Shown: positions 1-64,000 of the stretch, in pieces | Numbering within the stretch: position 1 is the first letter of the stretch | How the letters are laid out: each line of letters starts with the position of its first letter | Assembly: GCA_024399655.1 (NCBI GenBank) | Contig: JAKSNP010000004.1 | Coordinates: 1 to 64,000, forward strand | DNA from: Paludibacteraceae bacterium | GTDB lineage: Bacteria > Bacteroidota > Bacteroidia > Bacteroidales > Paludibacteraceae | Reading direction: 5' to 3' | Length of the DNA stretch: 64,000 nt | Position numbers and translations under genes: made by a program | The notes under the pieces: model-generated | Seen by the model: only the letters and a program-made list of their open reading frames with translations | The model's database searches: none | Told to the model about the DNA's origin: nothing

Positions 1-68
1 TAGCTCAGTTGGTTAGTAGCACCTGACTCATAATCAGGGGGTCCTTGGTTCAAGCCCAAGTGGGACCA
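1..68 (+). tRNA. tRNA-Met (CAT anticodon), 5' end outside window
   Basis: The D-arm, anticodon stem (22-26 with 34-38), anticodon CAT at 29-31, T-arm (44-60) and 3' acceptor strand TGGGACC (61-67) with discriminator A68 are all visible. The window opens at tRNA position 8, so the 7-nt 5' acceptor strand is missing. CAT may mean elongator Met or the lysidine-modified Ile2 tRNA. Elongator Met is my preference, but the sequence seen does not separate them. CCA is not encoded. The 3' half is part of the element's attachment site. Confidence 0.9.
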
Positions 69-72
69 CACA
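25..72 (+). repeat. Left attachment-site repeat (tRNA 3' half)
   Basis: This segment matches 25477-25524 at 46 of 48 positions. The two differences (T46 against A25498, A58 against T25510) face each other in the T-stem, so each version keeps a base pair there. The left copy completes the functional tRNA. Confidence 0.88.
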
Positions 73-78
73 CAAATT

Positions 79-116
79 CAGGCACTTACAGCAATGTAGG
101 TGCCTGATTTGTTTTC
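79..116 (+). terminator. Terminator of the tRNA, supplied by the element
   Basis: An 11-position stem (79-89 with 96-106, one G-T pair) is followed by a T-rich run. It differs from the terminator next to the right tRNA copy (25523-25549), so the element appears to bring its own tRNA 3' end and terminator. Confidence 0.7.
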
Positions 117-119
117 TAT

Positions 120-140
120 GTACTAAAAAATGTACTAAAA
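120..140. repeat. Left copy of 21-bp end repeat (possible integrase arm site)
   Basis: This 21-bp sequence contains two GTACTAAAA units 12 bp apart and is identical to 25355-25375, in the same orientation. It lies about 48 bp inside the left attachment repeat. Subterminal short repeats are typical of arm-type integrase binding sites, but binding is inferred. Confidence 0.6.
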
Positions 141-166
141 TTGCACCAATATTCTCTTACTTTTTA

Positions 167-571
167 TTACGTCGTAAGTGAATTATTGGGTATTGAAATC
201 TGTGGGAGGGCTATACATTGTGATGGGGCAGGAGTAGGACTCATCTCCATATCCTCCTCATCATACCCAGTGTCGTCAGAGTCGGAATCTCCTTCGTCAT
301 CATCATCCTCATTTTCGTCCGGTTTGTGTGCTTCAACAAATTTGTCTATGATTGGTCTGTTGACTTCGACAGATTTGTCTAAATTCTGTCTATTTGCGTC
401 TATAAATTTGTCGAAGGCATCAATATGATCAACTGGACATTTGTCTAATGTGTATATTTGTTCTCCTTCGACAGATAGAAATTGTTCAAATTCCCTTACG
501 AGACCTTGTGAATCATAGCCCTTTTTGTCTATTTCGAATTGTTCGAATAGACATAGTTTTATGTTCTCCAT
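167..571 (-). CDS. Hypothetical acidic protein, 134 aa
   Basis: I do not recognise this protein. Residues about 50-80 hold a short degenerate repeat built on D-K-F/S-(I/V)-(D/E)-x-N/H, which also shows as repeated TTTGTC-like DNA. It is followed by a strongly acidic Asp/Glu/Ser stretch (about 83-110) and a short hydrophobic, Pro-rich tail. There is no signal peptide or membrane segment. The opposite strand is also open (141-428), but its serine-rich product is what an acidic gene gives when read in reverse, so I prefer the minus strand. It is the last gene before the left end of the element and is 392 bp downstream of the Dam-like gene. It may be a minor cargo gene or partly degenerate. Confidence 0.45.
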   Translation of the reverse strand: MENIKLCLFEQFEIDKKGYDSQGLVREFEQFLSVEGEQIYTLDKCPVDHIDAFDKFIDANRQNLDKSVEVNRPIIDKFVEAHKPDENEDDDDEGDSDSDDTGYDEEDMEMSPTPAPSQCIALPQISIPNNSLTT

Positions 572-963
572 AATATGTATATCTCTTATTGTATATGTGT
601 TTCTAATGGGGGGGGTAACTTTTTGTAGAACTATCGTCTTTTAGAGGAGTATGAAAATTAACGATTGTATAATCAGCTGATTATCAATACTATTTTATTT
701 TGACCATTTGTCCTCCTATTTCTGCAATGTCAATTTCGACATCCACTGTGGATGATATTCCTCACGAAAACAGAAGGACATAGATGATGTTCTCCGTCCT
801 TCTGTTCGGTGATAAAATATGGTAAAGATTTGTCTAATATATTTATGTCGTTTGTCGAGATGTAGCGTTGATGACAAAAATTTAATTAAATTGAGACAAT
901 ATGAGAATGCTTGCTTCTAATGAGGCAAGCATTCTTACTAGGGCAAACCCACGCACTCATAAC
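572..963. other. 392-bp gap with two hairpins, no gene seen
   Basis: No convincing reading frame on either strand. It holds an inverted repeat around 763-806 (ACAGAAGGAC facing GTCCTTCTGT) and the perfect hairpin listed at 904-935. A run of seven G residues lies near 608. Confidence 0.5.
904..935 (-). terminator. Perfect 11-bp hairpin downstream of the Dam-like gene
   Basis: AGAATGCTTGC (904-914) pairs perfectly with 925-935 across a 10-nt loop. It lies about 30 bp past the stop of the minus-strand methylase operon, where a terminator is expected. The following minus-strand bases are only moderately T-rich, so it may end or stabilise the mRNA. Confidence 0.5.
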
Positions 964-1893
964 TTATTCAAATAATGAAAGGTTTGTTTTTTTGTTTGCT
1001 TCGTAATTTCTTACTACAATTTCTGTGAGTTTACCTCTTTTCGATGCCACAGAATTTATGTTGCGAGAGGCATATACACGCTGCATATTGTATCTCGGGT
1101 TGGATAAATACAAATCCTCAAAAAAGGTGTCGTTAGGATTGGCTCCTGAGCAATCAGCATTGCTTAACATAAAAGCAAAACCTTTTTCGTTTACGTTATC
1201 ACAGAACTGTTTTAGTCTTATCTGAGCATCATCGTTAAATGCTTCCTTTGCATAGTTATTAAAATTAGAGGTTGCATTTAGTGGACGATAGGGAGGGTCG
1301 AAGTAGAAAAGCGTTTTCCCCTGAGCATTTGTGATCGTCTGCTGATAATCTCCTGTGCAAATGGTTACTTTTTTTAGGAGTTCACTATCAGCATAAATGG
1401 TTGTAGGGTCACAGATCATTGGCTTATCTTGTTTTCCAAATGAAACATTAAACAAGCCTTTCTTGTTAACACGATACAAGCCATTGAAGCACGTACGATT
1501 CAGAAAGAAGAATAATGCAGTATTGCGGACTGGAGCAAGTTGCTTTGTGTTGTATTCTTCCCTTTTCTGTAAATAATATGTTAGGCGTTCCTCTGTAGTG
1601 GGGAGTGCATAATATTCTGCCTGTATAACTTTGAGTTCCTTAATAAGTTGATCGGGCTTATCACGAACAACTTGATAACACATTGTTAAATCAGGATTGA
1701 TGTCATTAATAACCGCCTTGGTAATGTTAGAATGTGTTTGTAGCATGTAAAATAGCATTGCTCCTCCACCTACAAACGGTTCAATGTAAGTAACATTCTC
1801 CCACTTATCAAAGTCAGTTGGAAGTAGGGCTTCCAATTGTTCAATGAGTTGTGTTTTACCACCAACCCACTTGATGAATGGTTTTGCTTTCAT
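964..1893 (-). CDS. Dam-like N6-adenine DNA methyltransferase (D12 class)
   Basis: This enzyme transfers a methyl group from S-adenosylmethionine to the N6 of adenine in DNA. The 309-residue length is normal for the D12/Dam family. The N-terminal KWVGGKTQL segment (about 9-17), the SAM-binding EPFVGGGAM (about 38-46) and the catalytic DPPY (about 198-201) occur in the alpha-class order. The best-known relatives (Dam, DpnM) methylate GATC, but the target here is not readable. It is the last gene of a minus-strand operon with a C5 methyltransferase and its partner, 55 bp downstream of the partner gene. No cognate endonuclease is adjacent, so it looks like an orphan methylase that may protect the element from host restriction. 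Confidence 0.9.
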   Translation of the reverse strand: MKAKPFIKWVGGKTQLIEQLEALLPTDFDKWENVTYIEPFVGGGAMLFYMLQTHSNITKAVINDINPDLTMCYQVVRDKPDQLIKELKVIQAEYYALPTTEERLTYYLQKREEYNTKQLAPVRNTALFFFLNRTCFNGLYRVNKKGLFNVSFGKQDKPMICDPTTIYADSELLKKVTICTGDYQQTITNAQGKTLFYFDPPYRPLNATSNFNNYAKEAFNDDAQIRLKQFCDNVNEKGFAFMLSNADCSGANPNDTFFEDLYLSNPRYNMQRVYASRNINSVASKRGKLTEIVVRNYEANKKTNLSLFE

Positions 1894-1948
1894 ATATTAT
1901 TATGCTTTGTTTGTGTAATTAGTTAAATATTTAATAATGGTTTCTCCT

Positions 1949-2533
1949 TCATATCCCTTTTCCCACACAAACTATCTTCACCTTGTTTGGGGGCTCAGTA
2001 CCATTGTTGCGACGTACCACCTTGGTTTTTCCTGTGTGCATAAGCGTAGGACAGAGACCATCTGTTGAATAGATACGACCCCATTGTGGGTTTTCATTCT
2101 TCTCCGTCACACTGTCGTTCCCCATTTGGATGAGTTGGTCCAGTCCAATACCGGCAACCAAGTCTTTCATCAAGGGGAGTCCAGTCCGTCCAATTCGGGA
2201 CGGGTTAGTATCCTCAATGGTTTCTTCCTCTTCCAAAGCAGGCAATTGTTTTGTTGTCGTTTCCATAGAGTGGACCTCTTCAGGGACACTCGTAACAGCA
2301 CTCATCATATGTTCGATGACCTCCTTCCGATTACCTCCGAGTTCTTCAATCTGTTCCAAACTTTCTTGGATCTTCTCCTTCAAACGTTGAATCTCGACGA
2401 CCGACATCTTTTGTTTCTGTTCTCTAACTCGTTCGATGAGTTTCTGGGCATCCCCCTCTAAAACCGACAACTCTCGGTAAGTCATCTCCTGCAACGCAGC
2501 ATCACTAATAATGTTCTGTTGTTTACTTTCCAT
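1949..2533 (-). CDS. Coiled-coil protein with C5-methyltransferase TRD-like motif
   Basis: A 194-residue protein starting at the ATG at 2533, which overlaps the end of the upstream C5 methyltransferase gene by 11 bp. Residues about 10-75 are Glu/Lys/Gln-rich and likely form a coiled coil. Near the C terminus (about 153-164) is RIYSTDGLCPTL, followed by KIVCVGKG. These closely resemble the target recognition domain of M.HhaI-type enzymes, which has GERIYSTRGIAITL and GIVGKGG. The upstream catalytic protein lacks this domain, so my inference is that this protein supplies target recognition in trans. The order of the two TRD-like pieces is reversed relative to M.HhaI. Alternatively it is an unrelated DNA-binding protein that picked up a TRD fragment. 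Confidence 0.75.
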   Translation of the reverse strand: MESKQQNIISDAALQEMTYRELSVLEGDAQKLIERVREQKQKMSVVEIQRLKEKIQESLEQIEELGGNRKEVIEHMMSAVTSVPEEVHSMETTTKQLPALEEEETIEDTNPSRIGRTGLPLMKDLVAGIGLDQLIQMGNDSVTEKNENPQWGRIYSTDGLCPTLMHTGKTKVVRRNNGTEPPNKVKIVCVGKGI

Positions 2534-3353
2534 AGCGTGTAATATCAAACTGTTTGTAAATTTCCATCAACACATCCACCACAATTGAGTTTCCGCATTG
2601 GTGGATAATCTCATCCCCACTTACCTCAGGAGAAATCTTGAAGTCCTCTGGGAATCCCATTATTCGAAGGCATTCCCTCGGGGTAAGATAACTGACGGTG
2701 TCATTCACCTTATATTCTTCGGGTACTTCGTCATCCAAATAATCTTCCAAACAATGAGTCAATTGAATTGGACGGGGAAACTCGAAGTCTGGACGTGGCT
2801 CCCTAAATCCTACCACAAAGAGGCGAGGTCTGTCGGTTGGCACTCCATAGTCTTTTGCATTGAGAATCGCATAATGAATGTCGTATCCAGTGGAAAGGAG
2901 AGCTGGATAGATTGTCGATTCCCACGCAGATGGTTCTCCGTCCTTTCTCATTATCATTCCTTTGACGTTCTCCATAATGAAGACATCGGGCTGACCATCG
3001 TTTATCATCTTTACCATCGGAAGGAATAATCCTCCACGGCCGGTCCCATCCTCTTCGGTAAGTGTTCGGTTCCCGGCCATACTGAAGGTTTGGCAGCAAA
3101 TTCCGGCGACTAAAAGGGATATTTGACCCTTGAACGGAGCAGCATCCACATCGTACATATTCTTTACCCAGTGTTCAGGTTTATAGTTCAACTTATACTC
3201 TTTTTCGCAATTCTTGTCGTAATCGCAAGCAAGCAAGATACGAGATTTTAGGCCAAGGCGACGAAGAGCCATTTCCGGAGCACCGATACCGGAACAGGTG
3301 GTTAGAATGTTTATGGTGCGGTTGGGTCGAGAAAATATCTTATTTGTTGTCAT
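2523..3353 (-). CDS. C5-cytosine DNA methyltransferase lacking a TRD
   Basis: This Dcm-family protein transfers a methyl group from S-adenosylmethionine to C5 of cytosine. I start it at the ATG at 3353, giving 276 aa; the open frame extends upstream to 3416 without family similarity. Visible motifs: I (TTCSGIGAPEMAL), IV with the catalytic Cys (AGICCQTFS, where the usual PC is CC), VI (MENVKG), VIII (AKDYGVPTDRPRLFVVG), IX (LTPRECLRIMGFP) and X (GNSIVVDVL). Between VIII and IX only about 30 residues remain, where M.HhaI carries a target recognition domain of roughly 80. The next gene, overlapping by 11 bp, carries a TRD-like motif. Split C5 enzymes are known (M.AquI, M.EcoHK31I), but this division is different. 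Confidence 0.88.
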   Translation of the reverse strand: MTTNKIFSRPNRTINILTTCSGIGAPEMALRRLGLKSRILLACDYDKNCEKEYKLNYKPEHWVKNMYDVDAAPFKGQISLLVAGICCQTFSMAGNRTLTEEDGTGRGGLFLPMVKMINDGQPDVFIMENVKGMIMRKDGEPSAWESTIYPALLSTGYDIHYAILNAKDYGVPTDRPRLFVVGFREPRPDFEFPRPIQLTHCLEDYLDDEVPEEYKVNDTVSYLTPRECLRIMGFPEDFKISPEVSGDEIIHQCGNSIVVDVLMEIYKQFDITRYGK

Positions 3354-3402
3354 AATTTTTTTAGTCAATAATAATGAATCGTGTGTGCATGTGTGTGGAT
3401 TC

Positions 3403-4104
3403 CTACGCAGCAGCAAGTTCTTTTGAGTTCTCCTCGGTTTTATACTTCCAGATAAATCCTTTGACGGATGGATACTTAGAATCTCCTTGACAACACTTAA
3501 TTATACTACTTCGTAAACTCTCCTTTCCTAGATGTGTGGCAGCAGCACCAGCAGAATCCCATTCTTTAACGATAGTCCCATCCATATTGAGTTGAACAAT
3601 CTGTCTCCTATGACGACCACGAATAGGTTTGTGTTCTTCTATTCCGACCACGACAGGAGTTTGATTCTCCCTATTTGTTCTTCTGGTATGTTTCCGTTTC
3701 TCGATGTGGGTGGTTGTTTCCTCTTGATTTTCCTCCATAGAAGCAAGGTGATTTACCAGTCGGATCCAACCGATAGTATCAATCGTTAATTCAATCGCAA
3801 GCATTTTGGGGGTCATACCGAGATGTCGAGCAGTAAGTTTGAGATACCAGTCCGGGATACTCTTCATCATCTGAGTACTCTCGGGATATACCCTTTTCAG
3901 TTGTGTTTTGAGATAAGTGAATACTTCCACCATATCGAACTGATTTTCACGGATGGCATAGGCAACCACCATCTTGGCACCTTTCTCCCGATTAACACTT
4001 CCAACATTTTTACAGAACTTTTTCACAGAGTTCAAGAACTGTTCTTCATTAAAGTGGTTCATATACCATTCTGTGTTGTGGTTTATGAAGTTTGCAACCT
4101 TCAT
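3403..4104 (-). CDS. NUMOD1-type DNA-binding domain protein, 233 aa
   Basis: The C-terminal part (about 165-220) reads IVQLNMDGTIVKEW, then SAGAAATHLG, then a GFIWKYK end. This is the pattern of NUMOD1/IENR1 modular DNA-binding domains known from homing endonucleases and phage proteins. The N-terminal 150 residues are mostly helical with no nuclease motif I can recognise, followed by a basic Arg/Lys-rich linker (about 130-165). It is the first gene of the minus-strand methylation operon, 49 bp upstream of the C5 methyltransferase start. It may be a regulator or an accessory DNA-binding factor for the modification enzymes. Confidence 0.65.
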   Translation of the reverse strand: MKVANFINHNTEWYMNHFNEEQFLNSVKKFCKNVGSVNREKGAKMVVAYAIRENQFDMVEVFTYLKTQLKRVYPESTQMMKSIPDWYLKLTARHLGMTPKMLAIELTIDTIGWIRLVNHLASMEENQEETTTHIEKRKHTRRTNRENQTPVVVGIEEHKPIRGRHRRQIVQLNMDGTIVKEWDSAGAAATHLGKESLRSSIIKCCQGDSKYPSVKGFIWKYKTEENSKELAAA

Positions 4105-4167
4105 GCAACCGGGTTAGTAATGAACCTAATGCATTAGGACGTTTATGTCTTTCTTGAAAAGACGCTG

Positions 4168-4175
4168 CAAAATTA
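4168..4175 (-). promoter_or_regulatory. Possible promoter of the methylation operon
   Basis: Read on the minus strand, TAATTTTG matches the Bacteroidota -7 element and lies 64 bp upstream of the NUMOD1-type gene. Upstream is a small CTGC/GCAG inverted repeat rather than a clear TTTG -33 element. Confidence 0.4.
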
Positions 4176-4272
4176 CTGCTTTTTTTGCAGAACATTATCC
4201 TAAGCCAATCTATGGCAAAGATTGGTCGGGAATTTACGAATAAAAAAACATTGAATGGGGTGAAATAGGCAC

Positions 4273-4305
4273 AAAAAAAGACAGACACCATAATTGGCAT
4301 CTGTC
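4273..4305 (-). terminator. Rho-independent terminator
   Basis: An imperfect inverted repeat (4280-4305) is followed on the minus strand by seven T residues (4279-4273). It lies 30 bp past the stop of the minus-strand gene ending at 4337. Confidence 0.75.
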
Positions 4306-4336
4306 CACACATACGTGTATAATTATATAAGGAGTG

Positions 4337-5464
4337 TTATTTCAAATGGAATATCTGCCTTATCTGCTCACGAAGTTCTTGGGTTGATTTTTCGACCTTG
4401 AAAGGCTTGTTCTTGATTCCCTCGATACGGAAATCTTGTGCTATTCGTTTGATCTTAATGTGCTTATTTATTTCATCTTTGATAGCATTACGATAACCGA
4501 TAATTGTGCCACTCTGAACGGAATTATACTCATAGCGTCCTGTTTGGGCATTATAAAACTTAGAGGATGCAATTCCTCCAAAGTCTTTCATTGACGAGTC
4601 TGCCATCATTGAGTAAATATCAACAAGCGTCTTCATAAAATTGATAGACAGCACATTCTTAACACCGTCAGCGAAAAGTATATACGTAAGGTATGTGCTC
4701 TTCTCTATCGCGGATAATTGCAATGGAGTGTCATTTTCCTTAACATATATGTCGCATCTTTTAAGATGGGTCTTATCAGCTGTTGTATATTCATAGTCCA
4801 GCCTCAACCCATATTCGTTATAATTGATAGCAGCATTCTCTGTATACTTCTTCTTCAAGGTATTCACAATCTCAGCCATATCATACCCCTTGTAGGCCGC
4901 CTCCTCGAATAATTCAGTCAGTTTAGCAAGCATCTCCTCTTTCGTCTGTGGAATCTTGGCACTTATCAAAGACAATGAAGAATCTGATTCTGACATATAT
5001 GGGCACCCGTCACAAATGTCTATGGAATCCTCTGTGGTACTGTTATCAGCATTTATCCATACCTCATCAGGTTCCTCTGTTCCATCTGATCCATTTTCAA
5101 CGGAGAAGTGAGTCCGCTTCGGGGTGACTCCCCAAAGTTTATATAGCAAACCGTATAGGTTGTTGATGGAACTGATATACATTATGTAGGAGTTTTCGGT
5201 ATCGGTGCTCTTACGGGCAATAATAAAATCTTCCAGATGTAAAACATCGGGCTGACCAACCATAATACCATAATCCTTAGCCTGGCGAACCATTATACTA
5301 TAATCCTCCCTGTCGTATTTGTGCATCAGTTGGTTCAGTTCGGAGATTATTCGAACTGTTCTATGCTTCAACCCAGAACTATTCTCAAAAAGCAATATCT
5401 CACCTGGGGCTATATTATAAAATATCCGTACAAGATTGGCAGGTAAATCGGTTTTTACTGGCAT
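4337..5464 (-). CDS. Hypothetical protein, 375 aa
   Basis: I cannot name this protein. It appears cytoplasmic, with no signal peptide or membrane segment. The C-terminal third (about 245-375) has the sequence LSAIEKSTYLTYIL, then LVDIYSMM, a helix around IGYRNAIKDEINKHI, and a short beta-like end followed by QELREQIRQIF. The element's 154-aa protein at 8765 shows the same order (LTKLQRCVYCLLL, ALYDFF, ALRELISKANRKI, YIDV), so the two may share a winged-helix-like domain; this rests on pattern resemblance only. It is monocistronic, with its own consensus promoter at 5496-5527 and terminator at 4273-4305. A regulatory role is possible but unproven. Confidence 0.7.
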   Translation of the reverse strand: MPVKTDLPANLVRIFYNIAPGEILLFENSSGLKHRTVRIISELNQLMHKYDREDYSIMVRQAKDYGIMVGQPDVLHLEDFIIARKSTDTENSYIMYISSINNLYGLLYKLWGVTPKRTHFSVENGSDGTEEPDEVWINADNSTTEDSIDICDGCPYMSESDSSLSLISAKIPQTKEEMLAKLTELFEEAAYKGYDMAEIVNTLKKKYTENAAINYNEYGLRLDYEYTTADKTHLKRCDIYVKENDTPLQLSAIEKSTYLTYILFADGVKNVLSINFMKTLVDIYSMMADSSMKDFGGIASSKFYNAQTGRYEYNSVQSGTIIGYRNAIKDEINKHIKIKRIAQDFRIEGIKNKPFKVEKSTQELREQIRQIFHLK

Positions 5465-5495
5465 AATATAATCGTTTATTTTTTTTTTCGAGGTA

Positions 5496-5527
5496 CAAAA
5501 TTACTCTTTTTTTTTCAAAAAAGCAAA
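5496..5527 (-). promoter_or_regulatory. Consensus Bacteroidota promoter (minus strand)
   Basis: On the minus strand TTTG (5527-5524) and TAATTTTG (5503-5496) are separated by 20 nt. The expected start site is about 25-30 nt upstream of the ATG at 5464. Confidence 0.8.
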
Positions 5528-5544
5528 TAAAAAACACATTTTTA

Positions 5545-5835
5545 GACCTTTTGGTCTAATTTTATAGTATTTGCTTGCTGTTTCCCATCTCCAGATTAGC
5601 GTTATGGCTTCTAAATTGTGTCCCAGACCAGTTAGAATCACTCTCTCGATAATGTCCGGATTTCCTCCTCCCTCAATGGTCTATGTAGATATTTGTGAGT
5701 GGAAACGACTTATCTTTGTTATGTTTAAGACGAATAGATTTGATGTCCTTCACTGTGGTCAAATTAACGTTTAAGGTAACAACACAGAAGTAAAATCCAA
5801 ACGGGAGTGAAGGTTTTAGTAGGATTCTGCTTCTG
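5545..5835 (-). pseudogene. Possible frameshifted gene remnant
   Basis: This 385-bp gap between divergent genes has no intact reading frame. On the minus strand one frame reads an unbroken protein-like stretch (including VTLNVNLTTVKDIKSIRLK and FPLTNIYID) to about 5680. A +1 shift then continues it as IEGGGNPDIIERVILTG and LIWRWETASKYYK. The join suggests a decayed gene, but I do not recognise the family, and the stretch could be chance. The gap also holds a small TTAGACC/GGTCTAA inverted repeat at 5542-5559. Confidence 0.3.
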
Positions 5836-5850
5836 TTTTTTTAATTTAAG

Positions 5851-7269
5851 ATGAGATATCAAATCACGACCGAATCTTATGAATCAAAACCACCAAAAGG
5901 TTCTCCGCTATGGAGAAAAATGAGATGGGAAGCAGTAGAGACCGATATAGATAAGTTCTACGACTACATCCGTAAAAATCACTTTGTGAGACCCAACCTT
6001 AAATCTACATCTAACTATGGAGATAGAGAGTTTATTTCCTCCAACGTTATTTTCTTGGACTACGATAAGGGGGAGATTACAATGGATGAATTCATCTCCA
6101 AAACGACAATAACTCCATCTTTCTATTATAAGTCACACTCATCTAACCCCGAAGGCAATAGGTTTAGGGTTGGGTATGTGGTGGATACTCCCATTTGTTC
6201 TCCTGATGAGTTTAAGATATACTCACGAGAGCTAGCAGCACACAATGGAGTCATCTCTATGGAAGACTGGGACGAAGGTTCGTTCTCTGCCACAAGAATG
6301 TTTTGTGGTGCAGAGTATGGGTTTCATTCAACAGGTGAAGTGATGTCCCTAAAAGGACTTCGAGAGAGAATACCTCCTGAAATGTTCTCCACATCAAACA
6401 AATTCGCATACGAAGCAACAAAACATGAAACACAAAGAGAACCCTCTAAGAGACGAGGACTGACCACAGAGGAACAGATAATACGGGATGAGTTCTTCAA
6501 GAACGGAGTCGATTGGTTTATATCTCAACATATACAACCGGTCATAGAACACTCAACTCCCATCAGTGAAACAGATTTGTTCCTCTTCTACAATCCCGAT
6601 AAGTATTTCGAGGTAATTAAGAAACGTTCTTTCAACGGAAAGGTAATGAGCAATTATCATTATGATGATGTCTCTTGCACCTACAAAAGGAACTGTTTCG
6701 TCGATGGAGAGCATAGAAGAAATAAGATTGCAGTATCTCTATCTTTTATACATCAGATTGCTCCGGAATTATCCTTGACAGATTTACTCACACAAGAACT
6801 TCTATATATCAGAAACAACATTGATAACAATAAGAATCCCATAGATAAAACGTGGATTTGGGATACTTGTATCAAAGAGTACATCAAACCAAGGAACTTT
6901 CCTTGTATGAGACACAAGAAAATGAGTATAAAGAAAGGATTACTGGGAAACCAACACTATAAATCCTTCATTAAGAATTTCAGAAAAGACTATTGTCTTT
7001 CTATATATGATAACTCTCTATCAGTCTCTGATAATGTTAAGATTATAAACGAGTATCTCTATGAAGACACAGAAACTAATAGTTTGTTTGTCAACGAACG
7101 AACTCTAAAAAACTATCTTAAAGAAGAACGTGTTATTTATACTAACAAACCAATAGATGAGGTTAAGAGACTCTATCAAGAAGGATTACTTACCTTGGAT
7201 ATTCTGAAAGAGTATAAAGGAAAGATTGATAAGAACTCTATGACTAAATATAAAAGACTAATATCATAG
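5851..7269 (+). CDS. Primase-like (AEP/PrimPol-type) replication protein
   Basis: A 472-residue protein. Residues about 60-170 have the pattern of archaeo-eukaryotic-type primases of mobile elements: a hydrophobic-D-x-D motif (VIFLDYDKG), a YYKSHSS segment, NRFRVGYVVDTPI and a later SATRMFCG. In related enzymes these form the metal-binding and nucleotide-binding site. The C-terminal 300 residues are mostly basic and helical and not recognised; no helicase Walker motifs are seen. It probably serves replication of the excised element. The last 66 codons lie inside a 333-bp tandem duplication, and a truncated copy follows at 7399. Codon use is AT-rich like the integrase gene. The assignment is from motif pattern alone. 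Confidence 0.6.
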   Translation: MRYQITTESYESKPPKGSPLWRKMRWEAVETDIDKFYDYIRKNHFVRPNLKSTSNYGDREFISSNVIFLDYDKGEITMDEFISKTTITPSFYYKSHSSNPEGNRFRVGYVVDTPICSPDEFKIYSRELAAHNGVISMEDWDEGSFSATRMFCGAEYGFHSTGEVMSLKGLRERIPPEMFSTSNKFAYEATKHETQREPSKRRGLTTEEQIIRDEFFKNGVDWFISQHIQPVIEHSTPISETDLFLFYNPDKYFEVIKKRSFNGKVMSNYHYDDVSCTYKRNCFVDGEHRRNKIAVSLSFIHQIAPELSLTDLLTQELLYIRNNIDNNKNPIDKTWIWDTCIKEYIKPRNFPCMRHKKMSIKKGLLGNQHYKSFIKNFRKDYCLSIYDNSLSVSDNVKIINEYLYEDTETNSLFVNERTLKNYLKEERVIYTNKPIDEVKRLYQEGLLTLDILKEYKGKIDKNSMTKYKRLIS

Positions 7270-7273
7270 ATAG

Positions 7274-7404
7274 AATTCCTATTTCTAACATTATGTATAT
7301 ATACACAAAAGAACACCAACCACAATATCATTAGTGTAAGAAATAGGAATTATACTATTCGTTGAAACAAGAAAACAGGCATAGACCCGGATGAGTCTAT
7401 GCCT
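7274..7404 (+). repeat. Inverted repeat plus hairpin after the primase-like gene
   Basis: AATTCCTATTTCT (7274-7286) is exactly inverted at 7339-7351 across 52 nt, and a perfect 10-bp hairpin follows (7377-7386 with 7395-7404). The same pair recurs 333 bp downstream (7607-7684 and 7710-7737; the second hairpin has one C-A mismatch). It could be a replication origin, a processing site or a terminator without a T-run. None of these is proven. Confidence 0.55.
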
Positions 7405-7602
7405 GAAACTAATAGTTTGTTTGTCAACGAACGAACTCTAAGAAACTATCTTAAAGAAGAACGTGTTATTTATACTAACAAACCAATAGATGAGGTTAAG
7501 AGACTCTATCAAGAAGGATTACTTACCTTGGATATTCTGAAAGAGTATAAAGGAAAGATTGATAAGAACTCTATGACTAAATATAAAAGACTAATATCAT
7601 AG
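7399..7602 (+). pseudogene. Duplicated C-terminal fragment of the primase-like gene
   Basis: A 67-codon open frame created by the tandem duplication. It starts at an ATG inside the hairpin and then repeats the last 65 residues of the upstream gene with one residue changed (Lys to Arg). It has no ribosome-binding or promoter signal of its own that I can see, so I treat it as a by-product. Confidence 0.75.
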
Positions 7603-7737
7603 ATAGAATTCCTATTTCTAACATTATGTATATATACACAAAAGAACACCAACCACAATATCATTAGTGTAAGAAATAGGAATTATACTATTCGTTGAAA
7701 CAAGAAAACAGGCACAGACCCGGATGAGTCTATGCCT

Positions 7738-7931
7738 GAAACTTTATGATAAAAAATATGATGAACAGGATTTCACCTGCGTACTATATTTATGAATTTT
7801 GTTCTCCTGAAATAGTGACCAAGTCCGACAAATCCCGTGATGGATCTGCCGGACTTCTTACGATTGCTTGCCGAATAAAAGCATGCAAAACACACTAATC
7901 TAAGGAAATTTTGAAGAAAACCGACAAAAAA
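7738..7931. other. Gap before the structured RNA, nothing recognised
   Basis: About 190 bp without a convincing reading frame. Apart from a weak TCCGACA...GCCGGACT inverted repeat around 7827-7856, I see no feature. Confidence 0.5.
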
Positions 7932-7963
7932 TTTGTTTTTTTCAAAAAAAAAGTGTAACTTTG
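7932..7963 (+). promoter_or_regulatory. Consensus promoter of the structured leader RNA
   Basis: TTTG (7932-7935) and TAACTTTG (7956-7963) are spaced by 20 nt, as elsewhere in the window. An inverted repeat (7963-7973 with 7979-7989, one G-T pair) overlaps the expected start site near 7968. Confidence 0.8.
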
Positions 7964-7967
7964 CAGC

Positions 7968-8275
7968 AGTTTTCGCAAAAAATTGCTGCTACCATCAAAT
8001 GTAGAGGTGATAGTTTGCAGAACAAGACATATTGAAAAAGGCGTTATAACGCTTTGCTCTTGGCTACCTTGAATGTGAGAAACTCAATGTAATCAGTCAA
8101 GACGAAGCAACTGAACGCCTGCATAGGTTGTATAACTATGCTCTTGTTGTATCCTATTAAGTAGGATGCGTTAGACGTATATATATACAACGGCAGGCTG
8201 GGTTGCTCGTTCACTGATTCGGGCATTTCTCACAGCCTAAGGTAGCAGGACGAGTAATTCGAGCCTGCTTTTTTT
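7968..8275 (+). ncRNA. Structured RNA or regulatory leader, about 300 nt
   Basis: The transcript expected from the promoter at 7932 has no convincing reading frame but contains five co-linear nested helices: 8063-8070/8239-8246, 8074-8082/8226-8234, 8091-8097/8213-8219, 8106-8111/8202-8207 and 8117-8122/8193-8198. The inner part can form more hairpins (8121-8126/8136-8141, 8151-8156/8162-8167) or an alternative 8146-8152/8185-8191 pairing. A 12-nt palindrome lies at 8041-8052. A terminator ends it at 8275, 40 nt before the next gene, which has no visible promoter of its own, so it may be a cis-acting attenuator. A free small RNA is the alternative. I do not recognise it as a known family; the rod shape recalls 6S RNA, but nothing else supports that. 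Confidence 0.7.
8244..8275 (+). terminator. Rho-independent terminator ending the structured RNA
   Basis: AGCAGG (8244-8249) pairs with CCTGCT (8264-8269), followed by seven T residues. The first three bases are also the end of the outermost helix of the upstream RNA (8239-8246), so the two foldings partly compete. Confidence 0.75.
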
Positions 8276-8315
8276 ATACCCATATCTGAACATCGACAAC
8301 ATAAACTAATACAAT

Positions 8316-8729
8316 ATGACAACATTCAAAATTTCGACATCCGAGAAGTGGTTCGACCAAAGAATTAACAAAGAGTTCTTCATTCAGTGCCTCATCCAAG
8401 AGGGATTGACGCTTACCACGCCTGGTGAGTGGATGGACTGTGTAAAAGTAGATGGTGATCGCATCGATGCCGAGGAACTTACATTCTGGGATTCGGATTG
8501 CTCTATTATTAACTGGAAAGAATCGGAGGTAGAGACGGAGAGTGGAGTGAAGTCCTTAAAGGATGTTCAGACAGTATCCTTTGAGAAGGCAGTACTCCTC
8601 AATATGACCGAGAAGTTCCAGAACGCATCTCCTGCCGGACATTTCCTCTGTACCCTAAAAGCGATTTGTGAAGCCCTTGGTGCTGCCGAGAATGTGCAAG
8701 GAGTTGGAGTCATCGAGTTTAAAGATTAG
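8316..8729 (+). CDS. Hypothetical protein, 137 aa
   Basis: I do not recognise this small soluble protein. It has no signal peptide, membrane segment or cysteine cluster, and reads as a mixed alpha/beta cytoplasmic protein with a slight acidic bias. It is the first gene after the structured RNA and its terminator, and no promoter consensus lies in the 40 nt between, so its expression probably depends on read-through. The next gene begins 35 bp downstream and is likely co-transcribed. Confidence 0.7.
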   Translation: MTTFKISTSEKWFDQRINKEFFIQCLIQEGLTLTTPGEWMDCVKVDGDRIDAEELTFWDSDCSIINWKESEVETESGVKSLKDVQTVSFEKAVLLNMTEKFQNASPAGHFLCTLKAICEALGAAENVQGVGVIEFKD

Positions 8730-8764
8730 TTACTTCCATTGGATGCCATCGGAAGGTAATCAAT

Positions 8765-9229
8765 ATGGACATTCAGATTGTTATCTCGGATAATCGCAGA
8801 TTGTATGTGGAGGCTGCTACGCGTACTGAGCTGAAGCTGACGAAACTTCAAAGGTGCGTGTATTGCTTGCTACTGGAAAGAGACGCAATGGGTACAGGAG
8901 AGGAGCGATGGGAGCACTCAGCTCGTCTATGTGCTCTTTACGACTTTTTTAACCAGAGTATTGGAACAAAGCCACGTTATGCGTATGAGTGTGTGGTAAA
9001 TCTGATGCCTCCCATAGAGCCCGATGGCAAACGAAAAAATCAAGCCTTGCGTGAATTGATTAGCAAGGCGAACCGGAAAATTCGAGAGTGCGTACCAGAC
9101 TACGCGGACGAACTGGTCATCAAATACAAAGACGGACGGTACTATATTGATGTCCCCAAGTCACAGGTAAAATACGAAACGACCAGTACTGCCTTTTCCT
9201 CCCTCCGTAAAGGTTGCCAGATTCGATAA
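8765..9229 (+). CDS. Hypothetical protein, possible winged-helix domain, 154 aa
   Basis: Not recognised by name. The central part has LTKLQRCVYCLLL (about 25-37), a helix with ALYDFF, then ALRELISKANRKIRECV and YKDGRYYIDVP. This is a helix-helix-helix-strand pattern similar to the C-terminal part of the 375-aa protein at 4337. That order suggests a winged-helix-like domain and perhaps a DNA-binding role, by inference only. It follows the 137-aa gene by 35 bp. Its last codons (KGCQIR) are encoded by the first bases of the next promoter module, so coding and regulatory sequence overlap at 9212-9229. Confidence 0.65.
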   Translation: MDIQIVISDNRRLYVEAATRTELKLTKLQRCVYCLLLERDAMGTGEERWEHSARLCALYDFFNQSIGTKPRYAYECVVNLMPPIEPDGKRKNQALRELISKANRKIRECVPDYADELVIKYKDGRYYIDVPKSQVKYETTSTAFSSLRKGCQIR

Positions 9230-9277
9230 ATGTCAAAATAAAGTTGTAACTTTGCATCGTAATTCAAAAAGATGCAA
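9212..9277 (+). promoter_or_regulatory. Shared promoter module, copy 1
   Basis: GGTTGCCAGATTC (from 9212), AAATGT (9228-9233) and TAACTTTGCATCG (from 9247) recur at identical spacing at 11540 and 14297. The GGTTGCC box begins 35 nt and the AAATGT box 19 nt before TAACTTTG. There is no TTTG at the usual -33 place. TTGCATC (9252-9258) is inverted at 9271-9277, across the expected start site. This looks like an activator-dependent or repressible promoter specific to the element. Confidence 0.8.
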
Positions 9278-9279
9278 TC

Positions 9280-9474
9280 ATGAAACGACTTTTATTAACT
9301 CTCAACCAATGGTGGAACCTTATTCGAATTCATTGTCGACAGATTCTGGTAGAGCTATGGCCGAGTATGGTTAGGAGCACATCTACAACGGGAAGCAAAC
9401 CGGAACTCTCACCAGAGGCCGTCAGACTACTACTCTCCATCCATATGCAAGAAATGGAGAAAGAAGCACAATAA
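9280..9474 (+). CDS. Small hypothetical protein, 64 aa
   Basis: The start ATG lies 2 bp after promoter module copy 1, in the same position as the start of the 108-aa protein after copy 2, which supports it. The N-terminal half is basic and hydrophobic (LLLTLNQWWNLIRIHCRQILVELW) and could be an amphipathic or membrane-associated helix; the C-terminal half is polar. Function unknown. The next gene starts 37 bp downstream. Confidence 0.55.
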   Translation: MKRLLLTLNQWWNLIRIHCRQILVELWPSMVRSTSTTGSKPELSPEAVRLLLSIHMQEMEKEAQ

Positions 9475-9511
9475 AAAGATAGAACATAACAAAAGAAAAA
9501 CATAGGAATAT

Positions 9512-10165
9512 ATGAGCAACTCCCCCCAAGACAGATTGATCTGTGACGACCACAGAAAAGGATTCATTGTTGTGAATGATTCCGATAGTGCAATTCCTGA
9601 TATTGTTAAACAGGAACTGAGGTTCGACGAATTGAAAAGTTCCCACAAAATCAAGGAACTCACCATCGACGAATCGTGGTCGTTGTATATGGAGAACGAC
9701 GCAAAAGAACTTTGGAATCGACTCGTTAAAACTACTAACAGCGTGCGTGATGGGTTGCTCGTTCTGAATATAAGCAATATTGAATTCTTCCGGCATTGCG
9801 ACTATATTTTGCAGCTGGTAAAGCAGGAGAAGGAATTGTTCGCATTGTGTAAAGACGAGATTTTCGATATGGAGAATGGTTTCTTGAACATCCCCAAAAT
9901 GCAAGAAAAGACCAACCTAATGAAGTCTCAGGGGAAGTCGAAGGAGGAAATCTTGGCCTATGTTGATGAGACCCTTAAAGAGTCAGTTGCCAGAAAACTA
10001 AAACCCAGCCGTGTTGATTTTAAAGGCTTTGTATTGCTCAATATACAAGGCATTAGTTGGGTTGAGGTGGAGCAATATGCAAAACTACATAATTCCGGAG
10101 AGTTTGATGCGATGATGGAGTTTTTCCACTTGTTTTCTTCTTTGCCTGATAAGGAGCGGGCGTAA
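9512..10165 (+). CDS. Hypothetical protein, 217 aa
   Basis: A soluble, Lys/Glu-rich, mainly helical protein that I do not recognise. It has no signal peptide, membrane segment or nucleotide-binding motif. Helices around residues 100-160 (LQLVKQEKELFALCKDEIF; KSKEEILAYVDETLKESVARKL) may form a coiled coil. It sits second in the unit driven by module copy 1, with the next gene 5 bp downstream, so translation may be coupled. Confidence 0.7.
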   Translation: MSNSPQDRLICDDHRKGFIVVNDSDSAIPDIVKQELRFDELKSSHKIKELTIDESWSLYMENDAKELWNRLVKTTNSVRDGLLVLNISNIEFFRHCDYILQLVKQEKELFALCKDEIFDMENGFLNIPKMQEKTNLMKSQGKSKEEILAYVDETLKESVARKLKPSRVDFKGFVLLNIQGISWVEVEQYAKLHNSGEFDAMMEFFHLFSSLPDKERA

Positions 10166-10170
10166 AACTA

Positions 10171-10962
10171 ATGCTTATGATTCAAAACGAAAAACAGTTG
10201 GCTATCTATTACACCGAATCCAACCCTACACTTACTATGAATGATAGCGTGTCTGGCCGATTTTATACTATGTCTTTCTTTGATGGTGTACTGACGATAG
10301 ATGCCACGCAAACCCTAAGTGCAAATGACAGAGAGAATGCTAATGCTTATGGTGGTAGGACAATAGGTACAGTGGACAAGCTTACAAATGAATCTTATGA
10401 TGACTGGCAATTTATTAAAGCGAATACCGAAATAGTAGTAATGCGTGGAAACATTACAGATATAGCTGCCGGAGTGTTTAGTCATTTCGAGAAACTTCAT
10501 ACGATAGTTTTACCAAATTCTCTTGAGGAGATTGGGGAAGATAACTTTCTATGGTGTCCTAACCTACGATATATCCATCTATCCAAATATGTTAAATCTG
10601 TAGATGGTTTGACGAGCAAAAACAATCTCCTTTATATAGATGTAGCAGAAGAAAATACGGAATTCTGTTCTGTCAATGGATATTTGATGTCTAAGGATCA
10701 ACGAGAGTTGGTGGCTGCCCCTGGTGGACTCGAGATTGTGGAGATACCGGATGGTTGTGAGAGAATTGGTGAAGAAGCGTTATTCAATACCCATAGGAAA
10801 GTTATCATACCTGCATCTGTAAACGAAATTGACATTTGTAATTTTTATTCAGGAGTGCTCGAAGAGATAGTTTTAGGCGACTACGAGAGACAATATCCAT
10901 TGGTTGAATCGTGCTTCAAACTCCAAAATACCGAAGCATTCCAAAGTATCAATATTCATTAA
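10171..10962 (+). CDS. LRR_5 (BspA-type) leucine-rich repeat protein, cytoplasmic
   Basis: Residues about 90-250 carry BspA-like leucine-rich repeats, with segments such as LHTIVLPNSLEEIGEDNF, LRYIHLSKYVKSV, IVEIPDGCERIGEEALF and KVIIPASVNEI. Such repeats usually mediate protein binding, often at the cell surface. This copy has no signal peptide or sorting tail, so a cytoplasmic protein-protein role is more likely, which is unusual for the family. The start could be the ATG at 10171 or 10177. It follows the 217-aa gene by 5 bp. The second LRR protein of the element (14410) is exported. Confidence 0.75.
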   Translation: MLMIQNEKQLAIYYTESNPTLTMNDSVSGRFYTMSFFDGVLTIDATQTLSANDRENANAYGGRTIGTVDKLTNESYDDWQFIKANTEIVVMRGNITDIAAGVFSHFEKLHTIVLPNSLEEIGEDNFLWCPNLRYIHLSKYVKSVDGLTSKNNLLYIDVAEENTEFCSVNGYLMSKDQRELVAAPGGLEIVEIPDGCERIGEEALFNTHRKVIIPASVNEIDICNFYSGVLEEIVLGDYERQYPLVESCFKLQNTEAFQSINIH

Positions 10963-10981
10963 CAACCCCAAAATAAAGCAT

Positions 10982-11527
10982 ATGAGCAGACTTGGAAGAA
11001 TACTGTCAGCAGAACAACTTGGAAGAGCCGAGTATAGTTGGATAACGATTTACCCTGACAAGGTAGGAGAGATATACGAAAATAATTCCTCCCATTCAAT
11101 AGTATCTCTGGCTGATATTCTAAAAGAGCCAGAGCAAGCAAAGCAGTTGTGCAAAACATATTACACAATCTCCGAGAACAATATTGTTGAGGTAGTAGAT
11201 AAGGTCACTATTTCCTATAATCACTTGAGTAGTCATTATCGGTTCTTCGTTCTACACTATGAGGATGTCGAAGAATTGAGCAAGGCTATTGATTCGGTCA
11301 TTGCGTCTGTTTGTGACCAGAATGACAGACCTCTTTATTTCACTACAAAGGAGGAGGCAATTGCACACCTTCCCCAAGAATTCTTTCTTGTGAAGGTAAT
11401 CCCGACCATTGAATCCGTGATCATTAACATTGACGAGTATCTTCCCTATGGATACTCCATTGCCAACTCTACGACAAAGAAGATTAGTGATACCGAGACA
11501 GAAGTTTGTCTGGTATTAAGAAGGTAA
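10982..11527 (+). CDS. Hypothetical protein, 181 aa
   Basis: I start it at the ATG at 10982, 19 bp after the previous stop; the frame is open back to 10904, but that part overlaps the LRR gene in another frame. A soluble alpha/beta protein with no recognised domain. Segments VTISYNHLSSHYRFFVLHYED and EFFLVKVIPTIESVIINIDEYLP suggest beta strands. It is the last gene before promoter module copy 2, probably ending the transcription unit begun at copy 1. Confidence 0.7.
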   Translation: MSRLGRILSAEQLGRAEYSWITIYPDKVGEIYENNSSHSIVSLADILKEPEQAKQLCKTYYTISENNIVEVVDKVTISYNHLSSHYRFFVLHYEDVEELSKAIDSVIASVCDQNDRPLYFTTKEEAIAHLPQEFFLVKVIPTIESVIINIDEYLPYGYSIANSTTKKISDTETEVCLVLRR

Positions 11528-11539
11528 CGCTAAAATAAG

Positions 11540-11606
11540 GGTTGCCAGATTCCATAAATGTAGAAAAAAAGTTGTAACTTTGCATCGTAATTCAAAAATG
11601 ATGCAA
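11540..11606 (+). promoter_or_regulatory. Shared promoter module, copy 2
   Basis: GGTTGCCAGATTC from 11540, AAATGT at 11556-11561 and TAACTTTGCATCG from 11575, with the same 35- and 19-nt offsets as copies 1 and 3. TTGCATC (11580-11586) is inverted at 11600-11606, and the next ATG is at 11609. Confidence 0.8.
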
Positions 11607-11608
11607 TT

Positions 11609-11935
11609 ATGGTACAACTTCAAATGACAATCTTAGTGTATAGCATCTATGCAGTAATATGCATAGGTGCTTTTGTGTATTTCCAACTTGACCATTATAC
11701 CGCTATCGAGAACCTGACAAAGACGGAGTATGTTATTGTGACCCTACTTCTGTCGCTTGTGGCTCCGGTAGCTATCGTTATTGTTGCGATAGGTTACCCA
11801 TTCTATTGGCTACATCGTCTGTTCCATCCTGAGGAGGTTAATTCTACAAAGTCTGACGATGACGAGCCTCAGGGCTTCGACTACGAGGAGCACGAAGAAT
11901 GGACTGACGGTAATACAGAATACGAAGACAATTAG
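11609..11935 (+). CDS. Small membrane protein with acidic tail, 108 aa
   Basis: Two hydrophobic segments (about residues 5-26 and 42-66) predict two transmembrane helices. The tail after residue 75 is very acidic (Asp/Glu-rich, ending EYEDN) and is probably cytoplasmic. The ATG lies 2 bp past module copy 2. It is followed 8 bp later by another small membrane protein and then by an AAA+ ATPase, suggesting the three act together at the inner membrane. I do not recognise the family. Confidence 0.7.
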   Translation: MVQLQMTILVYSIYAVICIGAFVYFQLDHYTAIENLTKTEYVIVTLLLSLVAPVAIVIVAIGYPFYWLHRLFHPEEVNSTKSDDDEPQGFDYEEHEEWTDGNTEYEDN

Positions 11936-11943
11936 AGAACATA

Positions 11944-12156
11944 ATGAATATGACAATAGCTTCCATCATACATACTATCATCGAGATCTGCCTGGCTTGG
12001 ATGCTCGGTGAGGCGGGGTATCAGGCGTATATGAGGTACAGGAAGGAGCCAAATAAAAATGGAATTGGCAAGCAAGAGAAGCCTATTATCAAGAGGTATG
12101 ACCCCAGCACGGACGAATGCGTGGAAGATGTAGAGTGCACAGTAGTTAATAACTAA
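11944..12156 (+). CDS. Small single-pass membrane protein, 70 aa
   Basis: An N-terminal hydrophobic segment (about residues 3-26) is followed by a basic region (MRYRKEPNKNGIGKQEK) and a short acidic end with two cysteines. It is probably anchored in the inner membrane with its tail in the cytoplasm. It lies between the 108-aa membrane protein and the AAA+ ATPase, with gaps of 8 and 7 bp, so tight co-expression is likely. Function unknown. Confidence 0.65.
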   Translation: MNMTIASIIHTIIEICLAWMLGEAGYQAYMRYRKEPNKNGIGKQEKPIIKRYDPSTDECVEDVECTVVNN

Positions 12157-12163
12157 GAGAGAT

Positions 12164-14287
12164 ATGACGATGGACACGATTCAGACTATTTGCAACCTGA
12201 GCCCTATGTTACAGGGCTGTAAAACAACAGAGTGGGATAAAAACTCTGATGTACAATTCCACCTTGATTCACTAACGAGTTACCTGCAACTGGAAAATAG
12301 TCGTCAGGTGGCTCTTTTTGTGGCTATGTTCGACCGAAACATTACTGCTCGATGGTGCGACGTCGATAATTTACTCCGATATTTTGGCGTATCGGCAATG
12401 GAGTTCGTGCCGTTAGTTAGAGAAATTGAGGCGATGGTTCAAATGGGACACGTACAGAAGAAAGATATAGATGAATCAATCACCTCTACCGACTTTCGTA
12501 TCGTAAAAGGAATACTCGATGCCGTAGTTTGTGGAAATAAGATAGAGGTGTGTCCTCCACTCCCCGATACGGAATTCAATCGATATTCGTTCTGTCGAAA
12601 AATCAGCAACTGGGTGGAGAACACCGATGTAACTACCAAGGAGTTGATAGCAAATATGCTGGATTTGGAGTCCCGCCATCACGACCTTGTGTTCGTTGAG
12701 CAAAGTGTCCGGCAAATCCCCGACCTATATGCACGTGCTCTCTTCTATGATATGTGTAACGACTTTATTGCCACGACTAACCGTCGAATGTCAGCAGAAG
12801 GATACTCAGAGATTCGAATGACGATGCGAGATCTGTTTAGTAGCGACATCCATCAACGCAACCTCCAAACCTCACTACTTCGTAGCAAGCAACACCCCCT
12901 TTGTCTCGACCATTTCATAGAGGTAGACGTACAAGGTAGCGAACTTCACTTGTCCGGCAAAGGTAAACGATTGTTTTTGGAGGATGATTTTGCGGCCTAT
13001 GCCCCCAACTACTACAACCTGGATCGATATAAGTTCGCCAAGGCTATTCACGAGTATTTACACAGCAAAGAGGCCGGTTTAGCCATACAAGAAGAGGGAG
13101 AACAGGAGGAGAACACTATCACACGAAACATTCAGGAGATGGAAGACTGCAACCCACAACTTCAAGCTATCATCACGCTACGTAAGTTATTACCTGATGC
13201 TCGTGAACGGGCATTGGTCTATGAAGGAGCCTACTCGCTCATCTACTGTGGCTCAGGAGCCAACTTACAAGAAGCCAGCGGCTGTCTCTATGATATTCGT
13301 GGTCAACGACGACTAATGAATGCCATGGCCGAGGAACAGCACAATTTGCAACGCTTGGGATTAGCAAAGATAGAAAAACGTAGCAGTTTCTTCGGCGAGA
13401 CGACTATCCTATGTCTCACAGGAAAAGGATGCAATACCTATTTTGAGGAAGATGCCGCACTTTATGCTCCGAAAATGGAAGTCAAGAATAGGATAACAAC
13501 TGACACCATCATCTCCAAGCCCCTCTTCTTTGCCGACGAATTAGACCGTCAGTTGTCGCTGGTTCGCAATAGTCTGTACGAGGATGCCTACCAGACCCTT
13601 TGTGCTCGTTTGAAGGAAAAGCATATGCCGCAAGGGATAACCGTCCTACTCTATGGTCATCCAGGTACAGGCAAAACAGAGAGCGTGATGCAGATGGCTC
13701 GAGCCACGGGACGCGATGTAATTCACGTGGATATTGCCGCCAGTAAGTCGATGTGGTTTGGAGAGAGCGAGAAGAAGATAAAAGAGATATTTGATAACTA
13801 TCGTCAAGTATGTGAGGTATGTCAACGGAAACCGATTCTGCTTTTCAACGAGGCAGATGCCCTGTTCGGAAAACGCAAGGACACCGCCAATGGCAGTTGT
13901 GCACAAACAGAAAATGCCATCCAGAACATCCTATTGGAGGAGATGGAGCAACTGGACGGTATTCTGATGGCTACGACGAACCTGACAGATAACCTCGACG
14001 CAGCCTTCGAACGTCGTTTCCTTTTTAAGGTACGTTTCGAACGACCTACGGAGGAGGCAAAGACTCGTATATGGCAGAGTAAACTACCCAACTTAACAAC
14101 TACTGAAGCAGAGCAATTGGCTGCTCAATACGACTTCTCCGGTGGCGAGATTGACAACATTGTGCGTCGTGCGACTATGAAAGAGCTGATAGAAGGAGCC
14201 ACTATCACACCCGATATGCTGGATGAACTTTGTCGAAACGAACGACTGACATCAGGCAATCATACAAAGCGAATAGGATTTTATTAA
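12164..14287 (+). CDS. AAA+ ATPase with winged-helix-like N-terminal region, 707 aa
   Basis: The C-terminal third is a clear AAA+ module: Walker A GHPGTGKT (about residues 496-503), Walker B ILLFNEADALFG (about 560, with Asn where Asp is common), sensor 1 ATTN and an arginine-finger-like ERRF, then a small helical lid. The N-terminal 450 residues contain two similar parts (around 15-170 and 250-430), each with helices and a short beta end; they resemble N-terminal regions of other Bacteroidota AAA proteins, but I cannot name them. Such ATPases remodel proteins or complexes. It ends the operon of two small membrane proteins under module copy 2. A defence or stress role is possible but unproven. 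Confidence 0.85.
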   Translation: MTMDTIQTICNLSPMLQGCKTTEWDKNSDVQFHLDSLTSYLQLENSRQVALFVAMFDRNITARWCDVDNLLRYFGVSAMEFVPLVREIEAMVQMGHVQKKDIDESITSTDFRIVKGILDAVVCGNKIEVCPPLPDTEFNRYSFCRKISNWVENTDVTTKELIANMLDLESRHHDLVFVEQSVRQIPDLYARALFYDMCNDFIATTNRRMSAEGYSEIRMTMRDLFSSDIHQRNLQTSLLRSKQHPLCLDHFIEVDVQGSELHLSGKGKRLFLEDDFAAYAPNYYNLDRYKFAKAIHEYLHSKEAGLAIQEEGEQEENTITRNIQEMEDCNPQLQAIITLRKLLPDARERALVYEGAYSLIYCGSGANLQEASGCLYDIRGQRRLMNAMAEEQHNLQRLGLAKIEKRSSFFGETTILCLTGKGCNTYFEEDAALYAPKMEVKNRITTDTIISKPLFFADELDRQLSLVRNSLYEDAYQTLCARLKEKHMPQGITVLLYGHPGTGKTESVMQMARATGRDVIHVDIAASKSMWFGESEKKIKEIFDNYRQVCEVCQRKPILLFNEADALFGKRKDTANGSCAQTENAIQNILLEEMEQLDGILMATTNLTDNLDAAFERRFLFKVRFERPTEEAKTRIWQSKLPNLTTTEAEQLAAQYDFSGGEIDNIVRRATMKELIEGATITPDMLDELCRNERLTSGNHTKRIGFY

Positions 14288-14296
14288 AGTTGAGAG

Positions 14297-14363
14297 GGTT
14301 GCCAGATTCAGGAAATGTCCTAAAAAAAACGTAACTTTGCATCGCATTTCACGAGAGATGTAT
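14297..14363 (+). promoter_or_regulatory. Shared promoter module, copy 3
   Basis: GGTTGCCAGATTC from 14297, AAATGT at 14313-14318 and TAACTTTGCATCG from 14332, with the same 35- and 19-nt offsets. The inverted repeat is weaker here (TTGCATC at 14337-14343 facing GATGTAT at 14357-14363). The gene start is 47 bp further on, leaving a longer leader than at the other two copies. Confidence 0.8.
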
Positions 14364-14409
14364 TGTTAACAATTTAAAGGTTGCTCCCGACACGTATAAG
14401 GGGATTATT

Positions 14410-15903
14410 ATGAAACAACAAATTCTATTCGTATGTGCTGTTCTATTGGCTTGTACCTTGCAAGTATCAGCCAAACGTATTTACACGATGGGAGGACAGC
14501 CCAGCTCGACAAATCAGGGACTTGCTATCTTCTATGTCCCCGCAGGAGAATCGGAAGCTTCCGTTGCCACAGCAACAACGTTTGTGAGCAATTATGGTGG
14601 AGGCTGGGAATGCTCTTATGCAGACATTGACGATTCGTCCAATCGTATTATTGTGGCTTTTTACAACAAAAACACTTTGGATGTAACGGCATCGAGTGAT
14701 GCCATTGACCTAACGAGTAATGTGCTCTATTCCAATTCCTCATCGGCCTCATCGCCTGACTTCACGATTGACCCTTCTGTATTTGCTGCAAGCAATCACC
14801 TGATTATCGTTGATAACGGAAAGGCTATCCTCGGATGTGCATTGGAGAATCCTATCTCTGGCAACATTACCATTCCGAGTTCCGTTTCGTACGCAGGCAC
14901 AAATTACACTGTTGAAGGTATTGACGATGGTGCATTTTGGGGATGTAACGCGATGACAAAAGTTACTATACCTAATTCGGTCAAGAAAATAGGTAGTCGT
15001 GCGTTTAGCGACTGTACCGGTCTAACAAGTGTAAATTTCCCGACCTCTGGAGAAGTATCAACAGGCGAATACGCATTTAGTGGTTGCACTGCCCTGAACA
15101 GCGTTGACCTGACTCACGTATATCTGGAATATGGTTATGTTTTTTCTGGTTGCTCGTCCCTCAAAACTGTCAAATTCCCTTCGGTTAGCAGCTGCACAGT
15201 TCTTCGAGATGCAATGTTCGAAGACTGTGCGATCCAAAGCATAACTCTCCCTACCAATCTGGAATGGATTGGGGATGCCGTTTTTGCAGGATGTCCCTTA
15301 ACGTCAATTGTTATCCCCGACCCGGTAGAAGAGATATGGTCTAATGCGTTTGATGGTTGTCCGTTAACAAGCGTAAAGCTATCTGCGAATCTGAAAATCC
15401 TCCACAAGGAAGTGTTTGCTAACTGCCAATTGACCTCAATAGACCTGCCTGCAACAGTCACAACCATCGATGATGAGGCATTCAAGAGCAATCCACTTTC
15501 AACCCTACGTATAAATAGTTATTGCACCCTGGGAAAGAAAATCGTTACCGAGGATGTGGACACCATCTACTGCAATACCAAGCGTCCTCCTGTATGTAAC
15601 TCCAAAGGTTCTTTCTTATCTCATACTGCCACCCTGGTTGTTCCTACGGGTTCTTTGAATACGTATTATTCAGCCACGGAGTGGAATCAGTTCGGAAACA
15701 TTATTGAAGATGCATCGCTTACAGCCTTAGAGAACATCACCATCGAAGGTCTCCGTATCGAAGGTGGTCTTATCACGGCCCCGACTGCCATCAAGATTTA
15801 CAATGTGAGTGGTAATGATATGACTCCCATGAATGGTAATCTGCCCGCTGGTATCTACGTCGTACGTGCCGCCAATGGTGCTCAGAAGGTAAGAATTCAA
15901 TGA
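14410..15903 (+). CDS. Secreted BspA-type LRR_5 protein with T9SS-like tail
   Basis: A 497-residue protein with a Sec signal peptide (residues 1 to about 21, ending VSA before KRIYT). A unique N-terminal domain is followed by LRR_5 repeats (about 140-390) with recurring GCNAMTKVTIPNSVKKIG-like segments. The C terminus (about 440-497) has IKIYNVSG, then LPAGIYVVRAANGAQKVRIQ, a pattern of type IX secretion sorting tails. It is probably surface-exposed or secreted; relatives bind host proteins or other bacteria. It has its own promoter module copy 3 and a terminator at 15930. Its co-regulation with an AAA+ ATPase and a cytoplasmic LRR protein is notable. Confidence 0.85.
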   Translation: MKQQILFVCAVLLACTLQVSAKRIYTMGGQPSSTNQGLAIFYVPAGESEASVATATTFVSNYGGGWECSYADIDDSSNRIIVAFYNKNTLDVTASSDAIDLTSNVLYSNSSSASSPDFTIDPSVFAASNHLIIVDNGKAILGCALENPISGNITIPSSVSYAGTNYTVEGIDDGAFWGCNAMTKVTIPNSVKKIGSRAFSDCTGLTSVNFPTSGEVSTGEYAFSGCTALNSVDLTHVYLEYGYVFSGCSSLKTVKFPSVSSCTVLRDAMFEDCAIQSITLPTNLEWIGDAVFAGCPLTSIVIPDPVEEIWSNAFDGCPLTSVKLSANLKILHKEVFANCQLTSIDLPATVTTIDDEAFKSNPLSTLRINSYCTLGKKIVTEDVDTIYCNTKRPPVCNSKGSFLSHTATLVVPTGSLNTYYSATEWNQFGNIIEDASLTALENITIEGLRIEGGLITAPTAIKIYNVSGNDMTPMNGNLPAGIYVVRAANGAQKVRIQ

Positions 15904-15929
15904 TCCAATAAGACATAGAAGAACAGAAT

Positions 15930-15965
15930 TAAGGGAGATGCCGAAATGGTGTCTCTCTTAGTTTT
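15930..15965 (+). terminator. Rho-independent terminator after the LRR gene
   Basis: TAAGGGAGATGCC (15930-15942) pairs with 15948-15960, including G-T pairs, followed by GTTTTTC. It lies 27 bp past the LRR stop codon. Confidence 0.7.
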
Positions 15966-16038
15966 TCTATGTTTGCTTACTGAAAAAGGAGCACATTTAC
16001 ACTTTTTCAGTGTAAAATTGCAAATAATTTGCCTAAAA

Positions 16039-16070
16039 TTTGCTTTTGTCAAAAAAAAATAGTAATTTTG
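16039..16070 (+). promoter_or_regulatory. Consensus promoter of the hsdMSR operon
   Basis: TTTG (16039-16042) and TAATTTTG (16063-16070) are spaced by 20 nt. The start site is expected near 16075, leaving a leader of about 18 nt before hsdM. Confidence 0.8.
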
Positions 16071-16092
16071 TGGCAAAATTGACACAAAACCT

Positions 16093-17655
16093 ATGGCAGA
16101 CAATAAAAAAGAACAAGAGCGAGCAGAACTCCACAGAACTATTTGGGCTATCGCAGATGAGATGCGTGGCAGTGTAGATGGATGGGACTTCAAGTCCTAT
16201 ATCCTCGGTATGCTCTTCTACCGATACATCTCGGAGAACATTACTAACTACATCAATCGTGGCGAGTGGGAAACGGGTAATAAGTCCTTCGACTATGCCA
16301 CTCTGGATGACGCTACCGCAGAGAGTGCTCGTGAGGAGATGGTGAATGTAAAAGGATTCTTTATCCTACCGTCGCAACTCTTTGCAAACATCTGCAAGGT
16401 ATGCGACAAAGACCCAAATCTGAACGAAACTCTCGAGCAGATATTTACTGCTATCGAGTCGTCTGCCAAGGGCACAGCCAGCGAGGATGACTTCAAGGGA
16501 TTGTTCGCAGATCTGGATGTAAACAGCAATAAACTGGGAGCCACGGTCATCAAGCGAAACGAGAAGCTCGTCAAGCTCCTCCGTGGTGTGGAGCAGATGA
16601 AGTTGGGGGACTACCAAGACAACACCATTGATGCCTTCGGTGACGCATACGAGTACCTGATGGGTATGTATGCCAGCAACGCAGGCAAGTCGGGAGGTGA
16701 ATACTATACTCCACAGGAGGTAAGTGAACTCCTGACTAAGTTGGCCACTCTGGGTAAGACTGCGGTCAATAAGGTCTATGACCCTGCGTGCGGCTCGGGT
16801 TCGTTACTATTGAAAGCCGCCAAGATTCTCGGTAAGGATAATGTGCGTCAAGGTTTCTTCGGACAGGAAATCAACCTGACCACTTACAACCTCTGCCGTA
16901 TCAATATGTTCCTTCACGACATCGACTACGACAAGTTCGATATTGCGTGCGAAGATACACTTCTCACTCCCCAGCACTGGGATGACGAACCCTTTGAGGT
17001 GATTGTGTCCAACCCTCCGTATTCTATCAAGTGGAAGGGGGACGACGATATCACCCTTATCAACGACCCTCGCTTTGCACCGGCCGGTGTGCTTGCTCCG
17101 AAGAGTAAAGCAGACCTTGCATTCATTATGCACTCTTTGGCCTGGCTGAGCACCAACGGAACAGCAGCAATTGTATGCTTCCCGGGTGTGATGTATCGTG
17201 GTGGTGCAGAGAAGAAAATTCGTCAATATCTCATCGACAACAACTATGTGGATACAATTATCCAACTTCCCGATAATCTGTTCTTCGGCACCTCTATTGC
17301 TACCTGCATCATGGTGCTCAAAAAGGCAAAGAAGGATAACGCTACGCTCTTTATTGATGCAAGCAAAGAGTGCGTCAAGGTAACGAACAGCAACAAACTG
17401 ACGAATGAGAACATCCAGCATATCGTGGATGTATTTGCTGCTCGTGTGGATAAGGACTATGTCTGCAAGTTAGTTAAGAACTGCGATGTTGCCGCTGCCG
17501 ATTACAACCTATCTGTCAGCACGTATGTAGAGCAAGAAGATACCCGAGAGAAGGTGGATATTAAGCAGCTCAACGCTAATCTGAAAGAGATTGTTGCTCG
17601 TGAAGAAGTGCTCCGCAAGGAGATTGATAAAATCATTGAGGAGATAGAAGGATGA
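16093..17655 (+). CDS. hsdM: Type I restriction-modification methyltransferase subunit (HsdM)
   Basis: HsdM methylates adenine within the sequence chosen by HsdS, forming the M2S modification core of the type I complex. The 520 residues include the N-terminal HsdM helical domain (about 5-150), the SAM-binding [11 protein letters not shown] (about 229-239) and the catalytic NPPY (about 306-309). The length is normal. It is the first gene of an intact hsdM-hsdS-hsdR operon with its own promoter, and its stop overlaps the hsdS start as ATGA at 17652. All expected motifs are present, so the enzyme is likely active. Confidence 0.95.
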
Positions 17656-18881
17656 GCAAGCTAAACGACCTCATATTACAATACTGCCCCGAGGGAGTGG
17701 AATATCGTCCATTGGGAGAAGTGTGTCAAAAGATTTTTGCGGGAGGTACCCCAACATCCACTAACAGTGCATACTATGGTGGTGACATACCTTGGCTGCG
17801 TTCTGGCGAAGTAAATTTTAACGAAATCACTTCAACGGAAAAATATATCACAGAGGCTGGATATAATTCATCTTCCGCAAAATGGATTGAGAAAGAAAGT
17901 GTTTTGATTGCTATGACAGGAGCAACGGTTGCCCGTTCAGCGATGACGTTAATTCCTCTCACAGCAAACCAATCAGTATGTGCTCTAGTTCCCAATAGAG
18001 ATATACTCAATTATCGTTTCTTATACTATTGCATCTCGCACGATTACGAGAAAATCAAGGCTGCTGCCCAAGGTGCATTAACCAGCATCAATCTCAATCT
18101 CGTCAAAGCACTCTCCATCCCCGTTCCACCACTCCCAGTGCAAGAAGAGATAGTCCGTATTTTGGATAATTTTTCTCTGCTTTCAGCAGAGCTGGAAGCA
18201 GAGCTGGAAGGTCGAAGAAAGCAGTATGATTTCTATCGAAACCAACTGCTATCCTTCGATTCAGATTCTGATTCAGTTCAGTGGAAGAAATTGGAGGAAA
18301 TTGTTTCCTCACACTGCAATTTGTCCTATGGTATTGTGCAACCAGGAGACGATGTCAATGGTGGGATTCCAGTGGTTCGTCCTGTTGACCTTGGAAAAGG
18401 AAAAATTGTAATTTCAACGCTTAAACGGACAAAAAAAGAAATTTCAGATAGTTATAAGCGGACCATCTTAAATGGGGATGAAATCTTATTATGCGTTCGA
18501 GGAACAACCGGCATAATGGAACTTGCGACAGAAGAACTTCGAGGATGTAACGTAACGCGGGGAATAGTTCCTATCGCTGTGGATTGCCAATACAATGTTA
18601 GATACATATACCACATTTTAAAGTCTGATAAAATACAATCGGCAATAGCAAACAAGACTAATGGTGCCGCTTTGCAACAAATAAATGTAAAAGACCTACG
18701 AGGTTTAGTTATTCCAATCCCATCATTAGAAGAACAGGAACGAATTGCCAATATCCTTGACCGCTTTGACACGCTGACCAACGACCTCTCCGCAGGTCTT
18801 CCGGCAGAGATAGAAGCTCGAAAGAGGCAATACGAACACTACCGAGATAAGTTACTCACCTTCAAACGAAAGGACGCTTAG
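17652..18881 (+). CDS. hsdS: Type I restriction-modification specificity subunit (HsdS)
   Basis: HsdS recognises a bipartite DNA target through two target recognition domains and bridges HsdM and HsdR. The 409 residues split into TRD1 (about 1-155), a central conserved helix ([15 protein letters not shown] and onward, about 160-200), TRD2 (about 205-355) and a C-terminal conserved helix ([16 protein letters not shown] and onward). Both halves are complete. It overlaps hsdM by 4 bp and ends 1 bp before hsdR. I see no second hsdS cassette or inverted repeats that would suggest phase-variable specificity. Confidence 0.95.
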
Positions 18882-18882
18882 T

Positions 18883-21800
18883 ATGGCAATATATAATACC
18901 ATAGCAGAGACCAACGACTACACGATTGTTGCCTCGTATGAGCACTCCGTTAAGACTGCGGAACACTATCAGAGTGAAGCACAATTGGAGGCCGAGCTTA
19001 TCCGTATGCTGGGTGAGCAGGGATACGAGTATCTTCCTATCCATACGGAGAAGGATCTCATAGATAATCTTCGTAAGCAGTTAGAGAAACTCAACGACTA
19101 CCACTTCACCGATAAGGAGTGGGATACCTTCTTCAATGAGTGTATTGCCAACAAGAATGATGGTATTATTGCCAAGACCACGAAGATACAAGAGGACTAT
19201 ATCCAAAACCTCAAACGTGAAACCGGTGAGACCAAAAACATCTATCTCATCGACAAGGCCAATATCCATAACAACTACCTCCAAGTTATCAACCAATATG
19301 AGGAGACCGAAGGAGCACACGACACTCGCTATGATGTCACTATCCTTGTGAATGGCTTACCCCTCGTGCATATCGAATTGAAGCGTCGTGGAGTTCAGTT
19401 GAAAGAGGCCTTCAATCAGATTAAGCGGTACCAACGAGATTCGTTCTGGGCAGGCTGTGGTCTGTATGAATATGTTCAGATATTCGTCATCAGCAACGGA
19501 ACGAATACCAAATACTATTCCAACACGACCCGTAATCGTCACCTGGAAGAACAAAAATCCAATACGAAGAACAAAAAGAAGACCAGCAACTCCTATGAGT
19601 TCTGTTCGTTCTGGGCAGATGGTAGCAACAAGCTGATTACCGACCTCATCGACTTCACCAAGACCTTCTTTGCGAAGCACACTATCCTGAATATCCTCAC
19701 CAAGTATTGCGTCTTCACCAGTGAACGTGACCTGCTCGTGATGCGTCCCTACCAGATTGCTGCAACCGAACGAATCATCCAGAAGGTGAATGTGGCCAAC
19801 AACTACAAGCAGTACGGCACTATCGACGGTGGCGGATATATCTGGCACACCACGGGTTCCGGAAAGACCCTCACTTCATTTAAGACGGCACAGTTGGCAT
19901 CCAAACTGGACTATATTGATAAGGTGCTCTTCGTCGTGGATCGTAAAGACCTCGACTATCAGACTATGAAGGAGTATAACCGATTCGAAGAGGGTGCTGC
20001 CGATAGCAACACTTCTACGGCTGTGCTCCAACGACAACTGGAAAACAAGGATAAGAAAGGTGCTTATCACGAATATAAGATTATCATCACCACCATCCAG
20101 AAACTCTCTATCTTCGTTCAGAAGAACAAAGGTCACGAGATATTCGACAAGCAGGTGGTAATTATCTTCGATGAGTGCCATCGCTCTAACTTCGGTGAGA
20201 TGCACCAGGCTATCACCAAGAACTTTAAGAAATATCATCTGTTCGGTTTCACAGGCACTCCTATCTTTGCGGCTAATGCCAGCAGTGGAGGCGACCTGAC
20301 AATGAAGACCACCGAGCAGGCCTTTGGTGAGAAACTCCACACATACACTATCGTCGATGCCATCAACGACCAGAATGTGCTTCCGTTCCGTATCGACTAC
20401 GTGAATACCTTCAAAAAGAAAGAGGATGTAGAGGATCAGCAGATTTCTGCCATCGACCGAGAGAAGGCCATGCAGGCCCCGGAACGAGTAGAGAGTATTG
20501 TTCGTTATATCCTCAAGCACTTCAACCAGAAGACCCGCCGTAGTGATTACTATGACTTCCGTGTTCTCCAGAACATCACCGAGGTATCATCTGCCAAACG
20601 AGGTGAGGAGGTGAAGGAGAAGAAGATGGCTCAGAAACTGAATGGTTTCAATGCGATGCTTGCCGTTGCTTCCATCCCGATGGCAAAAGCATACTACAAC
20701 GAGTTCAAGCGTCAGCAGGCAGAACTTCCCGAGGCACAAAGACTCCGTATCGCTACGATATTCAGCTATGGTGCTAACGAAGATGAGATAGAAGGCATCC
20801 TGGTTGAGGAGAACTCCGAGAGCACAACAGCACTCGACCAGCAGAGTCGTGACTTCCTCGACGGAGCCATCAAGGATTATAATGCCATCTTCAAGACCAA
20901 CTTCGATACGAGCAACGATAAGTTCCAGAACTACTACAAGGACCTATCTCTCCGTATGAAGAACCGACAGGTGGATTTGCTTATCGTGGTTAATATGTTC
21001 CTTACGGGATTCGATGCTACTACGATGAACACCCTCTTTGTAGATAAGAACCTGCGTCAGCACGGACTCATTCAGGCATACTCCCGTACCAACCGAATCC
21101 TCAATTCTGTCAAGACCTTCGGCAATATCGTATGCTTCCGTGACCTTCAGAAGGAGACCGATGATGCAATTGCTCTCTTTGGTGATAAGGATGCACAAAG
21201 TATTGTGCTCCTCAAGGACTATATGTCCTACTATATGGGTTACACGGATGAAAAGGGCAAGTATCACCCCGGATACATCGACCTCACAGCCGAGATGCTC
21301 AATAAGTTCCCCGAGGGAGAACCCATCGTAGGAGAAGCAGCCGAACGAGAGTTTATCGGTCTCTTTGGCAGTATCCTCCGTATGCGGAATATCCTGGCCA
21401 CCTTCGACCAGTTTGAGGAAGGACAGAAGACCTTACCTCCCCGTCAGTTCCAAGACTACACAAGCATCTACCTCGACCTCAAAGAGAAGCATCGTCCGGT
21501 CAAGAAGGAGGCGGTCGATATCAACGACGACCTTGTCTTCGAGACTGAACTGATCCGTCAGTTGGAGATAAACATCGATTACATCCTGTTGCTCGTGAAG
21601 AAATTCCACGATAGCAATTGCGAGAACAAGGAGATACTTGTGGATATCAGCAAGGCCATCGGAGCCAGCTTGCAACTCCGTAGTAAGAAGGAACTCATTG
21701 AGAACTTTATTGCCAGCGTCAATGCTTCTACCGATGTGGATACCGATTGGCAGACCTTTGTGAAACAGCAGAAAGAAGCCGACCTGAACGAGATTATCGT

Positions 21801-22005
21801 AACTGAGAATCTCCGTCCCGAGGAGACCCAGCGATTCGTGGAGAGCAGCTTCCGTGATGGTGAGATTCGTACGACCGGAACGGATATTGACAAGATACTC
21901 CCACCTATGTCCCGTTTCGGTGGCGGTGGAAACCGTCAGGAGAAGAAACAGTCTGTCATCCAGAAACTGATGTCCTTCTTCGAGCGTTACTTCGGACTGG
22001 TATAA
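18883..22005 (+). CDS. hsdR: Type I restriction endonuclease/translocase subunit (HsdR)
   Basis: HsdR pulls unmodified DNA with ATP and cuts it away from the target. The 1040-residue protein has an N-terminal nuclease domain with the PD-(D/E)xK-type sequence DVTILVNGLPLVHIELKRR (about 149-167), helicase motif I HTTGSGKT (about 322-329), a DECH motif II (FDECHRSNF, about 428), motif III FTGTP, motif VI QAYSRTNR and a C-terminal helical domain. The length is normal. It starts 1 bp after hsdS and is followed by a terminator at 22036. The set is complete and apparently functional, and would defend the host and the element. Confidence 0.96.
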   Translation: MAIYNTIAETNDYTIVASYEHSVKTAEHYQSEAQLEAELIRMLGEQGYEYLPIHTEKDLIDNLRKQLEKLNDYHFTDKEWDTFFNECIANKNDGIIAKTTKIQEDYIQNLKRETGETKNIYLIDKANIHNNYLQVINQYEETEGAHDTRYDVTILVNGLPLVHIELKRRGVQLKEAFNQIKRYQRDSFWAGCGLYEYVQIFVISNGTNTKYYSNTTRNRHLEEQKSNTKNKKKTSNSYEFCSFWADGSNKLITDLIDFTKTFFAKHTILNILTKYCVFTSERDLLVMRPYQIAATERIIQKVNVANNYKQYGTIDGGGYIWHTTGSGKTLTSFKTAQLASKLDYIDKVLFVVDRKDLDYQTMKEYNRFEEGAADSNTSTAVLQRQLENKDKKGAYHEYKIIITTIQKLSIFVQKNKGHEIFDKQVVIIFDECHRSNFGEMHQAITKNFKKYHLFGFTGTPIFAANASSGGDLTMKTTEQAFGEKLHTYTIVDAINDQNVLPFRIDYVNTFKKKEDVEDQQISAIDREKAMQAPERVESIVRYILKHFNQKTRRSDYYDFRVLQNITEVSSAKRGEEVKEKKMAQKLNGFNAMLAVASIPMAKAYYNEFKRQQAELPEAQRLRIATIFSYGANEDEIEGILVEENSESTTALDQQSRDFLDGAIKDYNAIFKTNFDTSNDKFQNYYKDLSLRMKNRQVDLLIVVNMFLTGFDATTMNTLFVDKNLRQHGLIQAYSRTNRILNSVKTFGNIVCFRDLQKETDDAIALFGDKDAQSIVLLKDYMSYYMGYTDEKGKYHPGYIDLTAEMLNKFPEGEPIVGEAAEREFIGLFGSILRMRNILATFDQFEEGQKTLPPRQFQDYTSIYLDLKEKHRPVKKEAVDINDDLVFETELIRQLEINIDYILLLVKKFHDSNCENKEILVDISKAIGASLQLRSKKELIENFIASVNASTDVDTDWQTFVKQQKEADLNEIIVTENLRPEETQRFVESSFRDGEIRTTGTDIDKILPPMSRFGGGGNRQEKKQSVIQKLMSFFERYFGLV

Positions 22006-22035
22006 TAGTGCCAGAACATAATCCCCTCCCTTAAT

Positions 22036-22064
22036 AGAGATGCCCCAGTGGTATCTCTTTTTTG
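22036..22064 (+). terminator. Rho-independent terminator after hsdR
   Basis: AGAGATGCC (22036-22044) pairs with GGTATCTCT (22050-22058, one G-T pair), followed by a T-run. The remaining 200 bp to the next gene show nothing further that I recognise. Confidence 0.8.
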
Positions 22065-22281
22065 TTGCTTGCCTGTTCCGCAAAGCAATCGTGTGCGTGT
22101 ATGTGCGTGCATATCTATAAGGAAGTAGGCAGCCTGGGACCGACACAACCTGACAAAGCGTCATCTCGAAGCGGCAAAATAAACTTTTTTTCATTTTTCT
22201 TATTGAATTGGCCAGCTCCGGTGCGAGATCTGTGGTTAAATAAGTAACAGACTTAACTGACAAACTTAAAATTAGAGCACT

Positions 22282-22512
22282 ATGTATAACGACGTTAATT
22301 GGAGCACAAAAAGAGTGGAAGCCACTATCTCCATCTACAGCACACTATTGGCTCAAAGGAAGCCATCAAGTTATTCTATGGACCGAGCCATCCGACTTGC
22401 AACAGAACTAATCAACAAACTCAAAGACCAACAATCCGCTGATGATGCCAAATCTAAAGATGAGATAGACATTCTCCTCGGTCGGAAGAATCCCAATCAA
22501 GCAACTCAATAA
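22282..22512 (+). CDS. Small hypothetical protein, 76 aa
   Basis: A small soluble protein, mostly helical, beginning MYNDVNWSTKRVEATISIY and ending in a polar tail. I recognise no motif. It lies between the hsdR terminator and the serine recombinase, 27 bp before the first GAACCCAA repeat. Its start has a purine-rich, AT-rich upstream stretch typical of this genome and no clear promoter. Confidence 0.5.
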   Translation: MYNDVNWSTKRVEATISIYSTLLAQRKPSSYSMDRAIRLATELINKLKDQQSADDAKSKDEIDILLGRKNPNQATQ

Positions 22513-22539
22513 CAGTCCAAATAAATCAAAGAAAAAATA

Positions 22540-22609
22540 GAACCCAATAAAATTTGAGTTCAAAAGCCCATTTAGGACTTAAATGAACCCAAGTAGATTG
22601 TGAACCCAA
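22540..22609. repeat. GAACCCAA repeats upstream of the serine recombinase
   Basis: GAACCCAA occurs at 22540-22547, 22585-22592 and 22602-22609, with a GAGTTC partner inverted to the first copy at 22556-22561. Clustered sites just upstream of a recombinase gene could be its recombination or operator sites. Confidence 0.45.
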
Positions 22610-22623
22610 AAATTGATAGAACA

Positions 22624-23274
22624 ATGAAGAAAGCAGTCATTTTTGCCCGAGTATCATCTGAAGGTGAGCGTCAATCAACAACCCGTCAGGTGGAGGACCT
22701 GAAAGAGTATGCATCCAAGAACAGTCTGGATGTGGAGAACATTTATGAAGAGCACATTTCCGGTGCCAAGAAGAACAATGAGAGACCTATCCTTAACGAG
22801 TGTCTATCATTCTGTGTAGAGAACACGATAGATATCCTTCTCCTGTCAGAGTTGAGTCGTCTTGGCAGATGTGCAGATGAAGTGCTTGCCAATGTCCGCT
22901 TCGCCAAAGAAAACCACCTGAACATCTATTTCCAAAAGGAGAATATCTTCATCTATGACAAGGATGGCAAGGAGAATCCTTTTCTGACGATTATGGTAGC
23001 TGTCCTTGGAACAGCAGCCAGCTTAGAGAGGGAAAACATATATTATCGACTCCGTTCAGGTCGAGCACAATATGTAAGGAAGAACATAGAGGAGACTGGG
23101 AGGTCTGGTCTTGGGAGAAAAGTCGGCTATCGGAAATCCCAGGAGAAGAAGATGGAAGAGTATAAGGAAGATATTAAACTGCTTCGTCAAGGTTATCCCT
23201 ATCGGAAGATTGCCAAGATTACCGGCCACAGTGAGAGTTCTATCAAACGAATTAAAAAGGAGTTTAACCTATAA
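22624..23274 (+). CDS. Serine recombinase (resolvase/invertase family)
   Basis: Resolvase-type enzymes cut and rejoin two short DNA sites through a serine-DNA link. I start at ATG 22624, giving 216 aa: the MKKAVIFARVSS beginning carries the conserved Arg and nucleophile Ser; a GTG at 22600 in the same frame is less likely. LLLSELSRLGR (about 80-90) and a catalytic-domain end at about 140 match the family. The C terminus (about 160-216) is a helix-turn-helix (QGYPYRKIAKITGHSESSIKRI). It may resolve element multimers or invert a segment. The next small gene encodes a protein resembling this HTH. Confidence 0.88.
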   Translation: MKKAVIFARVSSEGERQSTTRQVEDLKEYASKNSLDVENIYEEHISGAKKNNERPILNECLSFCVENTIDILLLSELSRLGRCADEVLANVRFAKENHLNIYFQKENIFIYDKDGKENPFLTIMVAVLGTAASLERENIYYRLRSGRAQYVRKNIEETGRSGLGRKVGYRKSQEKKMEEYKEDIKLLRQGYPYRKIAKITGHSESSIKRIKKEFNL

Positions 23275-23285
23275 TATAGTAAGCT

Positions 23286-23459
23286 ATGAACGAGAGAAAC
23301 GCAGGGAGGAAGGTCGGATATAGAAAACCTATCCGAACTTATCGGATCCAATATGCCAATGTTATTGAACTTCTCAAAGAAGGGATACCTATAAGAAAAA
23401 TAGCATACGCGTGTGCGTGTAGTACCAACACCGTTTTGAAGGTGAAAAAGATTTTTTGA
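23286..23459 (+). CDS. 57-aa HTH protein resembling the recombinase C terminus
   Basis: This short frame starts 11 bp after the serine recombinase stop. Its product contains GRKVGYRKP, then ELLKEGIPIRKIAYACACST, matching the recombinase end (GRKVGYRKS, then KLLRQGYPYRKIAKITGHSE) along most of its length. It thus looks like a free-standing copy of the DNA-binding domain without the catalytic part. It could compete for the recombinase's sites or act as a regulator, or be the remnant of a duplicated recombinase gene. Codon positions and frame are intact, which favours a real gene. Confidence 0.65.
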   Translation: MNERNAGRKVGYRKPIRTYRIQYANVIELLKEGIPIRKIAYACACSTNTVLKVKKIF

Positions 23460-23494
23460 GAAAAAAATGATTTTTTCAACAAAATCGTTCCTAG

Positions 23495-23557
23495 CGTTGT
23501 TATATTTAGGTAGAAGGTTTCAACAACGAACCTTTGGGTGAAGGTCTCATACCTTTG
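23495..23557 (+). promoter_or_regulatory. Promoter and inverted repeats ahead of xis-int
   Basis: CGTTGTT (23495-23501) is inverted at 23522-23528, and AAGGTT (23514-23519) at 23529-23534. TACCTTTG (23550-23557) fits a -7 element 18 bp before the excisionase-like gene, without a TTTG 20 nt upstream. The layout suggests a regulated excision/integration promoter with an overlapping operator. Confidence 0.5.
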
Positions 23558-23575
23558 TTTTAAATTTATACAATT

Positions 23576-23917
23576 ATGACAGAAACAGAATATGTCATCA
23601 CAAAAAACAATCTTGTGGATAAGTTTATTGAGTTTACTCCGTTTGTCGAGAGAGAACATCAATCAGACTTTGTCCGTCTAATTCACGAATTAACCAACAC
23701 TCAGTTTGTGTCTTCTGTAGAATCGGAGTCGATGATACCTCCGATGTATTTGTCCGTTGAAGATACCTGTCGTTGTTTTAATCTATCCAAACGATGTCTT
23801 CTAGATCGAGGATGGAGAAGAAGAAATGGTTTCCCCATTGGGAACGATATGTGGGGAGGTAAACTCTCATTCTCCAAAGTTGAGGTTGACGAATGGATGA
23901 AGAACCGATGTGCTTAA
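23576..23917 (+). CDS. Excisionase-like helix-turn-helix protein
   Basis: A 113-residue protein. The C-terminal half (about 55-113) has the MerR/excisionase-type winged helix pattern: YLSVEDTCRCFNLSKRCLL, a GW turn, FPIGNDMWGGKLSFSKVEVDEWMKNR. Such proteins bend attachment-site DNA and tip the integrase toward excision. The N-terminal half is helical and not recognised. It lies 12 bp upstream of the tyrosine recombinase, as is common in Bacteroidota integrative elements. Confidence 0.8.
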   Translation: MTETEYVITKNNLVDKFIEFTPFVEREHQSDFVRLIHELTNTQFVSSVESESMIPPMYLSVEDTCRCFNLSKRCLLDRGWRRRNGFPIGNDMWGGKLSFSKVEVDEWMKNRCA

Positions 23918-23929
23918 AACATAACGAAA

Positions 23930-25153
23930 ATGAGAAACGAAGCAACTGTATATGTCATTTATAAGAACAGAACAAAGAACCCAACAGCACCTTTGAATTT
24001 GCGGGTCACATTTGCTGGTAATCCTCGTATCTACTCCACCAACTCAGGAGAACAATTTACCGATAAGGAGTTTAAGGAGTTGCAAACCAGTGTAAAGAAA
24101 GGAAGGAAGCACTATCCTCACTCCGTCGAGAAGGCAAAAAAAATTGCAGAAGATATCGTGAAACAGTTAGGTGCAGACTTTTCTTTTGATACATTCACAG
24201 AAAGGTATCGTCGTCAATTGTATGGTAACTATGCAGGTACGGAGAGTCTACAATCGGTCTTTGATTGGTATGTGTCTCAACATAAGAGGGGACTTGCCAT
24301 ACATACACTTAATGATTATCAGGCAGCTGTGAATTGGGCAAAGAGATGTAAATCCGATGTAAAAGTTGGGGATATCACTTGTGAGTTTGTAAAGAAACTC
24401 GATAATCTACTCGAATCAGAAGGAAGGGCCATCAACACTAAAAAGATATATTTTAGAGAGTTAAAGGCAATCTATATGTTTGCGGTTAAAAAAGGTCTCG
24501 TTGTAGATACAAAACCCTTTGAGGGTCGTTCTCTCACCTCTACCAGAAAAACAAACATTGGTCTATCAGGAGATGATTTTCGTAAGATTGTTAACTATAA
24601 TGGGAATGATAAACTGATACAATTCGGTCGAGACATGTTTGTTCTTTCTTTTCTCTGTAATGGTAACTATTTATCTGATGTCTTGAGGATAAAGAATAAG
24701 AACATTGATGAAAGAGGAATGGTACGATTCTGTCGAGAAAAAACTAAGGATACAGGATTAGAGATCTGCTTCCTATTGACAGATAATGCTCGAGAAATTT
24801 TCAATAGATATGGAGAACTTAATAAGGATAATCCAAATGAATATGTTCTCCCATTCCTTAGAGGGAAAAGTGCTTCTCAACAACAGATTATAGTACACGA
24901 TATCAATAGACGAGTTCGAAAGGGTCTTGCCAGACTGTGTCAAGAACTAAAACTGGGGAAGGTTACAGTTAAACAAGCGAGAAATACCTATGCGTCATTG
25001 GCGTTTGCTTCCCATAGAAGTCCACGAGAAATTCAGGCAGACCTTGGTCATACTCAAATTCAAACAACCATAGGTTATATCAATAGTATATCGAGTCAGT
25101 CCCTTGAAACCGGAAAAGATATAAAAGAACAATATGTATCAACAGAACATTAA
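23930..25153 (+). CDS. Tyrosine recombinase (integrase) of the element
   Basis: This 407-residue enzyme is expected to integrate and excise the element at the tRNA site. It has an N-terminal arm-binding domain (about 1-85), a SAM-like core-binding domain (about 95-190) and a C-terminal catalytic domain. The later boxes are seen: QARNTYASLAF (Arg present; the usual His is Asn), ADLGHTQIQTT, and the Tyr of GYINS. In the Arg I position, where many Bacteroides integrases have RG, this one reads LCNGNYLSD. IntDOT of CTnDOT also lacks the first arginine. It is the last gene of the element, 320 bp from the right attachment repeat, and has its own terminator. Confidence 0.92.
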   Translation: MRNEATVYVIYKNRTKNPTAPLNLRVTFAGNPRIYSTNSGEQFTDKEFKELQTSVKKGRKHYPHSVEKAKKIAEDIVKQLGADFSFDTFTERYRRQLYGNYAGTESLQSVFDWYVSQHKRGLAIHTLNDYQAAVNWAKRCKSDVKVGDITCEFVKKLDNLLESEGRAINTKKIYFRELKAIYMFAVKKGLVVDTKPFEGRSLTSTRKTNIGLSGDDFRKIVNYNGNDKLIQFGRDMFVLSFLCNGNYLSDVLRIKNKNIDERGMVRFCREKTKDTGLEICFLLTDNAREIFNRYGELNKDNPNEYVLPFLRGKSASQQQIIVHDINRRVRKGLARLCQELKLGKVTVKQARNTYASLAFASHRSPREIQADLGHTQIQTTIGYINSISSQSLETGKDIKEQYVSTEH

Positions 25154-25155
25154 AG

Positions 25156-25178
25156 GCACTCATTTGAGTGCTTTTTTT
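25156..25178 (+). terminator. Rho-independent terminator after the integrase
   Basis: GCACTCA (25156-25162) pairs perfectly with TGAGTGC (25165-25171), followed by seven T residues, starting 3 bp after the integrase stop. Confidence 0.85.
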
Positions 25179-25248
25179 GTTTATTATCCTTCCTTTGTAC
25201 AGTCAAAACTACAAAAACTCACTTTTTTTGAAAAAAAGTCCCCAAAAA

Positions 25249-25279
25249 TTTGCTTATTTCATTTTTTTTAGTAATTTTG
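25249..25279 (+). promoter_or_regulatory. Promoter pointing out of the element's right end
   Basis: TTTG (25249-25252) and TAATTTTG (25272-25279) are spaced by 19 nt. No recognisable gene follows before the tRNA fragment. In the excised circle it would read across the joined attachment site. A 19-codon frame from the ATG at 25340, partly encoded by the 21-bp repeat, is the only frame in its path. Confidence 0.5.
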
Positions 25280-25354
25280 TACTCAAATTAGTTTTAAACG
25301 AAAACAAAGGCGTTTCACGTGTGGTTTGGACAGAGGGGTATGTCACTAAAAAGC

Positions 25355-25375
25355 GTACTAAAAAATGTACTAAAA
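25355..25375. repeat. Right copy of 21-bp end repeat (possible integrase arm site)
   Basis: Identical to 120-140, same orientation, about 100 bp inside the right attachment repeat. Confidence 0.6.
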
Positions 25376-25476
25376 AAGAGTGTAAGACCTATTGCTTGAC
25401 AGAACTATAGAGTAACGTGATACATATTCCCTTATTACATTGTAATAAGACGTTGCTTATTGGAATTGTATTTCGG

Positions 25477-25524
25477 GACTCATAATCAGGGGGTCCTAGG
25501 TTCAAGCCCTAGTGGGACCACACA
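25477..25524 (+). repeat. Right attachment-site repeat (displaced tRNA 3' end)
   Basis: Matches 25-72 at 46 of 48 positions, with two compensating changes in the T-stem. It lacks the tRNA 5' half and cannot be functional. By the usual mechanism it is the original chromosomal 3' end of the tRNA gene. Confidence 0.88.
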
Positions 25525-25549
25525 GCAGGCTTCTCGCCTGCTGTTTTTT
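25523..25549 (+). terminator. Original chromosomal terminator of the tRNA
   Basis: CAGCAGGC (25523-25530) pairs perfectly with GCCTGCTG (25536-25543), followed by six T residues. It directly follows the displaced tRNA end and probably ended the tRNA transcript before the element arrived. Confidence 0.8.
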
Positions 25550-25574
25550 ATTTTTTATTTTTTGCTTTTTTTAA

Positions 25575-25641
25575 TTGTCCGATCCGGTCGTTTGAATTAT
25601 CCCGATTGAGTCGTCTGAATTATCCAATCCGGTCGTTTGAC
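25575..25641. repeat. Three tandem 22-23 bp imperfect repeats
   Basis: Units at 25575-25596, 25597-25619 and 25620-25641 follow the pattern TT(A/G)TCC.ATC(C)GGTCGTTTGA with a few changes. The first and third are closest. Function unknown. Nothing else is recognised between 25550 and 25850. Confidence 0.7.
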
Positions 25642-25851
25642 TCGCCAGGCAATATCCAAAAAGATTGCATATTTCTGCCCTGTCTTTTTCGAGAGCTAAA
25701 CGTAACATAAACGTAACATAACCGATACGTTGGGAACTTCTGCAGGTAGGTCGTCGGTCTGCTTTCGTTCAATATACGATGTTTGTTATTTCCGGTTTGG
25801 CTGTAACCGTTTTTTTGCGCCGACATGTGTTTTATCCCCTCAAAAAATAAA

Positions 25852-25884
25852 AAATAGACGCCATCCGTTCTCGCGGACAGCGTC
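25852..25884 (-). terminator. Terminator of the response regulator gene
   Basis: On the minus strand a GACGCTGTCCG/CGGATGGCGTC hairpin (25884-25857, one mismatch) is followed by a T-rich tract. It lies 65 bp past the response regulator stop. Confidence 0.75.
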
Positions 25885-25949
25885 TCCCCCAAAATTATTA
25901 ACCTTATTTATTATACAGTCGTTTTATGACTGTTGTCTTGTTTCGTTTA

Positions 25950-26636
25950 TTACGATAGCGGACTGATAATCTTGTAGCCCTTGCCGTGTACTGCCATGAT
26001 CTTGTATTCGCATCCGGCTTCCTCAAGGAAGTGACGAAGATGGTTTACATATACGCTCAACGAACGGGCTGCGAAGTAAGTGTCGTAGCCCCAGATGGTT
26101 TTCAGAATCATGCTGCGGCTTACTACAGTTTCTTTGCTGCGGCAAAGCATGGCCAATAATTCGCTCTCACGGCTTGAGAGATGCACGTCGTTCAGTAATT
26201 GACGGACACTGTCGAATTTTACGCCTCCTAAATCAAATATCTGTGTCTGCTCGTCTTCGACTCCCATGATTCGACGCATGATGGCTTCGATATGGCAAAT
26301 CAGCAACTCCATCGAGCAGGGCTTGGTTACGTAGTCGTCACATCCGGCTTTATAGGCGGCCAGCATGTCTTCCTGCGACGTGCGTTCGGTGAACATGATC
26401 ACCGGAAGGTCCATGTGACTGTTACGTATTTGGGAAAGGGCTTCCAAACCGGTCATAACGGGCATCAATATGTCCATTACGCATATATCGTAATGTGTGC
26501 TTTGTAGCATTTTGAGGGCCTCGTTGCCGTCACCTGCCAAGTCCACGATATAATTTCTGCTACGGAGATAATCTGCAATTACATAGGACAATGTCTTGTC
26601 GTCATCCACTAACAATAAATTGATTTTTGCTCTCAT
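25950..26636 (-). CDS. rprY: OmpR-family response regulator, RprY-like
   Basis: A 228-residue two-component regulator. The receiver domain (1 to about 120) has the acidic cluster VDDD (10-13), the phosphorylated Asp55 in VMDILMP and Lys in TKP. The switch residue region reads FTE instead of the usual LTA. The C-terminal winged helix (about 130-228) contains the ESELLAMLC recognition region and ends VHGKGYKIISP. This arrangement resembles RprY of Bacteroides and Porphyromonas, an orphan regulator, and no histidine kinase lies beside it here. The rprY name is by resemblance and moderately sure. Confidence 0.8.
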   Translation of the reverse strand: MRAKINLLLVDDDKTLSYVIADYLRSRNYIVDLAGDGNEALKMLQSTHYDICVMDILMPVMTGLEALSQIRNSHMDLPVIMFTERTSQEDMLAAYKAGCDDYVTKPCSMELLICHIEAIMRRIMGVEDEQTQIFDLGGVKFDSVRQLLNDVHLSSRESELLAMLCRSKETVVSRSMILKTIWGYDTYFAARSLSVYVNHLRHFLEEAGCEYKIMAVHGKGYKIISPLS

Positions 26637-26732
26637 ATTTTTAGATTTCTTACCAAAAATTTAGTAACAAAAACCGTGCCAAAGTCGCTTTTGTTGAAAA
26701 AAAGAGTAAAAAAATCAATTTTTTTGAATAAA

Positions 26733-26764
26733 TTTGTTCATTTCATTTATTTTTTGTATCTTTG
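26733..26764 (+). promoter_or_regulatory. Promoter giving a near-leaderless asparaginase mRNA
   Basis: TTTG (26733-26736) and TATCTTTG (26757-26764) are spaced by 20 nt. With a start site about 5-7 nt downstream, only about 3-5 nt would precede the ATG at 26774. Confidence 0.8.
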
Positions 26765-26773
26765 CAACCGCTT

Positions 26774-27808
26774 ATGAAAATACTTCTTATCTTTACCGGG
26801 GGTACCATTTCTATGGTGCGCAATCCCGAGACCGGAGCGCTCCGCCCCGCTGATACGCAAACATTTCGCAAGTTCGTCCCCGAACTTGAAGCCGGAGAGG
26901 CTCAAATTGATATGTTGCCCTTCGATCCTTTGATTGATTCTTCGGATGTCAATCCCGATAATTGGGCTAAAATGGCGCGTGCCGTATACGACCACTACGA
27001 TCAGTACGACGCTTTTGTCGTCCTCCATGGTACGGATACAATGTCTTATTCCGCCTCCGCACTCAGTTTTATGCTTGATAATCTCACCAAGCCGGTCGTC
27101 TTCACTGGTAGCCAGCTCCCCGTCGGCGTGCTGCGTTCTGATGCAAAAGAGAACCTCCTCACCGCTATCGAGATTGCTGCCGCTCTCGACGAAAATGGCC
27201 AAGCCATGGTGCCCGAAGTCTGCGTCTTCTTCGAGAATAAACTCTTCCGAGCCAACCGTACAACCAAGCAGAATGCCGAGCATTTCGAGGCTTTTGCTTC
27301 GCATAATTATCCGGCACTTGCCAAAGCAGGCGTGCATATCAACTATCGCCCCCACCTTATTCTCAAACGCGCTACAGGTGCGCCTTTGCGCTTGCGCGTG
27401 AATACCGACCGCCATGTGGCTGTCCTCAAACTCTTTCCCGGTATCACCGAGGAGCTCGTCAATAGCGTCCTTTCTACTCCTGGTTTGCGCGGTGTGGTGC
27501 TCGAAACATACGGCAGCGGAAACGCCCCCAGCTACGATTGGCTCTATCGCCAACTCAAAGCGGCTATTGATCGAGGCATCATCATTGTCAACAAAACTCA
27601 GTGCTCCACCGGCTCTGTCGAAATGGGCCGCTACGAGGTCAGTCTCCCCTTGCTCAAAGCGGGAGTGCTCTCTGGATATGATATCACAACAGAAGCGCTA
27701 CTGGCCAAAATGATGTACCTCTTTGGTGAATACGGAGACGACACGCCCGAAATTCGGCGACTCTTGCAGACCTCTATCTGCGGCGAAATCACCGTGCAGA
27801 ATTTCTGA
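26774..27808 (+). CDS. ansA: Type I L-asparaginase
   Basis: The enzyme hydrolyses L-asparagine to aspartate and ammonia in the cytoplasm. Start taken at ATG 26774 (344 aa); the frame opens at a TTG inside the promoter's -7 box and cannot start there. The first catalytic threonine is in IFTGGTIS (about 6-13), the second motif is LHGTDTM (about 86-92), followed by FTGSQLP. The absence of a signal peptide fits the cytoplasmic type I form. The short or absent 5' leader suggests leaderless or near-leaderless translation. It is followed after 51 bp by pepD, with which it may be co-transcribed. Confidence 0.92.
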   Translation: MKILLIFTGGTISMVRNPETGALRPADTQTFRKFVPELEAGEAQIDMLPFDPLIDSSDVNPDNWAKMARAVYDHYDQYDAFVVLHGTDTMSYSASALSFMLDNLTKPVVFTGSQLPVGVLRSDAKENLLTAIEIAAALDENGQAMVPEVCVFFENKLFRANRTTKQNAEHFEAFASHNYPALAKAGVHINYRPHLILKRATGAPLRLRVNTDRHVAVLKLFPGITEELVNSVLSTPGLRGVVLETYGSGNAPSYDWLYRQLKAAIDRGIIIVNKTQCSTGSVEMGRYEVSLPLLKAGVLSGYDITTEALLAKMMYLFGEYGDDTPEIRRLLQTSICGEITVQNF

Positions 27809-27859
27809 TCGGCCTGCCGCAACTTTTGATTCATATTTGTTAATAAACATATTTTTATT

Positions 27860-29305
27860 ATGCGTAACCAAGAACCCAAGGCTTTGTGGAACCATTTCTA
27901 CAGCCTTACCCAAATTCCCCGTCCGTCGGGCAAGAAAAAAGAAGTAAGCGATTTCCTCGCTAACTACGGCCGTTCACTCGGTTTGGAAACTATCCAGGAC
28001 GAAATCGGCAATGTCATTATCCGCAAACCCGCTTCTGCCGGAATGGAAAAACATCCCGGTGTTATCCTGCAAGGTCACATGGATATGGTGCCTCAGAAAA
28101 ACAATGATACCGTTTTTGATTTCGAGAAAGATCCTATCCGCGCTTATGTGGAAGATAACGGTGAATGGGTTACCGCTGACGGCACCACTCTCGGCGCTGA
28201 CAATGGTATCGGCGTGGCTACCGCTATGGCTATCTTGGCCGATAAGGACGCTGTACATCCTCCTTTGGAGGCTTTCTTTACCGTCGATGAGGAAACCGGT
28301 ATGTACGGTGCCAACGATCTGAAGGGTGGTGTGCTCCAAGGTAAGGTGCTCCTCAACCTTGACTCCGAATCCGAAGGCGAACTTTATATTGGTTGTGCCG
28401 GTGGTGTGGATACCACCGCTACCTTCGATTTTACACCCGTTCCCGTTGAAGAAGGCGACATCGCTTTCCGTATCGCTCTCGGCGGCTGCAAAGGCGGCCA
28501 CTCCGGTTGTGATATCCACCTCCAACGAGCCAACGCTATTAAACTCCTCTTCCGCTTCCTCAAAGTGGCTGTGGCTGAATACGAGGCTCGCCTCGTCAGC
28601 GTACAGGGCGGCAGCCTCCGCAATGCTATCCCGCGCGAAGCAGAAGCCGTTATCACTATACCTGCTGAAGGTAAAGACGAATTCCTCGAACTCGTCGGAC
28701 AATGGGAAGACCTCTTCATCCGTGAATACGACGGTGTGGAGGACAATATTTCCCTTATGGCCACCGAAGTGCCCTGCCCCGAAATGCAAATCCCCGAAGA
28801 TACTCAGGATTTCCTTATTCATGCTATCTGCGTTTGCCCCCACGGCGTTTACCGCATGATTCCCGAGATGCCTGACATCGTTGAAACCAGCAACAACCTC
28901 TCCACTATCTCTATGGAAGGCAACACTATCAAGGTCCTCTGCCTTACTCGCAGTAGTGTGGAAAGCCGCAAGGAAGAGCTCCGTGAGATGATTCAGTCCG
29001 CTTTCTCAGTCGCAGGTGCCGAAGTGGAATTTAGTGGTGCTTATCCCGGATGGAAACCCAATATCCACAGCCGTGTACTCACGCTGATGCAGCAAATCTA
29101 CAAACGCGAATTCAACGCCGATCCTCGTGTGGTTACCATACATGCAGGGCTCGAGTGCGGTATCATCGGTCGCAACTATCCCGGTATGGATATGATTTCC
29201 TTCGGTCCCACCATTGAGCATCCTCATAGTCCCGACGAGCGCGTCAATATCGCAACGGTTCAGAAATTCTATCGTTTCGTATTGGCTACATTGCGTGAAC
29301 TTTGA
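27860..29305 (+). CDS. pepD: Cytosolic dipeptidase, M20C family (PepD)
   Basis: PepD cleaves dipeptides such as Xaa-His with a two-zinc site. The 481-residue length matches the family. Visible metal-binding motifs are LQGHMDMVPQ (about 68-77), the GADNGIG segment (about 112-118) and the DEETGM segment (about 142-147, with the catalytic Glu), and a dimerisation domain follows. The start ATG is preceded by an A/T-rich leader. It probably works with the upstream asparaginase in peptide and amino-acid use, a central energy source in asaccharolytic Bacteroidales. Confidence 0.92.
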   Translation: MRNQEPKALWNHFYSLTQIPRPSGKKKEVSDFLANYGRSLGLETIQDEIGNVIIRKPASAGMEKHPGVILQGHMDMVPQKNNDTVFDFEKDPIRAYVEDNGEWVTADGTTLGADNGIGVATAMAILADKDAVHPPLEAFFTVDEETGMYGANDLKGGVLQGKVLLNLDSESEGELYIGCAGGVDTTATFDFTPVPVEEGDIAFRIALGGCKGGHSGCDIHLQRANAIKLLFRFLKVAVAEYEARLVSVQGGSLRNAIPREAEAVITIPAEGKDEFLELVGQWEDLFIREYDGVEDNISLMATEVPCPEMQIPEDTQDFLIHAICVCPHGVYRMIPEMPDIVETSNNLSTISMEGNTIKVLCLTRSSVESRKEELREMIQSAFSVAGAEVEFSGAYPGWKPNIHSRVLTLMQQIYKREFNADPRVVTIHAGLECGIIGRNYPGMDMISFGPTIEHPHSPDERVNIATVQKFYRFVLATLREL

Positions 29306-29382
29306 TTCCGATGCTATACGGTTGAATGCCTGAGTGTTCAACGCTCCGTTCTACACTCTTTCTACCGACCAGTTTATAAAAA

Positions 29383-29409
29383 AGTGCCTTTTTTAGGGCA
29401 CTTTTTTTG
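29383..29409 (+). terminator. Rho-independent terminator after pepD
   Basis: AGTGCC (29383-29388) pairs with GGCACT (29397-29402), followed by T residues to 29409. Confidence 0.8.
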
Positions 29410-29416
29410 GTAAAAT

Positions 29417-29448
29417 TTTGGTTATATTAAATATTTTTATTACCTTTG
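29417..29448 (+). promoter_or_regulatory. Consensus promoter of the SHOCT membrane protein
   Basis: TTTG (29417-29420) and TACCTTTG (29441-29448) with 20-nt spacing. The leader to the ATG at 29525 is about 70 nt. Confidence 0.8.
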
Positions 29449-29524
29449 CACCCGAAAACCGACTGTGACGACTAATTGTTAATATTTCAATCAGTCAATA
29501 ATTTAATCAATCAGTCAGTCCGTC

Positions 29525-31231
29525 ATGAATCGTCCACAAGTTAAACGTCTTTTTGTAGCTGCGCGTGTCTTTTATGCGTTGGGTGGTATTTCCACCGCTG
29601 TCGCTGCGTGTAACGTCACTTTCACTTCCGGATCACCGGAGTGGATGCGGGTTTTCCTGTATGCGGTTATTGTTGCCACCGCCTTGTTCCTAATGGGCAT
29701 CGCGCTACAAATCTTCACACATATCCTTCTCCATCGTGCTTCCCGCCAGGCCAAGGCCGAAGGGCACACCGGTGTCGCAGGGCGCTATCGTTGGGCTGCT
29801 TTCTTCCATCGACAGACTGCCTTCTATTATCTGATGATCTGTGCGGCCGTTCTCACCGTGCTTTGGGCTGCAGGTTTGACACACTATGCGTCGCGTGACG
29901 GCTTCCGTGCGTTTATGCCCGAGCAATATCGCACAATGTACATCTATCCTAAGTATAACATGGCCAGCAATCAGCACATGCATCCGGATAAGTTCCTCTA
30001 TCTCGATTACGAACTGGGAAAGCCTGTTATGGATAATAACCTCAGTCTTGTTGGCTACGAGGGTGAAAATAGATCGGATGGCATCTATCTTGATTATAGC
30101 TATTATCGAGTGGTGGCTTACACTTTCGAAGAATTCGAATCACTTTATGCCAATGACGATGACGAAGTTAGTCGGGATGTCAATCGAGCTTATCTCGAGC
30201 TCCAATATGTCCGCCTTAGCGACAAATATCCTTCCGCCCAATTCAAGCAACAGAGCGATATAGCCTGGCTTCCGGCTCCTTATGTGGTTTATGATTGTGC
30301 CGTACCGTCGGCCGAATATAGTTATATGGACGGTGGAAGCGTACGTCAGGCCGATTCCCTTGCATCACGCAACTATATTTTCTGTATGGGCAGCATGCTC
30401 TATCATGTCCGCTTCCTTACGCTCAATATTCCCGGTATCGAGGTCCCCGAACCGCAATTCATCTTCGATCCTGAGATTTCGTCGCAGGCTATGCGCGCTG
30501 GTAGGATAATGCATAATATCTTTCTCATCCCCTTCCTCATCTGCTTGTTGTTCACGTTCTTCTATATGTTCTTCGTGGTGTCGATGCATCGCCGTGCACG
30601 CCGCGAAGCGCCGTTGCTCAATCGCGATGTGCATCGTATTTATGGCTATGTGGTCTGGTGCACGTTTGTCTCTTGCTGCCTGGCGTTCCTTTTCGTGATT
30701 GGCGTTTGCATCTATTATGGTATCGGTAATGCGTGGGACCATGTCTTCTCCACCGTTTTCTGCCGTCTCTGCTTGCTCGCTTTCATTATCTGCCTCTTCG
30801 CTATCCGTCTGCCTATTATCTATAGACTCCAGAATAGGATGTGTTCCCCCGACGACGAATTTCTCGTTTCGCGCAAGCTGCGGAACTTTGTCATCAACAA
30901 GAACGACCGTCGTATGATTTTCGTCTTCCTCTTTGCTCCGATCTATCTGGTGCTACCTTTCCCCGGAGGTATTGTTCTGATTGTGTTCTGCCTGCTGTCG
31001 ATGGTACTCGGCTTTGCGTTTATGATGACTATGTGGGCAGGCAGAATCCGCCGTCATCCCACTGGAACCGAATTGCCTACAGGTGAGGATGCCGAATCGG
31101 CTATTGCCGGAGGCGACTATACTATTGTTGAAGCCAAACTCCAGTGGCTCAAGAATATGGAAGCTCACGGCCTTATCTCTCCCGAGGAGTATTCCGCTAA
31201 GCGCGCCGATATCCTCGATTCGCTGCATTGA
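29525..31231 (+). CDS. Multi-pass membrane protein with C-terminal SHOCT domain
   Basis: A 568-residue protein with hydrophobic segments at about 8-30, 40-65, 95-118, 330-355, 375-400, 410-430 and 460-500, so about seven to eight membrane helices. Between the third and fourth lies a large polar domain (about 120-325), probably outside the cytoplasm. The last 35 residues (AKLQWLKNMEAHGLISPEEYSAKRADIL) form a SHOCT module, a short oligomerisation motif common in bacterial membrane proteins. The family is otherwise not recognised. It is monocistronic, with its own promoter and a strong terminator. Confidence 0.8.
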   Translation: MNRPQVKRLFVAARVFYALGGISTAVAACNVTFTSGSPEWMRVFLYAVIVATALFLMGIALQIFTHILLHRASRQAKAEGHTGVAGRYRWAAFFHRQTAFYYLMICAAVLTVLWAAGLTHYASRDGFRAFMPEQYRTMYIYPKYNMASNQHMHPDKFLYLDYELGKPVMDNNLSLVGYEGENRSDGIYLDYSYYRVVAYTFEEFESLYANDDDEVSRDVNRAYLELQYVRLSDKYPSAQFKQQSDIAWLPAPYVVYDCAVPSAEYSYMDGGSVRQADSLASRNYIFCMGSMLYHVRFLTLNIPGIEVPEPQFIFDPEISSQAMRAGRIMHNIFLIPFLICLLFTFFYMFFVVSMHRRARREAPLLNRDVHRIYGYVVWCTFVSCCLAFLFVIGVCIYYGIGNAWDHVFSTVFCRLCLLAFIICLFAIRLPIIYRLQNRMCSPDDEFLVSRKLRNFVINKNDRRMIFVFLFAPIYLVLPFPGGIVLIVFCLLSMVLGFAFMMTMWAGRIRRHPTGTELPTGEDAESAIAGGDYTIVEAKLQWLKNMEAHGLISPEEYSAKRADILDSLH

Positions 31232-31299
31232 CATCTCTTTGGAGGTACTTTTGTGCTAAAAGAAAATTTTTTGCTGTTTAAAGATTTTAGTATTATTCT

Positions 31300-31347
31300 A
31301 ACAAGGTAGCAGCCGAAATGATTTCGCCTGCTGCTTTGTTGTTTTTT
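31300..31347 (+). terminator. Long rho-independent terminator
   Basis: A 20-nt arm (31300-31319) faces 31321-31340 with a few mismatches and is followed by seven T residues. It ends the SHOCT membrane protein gene. The rest of the 350-bp gap to 31584 holds only the next promoter. Confidence 0.85.
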
Positions 31348-31522
31348 GAGTCCATTAATCAGTCAAACAGTTAATCACTCGACTTTACGTTTACGGCATT
31401 CTTTTGTCTTTTCTTCTTGTAATTTTGCACATTGTCTTCCTTTTAATAGACATTTATTAAGAAAAATAACGGAAAAATTGATATTTTTTCATTATTTTCT
31501 TGTATATTCCAAAAAATGTTTG

Positions 31523-31530
31523 TATCTTTG
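31523..31530 (+). promoter_or_regulatory. Promoter of the TPR lipoprotein
   Basis: TATCTTTG fits the -7 element. Only TTG, not TTTG, is present about 20 nt upstream (31500-31502). The start codon is 53 bp downstream. Confidence 0.6.
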
Positions 31531-31583
31531 CAATCGGAAACGGAAAATAGGGTTCTTTTTGTTTTCGTTTCGCCTTTGTGGAT

Positions 31584-32453
31584 ATGAAGAAGATTCTTTG
31601 GATATGGGTCGTTCTTGTCCTCGTGTTGGGCAGTTGCCGCCGTTCTCCTATGGCGGATTCCTCTCAACGTGTATCTTCCGACAGTCTTTTGGCTCAGGCC
31701 ACGCCCGTCCCCTATCCGGAGGTACCTTGGTTGGCACGTCTTACCGGTTTCTTCGGTTCCACCAAGCAAGCAGAGCGTTTCGCGCAATGGGCTTTCACGG
31801 CTTATAATGATTCCCTTTACACATTGGCTGTTTATTATTGCGATTGTGCCTTGGCTTGCAATTATCGTTTCTGGCCCGCTTATCATATCCGCGGATTTGT
31901 TCATTATATGCAATGTGATTACGAAGCTGCTGCTGACGACTACGAGCATGTGCTGCGTCTCAACAAGCATCGTGATTATTTCCTTTTGGAGGGTGGCGAT
32001 ACGCTCACCTGTTTGGATTGTGCGGTTTGTCTGGCTTATAGTTATTGCAGTTTGGCTCGTTATACGGATGCGGTGGAATTTGTGAAGAGTCAGTTCACTT
32101 ATTTCCCCGGAGATTATCAGTTGATTGAGTCCTTGTCGTGGGCATATACGATGTTAGGCAATTTTCCGTTGGCGGGAAAGTGGGCTAACAAGATTGTGGA
32201 TAGGGATCCTTTCTATGCTCATTTTCTTTTGGGGTATAATGCGGAGCAGCAAGGGCGTCTCGGCATAGCTATACAGAATTATCTGAAGGCGTTGGAGATC
32301 AATCCCGAGTCGGCGTCTATCATGTATAATTTGGCGAACGTCTATTGGGCTCATGACGAGAAGGAGGAGTCACTTGCTTGGCGTCTCAAGGCGGCTCGTT
32401 TGGGAGACCCCAACAGTCAGGCTTGGCTGCGCTCCCAATCGATGGACTGGTAA
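31584..32453 (+). CDS. Tetratricopeptide-repeat lipoprotein, 289 aa
   Basis: Start at ATG 31584 (a GTG two codons earlier is less likely). The signal peptide ends in LVLVLGSC, a lipobox, so Cys is probably lipidated and the protein attached to the membrane. Four or more TPR units follow (about 70-285), for example AYHIRGFVHYMQCDYEAAADDYEHVLRL (split here as AYHIRGFVHYM and AADDYEHVLRL) and GIAIQNYLKALEINPESASI. TPRs make protein-binding surfaces. Its partners are not evident; it is monocistronic and not part of a recognised operon. Confidence 0.82.
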   Translation: MKKILWIWVVLVLVLGSCRRSPMADSSQRVSSDSLLAQATPVPYPEVPWLARLTGFFGSTKQAERFAQWAFTAYNDSLYTLAVYYCDCALACNYRFWPAYHIRGFVHYMQCDYEAAADDYEHVLRLNKHRDYFLLEGGDTLTCLDCAVCLAYSYCSLARYTDAVEFVKSQFTYFPGDYQLIESLSWAYTMLGNFPLAGKWANKIVDRDPFYAHFLLGYNAEQQGRLGIAIQNYLKALEINPESASIMYNLANVYWAHDEKEESLAWRLKAARLGDPNSQAWLRSQSMDW

Positions 32454-33189
32454 ATCGTGTGCTCTGCACTTCTTCAGAGGCAAAACGGCAGCATTTCAGT
32501 TGTTTTCTATTTCATTTCCTTATTATTTTTTTCTATATTGTCGCTCCCGCATAAACTTATTGTCTTCGTTTTATTTCGAATATTTTTTCTCTATATTGAT
32601 CGCTCTAAAATCTCGTATCTCGTTGCTTCTATACTCCAACAAAATCTTAAAAACAGAATATTTTTTCTTCTTTTAGGTTAGAGAACTTTTAGAGAAGGGT
32701 TAGAGAAGGATTATAAAAAATCGTTCTCTGGCGAAAATCTTAAAAATAGAACATTTCTTATTCCCCTCTCCATGTGAATTTGGCAATACTAACCGAATTT
32801 TTAATATAAATGGTGAAATATTAATGTTTTTGCATAAAAAGTGAATTTTTTAGACGAAAAATTTGTTTATTTAACTTTTTTATATTACCTTTGCACACGA
32901 TTTAACGAACTGCGCTTTTTTTGAGGTTCGTCATATCCCTCCTTTGACCCGTCATCGCTTCTTTTGGATGACATAGCTGTTGTGGTGAATATGTATTACA
33001 ATGATTGCTATGCCATCTGTTGTTGTGTACCCACCAACCGGGCGAGGACGCATTTCCATGATTACAAAACACTTTACATGCATATAGGTGAAGACCTGAG
33101 GACCTGCTTACCGACACTCTCATGTATCCTCTTTTTGATATGAAGAGCTAAATGGCGAACTGAAGGCAAAAACGAATTGACCCATCGGT
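32454..33189. other. 736-bp gap with a promoter and a long leader
   Basis: No convincing gene. A consensus promoter lies at TTTG 32862-32865 and TACCTTTG 32886-32893 (20-nt spacing), so the next gene would have a leader of about 290 nt, much longer than usual here. In that leader a 50-codon frame (32991-33143) is open, but its Cys- and Thr-rich product is not protein-like enough to call. The first 400 bp are T-rich and empty as far as I can tell. Confidence 0.6.
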
Positions 33190-33999
33190 ATGAAAAAAGT
33201 AATCTGTTTATTGCAAGGATGCATTGCTGGAGCCTTGATTATCTTGCTCTTGGCCACCGTTTTTCTCGCCTGTTCCTATCACTCGAATGGCGATGATGTA
33301 TTGCCGAATATGACTATTACTCGTATTGCCGAACTGCAGCAACGCGGCGATGTACATAAGGCTTGTCTTGACTATCTCGCCTATAGGTTGGTATCCGTAC
33401 AGGAGACGACACCCGATCAATTGCGACAAACATACGACGAATGGCTGCTGGCGCAATACGGTGCACCCAAAGCGGATGAATTGAGGACTGCATCTGCCTA
33501 CGATCGAGAAAGAGCGGAAGTGTATATCTGCAAACTGGCGCATAACGGAAAATCAGAACTGAAGGGGATGGCTGCTAGTTGTCCCCTATCAAAACGAGCA
33601 GTACAAACCTGCCTCCGGGGAATAGTGAACATATTGAGCGAATACGAGGACGAACAAATATACGACAACGAAACGGTCCTGCAACGCATAAAAGCCTCTA
33701 TTAGCGCCAATTATCAGTATTTCTTCTCGCTTTGTTCCGACGACCCATCCAGAAATCAAATGCTCTATACACTTGGCACCCTATACGGGTCAGTCGAATA
33801 CTGGCTCTGCCGTGATCATGTCTACCAATGGTTCAGTCTGACGCATGATGCCGATGAGGAGATGATTACCCAATATAGAGCAAGCGAATTGACCATCCTT
33901 TTGGCGGGAGCCGACGGATATACGGCTGCGCTCTGTTCACCGGTGATGGCAAGCGTGGCTTCCGCCGGAATCATGATAGAAATGCGATGTGGGGAATGA
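33190..33999 (+). CDS. Hypothetical exported lipoprotein, 269 aa
   Basis: An N-terminal hydrophobic stretch (about 8-28) ends TVFLAC, a plausible lipobox, so the product is probably a lipoprotein or is anchored by this segment. The rest is helical and Cys-containing, with no recognised domain. A second hydrophobic stretch near the C terminus (about 235-262, Ala- and Met-rich) may be a buried helix. It is transcribed from a promoter about 290 nt upstream and is followed by a terminator at 34099. Function unknown. Confidence 0.65.
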   Translation: MKKVICLLQGCIAGALIILLLATVFLACSYHSNGDDVLPNMTITRIAELQQRGDVHKACLDYLAYRLVSVQETTPDQLRQTYDEWLLAQYGAPKADELRTASAYDRERAEVYICKLAHNGKSELKGMAASCPLSKRAVQTCLRGIVNILSEYEDEQIYDNETVLQRIKASISANYQYFFSLCSDDPSRNQMLYTLGTLYGSVEYWLCRDHVYQWFSLTHDADEEMITQYRASELTILLAGADGYTAALCSPVMASVASAGIMIEMRCGE

Positions 34000-34098
34000 T
34001 GTAATGCCGCTAGCGGCAAATGATGGATTGATTAACTGATGAGTTCTGAAGGATAACATAAACGATTGAGGAGAAAAATACAGAAATGTACATAAAAG

Positions 34099-34122
34099 AG
34101 TAGTCAATGACTGCTTTTTTTT
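34099..34122 (+). terminator. Rho-independent terminator
   Basis: AGTAGTC (34099-34105) pairs with GACTGCT (34109-34115, one G-T pair; 3-nt loop), then a T-run. Confidence 0.65.
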
Positions 34123-34140
34123 GTTTTTTTATGCTGAAAA

Positions 34141-34172
34141 TTTGCATATTTCAAAAAAATATTGTACTTTTG
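34141..34172 (+). promoter_or_regulatory. Consensus promoter of the outer-membrane protein
   Basis: TTTG (34141-34144) and TACTTTTG (34165-34172) with 20-nt spacing, 28 bp before the ATG at 34200. Confidence 0.8.
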
Positions 34173-34199
34173 TGCCGTCAATTTAACATTTAGTACATT

Positions 34200-34718
34200 A
34201 TGAAAAAATTACGCATTTTGGCAATTGCCATCGCTTTTGTCGGTTTTGCCGCAGCAGCTAATGCTCAGCCGCGTGCCATTGGTGGTCGAATCGGTTACGG
34301 TGTGGATTTCTCCTACCAACATTCTGTGGGCGAAAATATGGTTCAACTGGAAGTCGGCCTCCCCGGTTTCTATTCGATTGCCGCTGCTTGTACTTACGAC
34401 TGGATTGATCCGTTTGGTGCTACCGTTCCATGGAACCAGCGCGGAGAATGGCATTGGTATATGGGCGTTGGTGGAGCTGGCGGTTATTTCTGGGGATATC
34501 GTCTTTGGGGATATTACGGCGGCGATGCTGGTTTCATCGGTGTAGCCGGACGTTTCGGTATCGAATATGATTTCTGGTTTCCATTGCAGCTCTCGCTCGA
34601 TTGGCGTCCGGTTGTTGGACCGTATCTCTATGGCGACGGTGTAAATACTTATGCTGACTACTATGTGGGCGGTCTTTACGAAGGTGGTATCGCTCTCGGT
34701 GTCCGCTACAAGTTCTGA
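34200..34718 (+). CDS. Small outer-membrane beta-barrel-like protein, 172 aa
   Basis: A Sec signal peptide (1 to about 22, AAAANA before QPRAI) is followed by a Gly- and aromatic-rich mature part with alternating hydrophobic residues. It ends in GIALGVRYKF, a terminal Phe typical of beta-barrel outer-membrane proteins. The mature length (about 150) suits an eight-stranded barrel. No specific substrate or role can be read. It is monocistronic with its own promoter. Confidence 0.78.
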   Translation: MKKLRILAIAIAFVGFAAAANAQPRAIGGRIGYGVDFSYQHSVGENMVQLEVGLPGFYSIAAACTYDWIDPFGATVPWNQRGEWHWYMGVGGAGGYFWGYRLWGYYGGDAGFIGVAGRFGIEYDFWFPLQLSLDWRPVVGPYLYGDGVNTYADYYVGGLYEGGIALGVRYKF

Positions 34719-34884
34719 TGCTGGTGATTGATGATAGGTTATTGATTTAGCATTAAACGAATTTTAATCTGAAATTACAAAAGCGGGTCTGCTTCGGCGG
34801 ACTCGTTTTTGTTTGGCTAATTTGTACGTCAGTTATCAATACATCAGTCAATTTCCTTCCTATATGTCGTTTCAAGACAAAAAA

Positions 34885-34916
34885 TTTGCATATGTCATTT
34901 TTTCTTCGTACCTTTG
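34885..34916 (+). promoter_or_regulatory. Consensus promoter of the short-chain dehydrogenase
   Basis: TTTG (34885-34888) and TACCTTTG (34909-34916) with 20-nt spacing. The leader to the ATG at 34994 is about 73 nt. Confidence 0.8.
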
Positions 34917-34993
34917 CAAACGATTCCGTTAAATAGCATTTCGCACCTCTGTTGGTGCCTTTACCGCAAACACAAAATCACTACTATATCTCT

Positions 34994-35752
34994 ATGCAAA
35001 AAACTGTATTTATCACCGGAGCTTCGTCCGGAATCGGAGAAGCTTGCGCCCGCAAATTCGCAGCTAACGGCTGCCGTCTTATCTTGAATGCCCGCCGTGC
35101 GGACAAGTTGCAAACCTTGGCTGAAGCACTTCGCCAGGAGTTCGGTACCGAATGCCATATCCTTCCTTTTGACGTGCGTGATCGTGAAGTGGCTCGTCAG
35201 GCTATCGCTAACCTGCCTCAAGAATGGGCCGCTATCGATGTGCTGGTCAATAACGCCGGTCTGGCGCTCGGCCTCGAAAAAGAGTTCGTAGGTGATTTCG
35301 CTGATTGGGACACAATGATCGACACCAATATCAAGGCTCTGCTCAGCATCACTCGTTTCGTTGTTCCGGGCATGGTGGAACGCGGACGTGGACATATCAT
35401 CAACATCGGTTCTGTAGCTGGCGATGTGGCTTATCCCAATGGAGCCGTTTATTGTGCCACTAAGGCTGCCGTCAAAACCCTGAGCGACGGCTTGCGTATG
35501 GACCTCGTGGACACTCCTTTGCGTGTAACCAATATCAAACCAGGACTGGTGGAGACCAATTTCTCGGTCATTCGTTTCCATGGAGATACCGAGCGTGCCG
35601 AAAATGTATATAAAGGCATTAAACCGCTTACGGGTGCCGACATCGCTGATTGCGTTTATTTTGCAGCTTCTGCACCAGAACACGTTCAGGTGGCTGAAAT
35701 ATTGGTCCTGGCCACTCACCAAGCCAGTGGAAGTCTCACTTTCCGCAAATAA
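34994..35752 (+). CDS. Short-chain dehydrogenase/reductase (YdfG-like)
   Basis: Start at ATG 34994 (252 aa). The Rossmann cofactor motif TGASSGIG (about 7-14) is followed by NARR, which favours NADP. NNAG (about 87-90), a Ser in GSVAGDVAY, and the catalytic YCATK (Tyr and Lys, about 155-159) complete the active site. The classic SDR length and the PGLVETNF segment fit YdfG-type 3-hydroxy acid or serine dehydrogenases. The exact substrate is not decidable. Monocistronic, ended by a terminator at 35778. Confidence 0.9.
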   Translation: MQKTVFITGASSGIGEACARKFAANGCRLILNARRADKLQTLAEALRQEFGTECHILPFDVRDREVARQAIANLPQEWAAIDVLVNNAGLALGLEKEFVGDFADWDTMIDTNIKALLSITRFVVPGMVERGRGHIINIGSVAGDVAYPNGAVYCATKAAVKTLSDGLRMDLVDTPLRVTNIKPGLVETNFSVIRFHGDTERAENVYKGIKPLTGADIADCVYFAASAPEHVQVAEILVLATHQASGSLTFRK

Positions 35753-35777
35753 ATCCATAAGGGAAATATAAAAGAAA

Positions 35778-35808
35778 ACGGGAGTCGATTTACGGCTTCC
35801 GTTTTTTT
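35778..35808 (+). terminator. Rho-independent terminator after the SDR gene
   Basis: ACGGGAG (35778-35784) pairs with CTTCCGT (35796-35802, one G-T pair), followed by T residues. Confidence 0.75.
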
Positions 35809-35909
35809 CTATTTGTCCTCCCCGCTACAACATCGCAATATGGGAGGTAAATATCAATAAAAAGGTATTATAAAAATCTTTAATCTCAATATATGATTTA
35901 TGTAACCTG

Positions 35910-37004
35910 TTAGCATGGCTTGATGGGTGCGGTCAGGTTGGCATGTTTATATAAATGGATATATTGCTGTGCTGTAGTGGCGATATCGTAGCGTTGTGCG
36001 GTGAGCTGGGAATTGTTTCGCATTCGCGTGCGATCGGCAACAGACAAACGGATATATCGCATGAGAGCTTGGTAGTAGGATTCGTCGGATATCTGTTCAG
36101 CCAAAAAACCGTTTTCTCCATCCGTAATCACATCTTTGATCCCTCCTACAGCTGTGCAAATGGGAATGCATCGTGTGGCGAGCGCTTCAAAAAGCGTAAT
36201 TGGCATACCCTCCCAAAGTGAAGGTAGACACATAGCACCCGCAGCCGACATCCGTTGAGGAATATCTGCTTGACGCCCGATGTATTCGATTTGTGGACAG
36301 AGATAGGCTTCCATTTGATGAAAAATGGATTCGTCTTGCAACTCGCCGGCTATCTGCAACTTTATCGGATATCCTTCTTCCACCAAACGCCGGAACACCC
36401 GACATAGCATCAACTGGTTCTTGGCTTCTGTGATTCGACCCGCATGGATAAAAAGCCATTCATCTTTAGGGCAAGGTGCAGAAGTTGGAAGTTCTATACC
36501 GTTGTAGATCAATTGCCGTGGGCAGTAATGATAGTAATTATCAAAGGACAGGTCTGATTCGTGGGAAATAGTGACGGCAGTTATCCAGCCGTGGCGGAAA
36601 AAAAAATGTTTAAGCAAATGCAGACGGCTGTCCCATTGGTTTCCTTCTTTCTCGGCAGTGCTATGAAGTGTATATACAAAATGAATCCGTCGATGGAATA
36701 AAAGTACGGATAGCATGTAGTAAGCGATAAAACCGTGTACGTGAACCACATCTGGACGGATATTCCTGATTAGCCGTAGGATGGCAAAAGGTTCGCGTAG
36801 AGAAAATCCTCGACGTGTCTTTCCTAAGGTATGCCGGATAATGCGTTGATCCAATCTGTTCCAACAAATAGTGGAAGCATCAGGTTGGAATATGCTGCAA
36901 ACATGAAGTTCGTGCCCCTGTTGTGCGATTTGGTTGACCAAGGCGGTTACAAACGTTTCGATGCCACCCGTATCAAAAGCAGTATGAATGTGAAGAATAC
37001 GCAT
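35910..37004 (-). CDS. GT4-family glycosyltransferase
   Basis: A 364-residue GT-B fold enzyme that likely adds a sugar to a cell-surface polysaccharide. The N-terminal HTAFDTGGIETFV (about 7-19) is the acceptor-side Gly-rich motif. The C-terminal domain has IHAGRITEAKNQLML (about 195), SLWEGMPITLFEALATRCIPI with the donor-binding E-x7-E-like pattern, and GENGFL. No signal peptide; it acts at the inner face of the membrane. It starts 1 bp after the upstream O-antigen-ligase-like gene, so the two are co-transcribed. Confidence 0.88.
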   Translation of the reverse strand: MRILHIHTAFDTGGIETFVTALVNQIAQQGHELHVCSIFQPDASTICWNRLDQRIIRHTLGKTRRGFSLREPFAILRLIRNIRPDVVHVHGFIAYYMLSVLLFHRRIHFVYTLHSTAEKEGNQWDSRLHLLKHFFFRHGWITAVTISHESDLSFDNYYHYCPRQLIYNGIELPTSAPCPKDEWLFIHAGRITEAKNQLMLCRVFRRLVEEGYPIKLQIAGELQDESIFHQMEAYLCPQIEYIGRQADIPQRMSAAGAMCLPSLWEGMPITLFEALATRCIPICTAVGGIKDVITDGENGFLAEQISDESYYQALMRYIRLSVADRTRMRNNSQLTAQRYDIATTAQQYIHLYKHANLTAPIKPC

Positions 37005-37005
37005 A

Positions 37006-38214
37006 TCAGTCTGAATAAATGGGGATAGGGGTGTTGGACTCTATAATGGAACGGTAGTAAGTGTCGCTATGCGTGCATACGAGGATGAAGAACGAGATGA
37101 GCCAGTTGTCGGTATACCAAACATAGAAGAACTGGTAAAGCGCATAGAAACATCCGAAAAGCAGAAAACAAAAAAAGGTGGAGTCGTGAGTCTGTCTCCA
37201 TCGTTTCCAGTTGATCAGACAGAAAGCGCCTACTATGAAGATATAGATTAGAGCCCCGATTATTCCGGTATTGGCAAATAACTCTAGATAGGTGCAATGT
37301 GAGAAGACGTGCGGCGATGAAAACAAAAGGAAATTGCCGGGCCCTACCCCGAAAACAGGATGTTTGCAGCCCACTTCAACCGCTTCTCGCAGCAGGATCA
37401 TTCGTTCGTCTTCCTGCACCGACAGTTCGTTACGTGTGCTCAATTGACTGCCCTGATACATTTCCAAAGCATGTGGTAAAGCATAAGCAAACAAGGATAC
37501 AAGTGCCAATATCGCTATTGCTTTTTGCCAACGGGGCGTGGATTTTGATAGCAGATACCTATATACAATCATGAAAGCCAACAAAGGAGCGCAGATGAGC
37601 ATCACTTGCCGTGAGGCTGTGGCAATAGCCACCAGATAAACCACCGGAATGGCTGTGAAGAACACGACGCGCCATACCTGCTTCCAAATGGGCGACGAGA
37701 TAATTTCACCCATAAGAAAGGTGATGAAAGTATAGAAGAATGTGTAGTAGGCCAAAGTGTTGGCATTTAGGGTTTCGTTCGTGATTCGTCCCTCGCCGAA
37801 AGTGGTGTAGGGCAGAATTTCACGTTTGGCGTAAGCGACGGCGCATACGAAAAGCAGAATATAAAGACCGTAAAGCCAGGGAATATGCTTGGTGGACTGA
37901 GAGGAGATAGCGATGGTGAAACTGAAGAGTATGCAGCCCAAGATTCGGTGCATCTCGTCCAAGGCCACTTCTCGGTTGAATGCAAAGACAGTGGTCAATC
38001 CTACCCATACATATAGAATCATCAGCCATACGAACCATCTGCCGGGTTGCAATTTGTTGTTTTGTGCCCATGCAACTATCGCCATGAGAGGCGCCACCAC
38101 ATAGATAGCCACATGATTCAATCCTTCGCTATGATAATGAGCAAATGCCGTAAACCATAGCAAAATCACCGTGAGGTAAAACAACATGTTCTTTATGTCA
38201 ATTCTTGCAGACAT
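37006..38214 (-). CDS. O-antigen ligase/polymerase-like membrane protein
   Basis: A 402-residue protein with about ten to twelve hydrophobic segments. A periplasmic loop around residues 285-320 (KHPVFGVGPGNFLLF and HCTYLELFANTGIIG) matches the WaaL/Wzy O-antigen ligase/polymerase domain. Such proteins join or polymerise undecaprenyl-linked glycans at the outer face of the inner membrane. Whether it is a ligase or a polymerase cannot be told from sequence alone. It is the first gene of a two-gene operon with the GT4 enzyme downstream. Confidence 0.82.
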   Translation of the reverse strand: MSARIDIKNMLFYLTVILLWFTAFAHYHSEGLNHVAIYVVAPLMAIVAWAQNNKLQPGRWFVWLMILYVWVGLTTVFAFNREVALDEMHRILGCILFSFTIAISSQSTKHIPWLYGLYILLFVCAVAYAKREILPYTTFGEGRITNETLNANTLAYYTFFYTFITFLMGEIISSPIWKQVWRVVFFTAIPVVYLVAIATASRQVMLICAPLLAFMIVYRYLLSKSTPRWQKAIAILALVSLFAYALPHALEMYQGSQLSTRNELSVQEDERMILLREAVEVGCKHPVFGVGPGNFLLFSSPHVFSHCTYLELFANTGIIGALIYIFIVGAFCLINWKRWRQTHDSTFFCFLLFGCFYALYQFFYVWYTDNWLISFFILVCTHSDTYYRSIIESNTPIPIYSD

Positions 38215-38626
38215 AGAGGAGGATTGGGGCTATGCGTTGTTGAATATTATTTTCTTACTGAATCATGGGTTACATGCATGTTATTTGAAAACGGTGATTG
38301 ACTCGAATTCCGGTTCAAAAAATGCCATAGTAACAAACAACCGACAAAATTACAAAAAAAAATGCACATGTCCAAAAAAATCTATACTTTTGCATGAATT
38401 TTCTATATTAGAATATGTCTTTCCTGCATTTTTTAACTGAACCACATAGTTGTTTATATAACATCAGAGAATAATAGATTGTAATAACAATTAGTCCTAA
38501 CCCATTAACTTTGGCATTTTGCAGAGCGGGCGATACTCGAAAAATGCGAAGAGGTTGTTTTACAATAATCGATACGAAGTGGCGGAGTACTCGCAGCTAA
38601 TGAGAACGGTTTCCTCTACTGCATAC
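38215..38626. other. 412-bp gap with a possible plus-strand transcript
   Basis: No reading frame. TACTTTTG at 38386-38393 resembles a plus-strand -7 element, without a clear TTTG -33. A transcript from it would run about 260 nt to the bidirectional hairpin at 38627-38655 and contain no gene. It may be a small RNA or nothing. Confidence 0.3.
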
Positions 38627-38655
38627 AAAAAGAGCAGCTAGATAGCTGCTCTTTT
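38627..38655 (-). terminator. Terminator of tRNA-Asp (hairpin works both ways)
   Basis: AGAGCAGCTA (38631-38640) pairs perfectly with TAGCTGCTCT (38643-38652), with T-runs on both strands. On the minus strand it follows tRNA-Asp directly. Confidence 0.8.
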
Positions 38656-38656
38656 G

Positions 38657-38730
38657 CGGTGCGGACGAGACTCGAACTCGCGACCTACGGCGTGACAGGC
38701 CGGTATTCTAACCAACTGAACTACCGCACC
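38657..38730 (-). tRNA. tRNA-Asp (GTC anticodon)
   Basis: A 74-nt tRNA on the minus strand. The 7-bp acceptor stem (GGTGCGG at 38730-38724 with CCGCACC at 38664-38658), D-, anticodon and T-arms, and anticodon GTC are clear. Discriminator G at 38657 fits Asp. CCA is not encoded. Confidence 0.95.
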
Positions 38731-38758
38731 AGGTAGTGCTCTTTCTCAAAAGCGGGTG

Positions 38759-38790
38759 CAAAGGTACTGCTTTTTTTTGATATGACCAAA
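38759..38790 (-). promoter_or_regulatory. Promoter of tRNA-Asp
   Basis: On the minus strand TTTG (38790-38787) and TACCTTTG (38766-38759) are 20 nt apart. The 34-bp block 38758-38791 is identical to 46593-46626, the promoter of the tetR-family gene. Confidence 0.85.
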
Positions 38791-38904
38791 TTTTTTTGCG
38801 AAAAAAATGAAAAAATACGTTTTTTTCTGCTCAATTGCCTTTTTATACCCCTAAAAAAAGTACCGAGACACTCTTTTTGAATGTGAAAAGTACCGAAATC
38901 GAAA

Positions 38905-39840
38905 TCAATAGGAAGCTAAAATTGACTTGTATTCGGCCAAATTATGAGCCTTATGAAGAGCCTTGATGAAACGATGGTCGAAATAGAAATCCGCATAGTC
39001 CCAATAGGGAAGTGTCTTTTGCAGTATTTGAGTTTCTCCGCCTTCTAATGTACGGCAGAAAATATCCAATACACCACTGTGAATCTGCAAATGCTTTTGG
39101 CATACATCTTCTAAACTGCAGGTTTCTCCCGTTACATATTCGTGTGCCAAGGTAGGACGACTGATAAGACCGCGCCCAAGCATAATACCTTTTAGACAGG
39201 GGAATTGGTCGGCAATTCGTTGAATATCTTCTACGGAAGCCAAATCTCCGTTATAGATGAGAGGAGTGGATGACTGCTCATACATCCTGCGGAACATATC
39301 CACATCGGCTCCGCCTTTATACATTTGCTTGCCGGTTCGTGCGTGTACTGTAATATGTTGCAAATGAGCCTGGTCAAGTATTGGAAGAATTTCTTCCCAT
39401 TCATCTGCACTTTCTTGACCGAAACGTATCTTGACACTGAATTCCAGATCTTCCTCTTCCTGAAGCCGTTTCACCTCTTCCATGAGTAAAGCCGTATGAT
39501 CAGGATGTTGCATCAGGTCAACCCCTCTTCCGTAGCGCGTCTGCATTGGGAAAGGACAACCCATATTAATGTCTATCAGACTATAACCGAGTTCTTTTAC
39601 TTTAAGACAAATGAATCGAAGTTCCTCAGGTGTGGCGGCAATTACTTGTGGTAAAGGCAATATCGAGTTGCATTCAGGATCGATATCACGCATATCACGA
39701 CGGCGAACTTCCCTATGCTCAACACGCACGAATGATGCATAATAGCCGGCCACACCGCCACATACGGCTGCATGAAGATTGCGATAGGGTGCAATTGTGT
39801 AGCCCTGAAGAGGAGCAAAATATAGAGGAATTGGATTCAT
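38905..39840 (-). CDS. dus: tRNA-dihydrouridine synthase
   Basis: The enzyme reduces uridine to dihydrouridine in the tRNA D-loop using FMN and NADPH. The 311-residue TIM-barrel protein shows the start motif YFAPLQGYT (about 6-14), the catalytic cysteine region DINMGCPFPMQ (about 92-102), VKIRFG (about 145), HARTG(K)QMY (about 174-182) and YNGD, then a GRG phosphate-binding motif. All catalytic features are present. Which Dus subfamily (A, B or C) is not settled. It is monocistronic on the minus strand; I see no clear terminator right after it. Confidence 0.9.
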   Translation of the reverse strand: MNPIPLYFAPLQGYTIAPYRNLHAAVCGGVAGYYASFVRVEHREVRRRDMRDIDPECNSILPLPQVIAATPEELRFICLKVKELGYSLIDINMGCPFPMQTRYGRGVDLMQHPDHTALLMEEVKRLQEEEDLEFSVKIRFGQESADEWEEILPILDQAHLQHITVHARTGKQMYKGGADVDMFRRMYEQSSTPLIYNGDLASVEDIQRIADQFPCLKGIMLGRGLISRPTLAHEYVTGETCSLEDVCQKHLQIHSGVLDIFCRTLEGGETQILQKTLPYWDYADFYFDHRFIKALHKAHNLAEYKSILASY

Positions 39841-39992
39841 TAGCGTGTATGCATACTATACCAATAATGCCAATACAAAAATTATGCCAAACGATAACGA
39901 AAAATCCGAGCAGGTAAGTGTTTGCCAAAAAATGATATTTTTATTGTGCTGGTTTTACTGCTGTAATTTGATTGCATATTGTTGATAATCAA

Positions 39993-40024
39993 TAAAAAGC
40001 GCCCGACTTTTTAAATCGGGCGCT
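39993..40024 (-). terminator. Terminator of the RND efflux operon
   Basis: AGCGCCCGA (39998-40006) pairs perfectly with TCGGGCGCT (40016-40024), followed on the minus strand by five T residues (39997-39993). It lies 32 bp past the last gene of the operon. Confidence 0.85.
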
Positions 40025-40056
40025 AAAATGGGGGTGGTAAGTGGGTCGGTAAGTAT

Positions 40057-40350
40057 TTACACCATCTGATCGATGGTCCAGGTGAATGCTTTTACGCCCA
40101 CTTCGGGGTTACGGGCATCCAGTTTCTGAACGGATTCGAGCAGAGAGTCCACTTTGTCGTCAGGAACGATAGTAATCACGGCGGAGTTCATCTCGGGCCA
40201 TGCGTGGGTTCCACGGCGAGGCTCACCGGTATTGGTTCCACGGCCTTGTACTTGTTCGAAGAAGGTGAAGCCTCGAATCTCCAGAACATCAAGCATGTAT
40301 TCCACGCGTTCAGTATTGGCCTGGTTGAAAATTATCATTACACTTTTCAT
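40057..40350 (-). CDS. PII-like small protein in an RND efflux operon
   Basis: A 97-residue protein beginning MKSVMIIFNQANTERVEYML. The beta-alpha-beta order, with a second half of similar layout (AVITIVPDDKVDSLLESVQKL), and the short length resemble PII-like/ACT-type small ligand-binding proteins, some of which (such as DUF3240) accompany RND pumps. It lies 21 bp downstream of the pump gene as the last gene of the operon. It may sense a ligand and control the pump, but no ligand or interaction can be read. Confidence 0.65.
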   Translation of the reverse strand: MKSVMIIFNQANTERVEYMLDVLEIRGFTFFEQVQGRGTNTGEPRRGTHAWPEMNSAVITIVPDDKVDSLLESVQKLDARNPEVGVKAFTWTIDQMV

Positions 40351-40371
40351 ATTAACTACGGTTTATGAGGG

Positions 40372-43300
40372 TTATTTCTTTACTTTGATATCCATGAAGA
40401 TAAATTTCTCACGCAGTTTACGAAGTTTTTCAGCCTCATCTTCCTTCGTGATGGCTCCGTAAAGTACCGGAACGATATAAAGGGTAAGGAAGGTGCTGAC
40501 GGTAAGACCTCCGATCACAACGATACCGAGCGGTTGCCACATCTCGGCACCTTCACCCGAACTGACAGCCATTGGAACCATACCGAGAATAGTGGTGAAA
40601 GCGGTCATCAATACGGGACGAATACGGCTACGGCCTGACATCATAATAGCTTCATCGAGCGGGTGATTACGCTCTCGCATAAGGTTGATATAGTCGACAA
40701 GCACAATACCGTTCTTCACTACGATACCAGCCAAAAGAACTACACCCAATGCACCAATCATATCCAACGAGCGGCCTGTAATCCAAAGTGCAATCAGTAC
40801 ACCCGAAATGGCGAACGGAATAGAGAACATGATGATGCCTGGCTTTGAGAATGACTCAAATTGTGAGGCCATAACAATGTACACAAGGATGATAATCAAA
40901 GCCATGAGCAAGCCCATGTCGCCGAAGGTATCCTGTTGTGTTTCAAATGTACCGGCAAGGCGATAACTATAGCCGGTTGGGAAGTCTATCTTCGGCATCA
41001 CTTGTGTATCGATGGCATTGGCTAGGTCGCCTAGCGAGGTTTCGTATGGGTATACTTTGATGGTAACGATACGCTGACGGGCTTTACGTTCAATGGTAGG
41101 CGGAGCCCAATATTCGCCGATTGAGCATACTTCGCTGAGTTTTACGCGTCCTCCGGTAGCGGTAGGTATAGTGAGGTCGGCAATATCTTCGATCGAATTG
41201 CGGTTTTCTTCCTTGAGGCGGACAAGAATATCGTATTCCGAACCGTCTTCCTTGAGATAACCGCAGTTCATACCATTGACACGATTGCGGAGGTAGGAAG
41301 ATATGGTGGCGGAAGTGAGTCCGAGACGTGAGGCTTTTTCTTTGTCGACCGTTATCTTGATTTCGGGACGGTCGTCTTCACGCGAAATGGTAACATCGCG
41401 AGCTCCGGGCAATTCTTTGGCAAGAGCCTTGATTTGTTCTGCCATTGCAGAAGTGGAAGCAAAGTCATAACCGTAGACTTCCACATCCACGGAACTGGCT
41501 CCTTGACCGCCCATTCCGCTGGAGATATTGGCCTGATAGTCGATGATTTCAGGGTAGCGTGCCATTTCCTGACGTAGAACTTCGGCGATTTCGAAAATCG
41601 AACGGTCGCGTTCCCATTTCTTGTTGGTACGGATGGTCATCGATATCTTGTTGTTCATCGTGGACGAGAACATGGCAGAGATGGAGGCGTCGTCGTTTGA
41701 ACCGGCAGAAGTGCTGATTACCTGAATTTCTGGAACAAGTTCATAGAAACGGGCTTCAAGCATGTGAGCCGTTTTCAAGGTCTCTTCAATACGGGTACCG
41801 CGTTGCAGTTTTACGGTAACTGAAAGTCGCCCGTTATCCTGTTGTTGCATGAAGTCGAAACCGATTTTGCCCATAAAGATAGGCAGCAGCGAGAATACAA
41901 AGAATAGGAAGAGCGCAGTAAGCGTGATTGCTTTGTGACGCAAGCACCATCCTAAGGATTGGGCATACGCGTCATCAATCTTGTCAAGTAGACGAACTAC
42001 GGTTCGGTCATACCAATTTTGTCGATTGGCATCATCGTCAATCAGATTTCCCGCTTCATCCACATGCACTTTGCGTGGCTTGAGAAGTTTGGAACAAAGC
42101 ATAGGGGTTAGCGTGATAGCTACAAGTGTGGAGGTACAGCAAACGATGGTAACAATCCAACCCAGTTCGTGGAACATGATACCGGCCTGCCCTTTAATCA
42201 TGGTAAGCGGAACGAACACTACGACAAGTACAAGAGTCGTGGCAATTACGCTGACCCACACCTCGTTGGTAGCATATATGGCAGCTTCGCGTGGGTGTTC
42301 GCCTCGTTCTACGTGGTGCGAAATATTCTCAAGCACCACAATGGCGTCATCCACAACCATACCGATAGCTATCGTAAGGGAGCAGAGTGAAATAATGTTG
42401 ATGCTGGAATCCACCAACTTGAGGTAGGCGAAAGCGGTAATTAGGGCGATAGGAATAGTGATACCGATAATAAAGGTGGCACGCCAGCGTCCCAGGAAGA
42501 AGAGCACTACCAATACCACAAAGAGCAAGGCGTATAAGACGGATTCCTCAAGTGAATTGATGGAGTTCTGGATGTTTTCGGACGACTCGTAAATCTGTTC
42601 GATTTTGATATCCGAAGGAATCTGCTTTTGGATAAGTTGCAATTCTTTTTTGACATCCTTGCAGACTTGTACGGTATTGGCACCGGTCTGTTTTGCTACA
42701 ATCAGTCGAACGCATTCGCGGCCGTTGGTTTTTTCATCAAGGCTGAGATCCTTGATGGTATCGCGAACGGTAGCGATATCACGAATGAATACCTGCTGTC
42801 CGCCGGGAGCCATGGCTACCATCAAATCTTCAATCTCGCGGCTGTCGATGAATTCGCTACGTACCTGCATCTGGTATTGCTCTTTCACCATTTTCACTGT
42901 ACCGGACGAGAGGTTGAGGTTATTGGCGGAAACCACTTGACCTACCTGTTCAAGACTGATGCCGTATGCGTCCAATTTTTCCTGGTCAATATCCACATAT
43001 ACATAGCGGTCAGGCGAACCGGAAAGCGAAATGTTACCGATACCGTCGATATGGTTCAACTGAGGTACAATTTCGTCATTAAGCAGTTTGTCCAAGCCGG
43101 CGTATGATTCGTCTGCCGTGAAAGCGTACATACATATCGGCATTGACGATGTCGACAACTTGAAGATAACGGGGGTTCCGCAGTTGTCGGGCAAGTTGTT
43201 TTTTGTCATATCGACAAACGAACGGATATCGTTGACGGCTTCGTCGATATTGCAACCCCACTCAAGTTCCAGCGTGACCATCGAAATGTTATCTTTTGAT

Positions 43301-43548
43301 TGCGAGGTCATATGCTTAAGATGGTCAGTTGAGTTGAGGGCGTTTTCCATCACTTTGGTGACGTTGGTTTCCATTTCAGATGCCGAAGCGCCGGGATAGG
43401 TAGTCATAACCGTGATATACGGTGGATCCATCTCGGGGAATTGGTCAATAGGCAACTGGAGGAAACTATATATACCGATAATGATAACTGCCACGAAAAT
43501 AAGGGCTGTCGTTACCGGTTTTTCGATTGCTTTTTTATAGATTGCCAT
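40372..43548 (-). CDS. RND efflux pump inner-membrane transporter (AcrB/HAE1 type)
   Basis: The proton-driven pump of a tripartite efflux system that sends drugs or other amphiphilic compounds out of the cell. The 1058 residues start with a membrane helix (about 10-30), followed by a large periplasmic part, two bundles of six helices and the second periplasmic part. Typical segments are LPIDQFPEMDPPYITV, GMVVDDAIVVLENI (helix 4 proton-relay region with two Asp), and GIVVKNGIVLVDYINL in the second half. The substrate is unknown. It is the fourth gene of a five-gene operon. Confidence 0.95.
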   Translation of the reverse strand: MAIYKKAIEKPVTTALIFVAVIIIGIYSFLQLPIDQFPEMDPPYITVMTTYPGASASEMETNVTKVMENALNSTDHLKHMTSQSKDNISMVTLELEWGCNIDEAVNDIRSFVDMTKNNLPDNCGTPVIFKLSTSSMPICMYAFTADESYAGLDKLLNDEIVPQLNHIDGIGNISLSGSPDRYVYVDIDQEKLDAYGISLEQVGQVVSANNLNLSSGTVKMVKEQYQMQVRSEFIDSREIEDLMVAMAPGGQQVFIRDIATVRDTIKDLSLDEKTNGRECVRLIVAKQTGANTVQVCKDVKKELQLIQKQIPSDIKIEQIYESSENIQNSINSLEESVLYALLFVVLVVLFFLGRWRATFIIGITIPIALITAFAYLKLVDSSINIISLCSLTIAIGMVVDDAIVVLENISHHVERGEHPREAAIYATNEVWVSVIATTLVLVVVFVPLTMIKGQAGIMFHELGWIVTIVCCTSTLVAITLTPMLCSKLLKPRKVHVDEAGNLIDDDANRQNWYDRTVVRLLDKIDDAYAQSLGWCLRHKAITLTALFLFFVFSLLPIFMGKIGFDFMQQQDNGRLSVTVKLQRGTRIEETLKTAHMLEARFYELVPEIQVISTSAGSNDDASISAMFSSTMNNKISMTIRTNKKWERDRSIFEIAEVLRQEMARYPEIIDYQANISSGMGGQGASSVDVEVYGYDFASTSAMAEQIKALAKELPGARDVTISREDDRPEIKITVDKEKASRLGLTSATISSYLRNRVNGMNCGYLKEDGSEYDILVRLKEENRNSIEDIADLTIPTATGGRVKLSEVCSIGEYWAPPTIERKARQRIVTIKVYPYETSLGDLANAIDTQVMPKIDFPTGYSYRLAGTFETQQDTFGDMGLLMALIIILVYIVMASQFESFSKPGIIMFSIPFAISGVLIALWITGRSLDMIGALGVVLLAGIVVKNGIVLVDYINLMRERNHPLDEAIMMSGRSRIRPVLMTAFTTILGMVPMAVSSGEGAEMWQPLGIVVIGGLTVSTFLTLYIVPVLYGAITKEDEAEKLRKLREKFIFMDIKVKK

Positions 43549-43580
43549 AAGGGATTTTCTTTAAAAAGGAGCTATGTATA

Positions 43581-44615
43581 TTAATTGGCTTCAGCAGGTT
43601 CGTTCTCTTGATCGGAAATGATTTCGAGTTTGCAGCCGTCCACAAGGCGGTGTTGACCTTGATAAACATATTCTGCTCCGTCAACGATTTCTGGAGCTAT
43701 GATTTCAATATCTTCACCGAAGCGTTGTCCCAATTCTACGGGTACGCGTTTGGCTCGTCCGTCCACATATAGGAATACAAAACGATCGTCTGCACCTACC
43801 AGTTTTTCTACGCTTTGGTAAGGTACTGCAATTACATTGGCGTTGCCCAAACCGAGAGTGGAGGTTACATACATACCGGGGCGCAACAGACCTTCTTTAT
43901 TGGGAATTTGCACCTTGCATTGGAAAGTGTGGGTCGCAGCATCCACCGTGGGATAAACCACTTCGATGAAAGCTGGGAATTCGCGGTCTGGATAGATTTC
44001 GGATTTAAGGGTGAGCTTCATTCCTTCTTTCACCTGGGGTATGTAACTCTCCGGTACGGCGATAAGGGTCTTGAGTCGGTCAACCTCGGTGATGATTACT
44101 ATCGGCTGTCCTGCAAATAGTTCGCCGTCCTCGTAGTTCTTGGCCGAAATCACTCCGGTGAAAGGAGCTTTTACATAAGTGTGCGTTCCAAGGAAGTCGA
44201 GTTGTTCTTTGGCTTGGTCATAATTGAGCTTGAGTTGGTCGTATGCCTGTTGACTGACACTTCCGGTCTTGATAAGTGCATCCATACGTTGTTTCTCGAT
44301 TTCGAGGTTACTCATAGTCAATTTGGCTTGATTGTATTGGGTTTGGTCCATACGCACAAGGTCCTGACCTTTCAATTTGCGGTCACCCACTTCTACATAG
44401 ATGTGCTCGATCTTACCGGTAAGCGACGGTGCTATATTGACGGTTTGGTAACCCTGCAGGTTGCCTGATAAGGTCAGTTCGCGTTGGATGGTACGGCTCT
44501 GCAAGGTCATCGTGCGAACCGGTTCCACTTTCTCGGCAGTTTCGTTTTGAGCGGTTTCTTTGGCGCAACCGGCGCTTACAAGTGCCAGAGCGAGAATGAA
44601 TAATGTTTTTTTCAT
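43581..44615 (-). CDS. RND efflux membrane fusion protein (lipoprotein)
   Basis: This periplasmic adaptor links the RND pump to the TolC channel. The 344-residue protein has a lipoprotein signal (LVSAGC, about 12-17), barrel-sandwich halves around a coiled-coil hairpin (about 90-140: YNQAKLTMSNLEIEK and LIKTGSVSQQAYDQLKL), then lipoyl-like APFTGVISA, beta-barrel and membrane-proximal domains. Length and motifs are normal for the HlyD/AcrA family. It lies 4 bp downstream of the TolC gene and 32 bp upstream of the pump gene. Confidence 0.92.
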   Translation of the reverse strand: MKKTLFILALALVSAGCAKETAQNETAEKVEPVRTMTLQSRTIQRELTLSGNLQGYQTVNIAPSLTGKIEHIYVEVGDRKLKGQDLVRMDQTQYNQAKLTMSNLEIEKQRMDALIKTGSVSQQAYDQLKLNYDQAKEQLDFLGTHTYVKAPFTGVISAKNYEDGELFAGQPIVIITEVDRLKTLIAVPESYIPQVKEGMKLTLKSEIYPDREFPAFIEVVYPTVDAATHTFQCKVQIPNKEGLLRPGMYVTSTLGLGNANVIAVPYQSVEKLVGADDRFVFLYVDGRAKRVPVELGQRFGEDIEIIAPEIVDGAEYVYQGQHRLVDGCKLEIISDQENEPAEAN

Positions 44616-44619
44616 TGTA

Positions 44620-45912
44620 TCAATTATTTAAAAATTTCTCAAGTTCTACTTGTGCATTGATAAGTGACAATGCAGCATTGGTATACGACATCTCGGCGGA
44701 AATCAAGTCATTGGATGCCTGAGTGAGTTCCAACGACGAGGCTGCTCCCCATTCGTATTTGTTCGTCATTTTTTCGAAAATACGTTGGTTGACGGCTATG
44801 TTCTCCTGTTCGGTTATAAAGGTCTCGTAGGCGTTGGAGAGATTGAAACGAAGTTGGCGGAGTTGGATGTTGAGATTGTCTGCCGTTTCCGAGAAAGTGT
44901 TTTCTGCTTCTTGCAAGGCAATTTTCTTCTCCGTAATGGCGGCAGCGCGTTTCCCGCTTGACCATAAGGGAATCGATACGGTGGCTACCACGGTGTGGGG
45001 CGGTTGCATGTTGAAGGTGGCTTCGTCCGAGAAGTATTTCTTGGATGTGAACTGGTAAGCGGCGCTCAGGGTAGGCAGATAGGCCATACCGGCCAATATT
45101 ACATTTTTCTTGGCCAGGTCCACATTCTTCTCCAGCAACTGGTAGTTGTAATTGCGATTGATATCGAAATCCTGCATCAATACCTCACCTGCTTTGTCGG
45201 CTGAGAGTTGATTCTCAATCGGGTCAAGAAGAATAAGTTGAGTGTCGCCACCTACATCAAGCAATACGCGCAAAGCGTCATAGGAAAGACGCAAATTACG
45301 CTCATAACTACGTACGGTGTTGCGGAAACTGTTCACTTGCACCATGATTTTGTCAGCATCGGTCTGTTCGGCTGCGCCAACATCCACCATATTCTGTGTG
45401 TGTTGTGCCATCTGATTGAGGTTGACTAAGTCTGAATCCATCAGAGCCACCACTTCTTGCATCACGAGAATGCTGAGGTAACTTTGGATGACATTGGCTC
45501 TCAGATTGGCTTCAGATTGTTGGCGGGTAATGTCTTGCATCTCAATGGCAAGATTGTTCAACAAAGCGCCTACAATCAGTTGCCCGTTGATAGCTATGCT
45601 GGCGGATACAGAGTGTTGAATATACGGAGGCATGGCCATTTTCATACCGCTGAAATTCATCTCATAGCCGCACATGTTGGTGTATTGGGCGTTTCCGTCA
45701 GCTTGCGGCAACATCGATGCAATGGTTTGCCAACGTTGTGCGTGTGCTTTCTTCACTTCCAATGAAGCGTTTTGCAGACTTCTGTTCTGCTTGAATGCGT
45801 AATTGATGGCGTCGTCCAGCGTGATACTCATCTGTTGTGTGAACTCTTCATCTTGAGCCATCATCCAGGGGGTTGTTAGAAGAAGCAACCCGAAAATCAT
45901 CAGTTTTTTCAT
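44620..45912 (-). CDS. TolC-family outer-membrane efflux channel
   Basis: The outer-membrane exit duct of the tripartite pump. The 430-residue protein has a signal peptide (1 to about 19, before QDEEF) and long alternating helices, with two similar halves, each containing an A-x-QxA/N-type helical repeat (for example SLQNASLEVKKAHAQRW and QASNDLISAEMSYTN). It is the second gene of the operon, 33 bp downstream of the TetR-family regulator and 4 bp upstream of the adaptor. Confidence 0.9.
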   Translation of the reverse strand: MKKLMIFGLLLLTTPWMMAQDEEFTQQMSITLDDAINYAFKQNRSLQNASLEVKKAHAQRWQTIASMLPQADGNAQYTNMCGYEMNFSGMKMAMPPYIQHSVSASIAINGQLIVGALLNNLAIEMQDITRQQSEANLRANVIQSYLSILVMQEVVALMDSDLVNLNQMAQHTQNMVDVGAAEQTDADKIMVQVNSFRNTVRSYERNLRLSYDALRVLLDVGGDTQLILLDPIENQLSADKAGEVLMQDFDINRNYNYQLLEKNVDLAKKNVILAGMAYLPTLSAAYQFTSKKYFSDEATFNMQPPHTVVATVSIPLWSSGKRAAAITEKKIALQEAENTFSETADNLNIQLRQLRFNLSNAYETFITEQENIAVNQRIFEKMTNKYEWGAASSLELTQASNDLISAEMSYTNAALSLINAQVELEKFLNN

Positions 45913-45945
45913 ATCTTGTCTATTGTTTCAAAGTTCGTAATTGTT

Positions 45946-46554
45946 TTATTCTTTCATCCTTTGGATAAATTCAGCCTTGCCTTGTTCGGATACTATTCCG
46001 CGGAAGAAAATGTCAATGGCCAGTTTTGAATCCTGAATGATGCTGCTGCCGCTCTTGGGGTGCGACATTTTGTCAAGCATCACCTGATGTAGACCGGCTA
46101 TTACGCGTGCGGTCGCGTCTATATTAAGGTCTTTGCGGAAGAATCCTTCCTCAATACCTTGTCGCAAATATTGTGCCGCTAAAGTTCGGTTGACCATCTT
46201 TAACCGTTCCAAATGGGCTTGCAACTGTTGGGGGTAGTATTTCTGGAGATCATACACCAAGGCAGGAACTTGACGGACATCTTTCACGTTTTTTATAAGA
46301 GTGATGAAACCGTAAACCAGTTCAACGATGGTTTTGCCTTTGGTCTTTTTTATCAAATCTTCCTGCATCAACTCTTCCCGACGGCGGAGAAGCGCGTCTA
46401 TCAGCTGGTCTTTGGTTTCGAAATAAACATAAAAAGTTTTCTTCGACATGCCCAACTCGCGACATATATCGTCAATCGATACGGATCGGATACCGGCTAT
46501 GCGCATTTTTTCAGATGCCGTTTCAATAATGTTTATGCGTTGATTTTCAGACAT
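45946..46554 (-). CDS. TetR-family repressor of the efflux operon
   Basis: A 202-residue regulator with an N-terminal helix-turn-helix (about 8-50: IIETASEKMRIAGIRSV and DICRELGMSKKTFYVYFETKDQLI), the TetR signature, and a helical ligand-binding C-terminal domain. It is first in the operon TetR, TolC, adaptor, RND pump, PII-like protein and probably represses it from the promoter at 46594-46625, releasing it when a pumped compound binds. The operator is not identified. Confidence 0.9.
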   Translation of the reverse strand: MSENQRINIIETASEKMRIAGIRSVSIDDICRELGMSKKTFYVYFETKDQLIDALLRRREELMQEDLIKKTKGKTIVELVYGFITLIKNVKDVRQVPALVYDLQKYYPQQLQAHLERLKMVNRTLAAQYLRQGIEEGFFRKDLNIDATARVIAGLHQVMLDKMSHPKSGSSIIQDSKLAIDIFFRGIVSEQGKAEFIQRMKE

Positions 46555-46593
46555 TTAGTGTGGATTCGCTCCGTTTATGACGCAAATCGGCTG

Positions 46594-46625
46594 CAAAGGT
46601 ACTGCTTTTTTTTGATATGACCAAA
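46594..46625 (-). promoter_or_regulatory. Promoter of the efflux operon
   Basis: On the minus strand TTTG (46625-46622) and TACCTTTG (46601-46594) are 20 nt apart. The block 46593-46626 is identical over 34 bp to the tRNA-Asp promoter at 38758-38791. Confidence 0.85.
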
Positions 46626-46782
46626 TATTTTGGAAACTTTTTTCACTTTTTAAGTTTCCATGTGGTTGAAACTGTGTCCGCGTCAATTCGCATGGAGGGA
46701 AGAACTGATCTGCATTAATGCATAGATATTTGATGTGTTTCCTTTGGAAAATACGCCAAAATACGAAAAAAGATGTTTTTTA

Positions 46783-46814
46783 TTTGCTAATTCCAAGAAT
46801 TTGTTGTACCTTTG
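46783..46814 (+). promoter_or_regulatory. Consensus promoter of rsfS-ftsH
   Basis: TTTG (46783-46786) and TACCTTTG (46807-46814) with 20-nt spacing; ATG at 46834. Confidence 0.85.
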
Positions 46815-46833
46815 CACGTTAAATCGACTATTT

Positions 46834-47196
46834 ATGAAAGAACCTAGTACAAAACAACTCGTGGATGCTATCATTGAAGGCATCCGCAACAAAAAAGGAC
46901 AACGCATTATTGCTATCGACCTGCGCAAAATCCAGGAAGCTCCGGTTGAATATATGATTGTGGCTGAAGGCGGAAGCAGTACACAAGTGGCTGCCATTGC
47001 CAACGAAGTGGATGATTATGTGCGTTGCACATGGCATGTACATCCTCTCTGCATGGACGGCTTGGATAATGCCGAATGGGTAGCTATGGATTATGGCACG
47101 ATTTTTGTCCATATTATGCAACGCGCACCACGCGCTTATTATGATATTGAAAATCTTTGGGAAGATGGAAAACAAACCGAATATGCCGACGAATAG
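46834..47196 (+). CDS. rsfS: Ribosomal silencing factor RsfS
   Basis: RsfS binds ribosomal protein L14 (uL14) and keeps the subunits apart when nutrients are short. The start at ATG 46834 gives 120 aa, the normal size; the frame runs back to 46735 but into the promoter. The family features are the N-terminal KQLVDAIIEGIRNKKGQRI, YMIVAEGGSSTQV, and MDYGTIFVHIMQRAPRAYYDIENLW (split as MDYGTIFVHIM and RAYYDIENLW). The downstream ftsH starts inside its last codons, so the two are translationally linked. Confidence 0.93.
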   Translation: MKEPSTKQLVDAIIEGIRNKKGQRIIAIDLRKIQEAPVEYMIVAEGGSSTQVAAIANEVDDYVRCTWHVHPLCMDGLDNAEWVAMDYGTIFVHIMQRAPRAYYDIENLWEDGKQTEYADE

Positions 47197-49291
47197 TCAG
47201 AACGGCAAAGGACCTGACAAGCAACCTCCACGCAAAAAATGGGGCTGGCTTTACTATGTGATTTTAATGATTCTCATCGGTATTCTGCTGTATCCTAATG
47301 GGAGAGCCGAAAGCCTGATGCAGAAAGAATTGAGCTACACCAAGTTCCTTACTTATATCGACAAGGATATGGTGAGCCAGTTGGTCGTCTTCGACAACAA
47401 CAAAGCTACTGCTACAGTACGGCCCGAAAACTATGTTATGGTCTTCGGAAGCAACGAAACAGGAGAAAAAGTGAAGGGCGAACTCTCTACTCAGATTCCC
47501 GGACAGCAATCCCTGGCTGACTATATGCAGGAAGTTAATGCCGAAAGGATAACACAAGGCAAGCAGCCTATCGATGTCACCTACCGCAAAAGCAAACAGA
47601 TGTGGTATTATATCCTCATCAATGTCGTTCCATGGATCTTGTTGATCGGTTTCTTTGTTTGGATGAACCGAGGAATCGGTAGTGCGATGGGAGGTGGAAT
47701 GTTTGGCGTAGGTAAAGCTAAAGCGCAAATCTTTGATAAAGATAAGAAAGATAAAGTCACTTTCAAGGATGTGGCTGGCTTACAAGGTGCAAAAGAGGAA
47801 GTTCAGGAAATTGTGGCTTTCCTCAAAAATCCGAAAAAATATACCGAATTGGGAGGTAAAATTCCCAAGGGGGCATTGCTCGTAGGCCCTCCCGGAACGG
47901 GTAAAACTTTGCTCGCCAAAGCCGTCGCTGGAGAAGCTGATGTGCCTTTCTTCAGCATGTCTGGGTCTGATTTCGTGGAAATGTTTGTCGGTGTAGGTGC
48001 CAGCCGCGTGCGTGACCTTTTCCGCCAGGCCAAGGAGAAAGCACCTAGTATTATTTTTATCGACGAAATTGATGCCGTTGGTCGAGCCCGTGGCAAAAAC
48101 ATGATGACGGGAGGTAACGACGAACGTGAATCAACCCTCAATCAATTGCTTACCGAAATGGACGGATTCGGCACCAATAGCGGTGTCATCATCTTGGCGG
48201 CAACCAACCGTGCAGATGTTCTTGATAGTGCATTGCTGCGTGCCGGACGTTTCGACAGACAGATTCATGTGGAATTACCTGACCTTACCGAGCGTAAAGA
48301 AATATTTGGTGTTCATATGAAACCGCTCAAAATGGACAAAACCGTTGATGTGGATTTCTTGGCTAAACAGACACCCGGTTTCTCTGGCGCAGATATCGCC
48401 AATGTGTGCAACGAAGCCGCGTTGATCGCTGCCCGTAAATCTCGAAAAGCTATCGGAAAACAGGACTTCATGGATGCTGTTGACCGTATTATCGGTGGTT
48501 TGGAACGCAAAAATAAAATCATGACGGCTGAAGAGAAGAAAAGTATCGCTTTCCACGAAGCCGGACATGCTACCATTTCTTGGCTACTGCAATACGCCAA
48601 TCCGCTCGTGAAAGTCACGATTGTTCCTCGCGGTCAGGCTTTGGGGGCTGCCTGGTATCTTCCCGAAGAGCGTACGTTGACCAACAAAGCCCATCTTTTG
48701 GACGAGATGTGTTCGCTGCTCGGAGGACGGGCTGCTGAAGAAGTATTCCTCAACCAGACATCTACCGGTGCACTCAACGACTTGGAACGGGCTACTAAAC
48801 AAGCTTATGCCATGGTCGCCTATTATGGCATGTCGGAGAAATTGAAAAACCTCAGTTTCTATGATTCCATGGGACAGAACTACGGCTTTGTCAAACCCTA
48901 TTCCGATGAAACCGCTGACTTGATTGACAAGGAGGCTCACGCTTTGATTATCGAGCAGATGGCTCGTGCCAAAGAAATACTTGCGGCTCATAAAGAGGAA
49001 CATAACGCTTTGGCCGATTTGCTCATCGAGAAAGAGGTGATTACCTCCGAAGATGTGGAACATATCCTCGGGCCGCGCCCATGGAAAAGCCGTGGCGACG
49101 AAATCATGGAAGCCAATGAACAGAAAGATAATACACAGATTATCGACCTGGACGAGCAGTCGGTTTCTACTACTGCTTCCGTTCCTGCTGATACCGAATT
49201 TGTTCCTGTTGAAGACGATTCCAAGCCTGCTGAAACACAACAGCCTGCTGAACACCCGGAAACGGCCGATCCTTTAAATCAGAAAGACTAG
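47165..49291 (+). CDS. ftsH: ATP-dependent zinc metalloprotease FtsH
   Basis: A membrane-bound AAA+ protease that removes damaged or regulatory membrane and cytoplasmic proteins. The start at ATG 47165 (708 aa), with GGGAAG ahead of it, overlaps rsfS by 32 bp. A helix at about 24-40, a periplasmic domain and a second helix (about 155-173) anchor it. Walker A GPPGTGKT (about 241-248), Walker [12 protein letters not shown] (about 298-308), the second region of homology and the zinc site HEAGH (about 463-467) are complete. The long acidic and Pro/Ser/Thr-rich tail is typical of Bacteroidota FtsH. Confidence 0.95.
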
Positions 49292-49320
49292 GATTTTGCT
49301 CGAGGTGCGGCCGATACTCT

Positions 49321-49346
49321 ACCGACACGCTCCGCTCGGTTTTTTC
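49321..49346 (+). terminator. Rho-independent terminator after ftsH
   Basis: ACCGA (49321-49325) pairs with TCGGT (49336-49340), followed by a T-run. Confidence 0.6.
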
Positions 49347-49380
49347 AGACTTGTTTTGTCTTGAATGAATAGAAAGAGCC

Positions 49381-49444
49381 GTATAGGATGCGTATAGGAT
49401 CCGTATAGGAAGAGCGAAGGAAGAGCGAAGCGTCAGGCTTCGCT
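49381..49444. repeat. Tandem repeats of 11-bp period and hairpin
   Basis: GTATAGGA recurs at 49381, 49392 and 49403 (period 11), followed by GGAAGAGCGAAG at 49408 and 49419 (period 11). AGCGAAGC (49424-49431) is then inverted at 49437-49444. It lies between the ftsH terminator and the peptidase gene. Function unknown. Confidence 0.7.
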
Positions 49445-49496
49445 TGCAGATGGATAAATCATAAATAATTGATATTAATAACTAATTGTTTTATAT

Positions 49497-52316
49497 ATGA
49501 AAAAACTATTGTTTAGTGTTGCCCTTTTGGCAACGACACTGTTTGCCGGAGCACAACAGTTTGCTCCCCTGCCGGTTGACTCTGCTGTACGTATCGGTCA
49601 TCTGGATAATGGATTGACTTATTATATTCGTCACAACGAAATGCCCAAACAACGCTGCGAATTCCATATCGCCCAGGCTGTGGGTGCTATCTTGGAGGAA
49701 GACCATCAAAACGGGCTCGCTCACTTCCTCGAGCACATGGCTTTCAATGGTACCGAGCATTTCCCCGGTAAAGGAATTATCGAATACTTCGAGTCCATCG
49801 GTGTCAATTTCGGTGGCAACATCAATGCTTACACCTCACTTGACCAAACCGTTTATCGCTTGAGCGATGTCCCCACTTATCGTGAGGGTATCATCGACTC
49901 GGCTCTCCTCGTTATGCACGATTGGGCTTGCGGACTTAGTCTGCTCGGTGAAGAAATCGATGCTGAACGTGGTGTTATTCGTGAAGAATGGCGCACCGGT
50001 GCCAATGCCAGCCGCCGTATGTGGAAAGAAGGTAACCGCCAAATGTATCCCGGTAGCCAATACGCTAAACGAGATGTCATTGGAGATACGGCCGTTATCA
50101 ATAATTTCGCTTACCAGGCTCTCCGTGATTATTACCACAAATGGTATGGTCCCGACAATCAGGCTATTATCGTCGTTGGCGATATCGATGTAGATGCTAT
50201 CGAAGCCAAAATCAAAAACCTCTGGAAAGATGTTCCTGCTCGTCAGAACCGTGGCGAACGCCCCATCTACGGGATTCCCGATAACGAGGAACCGATTTAT
50301 GCTTTGGTAAAAGACCGTGAGGCACAAAGTTCCACCATTCGTATCATGTACAAGCACGACGTCCTTCCCGAGCAGGTGAAAGGTACTACGGCTGCCTATC
50401 TGTTGGATTTGCTGGATAATATTATCTACTATGCTGTTTCCGAGCGTTTCCAGGATCTCGCTCTTGATTCCAATTCACCAATGCGTGGTGGTGCTGCTAT
50501 GTATAGCAATATCGTCAAGAGCAAAAACGCTTTCATCGGTGTCGTTGCTCCTAAAGAGGGTCAAGAGAAAGCTGCTTACCAACTGCTTCTCCTCCAACTT
50601 GAAAAACTCCGTCGCTATGGCATCACCACAGCCGAAATGGAACGCGCCAAGAATGAAATACTCTCTTCTTATGAGAATTCCTACAACGAGCGTGCTTCTC
50701 GTCGCAACCGCGGTTTGGCAGAACAATGCATCAACCACTTCTTGGATGCTTCCCCCCTTACCGCTATCGAATGGGATTACAGCCAAATAGGTGATGCTAT
50801 GAATATGATTGGTGCTGACCTCATCAACCAACGTGTTCAATCTTATTTCACCGACAACAACATCATCCTTTGCTTCCTCACTCCCGATAAAGATAATATA
50901 GATGTACCCGCGCGCGAGGAAGCGATTGCTATGCTCAAAGACGTTCGCAATGCCGAAATCGAAGCTCCCGCTGAAGAGAATGTTAATCGTCCACTTGTCA
51001 AGAAAGCTCCCAAAAAAGGCAAAATCAAAAAAGTGAAACGTAACGACCAACTCGGTTCTACCGAGTGGATTCTTTCCAATGGAATTCATGTAATCATCCG
51101 TCCTACTGAATTCAAACAGGATGAAATCAATATGTCGGCTTATTCACAAGGCGGTACTTCTCTCATTGCCAATGTGGATGATCTGCCTTCTGCTGATTTG
51201 GCTACTACGATTGTCGACTATATGGGATACGGCGAATTCAAATCTACTGAACTGGCCAAAGCGCTTTCGGGTAAACAATGTGGTGCAAATTTCGCTATCA
51301 ATACCTATAGCGAAAATGTTTCCGGTTCCTCCACCGTCAAAGATTTCGAGACGATGCTGCAACTTACCTACCTCGGATTTACCGCTCCACGTCGCGATGA
51401 AGATGCGTTCAATACATTGATGAATCTCCTCCGTCAATCGATTGCCAACCGTGAAATGAATCACAAAGGCATCTGGCGTGATAGCATCAATCTGATGGCT
51501 TCCAACTATTCGCCCCGCGCCTTGATCACCGATGCTGCATACTTGGATAAGGTTAATTTGGACAAGGCCCTTTCTATCTACAAAACTCGTTTCGCCAATC
51601 CTGCTGACTTTACCTTCGTATTCGTAGGTAATATCAATCCCAATGACCCCAATATGCAGGAACTTATCTGCAAATGGTTGGGCGGTTTGAAAACCAAAAA
51701 GAATAAACACGAATCATTCAAGGATCTCAACATCCGTGTCGCTCAGGGAAAGCAGAAAAACTATTTCACGCGCGATATGCAAATACATACGGCAAGCAAC
51801 CGTATCCAATATACTTCCTACGACATTCCTTATACCATCGACAACGATGTTAATATGGAAATGATTGGCCGCATCCTCTCTACGCGCTATCTTGAATCCA
51901 TCCGTGAGCGTGAAGGTGGTTCCTATGGAGTTGGTTGCGGTGGTTACATGAATCGTCTCCCCGTTCCCGCTGCCATTCTGGTTATGCAATTCGATACCGA
52001 TCCTCTCAAACAGGAACGTCTTATGGAAATCATCCACGAAGAAGTGATGACAATCATTAACGACGGTCCTTTGGCTTCCGACCTCCAGAAAGAGAAAGAA
52101 TCCATGCTCAAAGACCTGGAAGAAGACCTTGAAACCAACAGCTGGTGGATGAGCACGATCACTCGCTACTATCGTTACAACGAAAATATGCTTCAGGACT
52201 ACAAAAAGGCTGTCGAGAATATTTCCGCTCAAAGTGTTCAGGCTCTGCTCAAGAAATTGGTTGCAGCTGGCAATGTGTTTGAGGTAGTTATGTTCCCCGA
52301 AACTTCAGCCGAATAA
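49497..52316 (+). CDS. M16-family zinc peptidase (PqqL/insulinase type), exported
   Basis: A 939-residue protein with an N-terminal signal peptide (1 to about 19, before QQFAPLP). The inverted zinc-binding motif HFLEH (about 75-79) is preceded by LA and followed by MAFNGTEHFPG, with the distal Glu in RGVIREE (about 155-160). It has two M16 halves plus inactive C-terminal repeats. It probably degrades peptides in the periplasm or at the surface, in keeping with a peptide-using lifestyle. It is monocistronic and terminated at 52372. Confidence 0.92.
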   Translation: MKKLLFSVALLATTLFAGAQQFAPLPVDSAVRIGHLDNGLTYYIRHNEMPKQRCEFHIAQAVGAILEEDHQNGLAHFLEHMAFNGTEHFPGKGIIEYFESIGVNFGGNINAYTSLDQTVYRLSDVPTYREGIIDSALLVMHDWACGLSLLGEEIDAERGVIREEWRTGANASRRMWKEGNRQMYPGSQYAKRDVIGDTAVINNFAYQALRDYYHKWYGPDNQAIIVVGDIDVDAIEAKIKNLWKDVPARQNRGERPIYGIPDNEEPIYALVKDREAQSSTIRIMYKHDVLPEQVKGTTAAYLLDLLDNIIYYAVSERFQDLALDSNSPMRGGAAMYSNIVKSKNAFIGVVAPKEGQEKAAYQLLLLQLEKLRRYGITTAEMERAKNEILSSYENSYNERASRRNRGLAEQCINHFLDASPLTAIEWDYSQIGDAMNMIGADLINQRVQSYFTDNNIILCFLTPDKDNIDVPAREEAIAMLKDVRNAEIEAPAEENVNRPLVKKAPKKGKIKKVKRNDQLGSTEWILSNGIHVIIRPTEFKQDEINMSAYSQGGTSLIANVDDLPSADLATTIVDYMGYGEFKSTELAKALSGKQCGANFAINTYSENVSGSSTVKDFETMLQLTYLGFTAPRRDEDAFNTLMNLLRQSIANREMNHKGIWRDSINLMASNYSPRALITDAAYLDKVNLDKALSIYKTRFANPADFTFVFVGNINPNDPNMQELICKWLGGLKTKKNKHESFKDLNIRVAQGKQKNYFTRDMQIHTASNRIQYTSYDIPYTIDNDVNMEMIGRILSTRYLESIREREGGSYGVGCGGYMNRLPVPAAILVMQFDTDPLKQERLMEIIHEEVMTIINDGPLASDLQKEKESMLKDLEEDLETNSWWMSTITRYYRYNENMLQDYKKAVENISAQSVQALLKKLVAAGNVFEVVMFPETSAE

Positions 52317-52371
52317 TCATATTCCTGCTATTCTGGTACGCTATTCCTGTATAGTATCAGATTCTAAAAAA

Positions 52372-52409
52372 ATCAGGACTCTGTCTGGTTGGATAGAGTC
52401 CTGATTTAT
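52372..52409 (+). terminator. Rho-independent terminator after the M16 peptidase
   Basis: ATCAGGACTCT (52372-52382) pairs perfectly with AGAGTCCTGAT (52395-52405), followed by a short T-rich end. Confidence 0.8.
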
Positions 52410-52917
52410 ATCTTCTGATCTGTTTTCTTGATTTAATATGGCAATAATATACGATTGACTCGAATATAAAATATCGACATACAGGAATTACCATTTGAAG
52501 TTTTTTTGTGCCTTTGCCGGACAAATCGTAAATGTCCGCGGAATAAAGACATAGTGTTGATGCCAATGATATAAATTGCTGTTATACAGATGCTTATAGT
52601 TTCTGAATAATGCCGATATAATAAAAAGGAAGTCGGGAACTTCCGGGAATTTCCCGCAAATTCCTTGAAGTTCCCGACCATCTAAAGAGGGAATTTCAAT
52701 GTTTGTTTCTATCAATTGTATGTAAAAGAAACCGAAATCAACCTTTTAATTCAAGCAACCGAAGAAAATAAGAGGGGAAATCAATGATGAAGCAAAACGA
52801 GCCCGACAAATGCTTGCAATACCCTTCCAAAAACCCGCTACGAGCCCGTTATAAACCCCTGCTAATGATGAAATTTTTGGGAATTTCTCTTGGGGAATTT
52901 GTTTATCGGGGTTCTTG
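52410..52917. other. 508-bp gap with a strong inverted repeat
   Basis: No gene I can support. Minus-strand frames at 52433-52681 and 52488-52715 are open, but their products look like translated repeat. The main structure is the inverted repeat at 52632-52678. Confidence 0.6.
52632..52678. repeat. Perfect 12-bp inverted repeat enclosing a palindrome
   Basis: GTCGGGAACTTC (52632-52643) is exactly inverted at 52667-52678. The loop begins with the 13-bp palindrome CGGGAATTTCCCG (52644-52656). GGGAA/TTCCC blocks recur throughout. It lies between convergent genes, so it could be a bidirectional terminator, a REP-like element or a mobile miniature remnant. Confidence 0.8.
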
Positions 52918-54060
52918 TCAGCCCAAATGGTTGTAGATCATTTCTGCTGCTGTTTTGGCCGCTGGTCGTCCTCCAAGAATAGATGCGATTTGTCGGTATT
53001 CTTCCAGCATTTTATTCCTGTAAGGCTCATTGTTCAGTAGTTTGCGTAATTCGTTCTCTATATTCTTGCGGGTGAAATTATAGGCAATTTGCTCTTTGAT
53101 TACTTCTTTACCGGGAATGATATTCACCAATGTGAAATAGGGAATACGGAATACAAATGGTTTTATCCATCCGAGCCATTTGGAACACGCAATATAATAT
53201 ACTGCTGTTTGAGGGCAACCTAAAAGGGCTGTTTCCAATGTGGCTGTTCCTGAATTCACCACAGCGGCACTTGCTTTGGATATCAATTGGTAAGTGTCTC
53301 TGGTCAGTTCTTCTCCTGTTTCCAGATAGTCCTTGTATATATTCTCGTCTATTCCGGGAGCGGCAGTAACGATAATCTTGTATTGTTTGCCGGTCTCTTC
53401 ATTGATTCGACGAGCTGCTTCCAACATGGTTCCTAAACAATGTTTTATCTCATTTTTGCGTGAACCGGGAAGTAATGCGATAATCTTTTCTCGTTGCTCG
53501 TTTTGTATTTCGGCAAGTTTGTCTTCCGTTTCAAGGTGTTCTTCTTTCCATTGGCGTATCGAATCCATTGTGGGATTGCCGATATATTCGCACGAATAAC
53601 CGTATTTTTGATAAAAATCGGGTTCAAATGGAAAAATACCCAATATCTTGTCGCTTAGTTGAGCGATTTTATGCACTCTCCACGATTTCCAAGCCCATAT
53701 CTTTGGCGGAATATAATAGCATATCTTGGAAGAGGGAAGATGTTTCTTGCAGAATTCGGCCATCTTTAGGTTGAAACTCGGATAGTCGATTAACACCAAT
53801 ACATCTGGTTTTTCCTTTAATATGGCGTCTTGAGCTATTTGGAAATTCTTTTTTATCTTATCCAGATTCGTTACCACGGCAATAACGCCCATATATGCCA
53901 TTTCTCTATAGTCTTGATACAATTTACAGCCTTCTGCGCGCATCTTGTCACCTCCCAAACCAGCAAAAACGGCATTCTTATCCGCTTTGCGCAGTTCTTT
54001 GATTAAGTTCGATGCATGCAAATCGCCTGAGGCTTCTCCTGCTATTAGAAAATAGTTCAT
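52918..54060 (-). CDS. lpxB: Lipid-A-disaccharide synthase LpxB
   Basis: LpxB joins UDP-diacylglucosamine and lipid X to make the lipid A disaccharide. The 380-residue GT19 protein shows the N-terminal AGEASGDLH (about 7-15), VLIDYPSFNL (about 90), YYIPPKIWAWKSWR (about 115-128), ALLPGSRKNEI (about 203-213) and NSGTATLE (about 284-291). All are family hallmarks. It ends the minus-strand operon running from rfbA through surE. It acts at the inner membrane and needs the other lpx genes, not seen in the window. Confidence 0.95.
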   Translation of the reverse strand: MNYFLIAGEASGDLHASNLIKELRKADKNAVFAGLGGDKMRAEGCKLYQDYREMAYMGVIAVVTNLDKIKKNFQIAQDAILKEKPDVLVLIDYPSFNLKMAEFCKKHLPSSKICYYIPPKIWAWKSWRVHKIAQLSDKILGIFPFEPDFYQKYGYSCEYIGNPTMDSIRQWKEEHLETEDKLAEIQNEQREKIIALLPGSRKNEIKHCLGTMLEAARRINEETGKQYKIIVTAAPGIDENIYKDYLETGEELTRDTYQLISKASAAVVNSGTATLETALLGCPQTAVYYIACSKWLGWIKPFVFRIPYFTLVNIIPGKEVIKEQIAYNFTRKNIENELRKLLNNEPYRNKMLEEYRQIASILGGRPAAKTAAEMIYNHLG

Positions 54061-54069
54061 GACTCTTGT

Positions 54070-54348
54070 TTAGATGGTAAATGCTATTGCTGCCAAAATA
54101 TAGGGAAACGAACCGATCAAGACTCCTTTAGCCAAACGCCACGTGTCGGTGGTGTAAAATACGAATAGTAAGGCCAAATCGGGGAATACGCATACCTGCA
54201 GCAGTTTGTTGAGCATGCTGCCCAATCCGAATTGGAATGTTTGCAATGGATACCACAAATTATAGTGGTCGATATAGATGATGGCGAATAGTCCGGGAAG
54301 AACCAATCCGATGATGATCCCTATCCAATATTTATCAAAGCGCTCCAT
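54070..54348 (-). CDS. Small inner-membrane protein between surE and lpxB, 92 aa
   Basis: Three hydrophobic segments (about 8-26, 48-66 and 72-92) predict two to three membrane helices. It overlaps surE by 14 bp and ends 9 bp before lpxB, so it belongs to the same operon. I do not recognise a domain; the position next to lpxB suggests an envelope role, by context only. Confidence 0.75.
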   Translation of the reverse strand: MERFDKYWIGIIIGLVLPGLFAIIYIDHYNLWYPLQTFQFGLGSMLNKLLQVCVFPDLALLFVFYTTDTWRLAKGVLIGSFPYILAAIAFTI

Positions 54349-55102
54349 ACGCTGTCATATCTACGGTGCAAGGTTGTATGCTTAGATATCCGTGAGTTAA
54401 TGCCCATTCATCGGTATCTGTTGCTTCGGGTTCGTCATTTACCATGTATCCGGATAGCGAATATACAGTTTCTCCTGATTCCAATGTGCTTGCTTTCATT
54501 TCTTTCTCCCAATGGCTGAGGCATTGACGAGTCCATTTGATGCCTTTAATCTCACCTGCTGGAGCATTTACATTATAGCAGAGACCTGGTTTGATGCCCT
54601 CGTCCAACAAATGCCTTACCACATCGGGCAAATAGCGTTCCAATTGCTTGAAATCAGGGTGTTGACTCATATCGTATATTGAAAAACCGATAGCGGGGAT
54701 GCGGTGTTCGGCGGCTACAAAGCAAGCACCTATGGTCCCCGAATATATCAGGTTGATAGCCGCATTACTGCCGTGATTGATTCCGCTTACCAGTAGGTCT
54801 ATCTGTTTGTCATCACCTTTGAATACCACGTTGATAGCCAATTTGACGCAGTCGCTCGGGGTTCCGCTGCTTACATACACCTCGGCATCTTTCAGCAATC
54901 GTTTTTCCGCTTCGTTTTGTCCGTCTGCTTCCGTCAAGTGACGTAACGTGATTGGCCTATTGGGAGTAACGGCATTCGACATCCCGCTTCGTGCTCCGTC
55001 AGGAGCTACCACATATAATTTCCCGAAAGGTTTTAACAGTCGGGTAAGTAGCATGATGCCGTCTGCGCCCCATCCGTCGTCGTTTGTGATAACGATATTC
55101 AT
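54335..55102 (-). CDS. surE: 5'-nucleotidase SurE
   Basis: SurE removes phosphate from nucleoside monophosphates and short polyphosphates with a divalent metal. The 255-residue protein has the N-terminal ITNDDGWGADGI (Asp8 and Asp9 metal ligands), the Ser of APDGARSGMSNAVT (about 35-48), SGTPSDCVKLAI (about 88-99) and the metal-binding Asn of LLVSGINHGSNAAI. It follows the glmM-like gene by 1 bp and overlaps the small membrane protein, and is commonly found next to lpxB in Bacteroidales. Confidence 0.95.
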   Translation of the reverse strand: MNIVITNDDGWGADGIMLLTRLLKPFGKLYVVAPDGARSGMSNAVTPNRPITLRHLTEADGQNEAEKRLLKDAEVYVSSGTPSDCVKLAINVVFKGDDKQIDLLVSGINHGSNAAINLIYSGTIGACFVAAEHRIPAIGFSIYDMSQHPDFKQLERYLPDVVRHLLDEGIKPGLCYNVNAPAGEIKGIKWTRQCLSHWEKEMKASTLESGETVYSLSGYMVNDEPEATDTDEWALTHGYLSIQPCTVDMTAYGAL

Positions 55103-55103
55103 C

Positions 55104-56486
55104 TTAATCCAAAATTAATGCGTTTACGCGGTCAATAATCATTCCTGCCAAGCGGTCGGCTTCCAACATGCTTGCGGCTTCCGAATAGACACGGATAATG
55201 GGTTCGGTATTGGATTTGCGTAAATGTACCCAACCTTGTTTGAAATCGATTTTTACACCGTCACATGTGTTCAACTGCTCGTCTTTGAATACGGTCTTTA
55301 TTACATCCAGCACTTCGTCCACATTCACATCGGGAGTCAAATCGATACGGTTTTTGGATATATAGTACTCTGGCAATTCTTTCTTCCATTCGCTCACTTT
55401 CACATCTTTCTCGGCCAACGCGGAAAGGAAAAGTGCGATACCTACCAATGCGTCTCTTCCATAGTGGCATTCGGGATAGATGACGCCGCCGTTGCCTTCA
55501 CCACCGATGATGGCATTGGTGCGTTTCATTTCGGTCACTACATTCACTTCACCCACAGCGGCTGCTGAATAAGTGCCGCCGTGTTTGGCGGTTATGTCGC
55601 GGAGAGCGCGAGTGGAACTTAAATTACTTACCGTATTTCCGGGGGTATGACTCAATACATAATCTGCTACACTGACCAATGTATATTCTTCCACGAACAT
55701 TTCACCGTTTTCACAGATGATGGCCAGGCGGTCTACATCAGGATCCACTACAAAACCCACATCAGCTTTCCCTTGTTTCAACAATTCGCTAATCTCGGTC
55801 AGATGTTTCGGAAGTGGTTCTGGATTGTGAGCGAATTGGCCGGTTGGCTCGCAATTGAGTTCAATGATATTCTTTACTCCCAATGCACGGAGAATGGCAG
55901 GAATGGCCAAACCGCCAACTGAATTGACACAATCTATCGCTACGGTGTAGTTCTTCCGCTCGATCTCGGCTTGCTTTACCAAAGGTAATGACATCACTTT
56001 TTCTACGTGGTAGGGAAGATAATCCTTGCATATCATATGCCCCAATTCATCCACTTCTGCGAAACTGAAGTCTTCCTTTTCTGCTATTGCCAATACTTCT
56101 TTTCCTTCGGCATCGTTCAGAAATTCTCCCTTTTCATTCAACAGTTTCAGAGCGTTCCATTGCTTGGGATTGTGGCTGGCGGTCAGGATGATGCCGCCTG
56201 CTGCGTTTTCGCCGGTTACTGCCAATTCTGTGGTCGGCGTGGAAGCGAGACCTATGTTGATTACATCGTAACCCATGCTCATCAAAGTGCCGCATACCAA
56301 AGGCTCTACTACATGTCCGCTCAAACGAGCGTCACGACCCACTACTATCTTTCTTATATCGCTGGCTTTCTGCCGTTGTACGGCGTATGCTGCTGTAAAT
56401 CTTACTATATCTACGGGATTCAATCCCTCTCCTACGCGACCGCCTATCGTGCCGCGAATTCCGGAAATGCTTTTTACTAAACTCAT
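55104..56486 (-). CDS. glmM: Phosphoglucosamine mutase-like phosphohexomutase
   Basis: The enzyme interconverts sugar-6- and sugar-1-phosphates through a phosphoserine, most likely glucosamine phosphate for peptidoglycan and LPS. The 460-residue alpha-D-phosphohexomutase has the start ISGIRGTIGG, the phosphoserine loop TASHNPKQWNALK (about 100-112), the metal loop DPDVDRLAI (about 248-256), the sugar loop GEGNGGVI (about 335) and the phosphate-binding RKSNTEPIIRVY (about 423-434). The glmM name is by context and general resemblance; a mannose or glucose mutase is possible. Confidence 0.85.
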   Translation of the reverse strand: MSLVKSISGIRGTIGGRVGEGLNPVDIVRFTAAYAVQRQKASDIRKIVVGRDARLSGHVVEPLVCGTLMSMGYDVINIGLASTPTTELAVTGENAAGGIILTASHNPKQWNALKLLNEKGEFLNDAEGKEVLAIAEKEDFSFAEVDELGHMICKDYLPYHVEKVMSLPLVKQAEIERKNYTVAIDCVNSVGGLAIPAILRALGVKNIIELNCEPTGQFAHNPEPLPKHLTEISELLKQGKADVGFVVDPDVDRLAIICENGEMFVEEYTLVSVADYVLSHTPGNTVSNLSSTRALRDITAKHGGTYSAAAVGEVNVVTEMKRTNAIIGGEGNGGVIYPECHYGRDALVGIALFLSALAEKDVKVSEWKKELPEYYISKNRIDLTPDVNVDEVLDVIKTVFKDEQLNTCDGVKIDFKQGWVHLRKSNTEPIIRVYSEAASMLEADRLAGMIIDRVNALILD

Positions 56487-56497
56487 ATTTTTTTCTC

Positions 56498-57049
56498 TTA
56501 TTTTGCTTTTACTTGGAAATACAATGTGTAACCATAGGGAATCACATTCCTGATTTCATCGTCAAATCCCAATGTGCTTGGACAGATGATTTTGCAGGTG
56601 CTGCCGCTGTATTTCATTAGTTTGATGGCTGCATGCCAGGCTTCACAGGTCTGTTGGTCTTGAGTGTCGCCGTAGCGGAAAGTCAAAGGCCAACCCTGTT
56701 CGTCTGTTGTCCATATACTGATGGTGTCTGCAGGTTTGCTTAAGGTGTATTTCTGATAACGGAAAATCACCGTTTCGTTTTTCTTCACGATCGTATTGGT
56801 GTCGCCTTGCTGTTCCAGGTGAAAATAGAAGTAATCGTATCCTGCTACCTGATAATAATCTTTTTCCCCATACACTTCAGGCTCTTCGGTCAGCACATTG
56901 ATTCCTTCTTCTTTGATGTATTGCTCAATCAGTTCTTTCTCGGCTTTGCGTTGTTTATAATAGGCACGCGCGTCTTTGTCGGTGCATCCGCTTACTATTA
57001 TCATTAGCGCTAACAGCAGATAGTTGCTTGTTCTTTTCATCTTATTCAA
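56498..57049 (-). CDS. FKBP-like lipoprotein (DUF4827 type), 183 aa
   Basis: The signal ends IVSGC, a lipobox, so the protein is lipidated at about residue 22. The mature part begins with a Lys/Glu-rich helix (KQRKAEKELIEQYIKE) and ends in a beta-rich domain finishing CPSTLGFDDEIRNVIPYGYTLYFQVKAK (split as CPSTLGF and VIPYGYTLYFQVK), the pattern of an FKBP-type fold. Conserved prolyl-isomerase residues are not obvious, so it may be a chaperone rather than an isomerase. It overlaps the upstream FKBP-like gene by 8 bp. Confidence 0.75.
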   Translation of the reverse strand: MNKMKRTSNYLLLALMIIVSGCTDKDARAYYKQRKAEKELIEQYIKEEGINVLTEEPEVYGEKDYYQVAGYDYFYFHLEQQGDTNTIVKKNETVIFRYQKYTLSKPADTISIWTTDEQGWPLTFRYGDTQDQQTCEAWHAAIKLMKYSGSTCKIICPSTLGFDDEIRNVIPYGYTLYFQVKAK

Positions 57050-57542
57050 TTTTTAGCGTTATCTTTACATTTGTATAAGGTGGCACTATATTGCTACCCA
57101 ACGAACCGTAAGCCATATACCAAGGGGCCAATATGGCGATACTGTCGCCTCTATGCATCATGCTGAGCGCATCCGTTACGGCCTGCGTGGTCTCCCGTAG
57201 TCCTACGGTCAGTTGTTGCTCGGCATCTTCATACATTGTACCGTCCATATCGTAAATACGGATATGCGCGTTCACCACTTGACTGTCTTTCAAGGCCGTT
57301 TCTATGTCTCTCAGTCCGCTTATCCAACAACCGTTTTCTTGTAGTGAGTATGCTTTCGTTACATATGGTATCAGTTGTTGGTCTGCTTCTTCTGCCATTC
57401 GTTGGTTTATCTCCACTAGGTCGATAATGCTGTCTGCATGGTGCTCCTGAGGCCTGTTGATGATAGTCGGTCGTTGAGGTTGAGTCTTATGGCAACCGGC
57501 TGCCAATAGGCATATGGCGGCTATATATAACCAATTCTTCAC
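57042..57542 (-). CDS. FKBP-type lipoprotein (GldI-like), 166 aa
   Basis: A lipoprotein signal (LLAAGC, about 12-17) is followed by a helical stretch (NQRMAEEADQQLIPYV) and a domain ending ALSMMHRGDSIAILAP and AYGSLGSNIVPPYTNVKITLKIE-like strands (split as AYGSLGSNIVPPYT). The GD-x-A-x-x-x-P, AYG and IPP-like elements match FKBP prolyl isomerases such as the GldI-type lipoproteins of Bacteroidota. It may help envelope proteins fold in the periplasm. It starts 10 bp after rfbA and overlaps the next FKBP-like gene by 8 bp. Confidence 0.75.
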   Translation of the reverse strand: MKNWLYIAAICLLAAGCHKTQPQRPTIINRPQEHHADSIIDLVEINQRMAEEADQQLIPYVTKAYSLQENGCWISGLRDIETALKDSQVVNAHIRIYDMDGTMYEDAEQQLTVGLRETTQAVTDALSMMHRGDSIAILAPWYMAYGSLGSNIVPPYTNVKITLKIE

Positions 57543-57552
57543 GATTCTGCTT

Positions 57553-58431
57553 TTATTTTGCCAAATGTTCCAAATAGCGTCCGTAAGCGGTTTTTATTTC
57601 TTTGCCCAATTCACGCATCTTGTCCGTGCTGATCCATCCGTTGCGCCATGCTATCTCCTCTATGCAGGCTACATAAAAACCTTGACGGTTCTGAATGGTT
57701 GCAATAAAGTTGCCTGCTTCGAGCAGACTGTCGCAATTACCGGTATCCAACCAGGCGAAACCGCGACCGAATAACTTCACTTGCAAAGTGCCTTCTTCCA
57801 AATAAAGTTTGTTCAAATCGGTTATTTCGTATTCGCCACGGGCTGACGGTTGGAGTGCTGCGGCTTTCTCGCACACCGTTTGATCATAAAAATACAATCC
57901 GGGTACGGCATAATTGCTCTTCGGCTGTTGTGGCTTTTCTTCAAGGCTCAGCACTTTGCCGCTTTGGTCGAATTCTACTACACCGTATGCTCGGGGATCG
58001 GCCACTTCATAGCCGAATATGCAGGCCCCTTTCGCTTTTTCCCCTACGGCTACGGCTTCTCGAAGCATCTGGCTGAATCCTTGTCCGTAGAACATGTTGT
58101 CTCCCAAAATCAGACAACCGGGTTCTCCGTTCAGAAATTCTTTACCTAATACGAAGGCTTGAGCCAAACCGTTCGGCACCAATTGTACTTTGTATTCCAA
58201 ATGCATTCCGATACGGCTTCCGTCACCCAACAGTTCTTCAAACATAGGCAGATCTCTCGGGGTGGAGATAATCAGCACCTCGCGGATTCCGGCTAGCATG
58301 AGGGTCGACAACGGATAATATATCATCGGCTTGTCATATACAGGCATTATCTGTTTGCTGATAGCTTTGCTCAGGGGGTACAACCTGGTTGCACTTCCGC
58401 CTGCAAGAATGATTCCCTTCATCGTTTTCAA
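57553..58431 (-). CDS. rfbA: Glucose-1-phosphate thymidylyltransferase
   Basis: The enzyme makes dTDP-glucose, the first step toward dTDP-rhamnose and other deoxysugars. The 292-residue protein has the nucleotide-binding [22 protein letters not shown] (positions about 6-27; key G-G-x-T-R and the Lys), the PNGLAQAF segment (about 83-90), the metal-binding Asp of LGDNMFYG (about 106-113), and EKP. Length and motifs are those of RmlA/RfbA. It is first in the operon that runs to lpxB; the other rml genes are not seen here. Confidence 0.93.
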
Positions 58432-58442
58432 ATTTTAGCCTG

Positions 58443-58490
58443 CAAAATTACAAAAATATTTGCATATATGCAAAAAAAAGCGTAACTTTG
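58443..58490. promoter_or_regulatory. Overlapping divergent promoters of rfbA and thiL
   Basis: Plus strand: TTTG (58459-58462) and TAACTTTG (58483-58490). Minus strand: TTTG (58474-58471) and TAATTTTG (58450-58443). Both are spaced by 20 nt. The two -33 elements form the ends of a perfect 16-bp palindrome (58459-58474), so the polymerase sites overlap and both cannot be bound at once. Confidence 0.85.
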
Positions 58491-58500
58491 CAGCAAATTT

Positions 58501-59556
58501 ATGCATTTTATGGATAGAACTGAAATTTCTACGCTTGGTGAATTCGGTTTGATCAAACATTTGACCGAAAAATTAAATTTCCAACAGCCTTCCACAGTCG
58601 TCGGAGTAGGTGATGATGCTGCCGTAATGAATTTTGATGGCAGTCGGGTTTTGATGACCACTGACTTGCTTCTCGAGGGTATTCATTTCAATCTTGAATA
58701 TGTACCCCTCAAACATTTGGGATATAAAGCTGCCGTTGTCAATTTTTCCGATATTTATGCCATGAATGGAACGCCCACACAGATTACTGTCGGATTGGGT
58801 ATATCCTCACGCTTCTCGGTGGAAGATATGGAGCAACTCTATAGCGGAATTCGTCTTGCTTGCGAGCGATACGGAGTGGATTTGGTCGGCGGCGACACCT
58901 GTGCCAGTGTCAATGGTCTTACAATAGCGATCACTTGTTTAGGCAAGGCTGCACCGGAAGATATCGTTTATCGTAACGGAGCCAAAGTGAACGACCTTAT
59001 TTGTGTTACGGGTAACCTCGGTACGGCATATATGGGCTTGCAGTTGCTGGAGCGCGAACGCATCGCTCAAAGAGGCAATAGCTCTGGCGAACAGATTGCT
59101 GCATTTGAGGGTAGGGAATATTTGTTGGAACGCCAACTCAAACCCGAAGCACGCCGTGATATAATCGCGCGTCTTCGTGAGGCGGGTATTCATCCTACGG
59201 CCATGATGGATATTTCTGACGGATTGTCCTCTGAAATCAAACATATCTGCCAACTCAGCGGTGTGGGGTGCGCTATCTATGAAGATAAGATTCCTATCGA
59301 TTTCAAAGCCGCTGAATTGGCCGAGGAGATGAATCTCAATATCGTCACCTGTGCTCTCAATGGAGGAGAGGATTACGAACTTCTTTTCACCTGCGATATC
59401 AACGACTACGAAAAACTTATTCCGATTGAGGATGTCTATTTGGTCGGACATATCACCAAACCCGAATACGGAACGTTGCTCATAGGTCGGAATGGAGAGG
59501 AATTGTCTTTGCAGGCGCAAGGATGGCAGGCTTTCGATAACGAGATAAAATTGTAA
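58501..59556 (+). CDS. thiL: Thiamine-monophosphate kinase
   Basis: ThiL phosphorylates thiamine monophosphate to the active cofactor thiamine diphosphate. The protein (351 aa from ATG 58501, or 348 from ATG 58510) shows the family motifs GEFGLIKHL, VGVGDDAAVM (about 36-45, metal-binding Asp pair), TTDLLLEGIHF (about 53-63), NFSDIYAMNG (about 79), GGDT (about 124-127) and DISDGL (about 230). The promoter leaves only about 5 nt before the first ATG, so the 58510 start is a real alternative. Five genes follow closely in the same direction. Confidence 0.92.
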   Translation: MHFMDRTEISTLGEFGLIKHLTEKLNFQQPSTVVGVGDDAAVMNFDGSRVLMTTDLLLEGIHFNLEYVPLKHLGYKAAVVNFSDIYAMNGTPTQITVGLGISSRFSVEDMEQLYSGIRLACERYGVDLVGGDTCASVNGLTIAITCLGKAAPEDIVYRNGAKVNDLICVTGNLGTAYMGLQLLERERIAQRGNSSGEQIAAFEGREYLLERQLKPEARRDIIARLREAGIHPTAMMDISDGLSSEIKHICQLSGVGCAIYEDKIPIDFKAAELAEEMNLNIVTCALNGGEDYELLFTCDINDYEKLIPIEDVYLVGHITKPEYGTLLIGRNGEELSLQAQGWQAFDNEIKL

Positions 59557-59566
59557 TATTAGGTTT

Positions 59567-60685
59567 ATGAAGATTGTAATTCTTGGTACGGCATATCCTT
59601 TCCGTGGAGGTTTGGCCACTTTCAACGAGCGTCTTGCAAGGCAGTTCCTGCAAGAAGGGCATCAGGTGGAGGTTTGGACATTTACCCTCCAATACCCCTC
59701 GTTCCTTTTCCCTGGTAAAACGCAATATTCAACCGAGAAGCAACCTGCTGGATTGATAATTAAACGTTGTCTTAATTCTTGCAATCCGTTCAATTGGTGG
59801 AAAGTCGGCCGTGCTTTGCGTCAGGCGGCTCCCGATCTGCTCATTTGTTGCTATTGGATGGCTTTCTTTGCTCCTGCTTACGGATTGGCTTGCCGTCTTG
59901 CTCGTCGCAACCGTCATACGCGCTGCATCGCTTTGGTTCACAATATGTTCCCTCACGAAAAAAACGTTCTGGATCGTTTCTTCGCTCCCTATTTTGTCAA
60001 AAGTCAGGACGCGTTTGTGGCTCTCTCTGATAGTGTGGTGCAGCAGATTCATTCTCTTACCCCAGCTCCGGCTGCTTTCTCTCCGCATCCCATCTACGAC
60101 CATTATGGCGAACGTATGTCCAAACAGGAAGCTTGTCAGGCTTTGGGGCTCGATCCTTCCCGCAAATACCTGCTGTTCTTTGGATTGGTAAGGGCTTACA
60201 AAGGATTGGATCTTTTGTTGGATGCCATGGCTTTATTGCCCGAAAAACCCTATCTTTTGGTGGCTGGTGAATTCTACGAGGACGAGGAAAAGTACCGCAA
60301 TCAAATACAGCGTTTGCAATTGACAGATTTTGTTATCCTCCGCAACGAATTCATTCCGGATGCCGACCTCCGAAAATATTTTGGAGCGGCCGATTTGGTT
60401 GTGCAACCCTATAAATCCGCCACTCAATCGGGTGTTACGCAGGTGGCTTTTCATTTCGAAAAACCGATGCTTGTCACCAATGTGGGCGGCTTGGGCGAAA
60501 TAGTTCATCACGGATGTATGGGATATGCCGTTCAGCCGGATCCTGCTTCTATTGCCGAAGCGCTCCGCGATTATTTTGAAAATAATCGACAGTCTGATTT
60601 CGTAGATTATCTGCGCAACGAAAAATCCAAATACGATTGGGATAAGATGACGGCGCAGTTCTATCTGCTTATGGATCGTTTGTAA
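59567..60685 (+). CDS. GT4-family glycosyltransferase
   Basis: A 372-residue GT-B glycosyltransferase. The N-terminal motif ILGTAYPFRGGLATFNERLA (split: ILGTAYPFRGG, LATFNERLA) contains the Gly-rich acceptor loop. The C-terminal domain has LLFFGLVRAYKGLDLLLDAM (about 204), FGAADLVVQPYKSATQSG and the donor-phosphate region, then NVGGLGEIV. It starts 10 bp after thiL and precedes the nucleotide-activation genes, so it may use a sugar made or modified in this pathway. Substrate unknown. Confidence 0.87.
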   Translation: MKIVILGTAYPFRGGLATFNERLARQFLQEGHQVEVWTFTLQYPSFLFPGKTQYSTEKQPAGLIIKRCLNSCNPFNWWKVGRALRQAAPDLLICCYWMAFFAPAYGLACRLARRNRHTRCIALVHNMFPHEKNVLDRFFAPYFVKSQDAFVALSDSVVQQIHSLTPAPAAFSPHPIYDHYGERMSKQEACQALGLDPSRKYLLFFGLVRAYKGLDLLLDAMALLPEKPYLLVAGEFYEDEEKYRNQIQRLQLTDFVILRNEFIPDADLRKYFGAADLVVQPYKSATQSGVTQVAFHFEKPMLVTNVGGLGEIVHHGCMGYAVQPDPASIAEALRDYFENNRQSDFVDYLRNEKSKYDWDKMTAQFYLLMDRL

Positions 60686-60706
60686 ATCAAGTGAAATAAC
60701 TTGTAC

Positions 60707-61405
60707 ATGAAAAATATCGCAGTTATATTGGCTTCAGGTGTAGGCAAAAGGGCCGGAGGTGATTTGCCGAAACAGTTCCGACTCCTTTCCGATGGTCGCT
60801 CGGTACTCGAAACATGTGTAGATGCGTTCGAGAAGTCCCCTTCTGTCGATCATATCCTGATAGTTTCGCATCCCGACTATATATCTTTGGTACAGCAGTC
60901 GATGTTGGCTTGTGGTTGGCAGAAAATCATCGATATCGTTCCCGGGGGCGCTGAACGTTGGCAGTCGTCTTTCAATGCGGTTTCTTTCCTGCATGATTGG
61001 TGTGCTGCCTCATCCGATATTTCCTGCCTTTCCGAGGTCAATGTTCTCCTCCACGATTGTGCTCGCCCGTTTGTCAGTCAGCGGATCCTCTCCGATGTAT
61101 GCGATGCGCTCCTTCAATATCCGGCTGTTACGGTCGCTGTTCCGGCTGTGGATACGATGTATGTCGTGCAGGATAATTGCCTTGTATCTATCCCTCCGCG
61201 GACTTCTATGTATCGTGCCCAAACACCGCAGGCTTTCCGCCTTGCCCTTGTTTACGAGGCTTATCTAACTGTCCTTTCGCATGATACATCTCTCATCACC
61301 GATGATATAGGAGTCTTGCGGCTCGCCTGCCCCGACCGACAGGTCTATATTGTTCAAGGGGAAGAAAACAACCGAAAACTGACTTTTAATCAGGATTTTG
61401 CCTGA
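60707..61405 (+). CDS. IspD/TarI-like cytidylyltransferase
   Basis: A 232-residue enzyme starting at ATG 60707 (the TTG at 60701 is less likely). The nucleotide-binding LASGVGKRAGGDLPKQF (about 8-24) has the spacing of IspD-family CTP transferases. LLHDCARPFV (about 110-119) and VPAVDTMY carry the usual Asp residues, and RAQTPQAF (about 170) is an IspD/TarI hallmark. These enzymes activate methylerythritol phosphate, ribitol phosphate or glycerol phosphate. Here the cluster of glycosyltransferase, phosphatase and second nucleotidyltransferase favours a polyol-like or unusual phosphate for a surface polymer rather than isoprenoid synthesis, but IspD itself is not excluded. Confidence 0.82.
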   Translation: MKNIAVILASGVGKRAGGDLPKQFRLLSDGRSVLETCVDAFEKSPSVDHILIVSHPDYISLVQQSMLACGWQKIIDIVPGGAERWQSSFNAVSFLHDWCAASSDISCLSEVNVLLHDCARPFVSQRILSDVCDALLQYPAVTVAVPAVDTMYVVQDNCLVSIPPRTSMYRAQTPQAFRLALVYEAYLTVLSHDTSLITDDIGVLRLACPDRQVYIVQGEENNRKLTFNQDFA

Positions 61406-61432
61406 TCCTTTGATTTTGAACTGATTTTGCTT

Positions 61433-61984
61433 ATGAAAGATATACGGCTTTTTCTTACAGATGTGGATGGCTGCCTTACGGATGGCGGTATGTACTATAG
61501 CGCCAATGGCGATGAACTCAAGCGTTTTTGTGTTTACGACGGCATGGGGATGGTCTTGCTGTCCCAACAAGGTATCCGTTGCGGTATTCTTACCAGCGAA
61601 ACTACGGATATTGTTCGCAACAGGGCTCGTAAATTGAATCTGGATTATCTCTATATGGGAGTCGGGCGTCGCAAGGACCTTACTCCCGTTCTGCGTTTTG
61701 CTCCGGCGCTCGCCGAACCAGTTGCCTTGCCGTATATGTCCAAACTGGACGCCTGTCTCGCTATCTGTGACGAATTGGGAATTTCCCTCCAGCAGGTTTG
61801 CTATGTGGGTGATGATGTCAACGATATCGATATCTTGAGTAAGGTCGGTCTTCCGGCTTGTCCCGCTAATGCTTTGCCTGAAATTCAGGCTATCCCCGAT
61901 ATCCTTCATCTCCAACATAAAGGTGGCGATGGCGCTATTCGTGAACTTTGTGAGATGATTTTACACAACAATAATATATTATAA
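61433..61984 (+). CDS. KdsC-like HAD phosphatase
   Basis: A 183-residue HAD-fold protein from ATG 61433, the size of KdsC-type C0-cap phosphatases, which act as tetramers. The first motif LTDVDGCLTDGG (about 8-19) holds the nucleophile and acid Asp; the Thr/Ser motif is in ILTSE; Lys is in SKLDA; and GDDVNDIDIL (about 124-133) is the metal-binding motif. KdsC makes KDO from KDO-8-phosphate, and relatives act on sialic acid and KDN phosphates. In this cluster it may dephosphorylate a precursor of the activated sugar. It starts 27 bp after the IspD-like gene and ends 1 bp before the fusion gene. Confidence 0.85.
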   Translation: MKDIRLFLTDVDGCLTDGGMYYSANGDELKRFCVYDGMGMVLLSQQGIRCGILTSETTDIVRNRARKLNLDYLYMGVGRRKDLTPVLRFAPALAEPVALPYMSKLDACLAICDELGISLQQVCYVGDDVNDIDILSKVGLPACPANALPEIQAIPDILHLQHKGGDGAIRELCEMILHNNNIL

Positions 61985-61985
61985 T

Positions 61986-63773
61986 ATGCAAGCGATTATT
62001 TTGGCTGCCGGCATGGGTAAACGGCTTGGCGAACTCACCAAAGGGAATACAAAATGCATGATTGAAGTCGGAGGGGAAACCCTGATTTCTCGCCTGTTGC
62101 ATCAATTGGATAAGTATCAATTGGCCCGTATTGTTCTCGTCGTCGGTTACAAAGCGGCTGAACTGCGACAGTATCTGGCTTCTGTTCAGGTCAATACGCC
62201 GCTTGAATTTGTCGAGAATACTATTTATGATACCACCAACAATATCTACTCGCTCTATATGGCCAAATCTTGGCTCGAACAGGACGATACGCTCCTTTTT
62301 GAGTCGGATATTATTATGGAAGATGCTGTAATTGAGCGCCTGGTTTCCAACCCTTATCCCAATCTCGCTTTGGTGGATAAGTTCGAGAGTTGGATGGATG
62401 GTACCGTGGTTACGCTTGATGATGAAAATAGAATCTTGCGATTCATCCCTAATAGTCAGTTCCGCTATGCGGAAATTCCGTCTTACTACAAAACGGTTAA
62501 TGTCTACAAATTCTCGCGTTCTTTCTCACAATCGATGTATGTCCCCTTCCTGGAAGCCTATTGCAAGGCATTGGGACGTAACGAATACTACGAGCAGGTG
62601 CTTCGCGTAATCACAATGTTGGATAATTCGGGAATGCGTGCTTTACCCTTGAATGGCGAAAAATGGTATGAGATTGATGATATCCAGGATTTGGATATCG
62701 CTGAATCGATGTTTACCGAGCATTCTTTTGATCTGTTATGCTCGCGGTATGGAGGTTATTGGCGTTATCCGCAGCTCCTGGATTTCTGTTATCTGGTCAA
62801 TCCCTATTTTCCCAATCAGCGCCTGCGCGACGAACTGTCTGCTAATTTCAATCGCCTTCTTACCGAATATCCGTCCGGACAACGCGTCAACAGCCTTTTG
62901 GCTGCCAAGGATTTTGGCGTTCGTCAGGATTATATTGCTGTCGGAAACGGGGCTGCCGAATTGATCAAAGCGCTTTGTGAACAGATGATCGGACGCGTGG
63001 GGGTTATCCGACCTACTTTTGAGGAATATCCCAATCGCCTGATGCCCGAGCAGCTGGTGGTCTTCAACGCTACTGCACCTGATTTCCGTTATTCGGCGGA
63101 TGATTTGATGAACTTCTTTGCCGACAAGGATATTTGGTCGCTCGTCCTAATCAATCCCGATAATCCCTCGGGCAACTACATCCCCTTTGAGGATTGTATC
63201 CGATTGGCGGAGTGGTGCCGGAATCGTGATATCGTTTTTGTGCTTGACGAGAGTTTTATTGATTTCTCCACCGAGCATCCTACGTTCTTCTCCGATGCAC
63301 TTTTGGAGCGTTTCAACCGTCTCGTGGTCCTCAAAAGTATATCCAAGTCTTATGGCGTTCCCGGACTTCGTTTGGGTATCGCTGCCTCGTCCAATGCCGC
63401 TTTGATGACCAATTTGCGTCGTTCACTTTCTATATGGAACATCAATTCGTTTGCGGAGTTTTATTTGCAGATTATGGGCAAGTATCAACGCCCGTATGCT
63501 GAGGCTATGGATAGATTCCGTGAAGAGCGTTCGCGCTTTGTGGATGCTTTGCAATCGGTTCCTTATTTGCGTGTCCTGCCTTCCGAAGCCAATTATGTGC
63601 TTTGTGAAGTGCTCGCTCCTCATTCTCCGCGTGAATTGGCTGTCCGTCTTCTCAAAGAACGCGGAATTCTTATCAAAGATTGTTCTTCCAAATGTGCTGC
63701 GCCTTACATCCGACTTGCAGTAAGGGACACTCATGACAACGATATGTTGGTTCAAAGTTTGCTCGAATTATGA
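61986..63773 (+). CDS. Nucleotidyltransferase-aminotransferase fusion, 595 aa
   Basis: The N-terminal part (1 to about 235) is a LicC/PntC-type nucleotidyltransferase: IILAAGMGKRLGELTKGNTK (Lys-containing nucleotide loop), then LLFESDIIMED. The C-terminal part (about 245-595) is a fold-type I PLP enzyme of the HisC/CobD group: INPDNPSGNY, DESFIDF, and SISKSYGVPGLRLG with the PLP lysine near 454. CobD-type members decarboxylate phosphothreonine; HisC types transaminate. A natural inference is an activated aminoalkyl phosphate, such as CDP-ethanolamine or CDP-aminopropanol. PntC fusions to a transaminase are reported for phosphonates, but from memory that transaminase is of another class. It overlaps the next gene as ATGA. 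Confidence 0.8.
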   Translation: MQAIILAAGMGKRLGELTKGNTKCMIEVGGETLISRLLHQLDKYQLARIVLVVGYKAAELRQYLASVQVNTPLEFVENTIYDTTNNIYSLYMAKSWLEQDDTLLFESDIIMEDAVIERLVSNPYPNLALVDKFESWMDGTVVTLDDENRILRFIPNSQFRYAEIPSYYKTVNVYKFSRSFSQSMYVPFLEAYCKALGRNEYYEQVLRVITMLDNSGMRALPLNGEKWYEIDDIQDLDIAESMFTEHSFDLLCSRYGGYWRYPQLLDFCYLVNPYFPNQRLRDELSANFNRLLTEYPSGQRVNSLLAAKDFGVRQDYIAVGNGAAELIKALCEQMIGRVGVIRPTFEEYPNRLMPEQLVVFNATAPDFRYSADDLMNFFADKDIWSLVLINPDNPSGNYIPFEDCIRLAEWCRNRDIVFVLDESFIDFSTEHPTFFSDALLERFNRLVVLKSISKSYGVPGLRLGIAASSNAALMTNLRRSLSIWNINSFAEFYLQIMGKYQRPYAEAMDRFREERSRFVDALQSVPYLRVLPSEANYVLCEVLAPHSPRELAVRLLKERGILIKDCSSKCAAPYIRLAVRDTHDNDMLVQSLLEL

Positions 63774-64000
63774 CGGATATTTGTATTTGCGGAGGTGGCT
63801 CGTTAGGGCATGTCGTAGCTGCTGTGCTCAGTAGTCGGGCTGATTGTCGTGTACATTTGTTGACGGCCCGTCCGCAACTCTGGCAACATGCTGTCCGTTG
63901 TGTCGATCCGGACGGGCGTGTCTTCTCCGGACCCTTGCATATCGTCACTTCCGATCCGGCCGAGGTTATCCCCCAATGCTCGGTCGTCTTGCTTTGTCTT
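63770..64000 (+). CDS. Start of a Rossmann-fold dehydrogenase (octopine dehydrogenase-like)
   Basis: The gene starts at ATG 63770, overlapping the fusion gene by 4 bp, and is open to the window edge (77 codons). The N-terminal ICICGGGSLGHVVAAVL (about 4-20) is an NAD(P)-binding motif with the GxGxxG-like spacing of ketopantoate-reductase and NAD/NADP octopine dehydrogenase families. Strict co-translation with the fusion suggests it acts in the same pathway. The truncated sequence does not allow more. Confidence 0.7.
   Translation, partial: MTDICICGGGSLGHVVAAVLSSRADCRVHLLTARPQLWQHAVRCVDPDGRVFSGPLHIVTSDPAEVIPQCSVVLLCL

Follow-up and report, generated by a model that had tools for sequence, protein, structure and literature searches.

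A large family of structured leader RNAs in Bacteroidales, probably cis-acting transcription attenuators

The RNA encoded upstream of position 8316 in the window, by which we mean the entire stretch of 64,000 nucleotides that was analysed (positions 1 to 64,000 of contig JAKSNP010000004.1 of a Paludibacteraceae bacterium), is a member of a large RNA family. The sequence analyses make it very probable that this RNA is a cis-acting transcription attenuator and that it forms the leader of the gene following it. This view is based on covariation in the helices of the RNA, on complementarity between an internal strand (B) and the 5' side of the terminator (T), on the co-orientation of the downstream genes and on the absence of a second promoter. 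The features of the window copy, and the two genes behind it, are given below; helices P1 to P6 are those of the fold in which the terminator was enforced.

7932-7963, + strand: promoter, TTTG plus TAACTTTG
7969-8023, + strand: 5' hairpin of the window copy, ahead of the conserved core (from the fold)
8026-8274, + strand: conserved core of the leader family, matched by covariance model R1 with 129.4 bits
8038-8055, + strand: P1 hairpin, 8038-8044/8049-8055 (fold and covariation); its 3' strand resembles the terminator 3' end
8065-8071/8238-8244, + strand: P2 (fold with the terminator enforced, and covariation)
8074-8082/8226-8234, + strand: P3 (fold and covariation), with short flanking stems in relatives
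8091-8097/8213-8219, + strand: P4 (fold)
8101-8105/8207-8211 and 8107-8112/8201-8206, + strand: P5 (fold)
8101-8112, + strand: strand A (GACGAAGCAACT), the 5' side of P5, which by eye resembles the terminator 5' arm
8117-8198, + strand: P6, 8117-8122/8193-8198 (fold), enclosing a variable apical hairpin
8201-8212, + strand: strand B (GGTTGCTCGTTC), able to pair with A (P5) or with the terminator 5' arm
8221-8225, + strand: conserved GGGCA between the 3' strands of P4 and P3, able to pair with the GCC preceding the P2 3' strand
8226-8244, + strand: 3' strands of P3 and P2 (fold and covariation)
8245-8275, + strand: intrinsic terminator, stem 8245-8249/8264-8268 and U-tract to 8275
8248-8262, + strand: strand T, the terminator 5' side and loop (fold)
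8316-8729, + strand: first gene after the leader, 137-aa protein without a Pfam match, no family assigned
8765-9229, + strand: second gene, 154 aa, no family assigned, before the next promoter core at 9247

The original prediction placed a consensus promoter at 7932-7963, and this region indeed contains a -33 TTTG (7932-7935) and, at a spacing of 20 nt, a -7 TAACTTTG (7956-7963) on the + strand, which together match what we take to be the Bacteroidota promoter consensus. The approximately 310 nt between the promoter and the first gene contain no plausible gene; in agreement with the claim that the RNA carries no reading frame, the only listed ORF of at least 60 aa over it is one of 60 aa on the opposite strand (8044-8226). 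The U-tract ends at 8275, 40 nt before the start codon at 8316, and no promoter core was found in between, so that the gene was rightly described as lacking a visible promoter.

The segment 7968-8290 folds at -115.8 kcal/mol, against a mean of -78.5 for shuffled sequences (z = -6.8), and none of 100 shuffles was as stable. Folding with the terminator enforced recovered the nested helices that had been proposed within 8063-8246; the rho-independent terminator proposed at 8244-8275 is present in the sequence, with the stem and U-tract listed above. It had also been proposed that the terminator stem shares three bases with the outermost helix. Such sharing was found, but it involves two bases: when folded without constraint, P2 extends to 8063-8071/8238-8246 and has two bases in common with the terminator stem strand 8245-8249. 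The apical hairpin differs in length and sequence from copy to copy, and the 5' region of many other family copies differs from the 7969-8023 hairpin of the window copy.

Within the 178 genomes of the genus, blastn searches with the core produced matches in 48; with the whole segment, many matches came from the promoter alone. A covariance model built from 18 copies, all of the window's genus, matched 171 of these 178 genomes, including 67 of the 68 good ones. The model also matched 40 of 247 genomes sampled from the order (33 of the 173 genera represented) and 2 of 296 sampled from the phylum, namely the window's own and one from another order of the class. Copy numbers in the large genome scans are lower bounds, because part of the candidates was scored. 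When 150 candidates were scored in each genome, eight near-complete ones chosen among those with matches contained 17, 8, 14, 8, 21, 11, 7 and 12 copies (range 7-21), and the window's own, incomplete genome contained one. An exact pattern derived from the 3' half was present in at least 120 stretches of the GTDB species genomes; among the 80 titles listed, three belong to Firmicutes-type organisms and the rest to Bacteroidales. When 74 of these pattern loci were scored with the genus-trained model, 72 were matched, one of them weakly (L149), and L118 and L150 were missed; together with 13 earlier members, the model matches 85 of 87. Records of the cultured species Segatella copri, Hallella mizrahii, Prevotella ihumii and Bacteroides caecigallinarum contain the pattern.

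Compensatory changes in the helices, which had been set beforehand as the test of the predicted structure, are abundant. When 18 copies were aligned with plain MAFFT, independently of the structure, 95.8% of the cells are paired and 91 double changes occur, versus 6-12 when the partners are slid; further pair types show no excess (27 versus 27.7 in shuffles). For 85 diverse members aligned to the model, an alignment made to fit the structure and biased in its favour, 97.3% of the cells are paired, 447 double changes were counted versus 21-48 with slid partners, and all five measures lie above those of all 500 shuffles. In this alignment, all seven model pairs of P2 have changed on both sides, with at least three pair types per pair and 99.8% of cells paired; for P3, 99.2% of cells are paired and six of the seven pairs show changes on both sides. 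Judged by these substitutions, the RNA fold is under strong selection. Besides the covarying helices, the conserved core contains conserved unpaired bases (GGGCAA, GAA and GCC, which in the second set are partly fixed by the search pattern), a combination characteristic of riboswitches.

In many members the 5' strand of P3 is flanked by GAA(A)/(U)UUC stems. Its 3' strand is flanked by GGC:GCC in 144 of 152 members and by GGU:ACC in three; of the remaining five, four fit GGU:ACC by eye, leaving one exception. Given these short flanking stems on both strands, P3 may be a loop-loop (kissing) helix.

In the window, the calculated duplex energies are -19.0 kcal/mol for B-T, -14.6 kcal/mol for A-B and -8.4 kcal/mol for the terminator hairpin alone, and the core folds at near-equal energies without constraint (-96.6) and with the terminator enforced (-94.2). 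As far as can be judged by eye, A resembles T, as expected of a competitor for B. Across the GTDB set, all 11 positions of T pair with the constant B in 57 of 72 members and at least 10 in 66 of 72, compared with 0.3% and 3.6%, respectively, when T is shuffled. The variation in T among these 72 members consists mostly of changes that preserve G-U or Watson-Crick pairing with B, and the mean B-T energy is -18.3 kcal/mol versus -11.5 for shuffled T (71 members). Since B is fixed by the search pattern in this pattern-selected set, own (-18.3) and permuted (-18.4) partners do not differ there. Of the 73 first-set members used, in which B varies, 32 are non-redundant, and in these B pairs more strongly with its own T than with permuted ones (0 of 10,000 permutations as low), a test that, like the one for A-B, ignores relatedness and is helped by two subfamilies with different B and T; in one weak member among the 32, B-T amounts to only -5.2 kcal/mol. 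Similarly, in the wider A-B region including P4 the native partner gives better pairing than partners taken from other members (0 of 5000 permutations, kinship ignored).

The B-T pairing would form a pseudoknot with P2 and P3, which is beyond the reach of the folding tools. The unconstrained fold of the window copy shows neither the terminator nor B-T; instead, 8035-8043 is joined to 8266-8274, and 8054-8061 to 8249-8257, which would be a different antiterminated form. In 71 members, pairing of T with the 5' strand of the 8054-8061 type has an energy of -9.5 versus -8.4 for shuffled sequences; own partners are better than permuted ones in 2000 of 2000 cases, by a small advantage, and this pairing is stronger than B-T in none of the 71. 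For pairing of the 5' strand with the terminator 3' arm the values are -7.86 versus -5.72 for shuffled sequences, with weak covariation (101 of 2000). The five nucleotides preceding the last four bases are C[AG]CG[CT] or TGCGC in 69 of 72 members and resemble the P1 3' strand. Because the pairing of the 5' strand with T is much weaker across the family and never exceeds B-T, the latter is the best candidate for the antiterminator; a nested antiterminator formed from 5' strands pairing with the 5' or the 3' arm of the terminator is a possibility. Taken together, B-T, A-B and the near-equal energies point to mutually exclusive terminator and antiterminator pairings, as expected of an attenuator.

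According to the mechanism that we propose, RNA polymerase would start just past 7963 and make the leader. As long as B (8201-8212) is paired with A (8101-8112), the terminator would fold and transcription would stop at 8275. If B captures the terminator 5' arm (8248-8262), the terminator could not fold and transcription would read through into the gene at 8316. The two states presumably interchange in the cell, with a balance that may depend on a small-molecule or protein signal or on how fast transcription proceeds.

The position of the RNA relative to its neighbours was analysed in several sets. In the first set, which excludes four copies with less than 400 nt downstream, two flawed matches and duplicates but retains orthologous loci and some tandem copies that precede a shared gene, the longest ORF starting within 500 nt downstream is co-oriented in 68 of 76 copies and opposed in eight. 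In the GTDB set, 105 of 120 loci were callable; 99 downstream genes are co-oriented and six opposed, whereas upstream neighbours have the same orientation in 56 cases and the opposite one in 50. Two genomes with 38 copies gave 35 co-oriented and two opposed genes among 37 callable copies, two of the co-oriented copies sharing one gene. Of 149 members, 130 have a TAnnTTTG core in the 200 nt upstream, compared with 9.9% of background windows, while the 100 nt downstream contain such a core in 8 of 148, which is at the background level of 5.0%. A run of at least four Ts is present at the 3' end of 146 of 150 members. Co-orientation and promoter placement, as expected for an attenuator, indicate that the leader is co-transcribed with the downstream gene, and on these grounds we regard the family copies as leaders of their downstream genes.

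The window copy precedes a gene (8316-8729) that, when used as a query in the 178 genomes of the genus, was found only in the window's own genome. Additional TAnnTTTG promoters are present in the gene block at 9247-9254, 11575-11582 and 14332-14339. Because of the promoter from 9247 on, only the two genes within 8316-9229 are predicted, as far as promoters show, to depend on the leader; the earlier description of an operon without other promoter therefore holds for these two genes but not for the rest, which have promoters at 9247, 11575 and 14332. These three promoters (9207-9254, 11535-11582 and 14292-14339) share an upstream GGTTGCCAGATTC block, resembling a small dispersed promoter repeat. 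On the other side of the leader, 7051-7410 and 7384-7743 form a direct duplication (period 333 nt, identity 94.7%), which repeats the 3' end of ORF 5851-7269 and the sequence following it. Comparison with defence models did not assign the gene block to a known system. BspA-like LRR proteins are encoded in the same block as the AAA protein at 12164-14287, whose AAA domain accounts for its matches to the IetA (best 2e-25) and TRIP13 defence models; a type I restriction system (16093-22005) follows downstream.

Among the matches listed, LRR_5 is the commonest Pfam family downstream of first-set copies (10 of 63 proteins). For the 99 downstream proteins of the GTDB set, the matches listed include LRR_5 (10), Big_2 (4), NusG (3), outer-membrane barrel (3) and UvrD (2); among the best 25 of 105 families, the models for BREX, type III methyltransferase, IIG and Gabija-type helicase are each or jointly hit by a small number of members. 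By a crude rule for export signals, for which no background rate is available and to which we give no weight, 53 of these 99 proteins have a hydrophobic N-terminus. In the two genomes, 10 downstream proteins comprise radical-SAM, sigma-70 region 4, sulfatase, MauE-like and LRR_5 proteins, and five without a match. The downstream genes thus look varied and accessory, encoding BspA-like surface proteins, lipoproteins, restriction and other defence systems and NusG-like factors. As no single pathway is prominent among them, they suggest that a general signal lies behind the leader.

The original prediction offered a cis-acting attenuator or riboswitch-like control alongside a free small RNA. The cis-acting branch is the better supported one, because across the family the downstream genes are co-oriented and without another promoter, and because the terminator and the internal strand are complementary in divergent members. 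A free-standing small RNA acting in trans, for which the downstream gene is a mere neighbour, would account for the own promoter and terminator, the compact fold and the few copies with an opposed downstream ORF (8 of 76, 6 of 105 and 2 of 37), and a terminated leader would release such an RNA anyway; as the sole function it is nevertheless improbable, in view of the orientation of downstream genes (99 of 105) against upstream neighbours (56:50) and of downstream spacers containing promoter cores at background only. The order of promoter, structured RNA, terminator and gene, which is that of type III toxin-antitoxin pairs of the ToxI type, would also fit an antitoxin RNA. We consider this extremely unlikely: the commonest Pfam family covers only 10 of 63 and 10 of 99 downstream proteins, so there is no common toxin, by eye the RNA contains no repeat array, and it has no Rfam match at threshold. 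Surface proteins, restriction and capsule are phase-variable classes in Bacteroides, and some downstream genes resemble them, but a phase-variable promoter cassette with an incidental RNA has just as slight a chance. Exact 11-nt inverted repeats flank the promoter in 1 of 124 cases versus 6 of 394 control regions, which led us to reject invertible promoters, and the strong selection on the RNA fold (447 double changes versus 21-48 slid) also speaks against an incidental RNA. Retron, guide-RNA and transposon-linked RNAs were set aside solely on the diversity of the downstream genes and the lack of an Rfam match.

As for how an attenuator of this kind would be controlled, we favour a P2-P3 core that itself senses a general signal, given that the family places a single conserved core ahead of many unrelated genes. 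It is rather unlikely, though less so than any of the above alternatives, that the attenuator is governed by a protein or an altered RNA polymerase (for instance, through an antitermination factor that is a NusG paralogue) and not by a small molecule. In Bacteroidota, NusG-like UpxY factors act on capsule leaders, and among the matches listed 3 of 99 downstream proteins are themselves NusG-like. A processive factor would be unnecessary, however, because the terminator and antiterminator strands are both within the RNA, and the conserved unpaired GGGCAA, GAA and GCC (partly pattern-fixed) would suit a ligand pocket as well. The most specific form of the attenuator reading, to which we give somewhat less than an even chance, is an unassigned Bacteroidales riboswitch class in which two hairpins joined by a kissing loop sense a general signal, and strand exchange at the terminator sets 7-21 accessory operons per genome, comprising surface proteins, capsule regulators, and restriction and other defence systems. 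If true, many of the genes by which gut Bacteroidales meet their hosts and phages, among them those for surface proteins, NusG-like capsule-type factors and restriction systems, would be under one RNA-level control missed by Rfam. The 7-21 copies per genome in the eight chosen near-complete genomes are many for a single leader class. With a conserved core and cultured carrier species, the question of the signal is directly testable.

The RNA had been described as not belonging to a recognised family, and the suggested Rfam search bears this out: Rfam 15 gave nothing at threshold over the window RNA, with sub-threshold matches only in its 5' part (E 0.16-1.7), nor over the RNA in 15 plus 8 further loci, the 15-locus set containing a single overlap below threshold, on the complementary strand at L010. 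Transcription-terminating riboswitches with pseudoknotted aptamers form a general class of leaders, which the present family resembles in its leader position, its covarying conserved core and the strand shared by terminator and antiterminator. Riboswitches for c-di-GMP likewise occur in several copies before unrelated genes. In contrast to Rfam riboswitches, the family has no match at threshold and forms a long rod with a variable apical hairpin, and its gene set holds no metabolite hint. With the UpxY-associated capsule leaders of Bacteroides it has in common that it is a 5' leader in Bacteroidota (with regulated read-through there, and predicted read-through here), but it has its own terminator and antiterminator strands, and most copies do not precede a NusG-like gene. 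From ToxI-type RNAs it differs in the points given above. Bacteroidales-1 RNA (RF01693) is, like the leader family, a structured RNA of Bacteroidales, but it is a different RNA: 22 of 41 genomes contain one match each, the window's genome contains none, and by eye the matches in G005, G009, G016 and G017 lie elsewhere than the listed leader matches. It is listed as 'Y ? ?' for RNA, cis-regulation and switch (PMC2864571). We recognised no description of the leader RNA in the literature listed, supplementary tables aside, and it may be among the thousands of candidates in PMC8040213; a word search of the main texts of PMC11109978 and PMC8632094 found no Bacteroidales names. We file the leader RNA as a new class within the transcription-attenuating leaders, and the name riboswitch would require a ligand.

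That the RNA is carried by a mobile element, as was also put forward, is less supported as a property of the family. The window copy had no blastn match in plasmid or phage records and the L140 copy none in plasmids, and the pattern occurs in two stretches of viral contigs, so that few copies were found in phage or plasmid records.

In two loci, the 35-nt DUF805b RNA (RF02914), classified as Cis-reg in Rfam, adjoins the leader and lies between it and the downstream gene (L010:1568-1602 and L044:1847-1881), starting 35 and 116 nt, respectively, past the end of the leader core and thus outside it. An abiF RNA (RF03085) is located on the opposite strand at L112:1254-1290, near a leader copy preceding a helicase-like gene. 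Neighbouring leader copies of unlike sequence before one gene were observed in L103 (2965-3589), L025 (1315-1740), L055 (1038-1737) and L295, the second copies of L025 and L055 being weak matches; a two-input arrangement is possible for such pairs. Finally, many copies of the genus (L010, L011, L017 and L031-L043) have, between the promoter and the core, an extra 5' domain of roughly 80 nt, at the place where the window copy has a plain hairpin.
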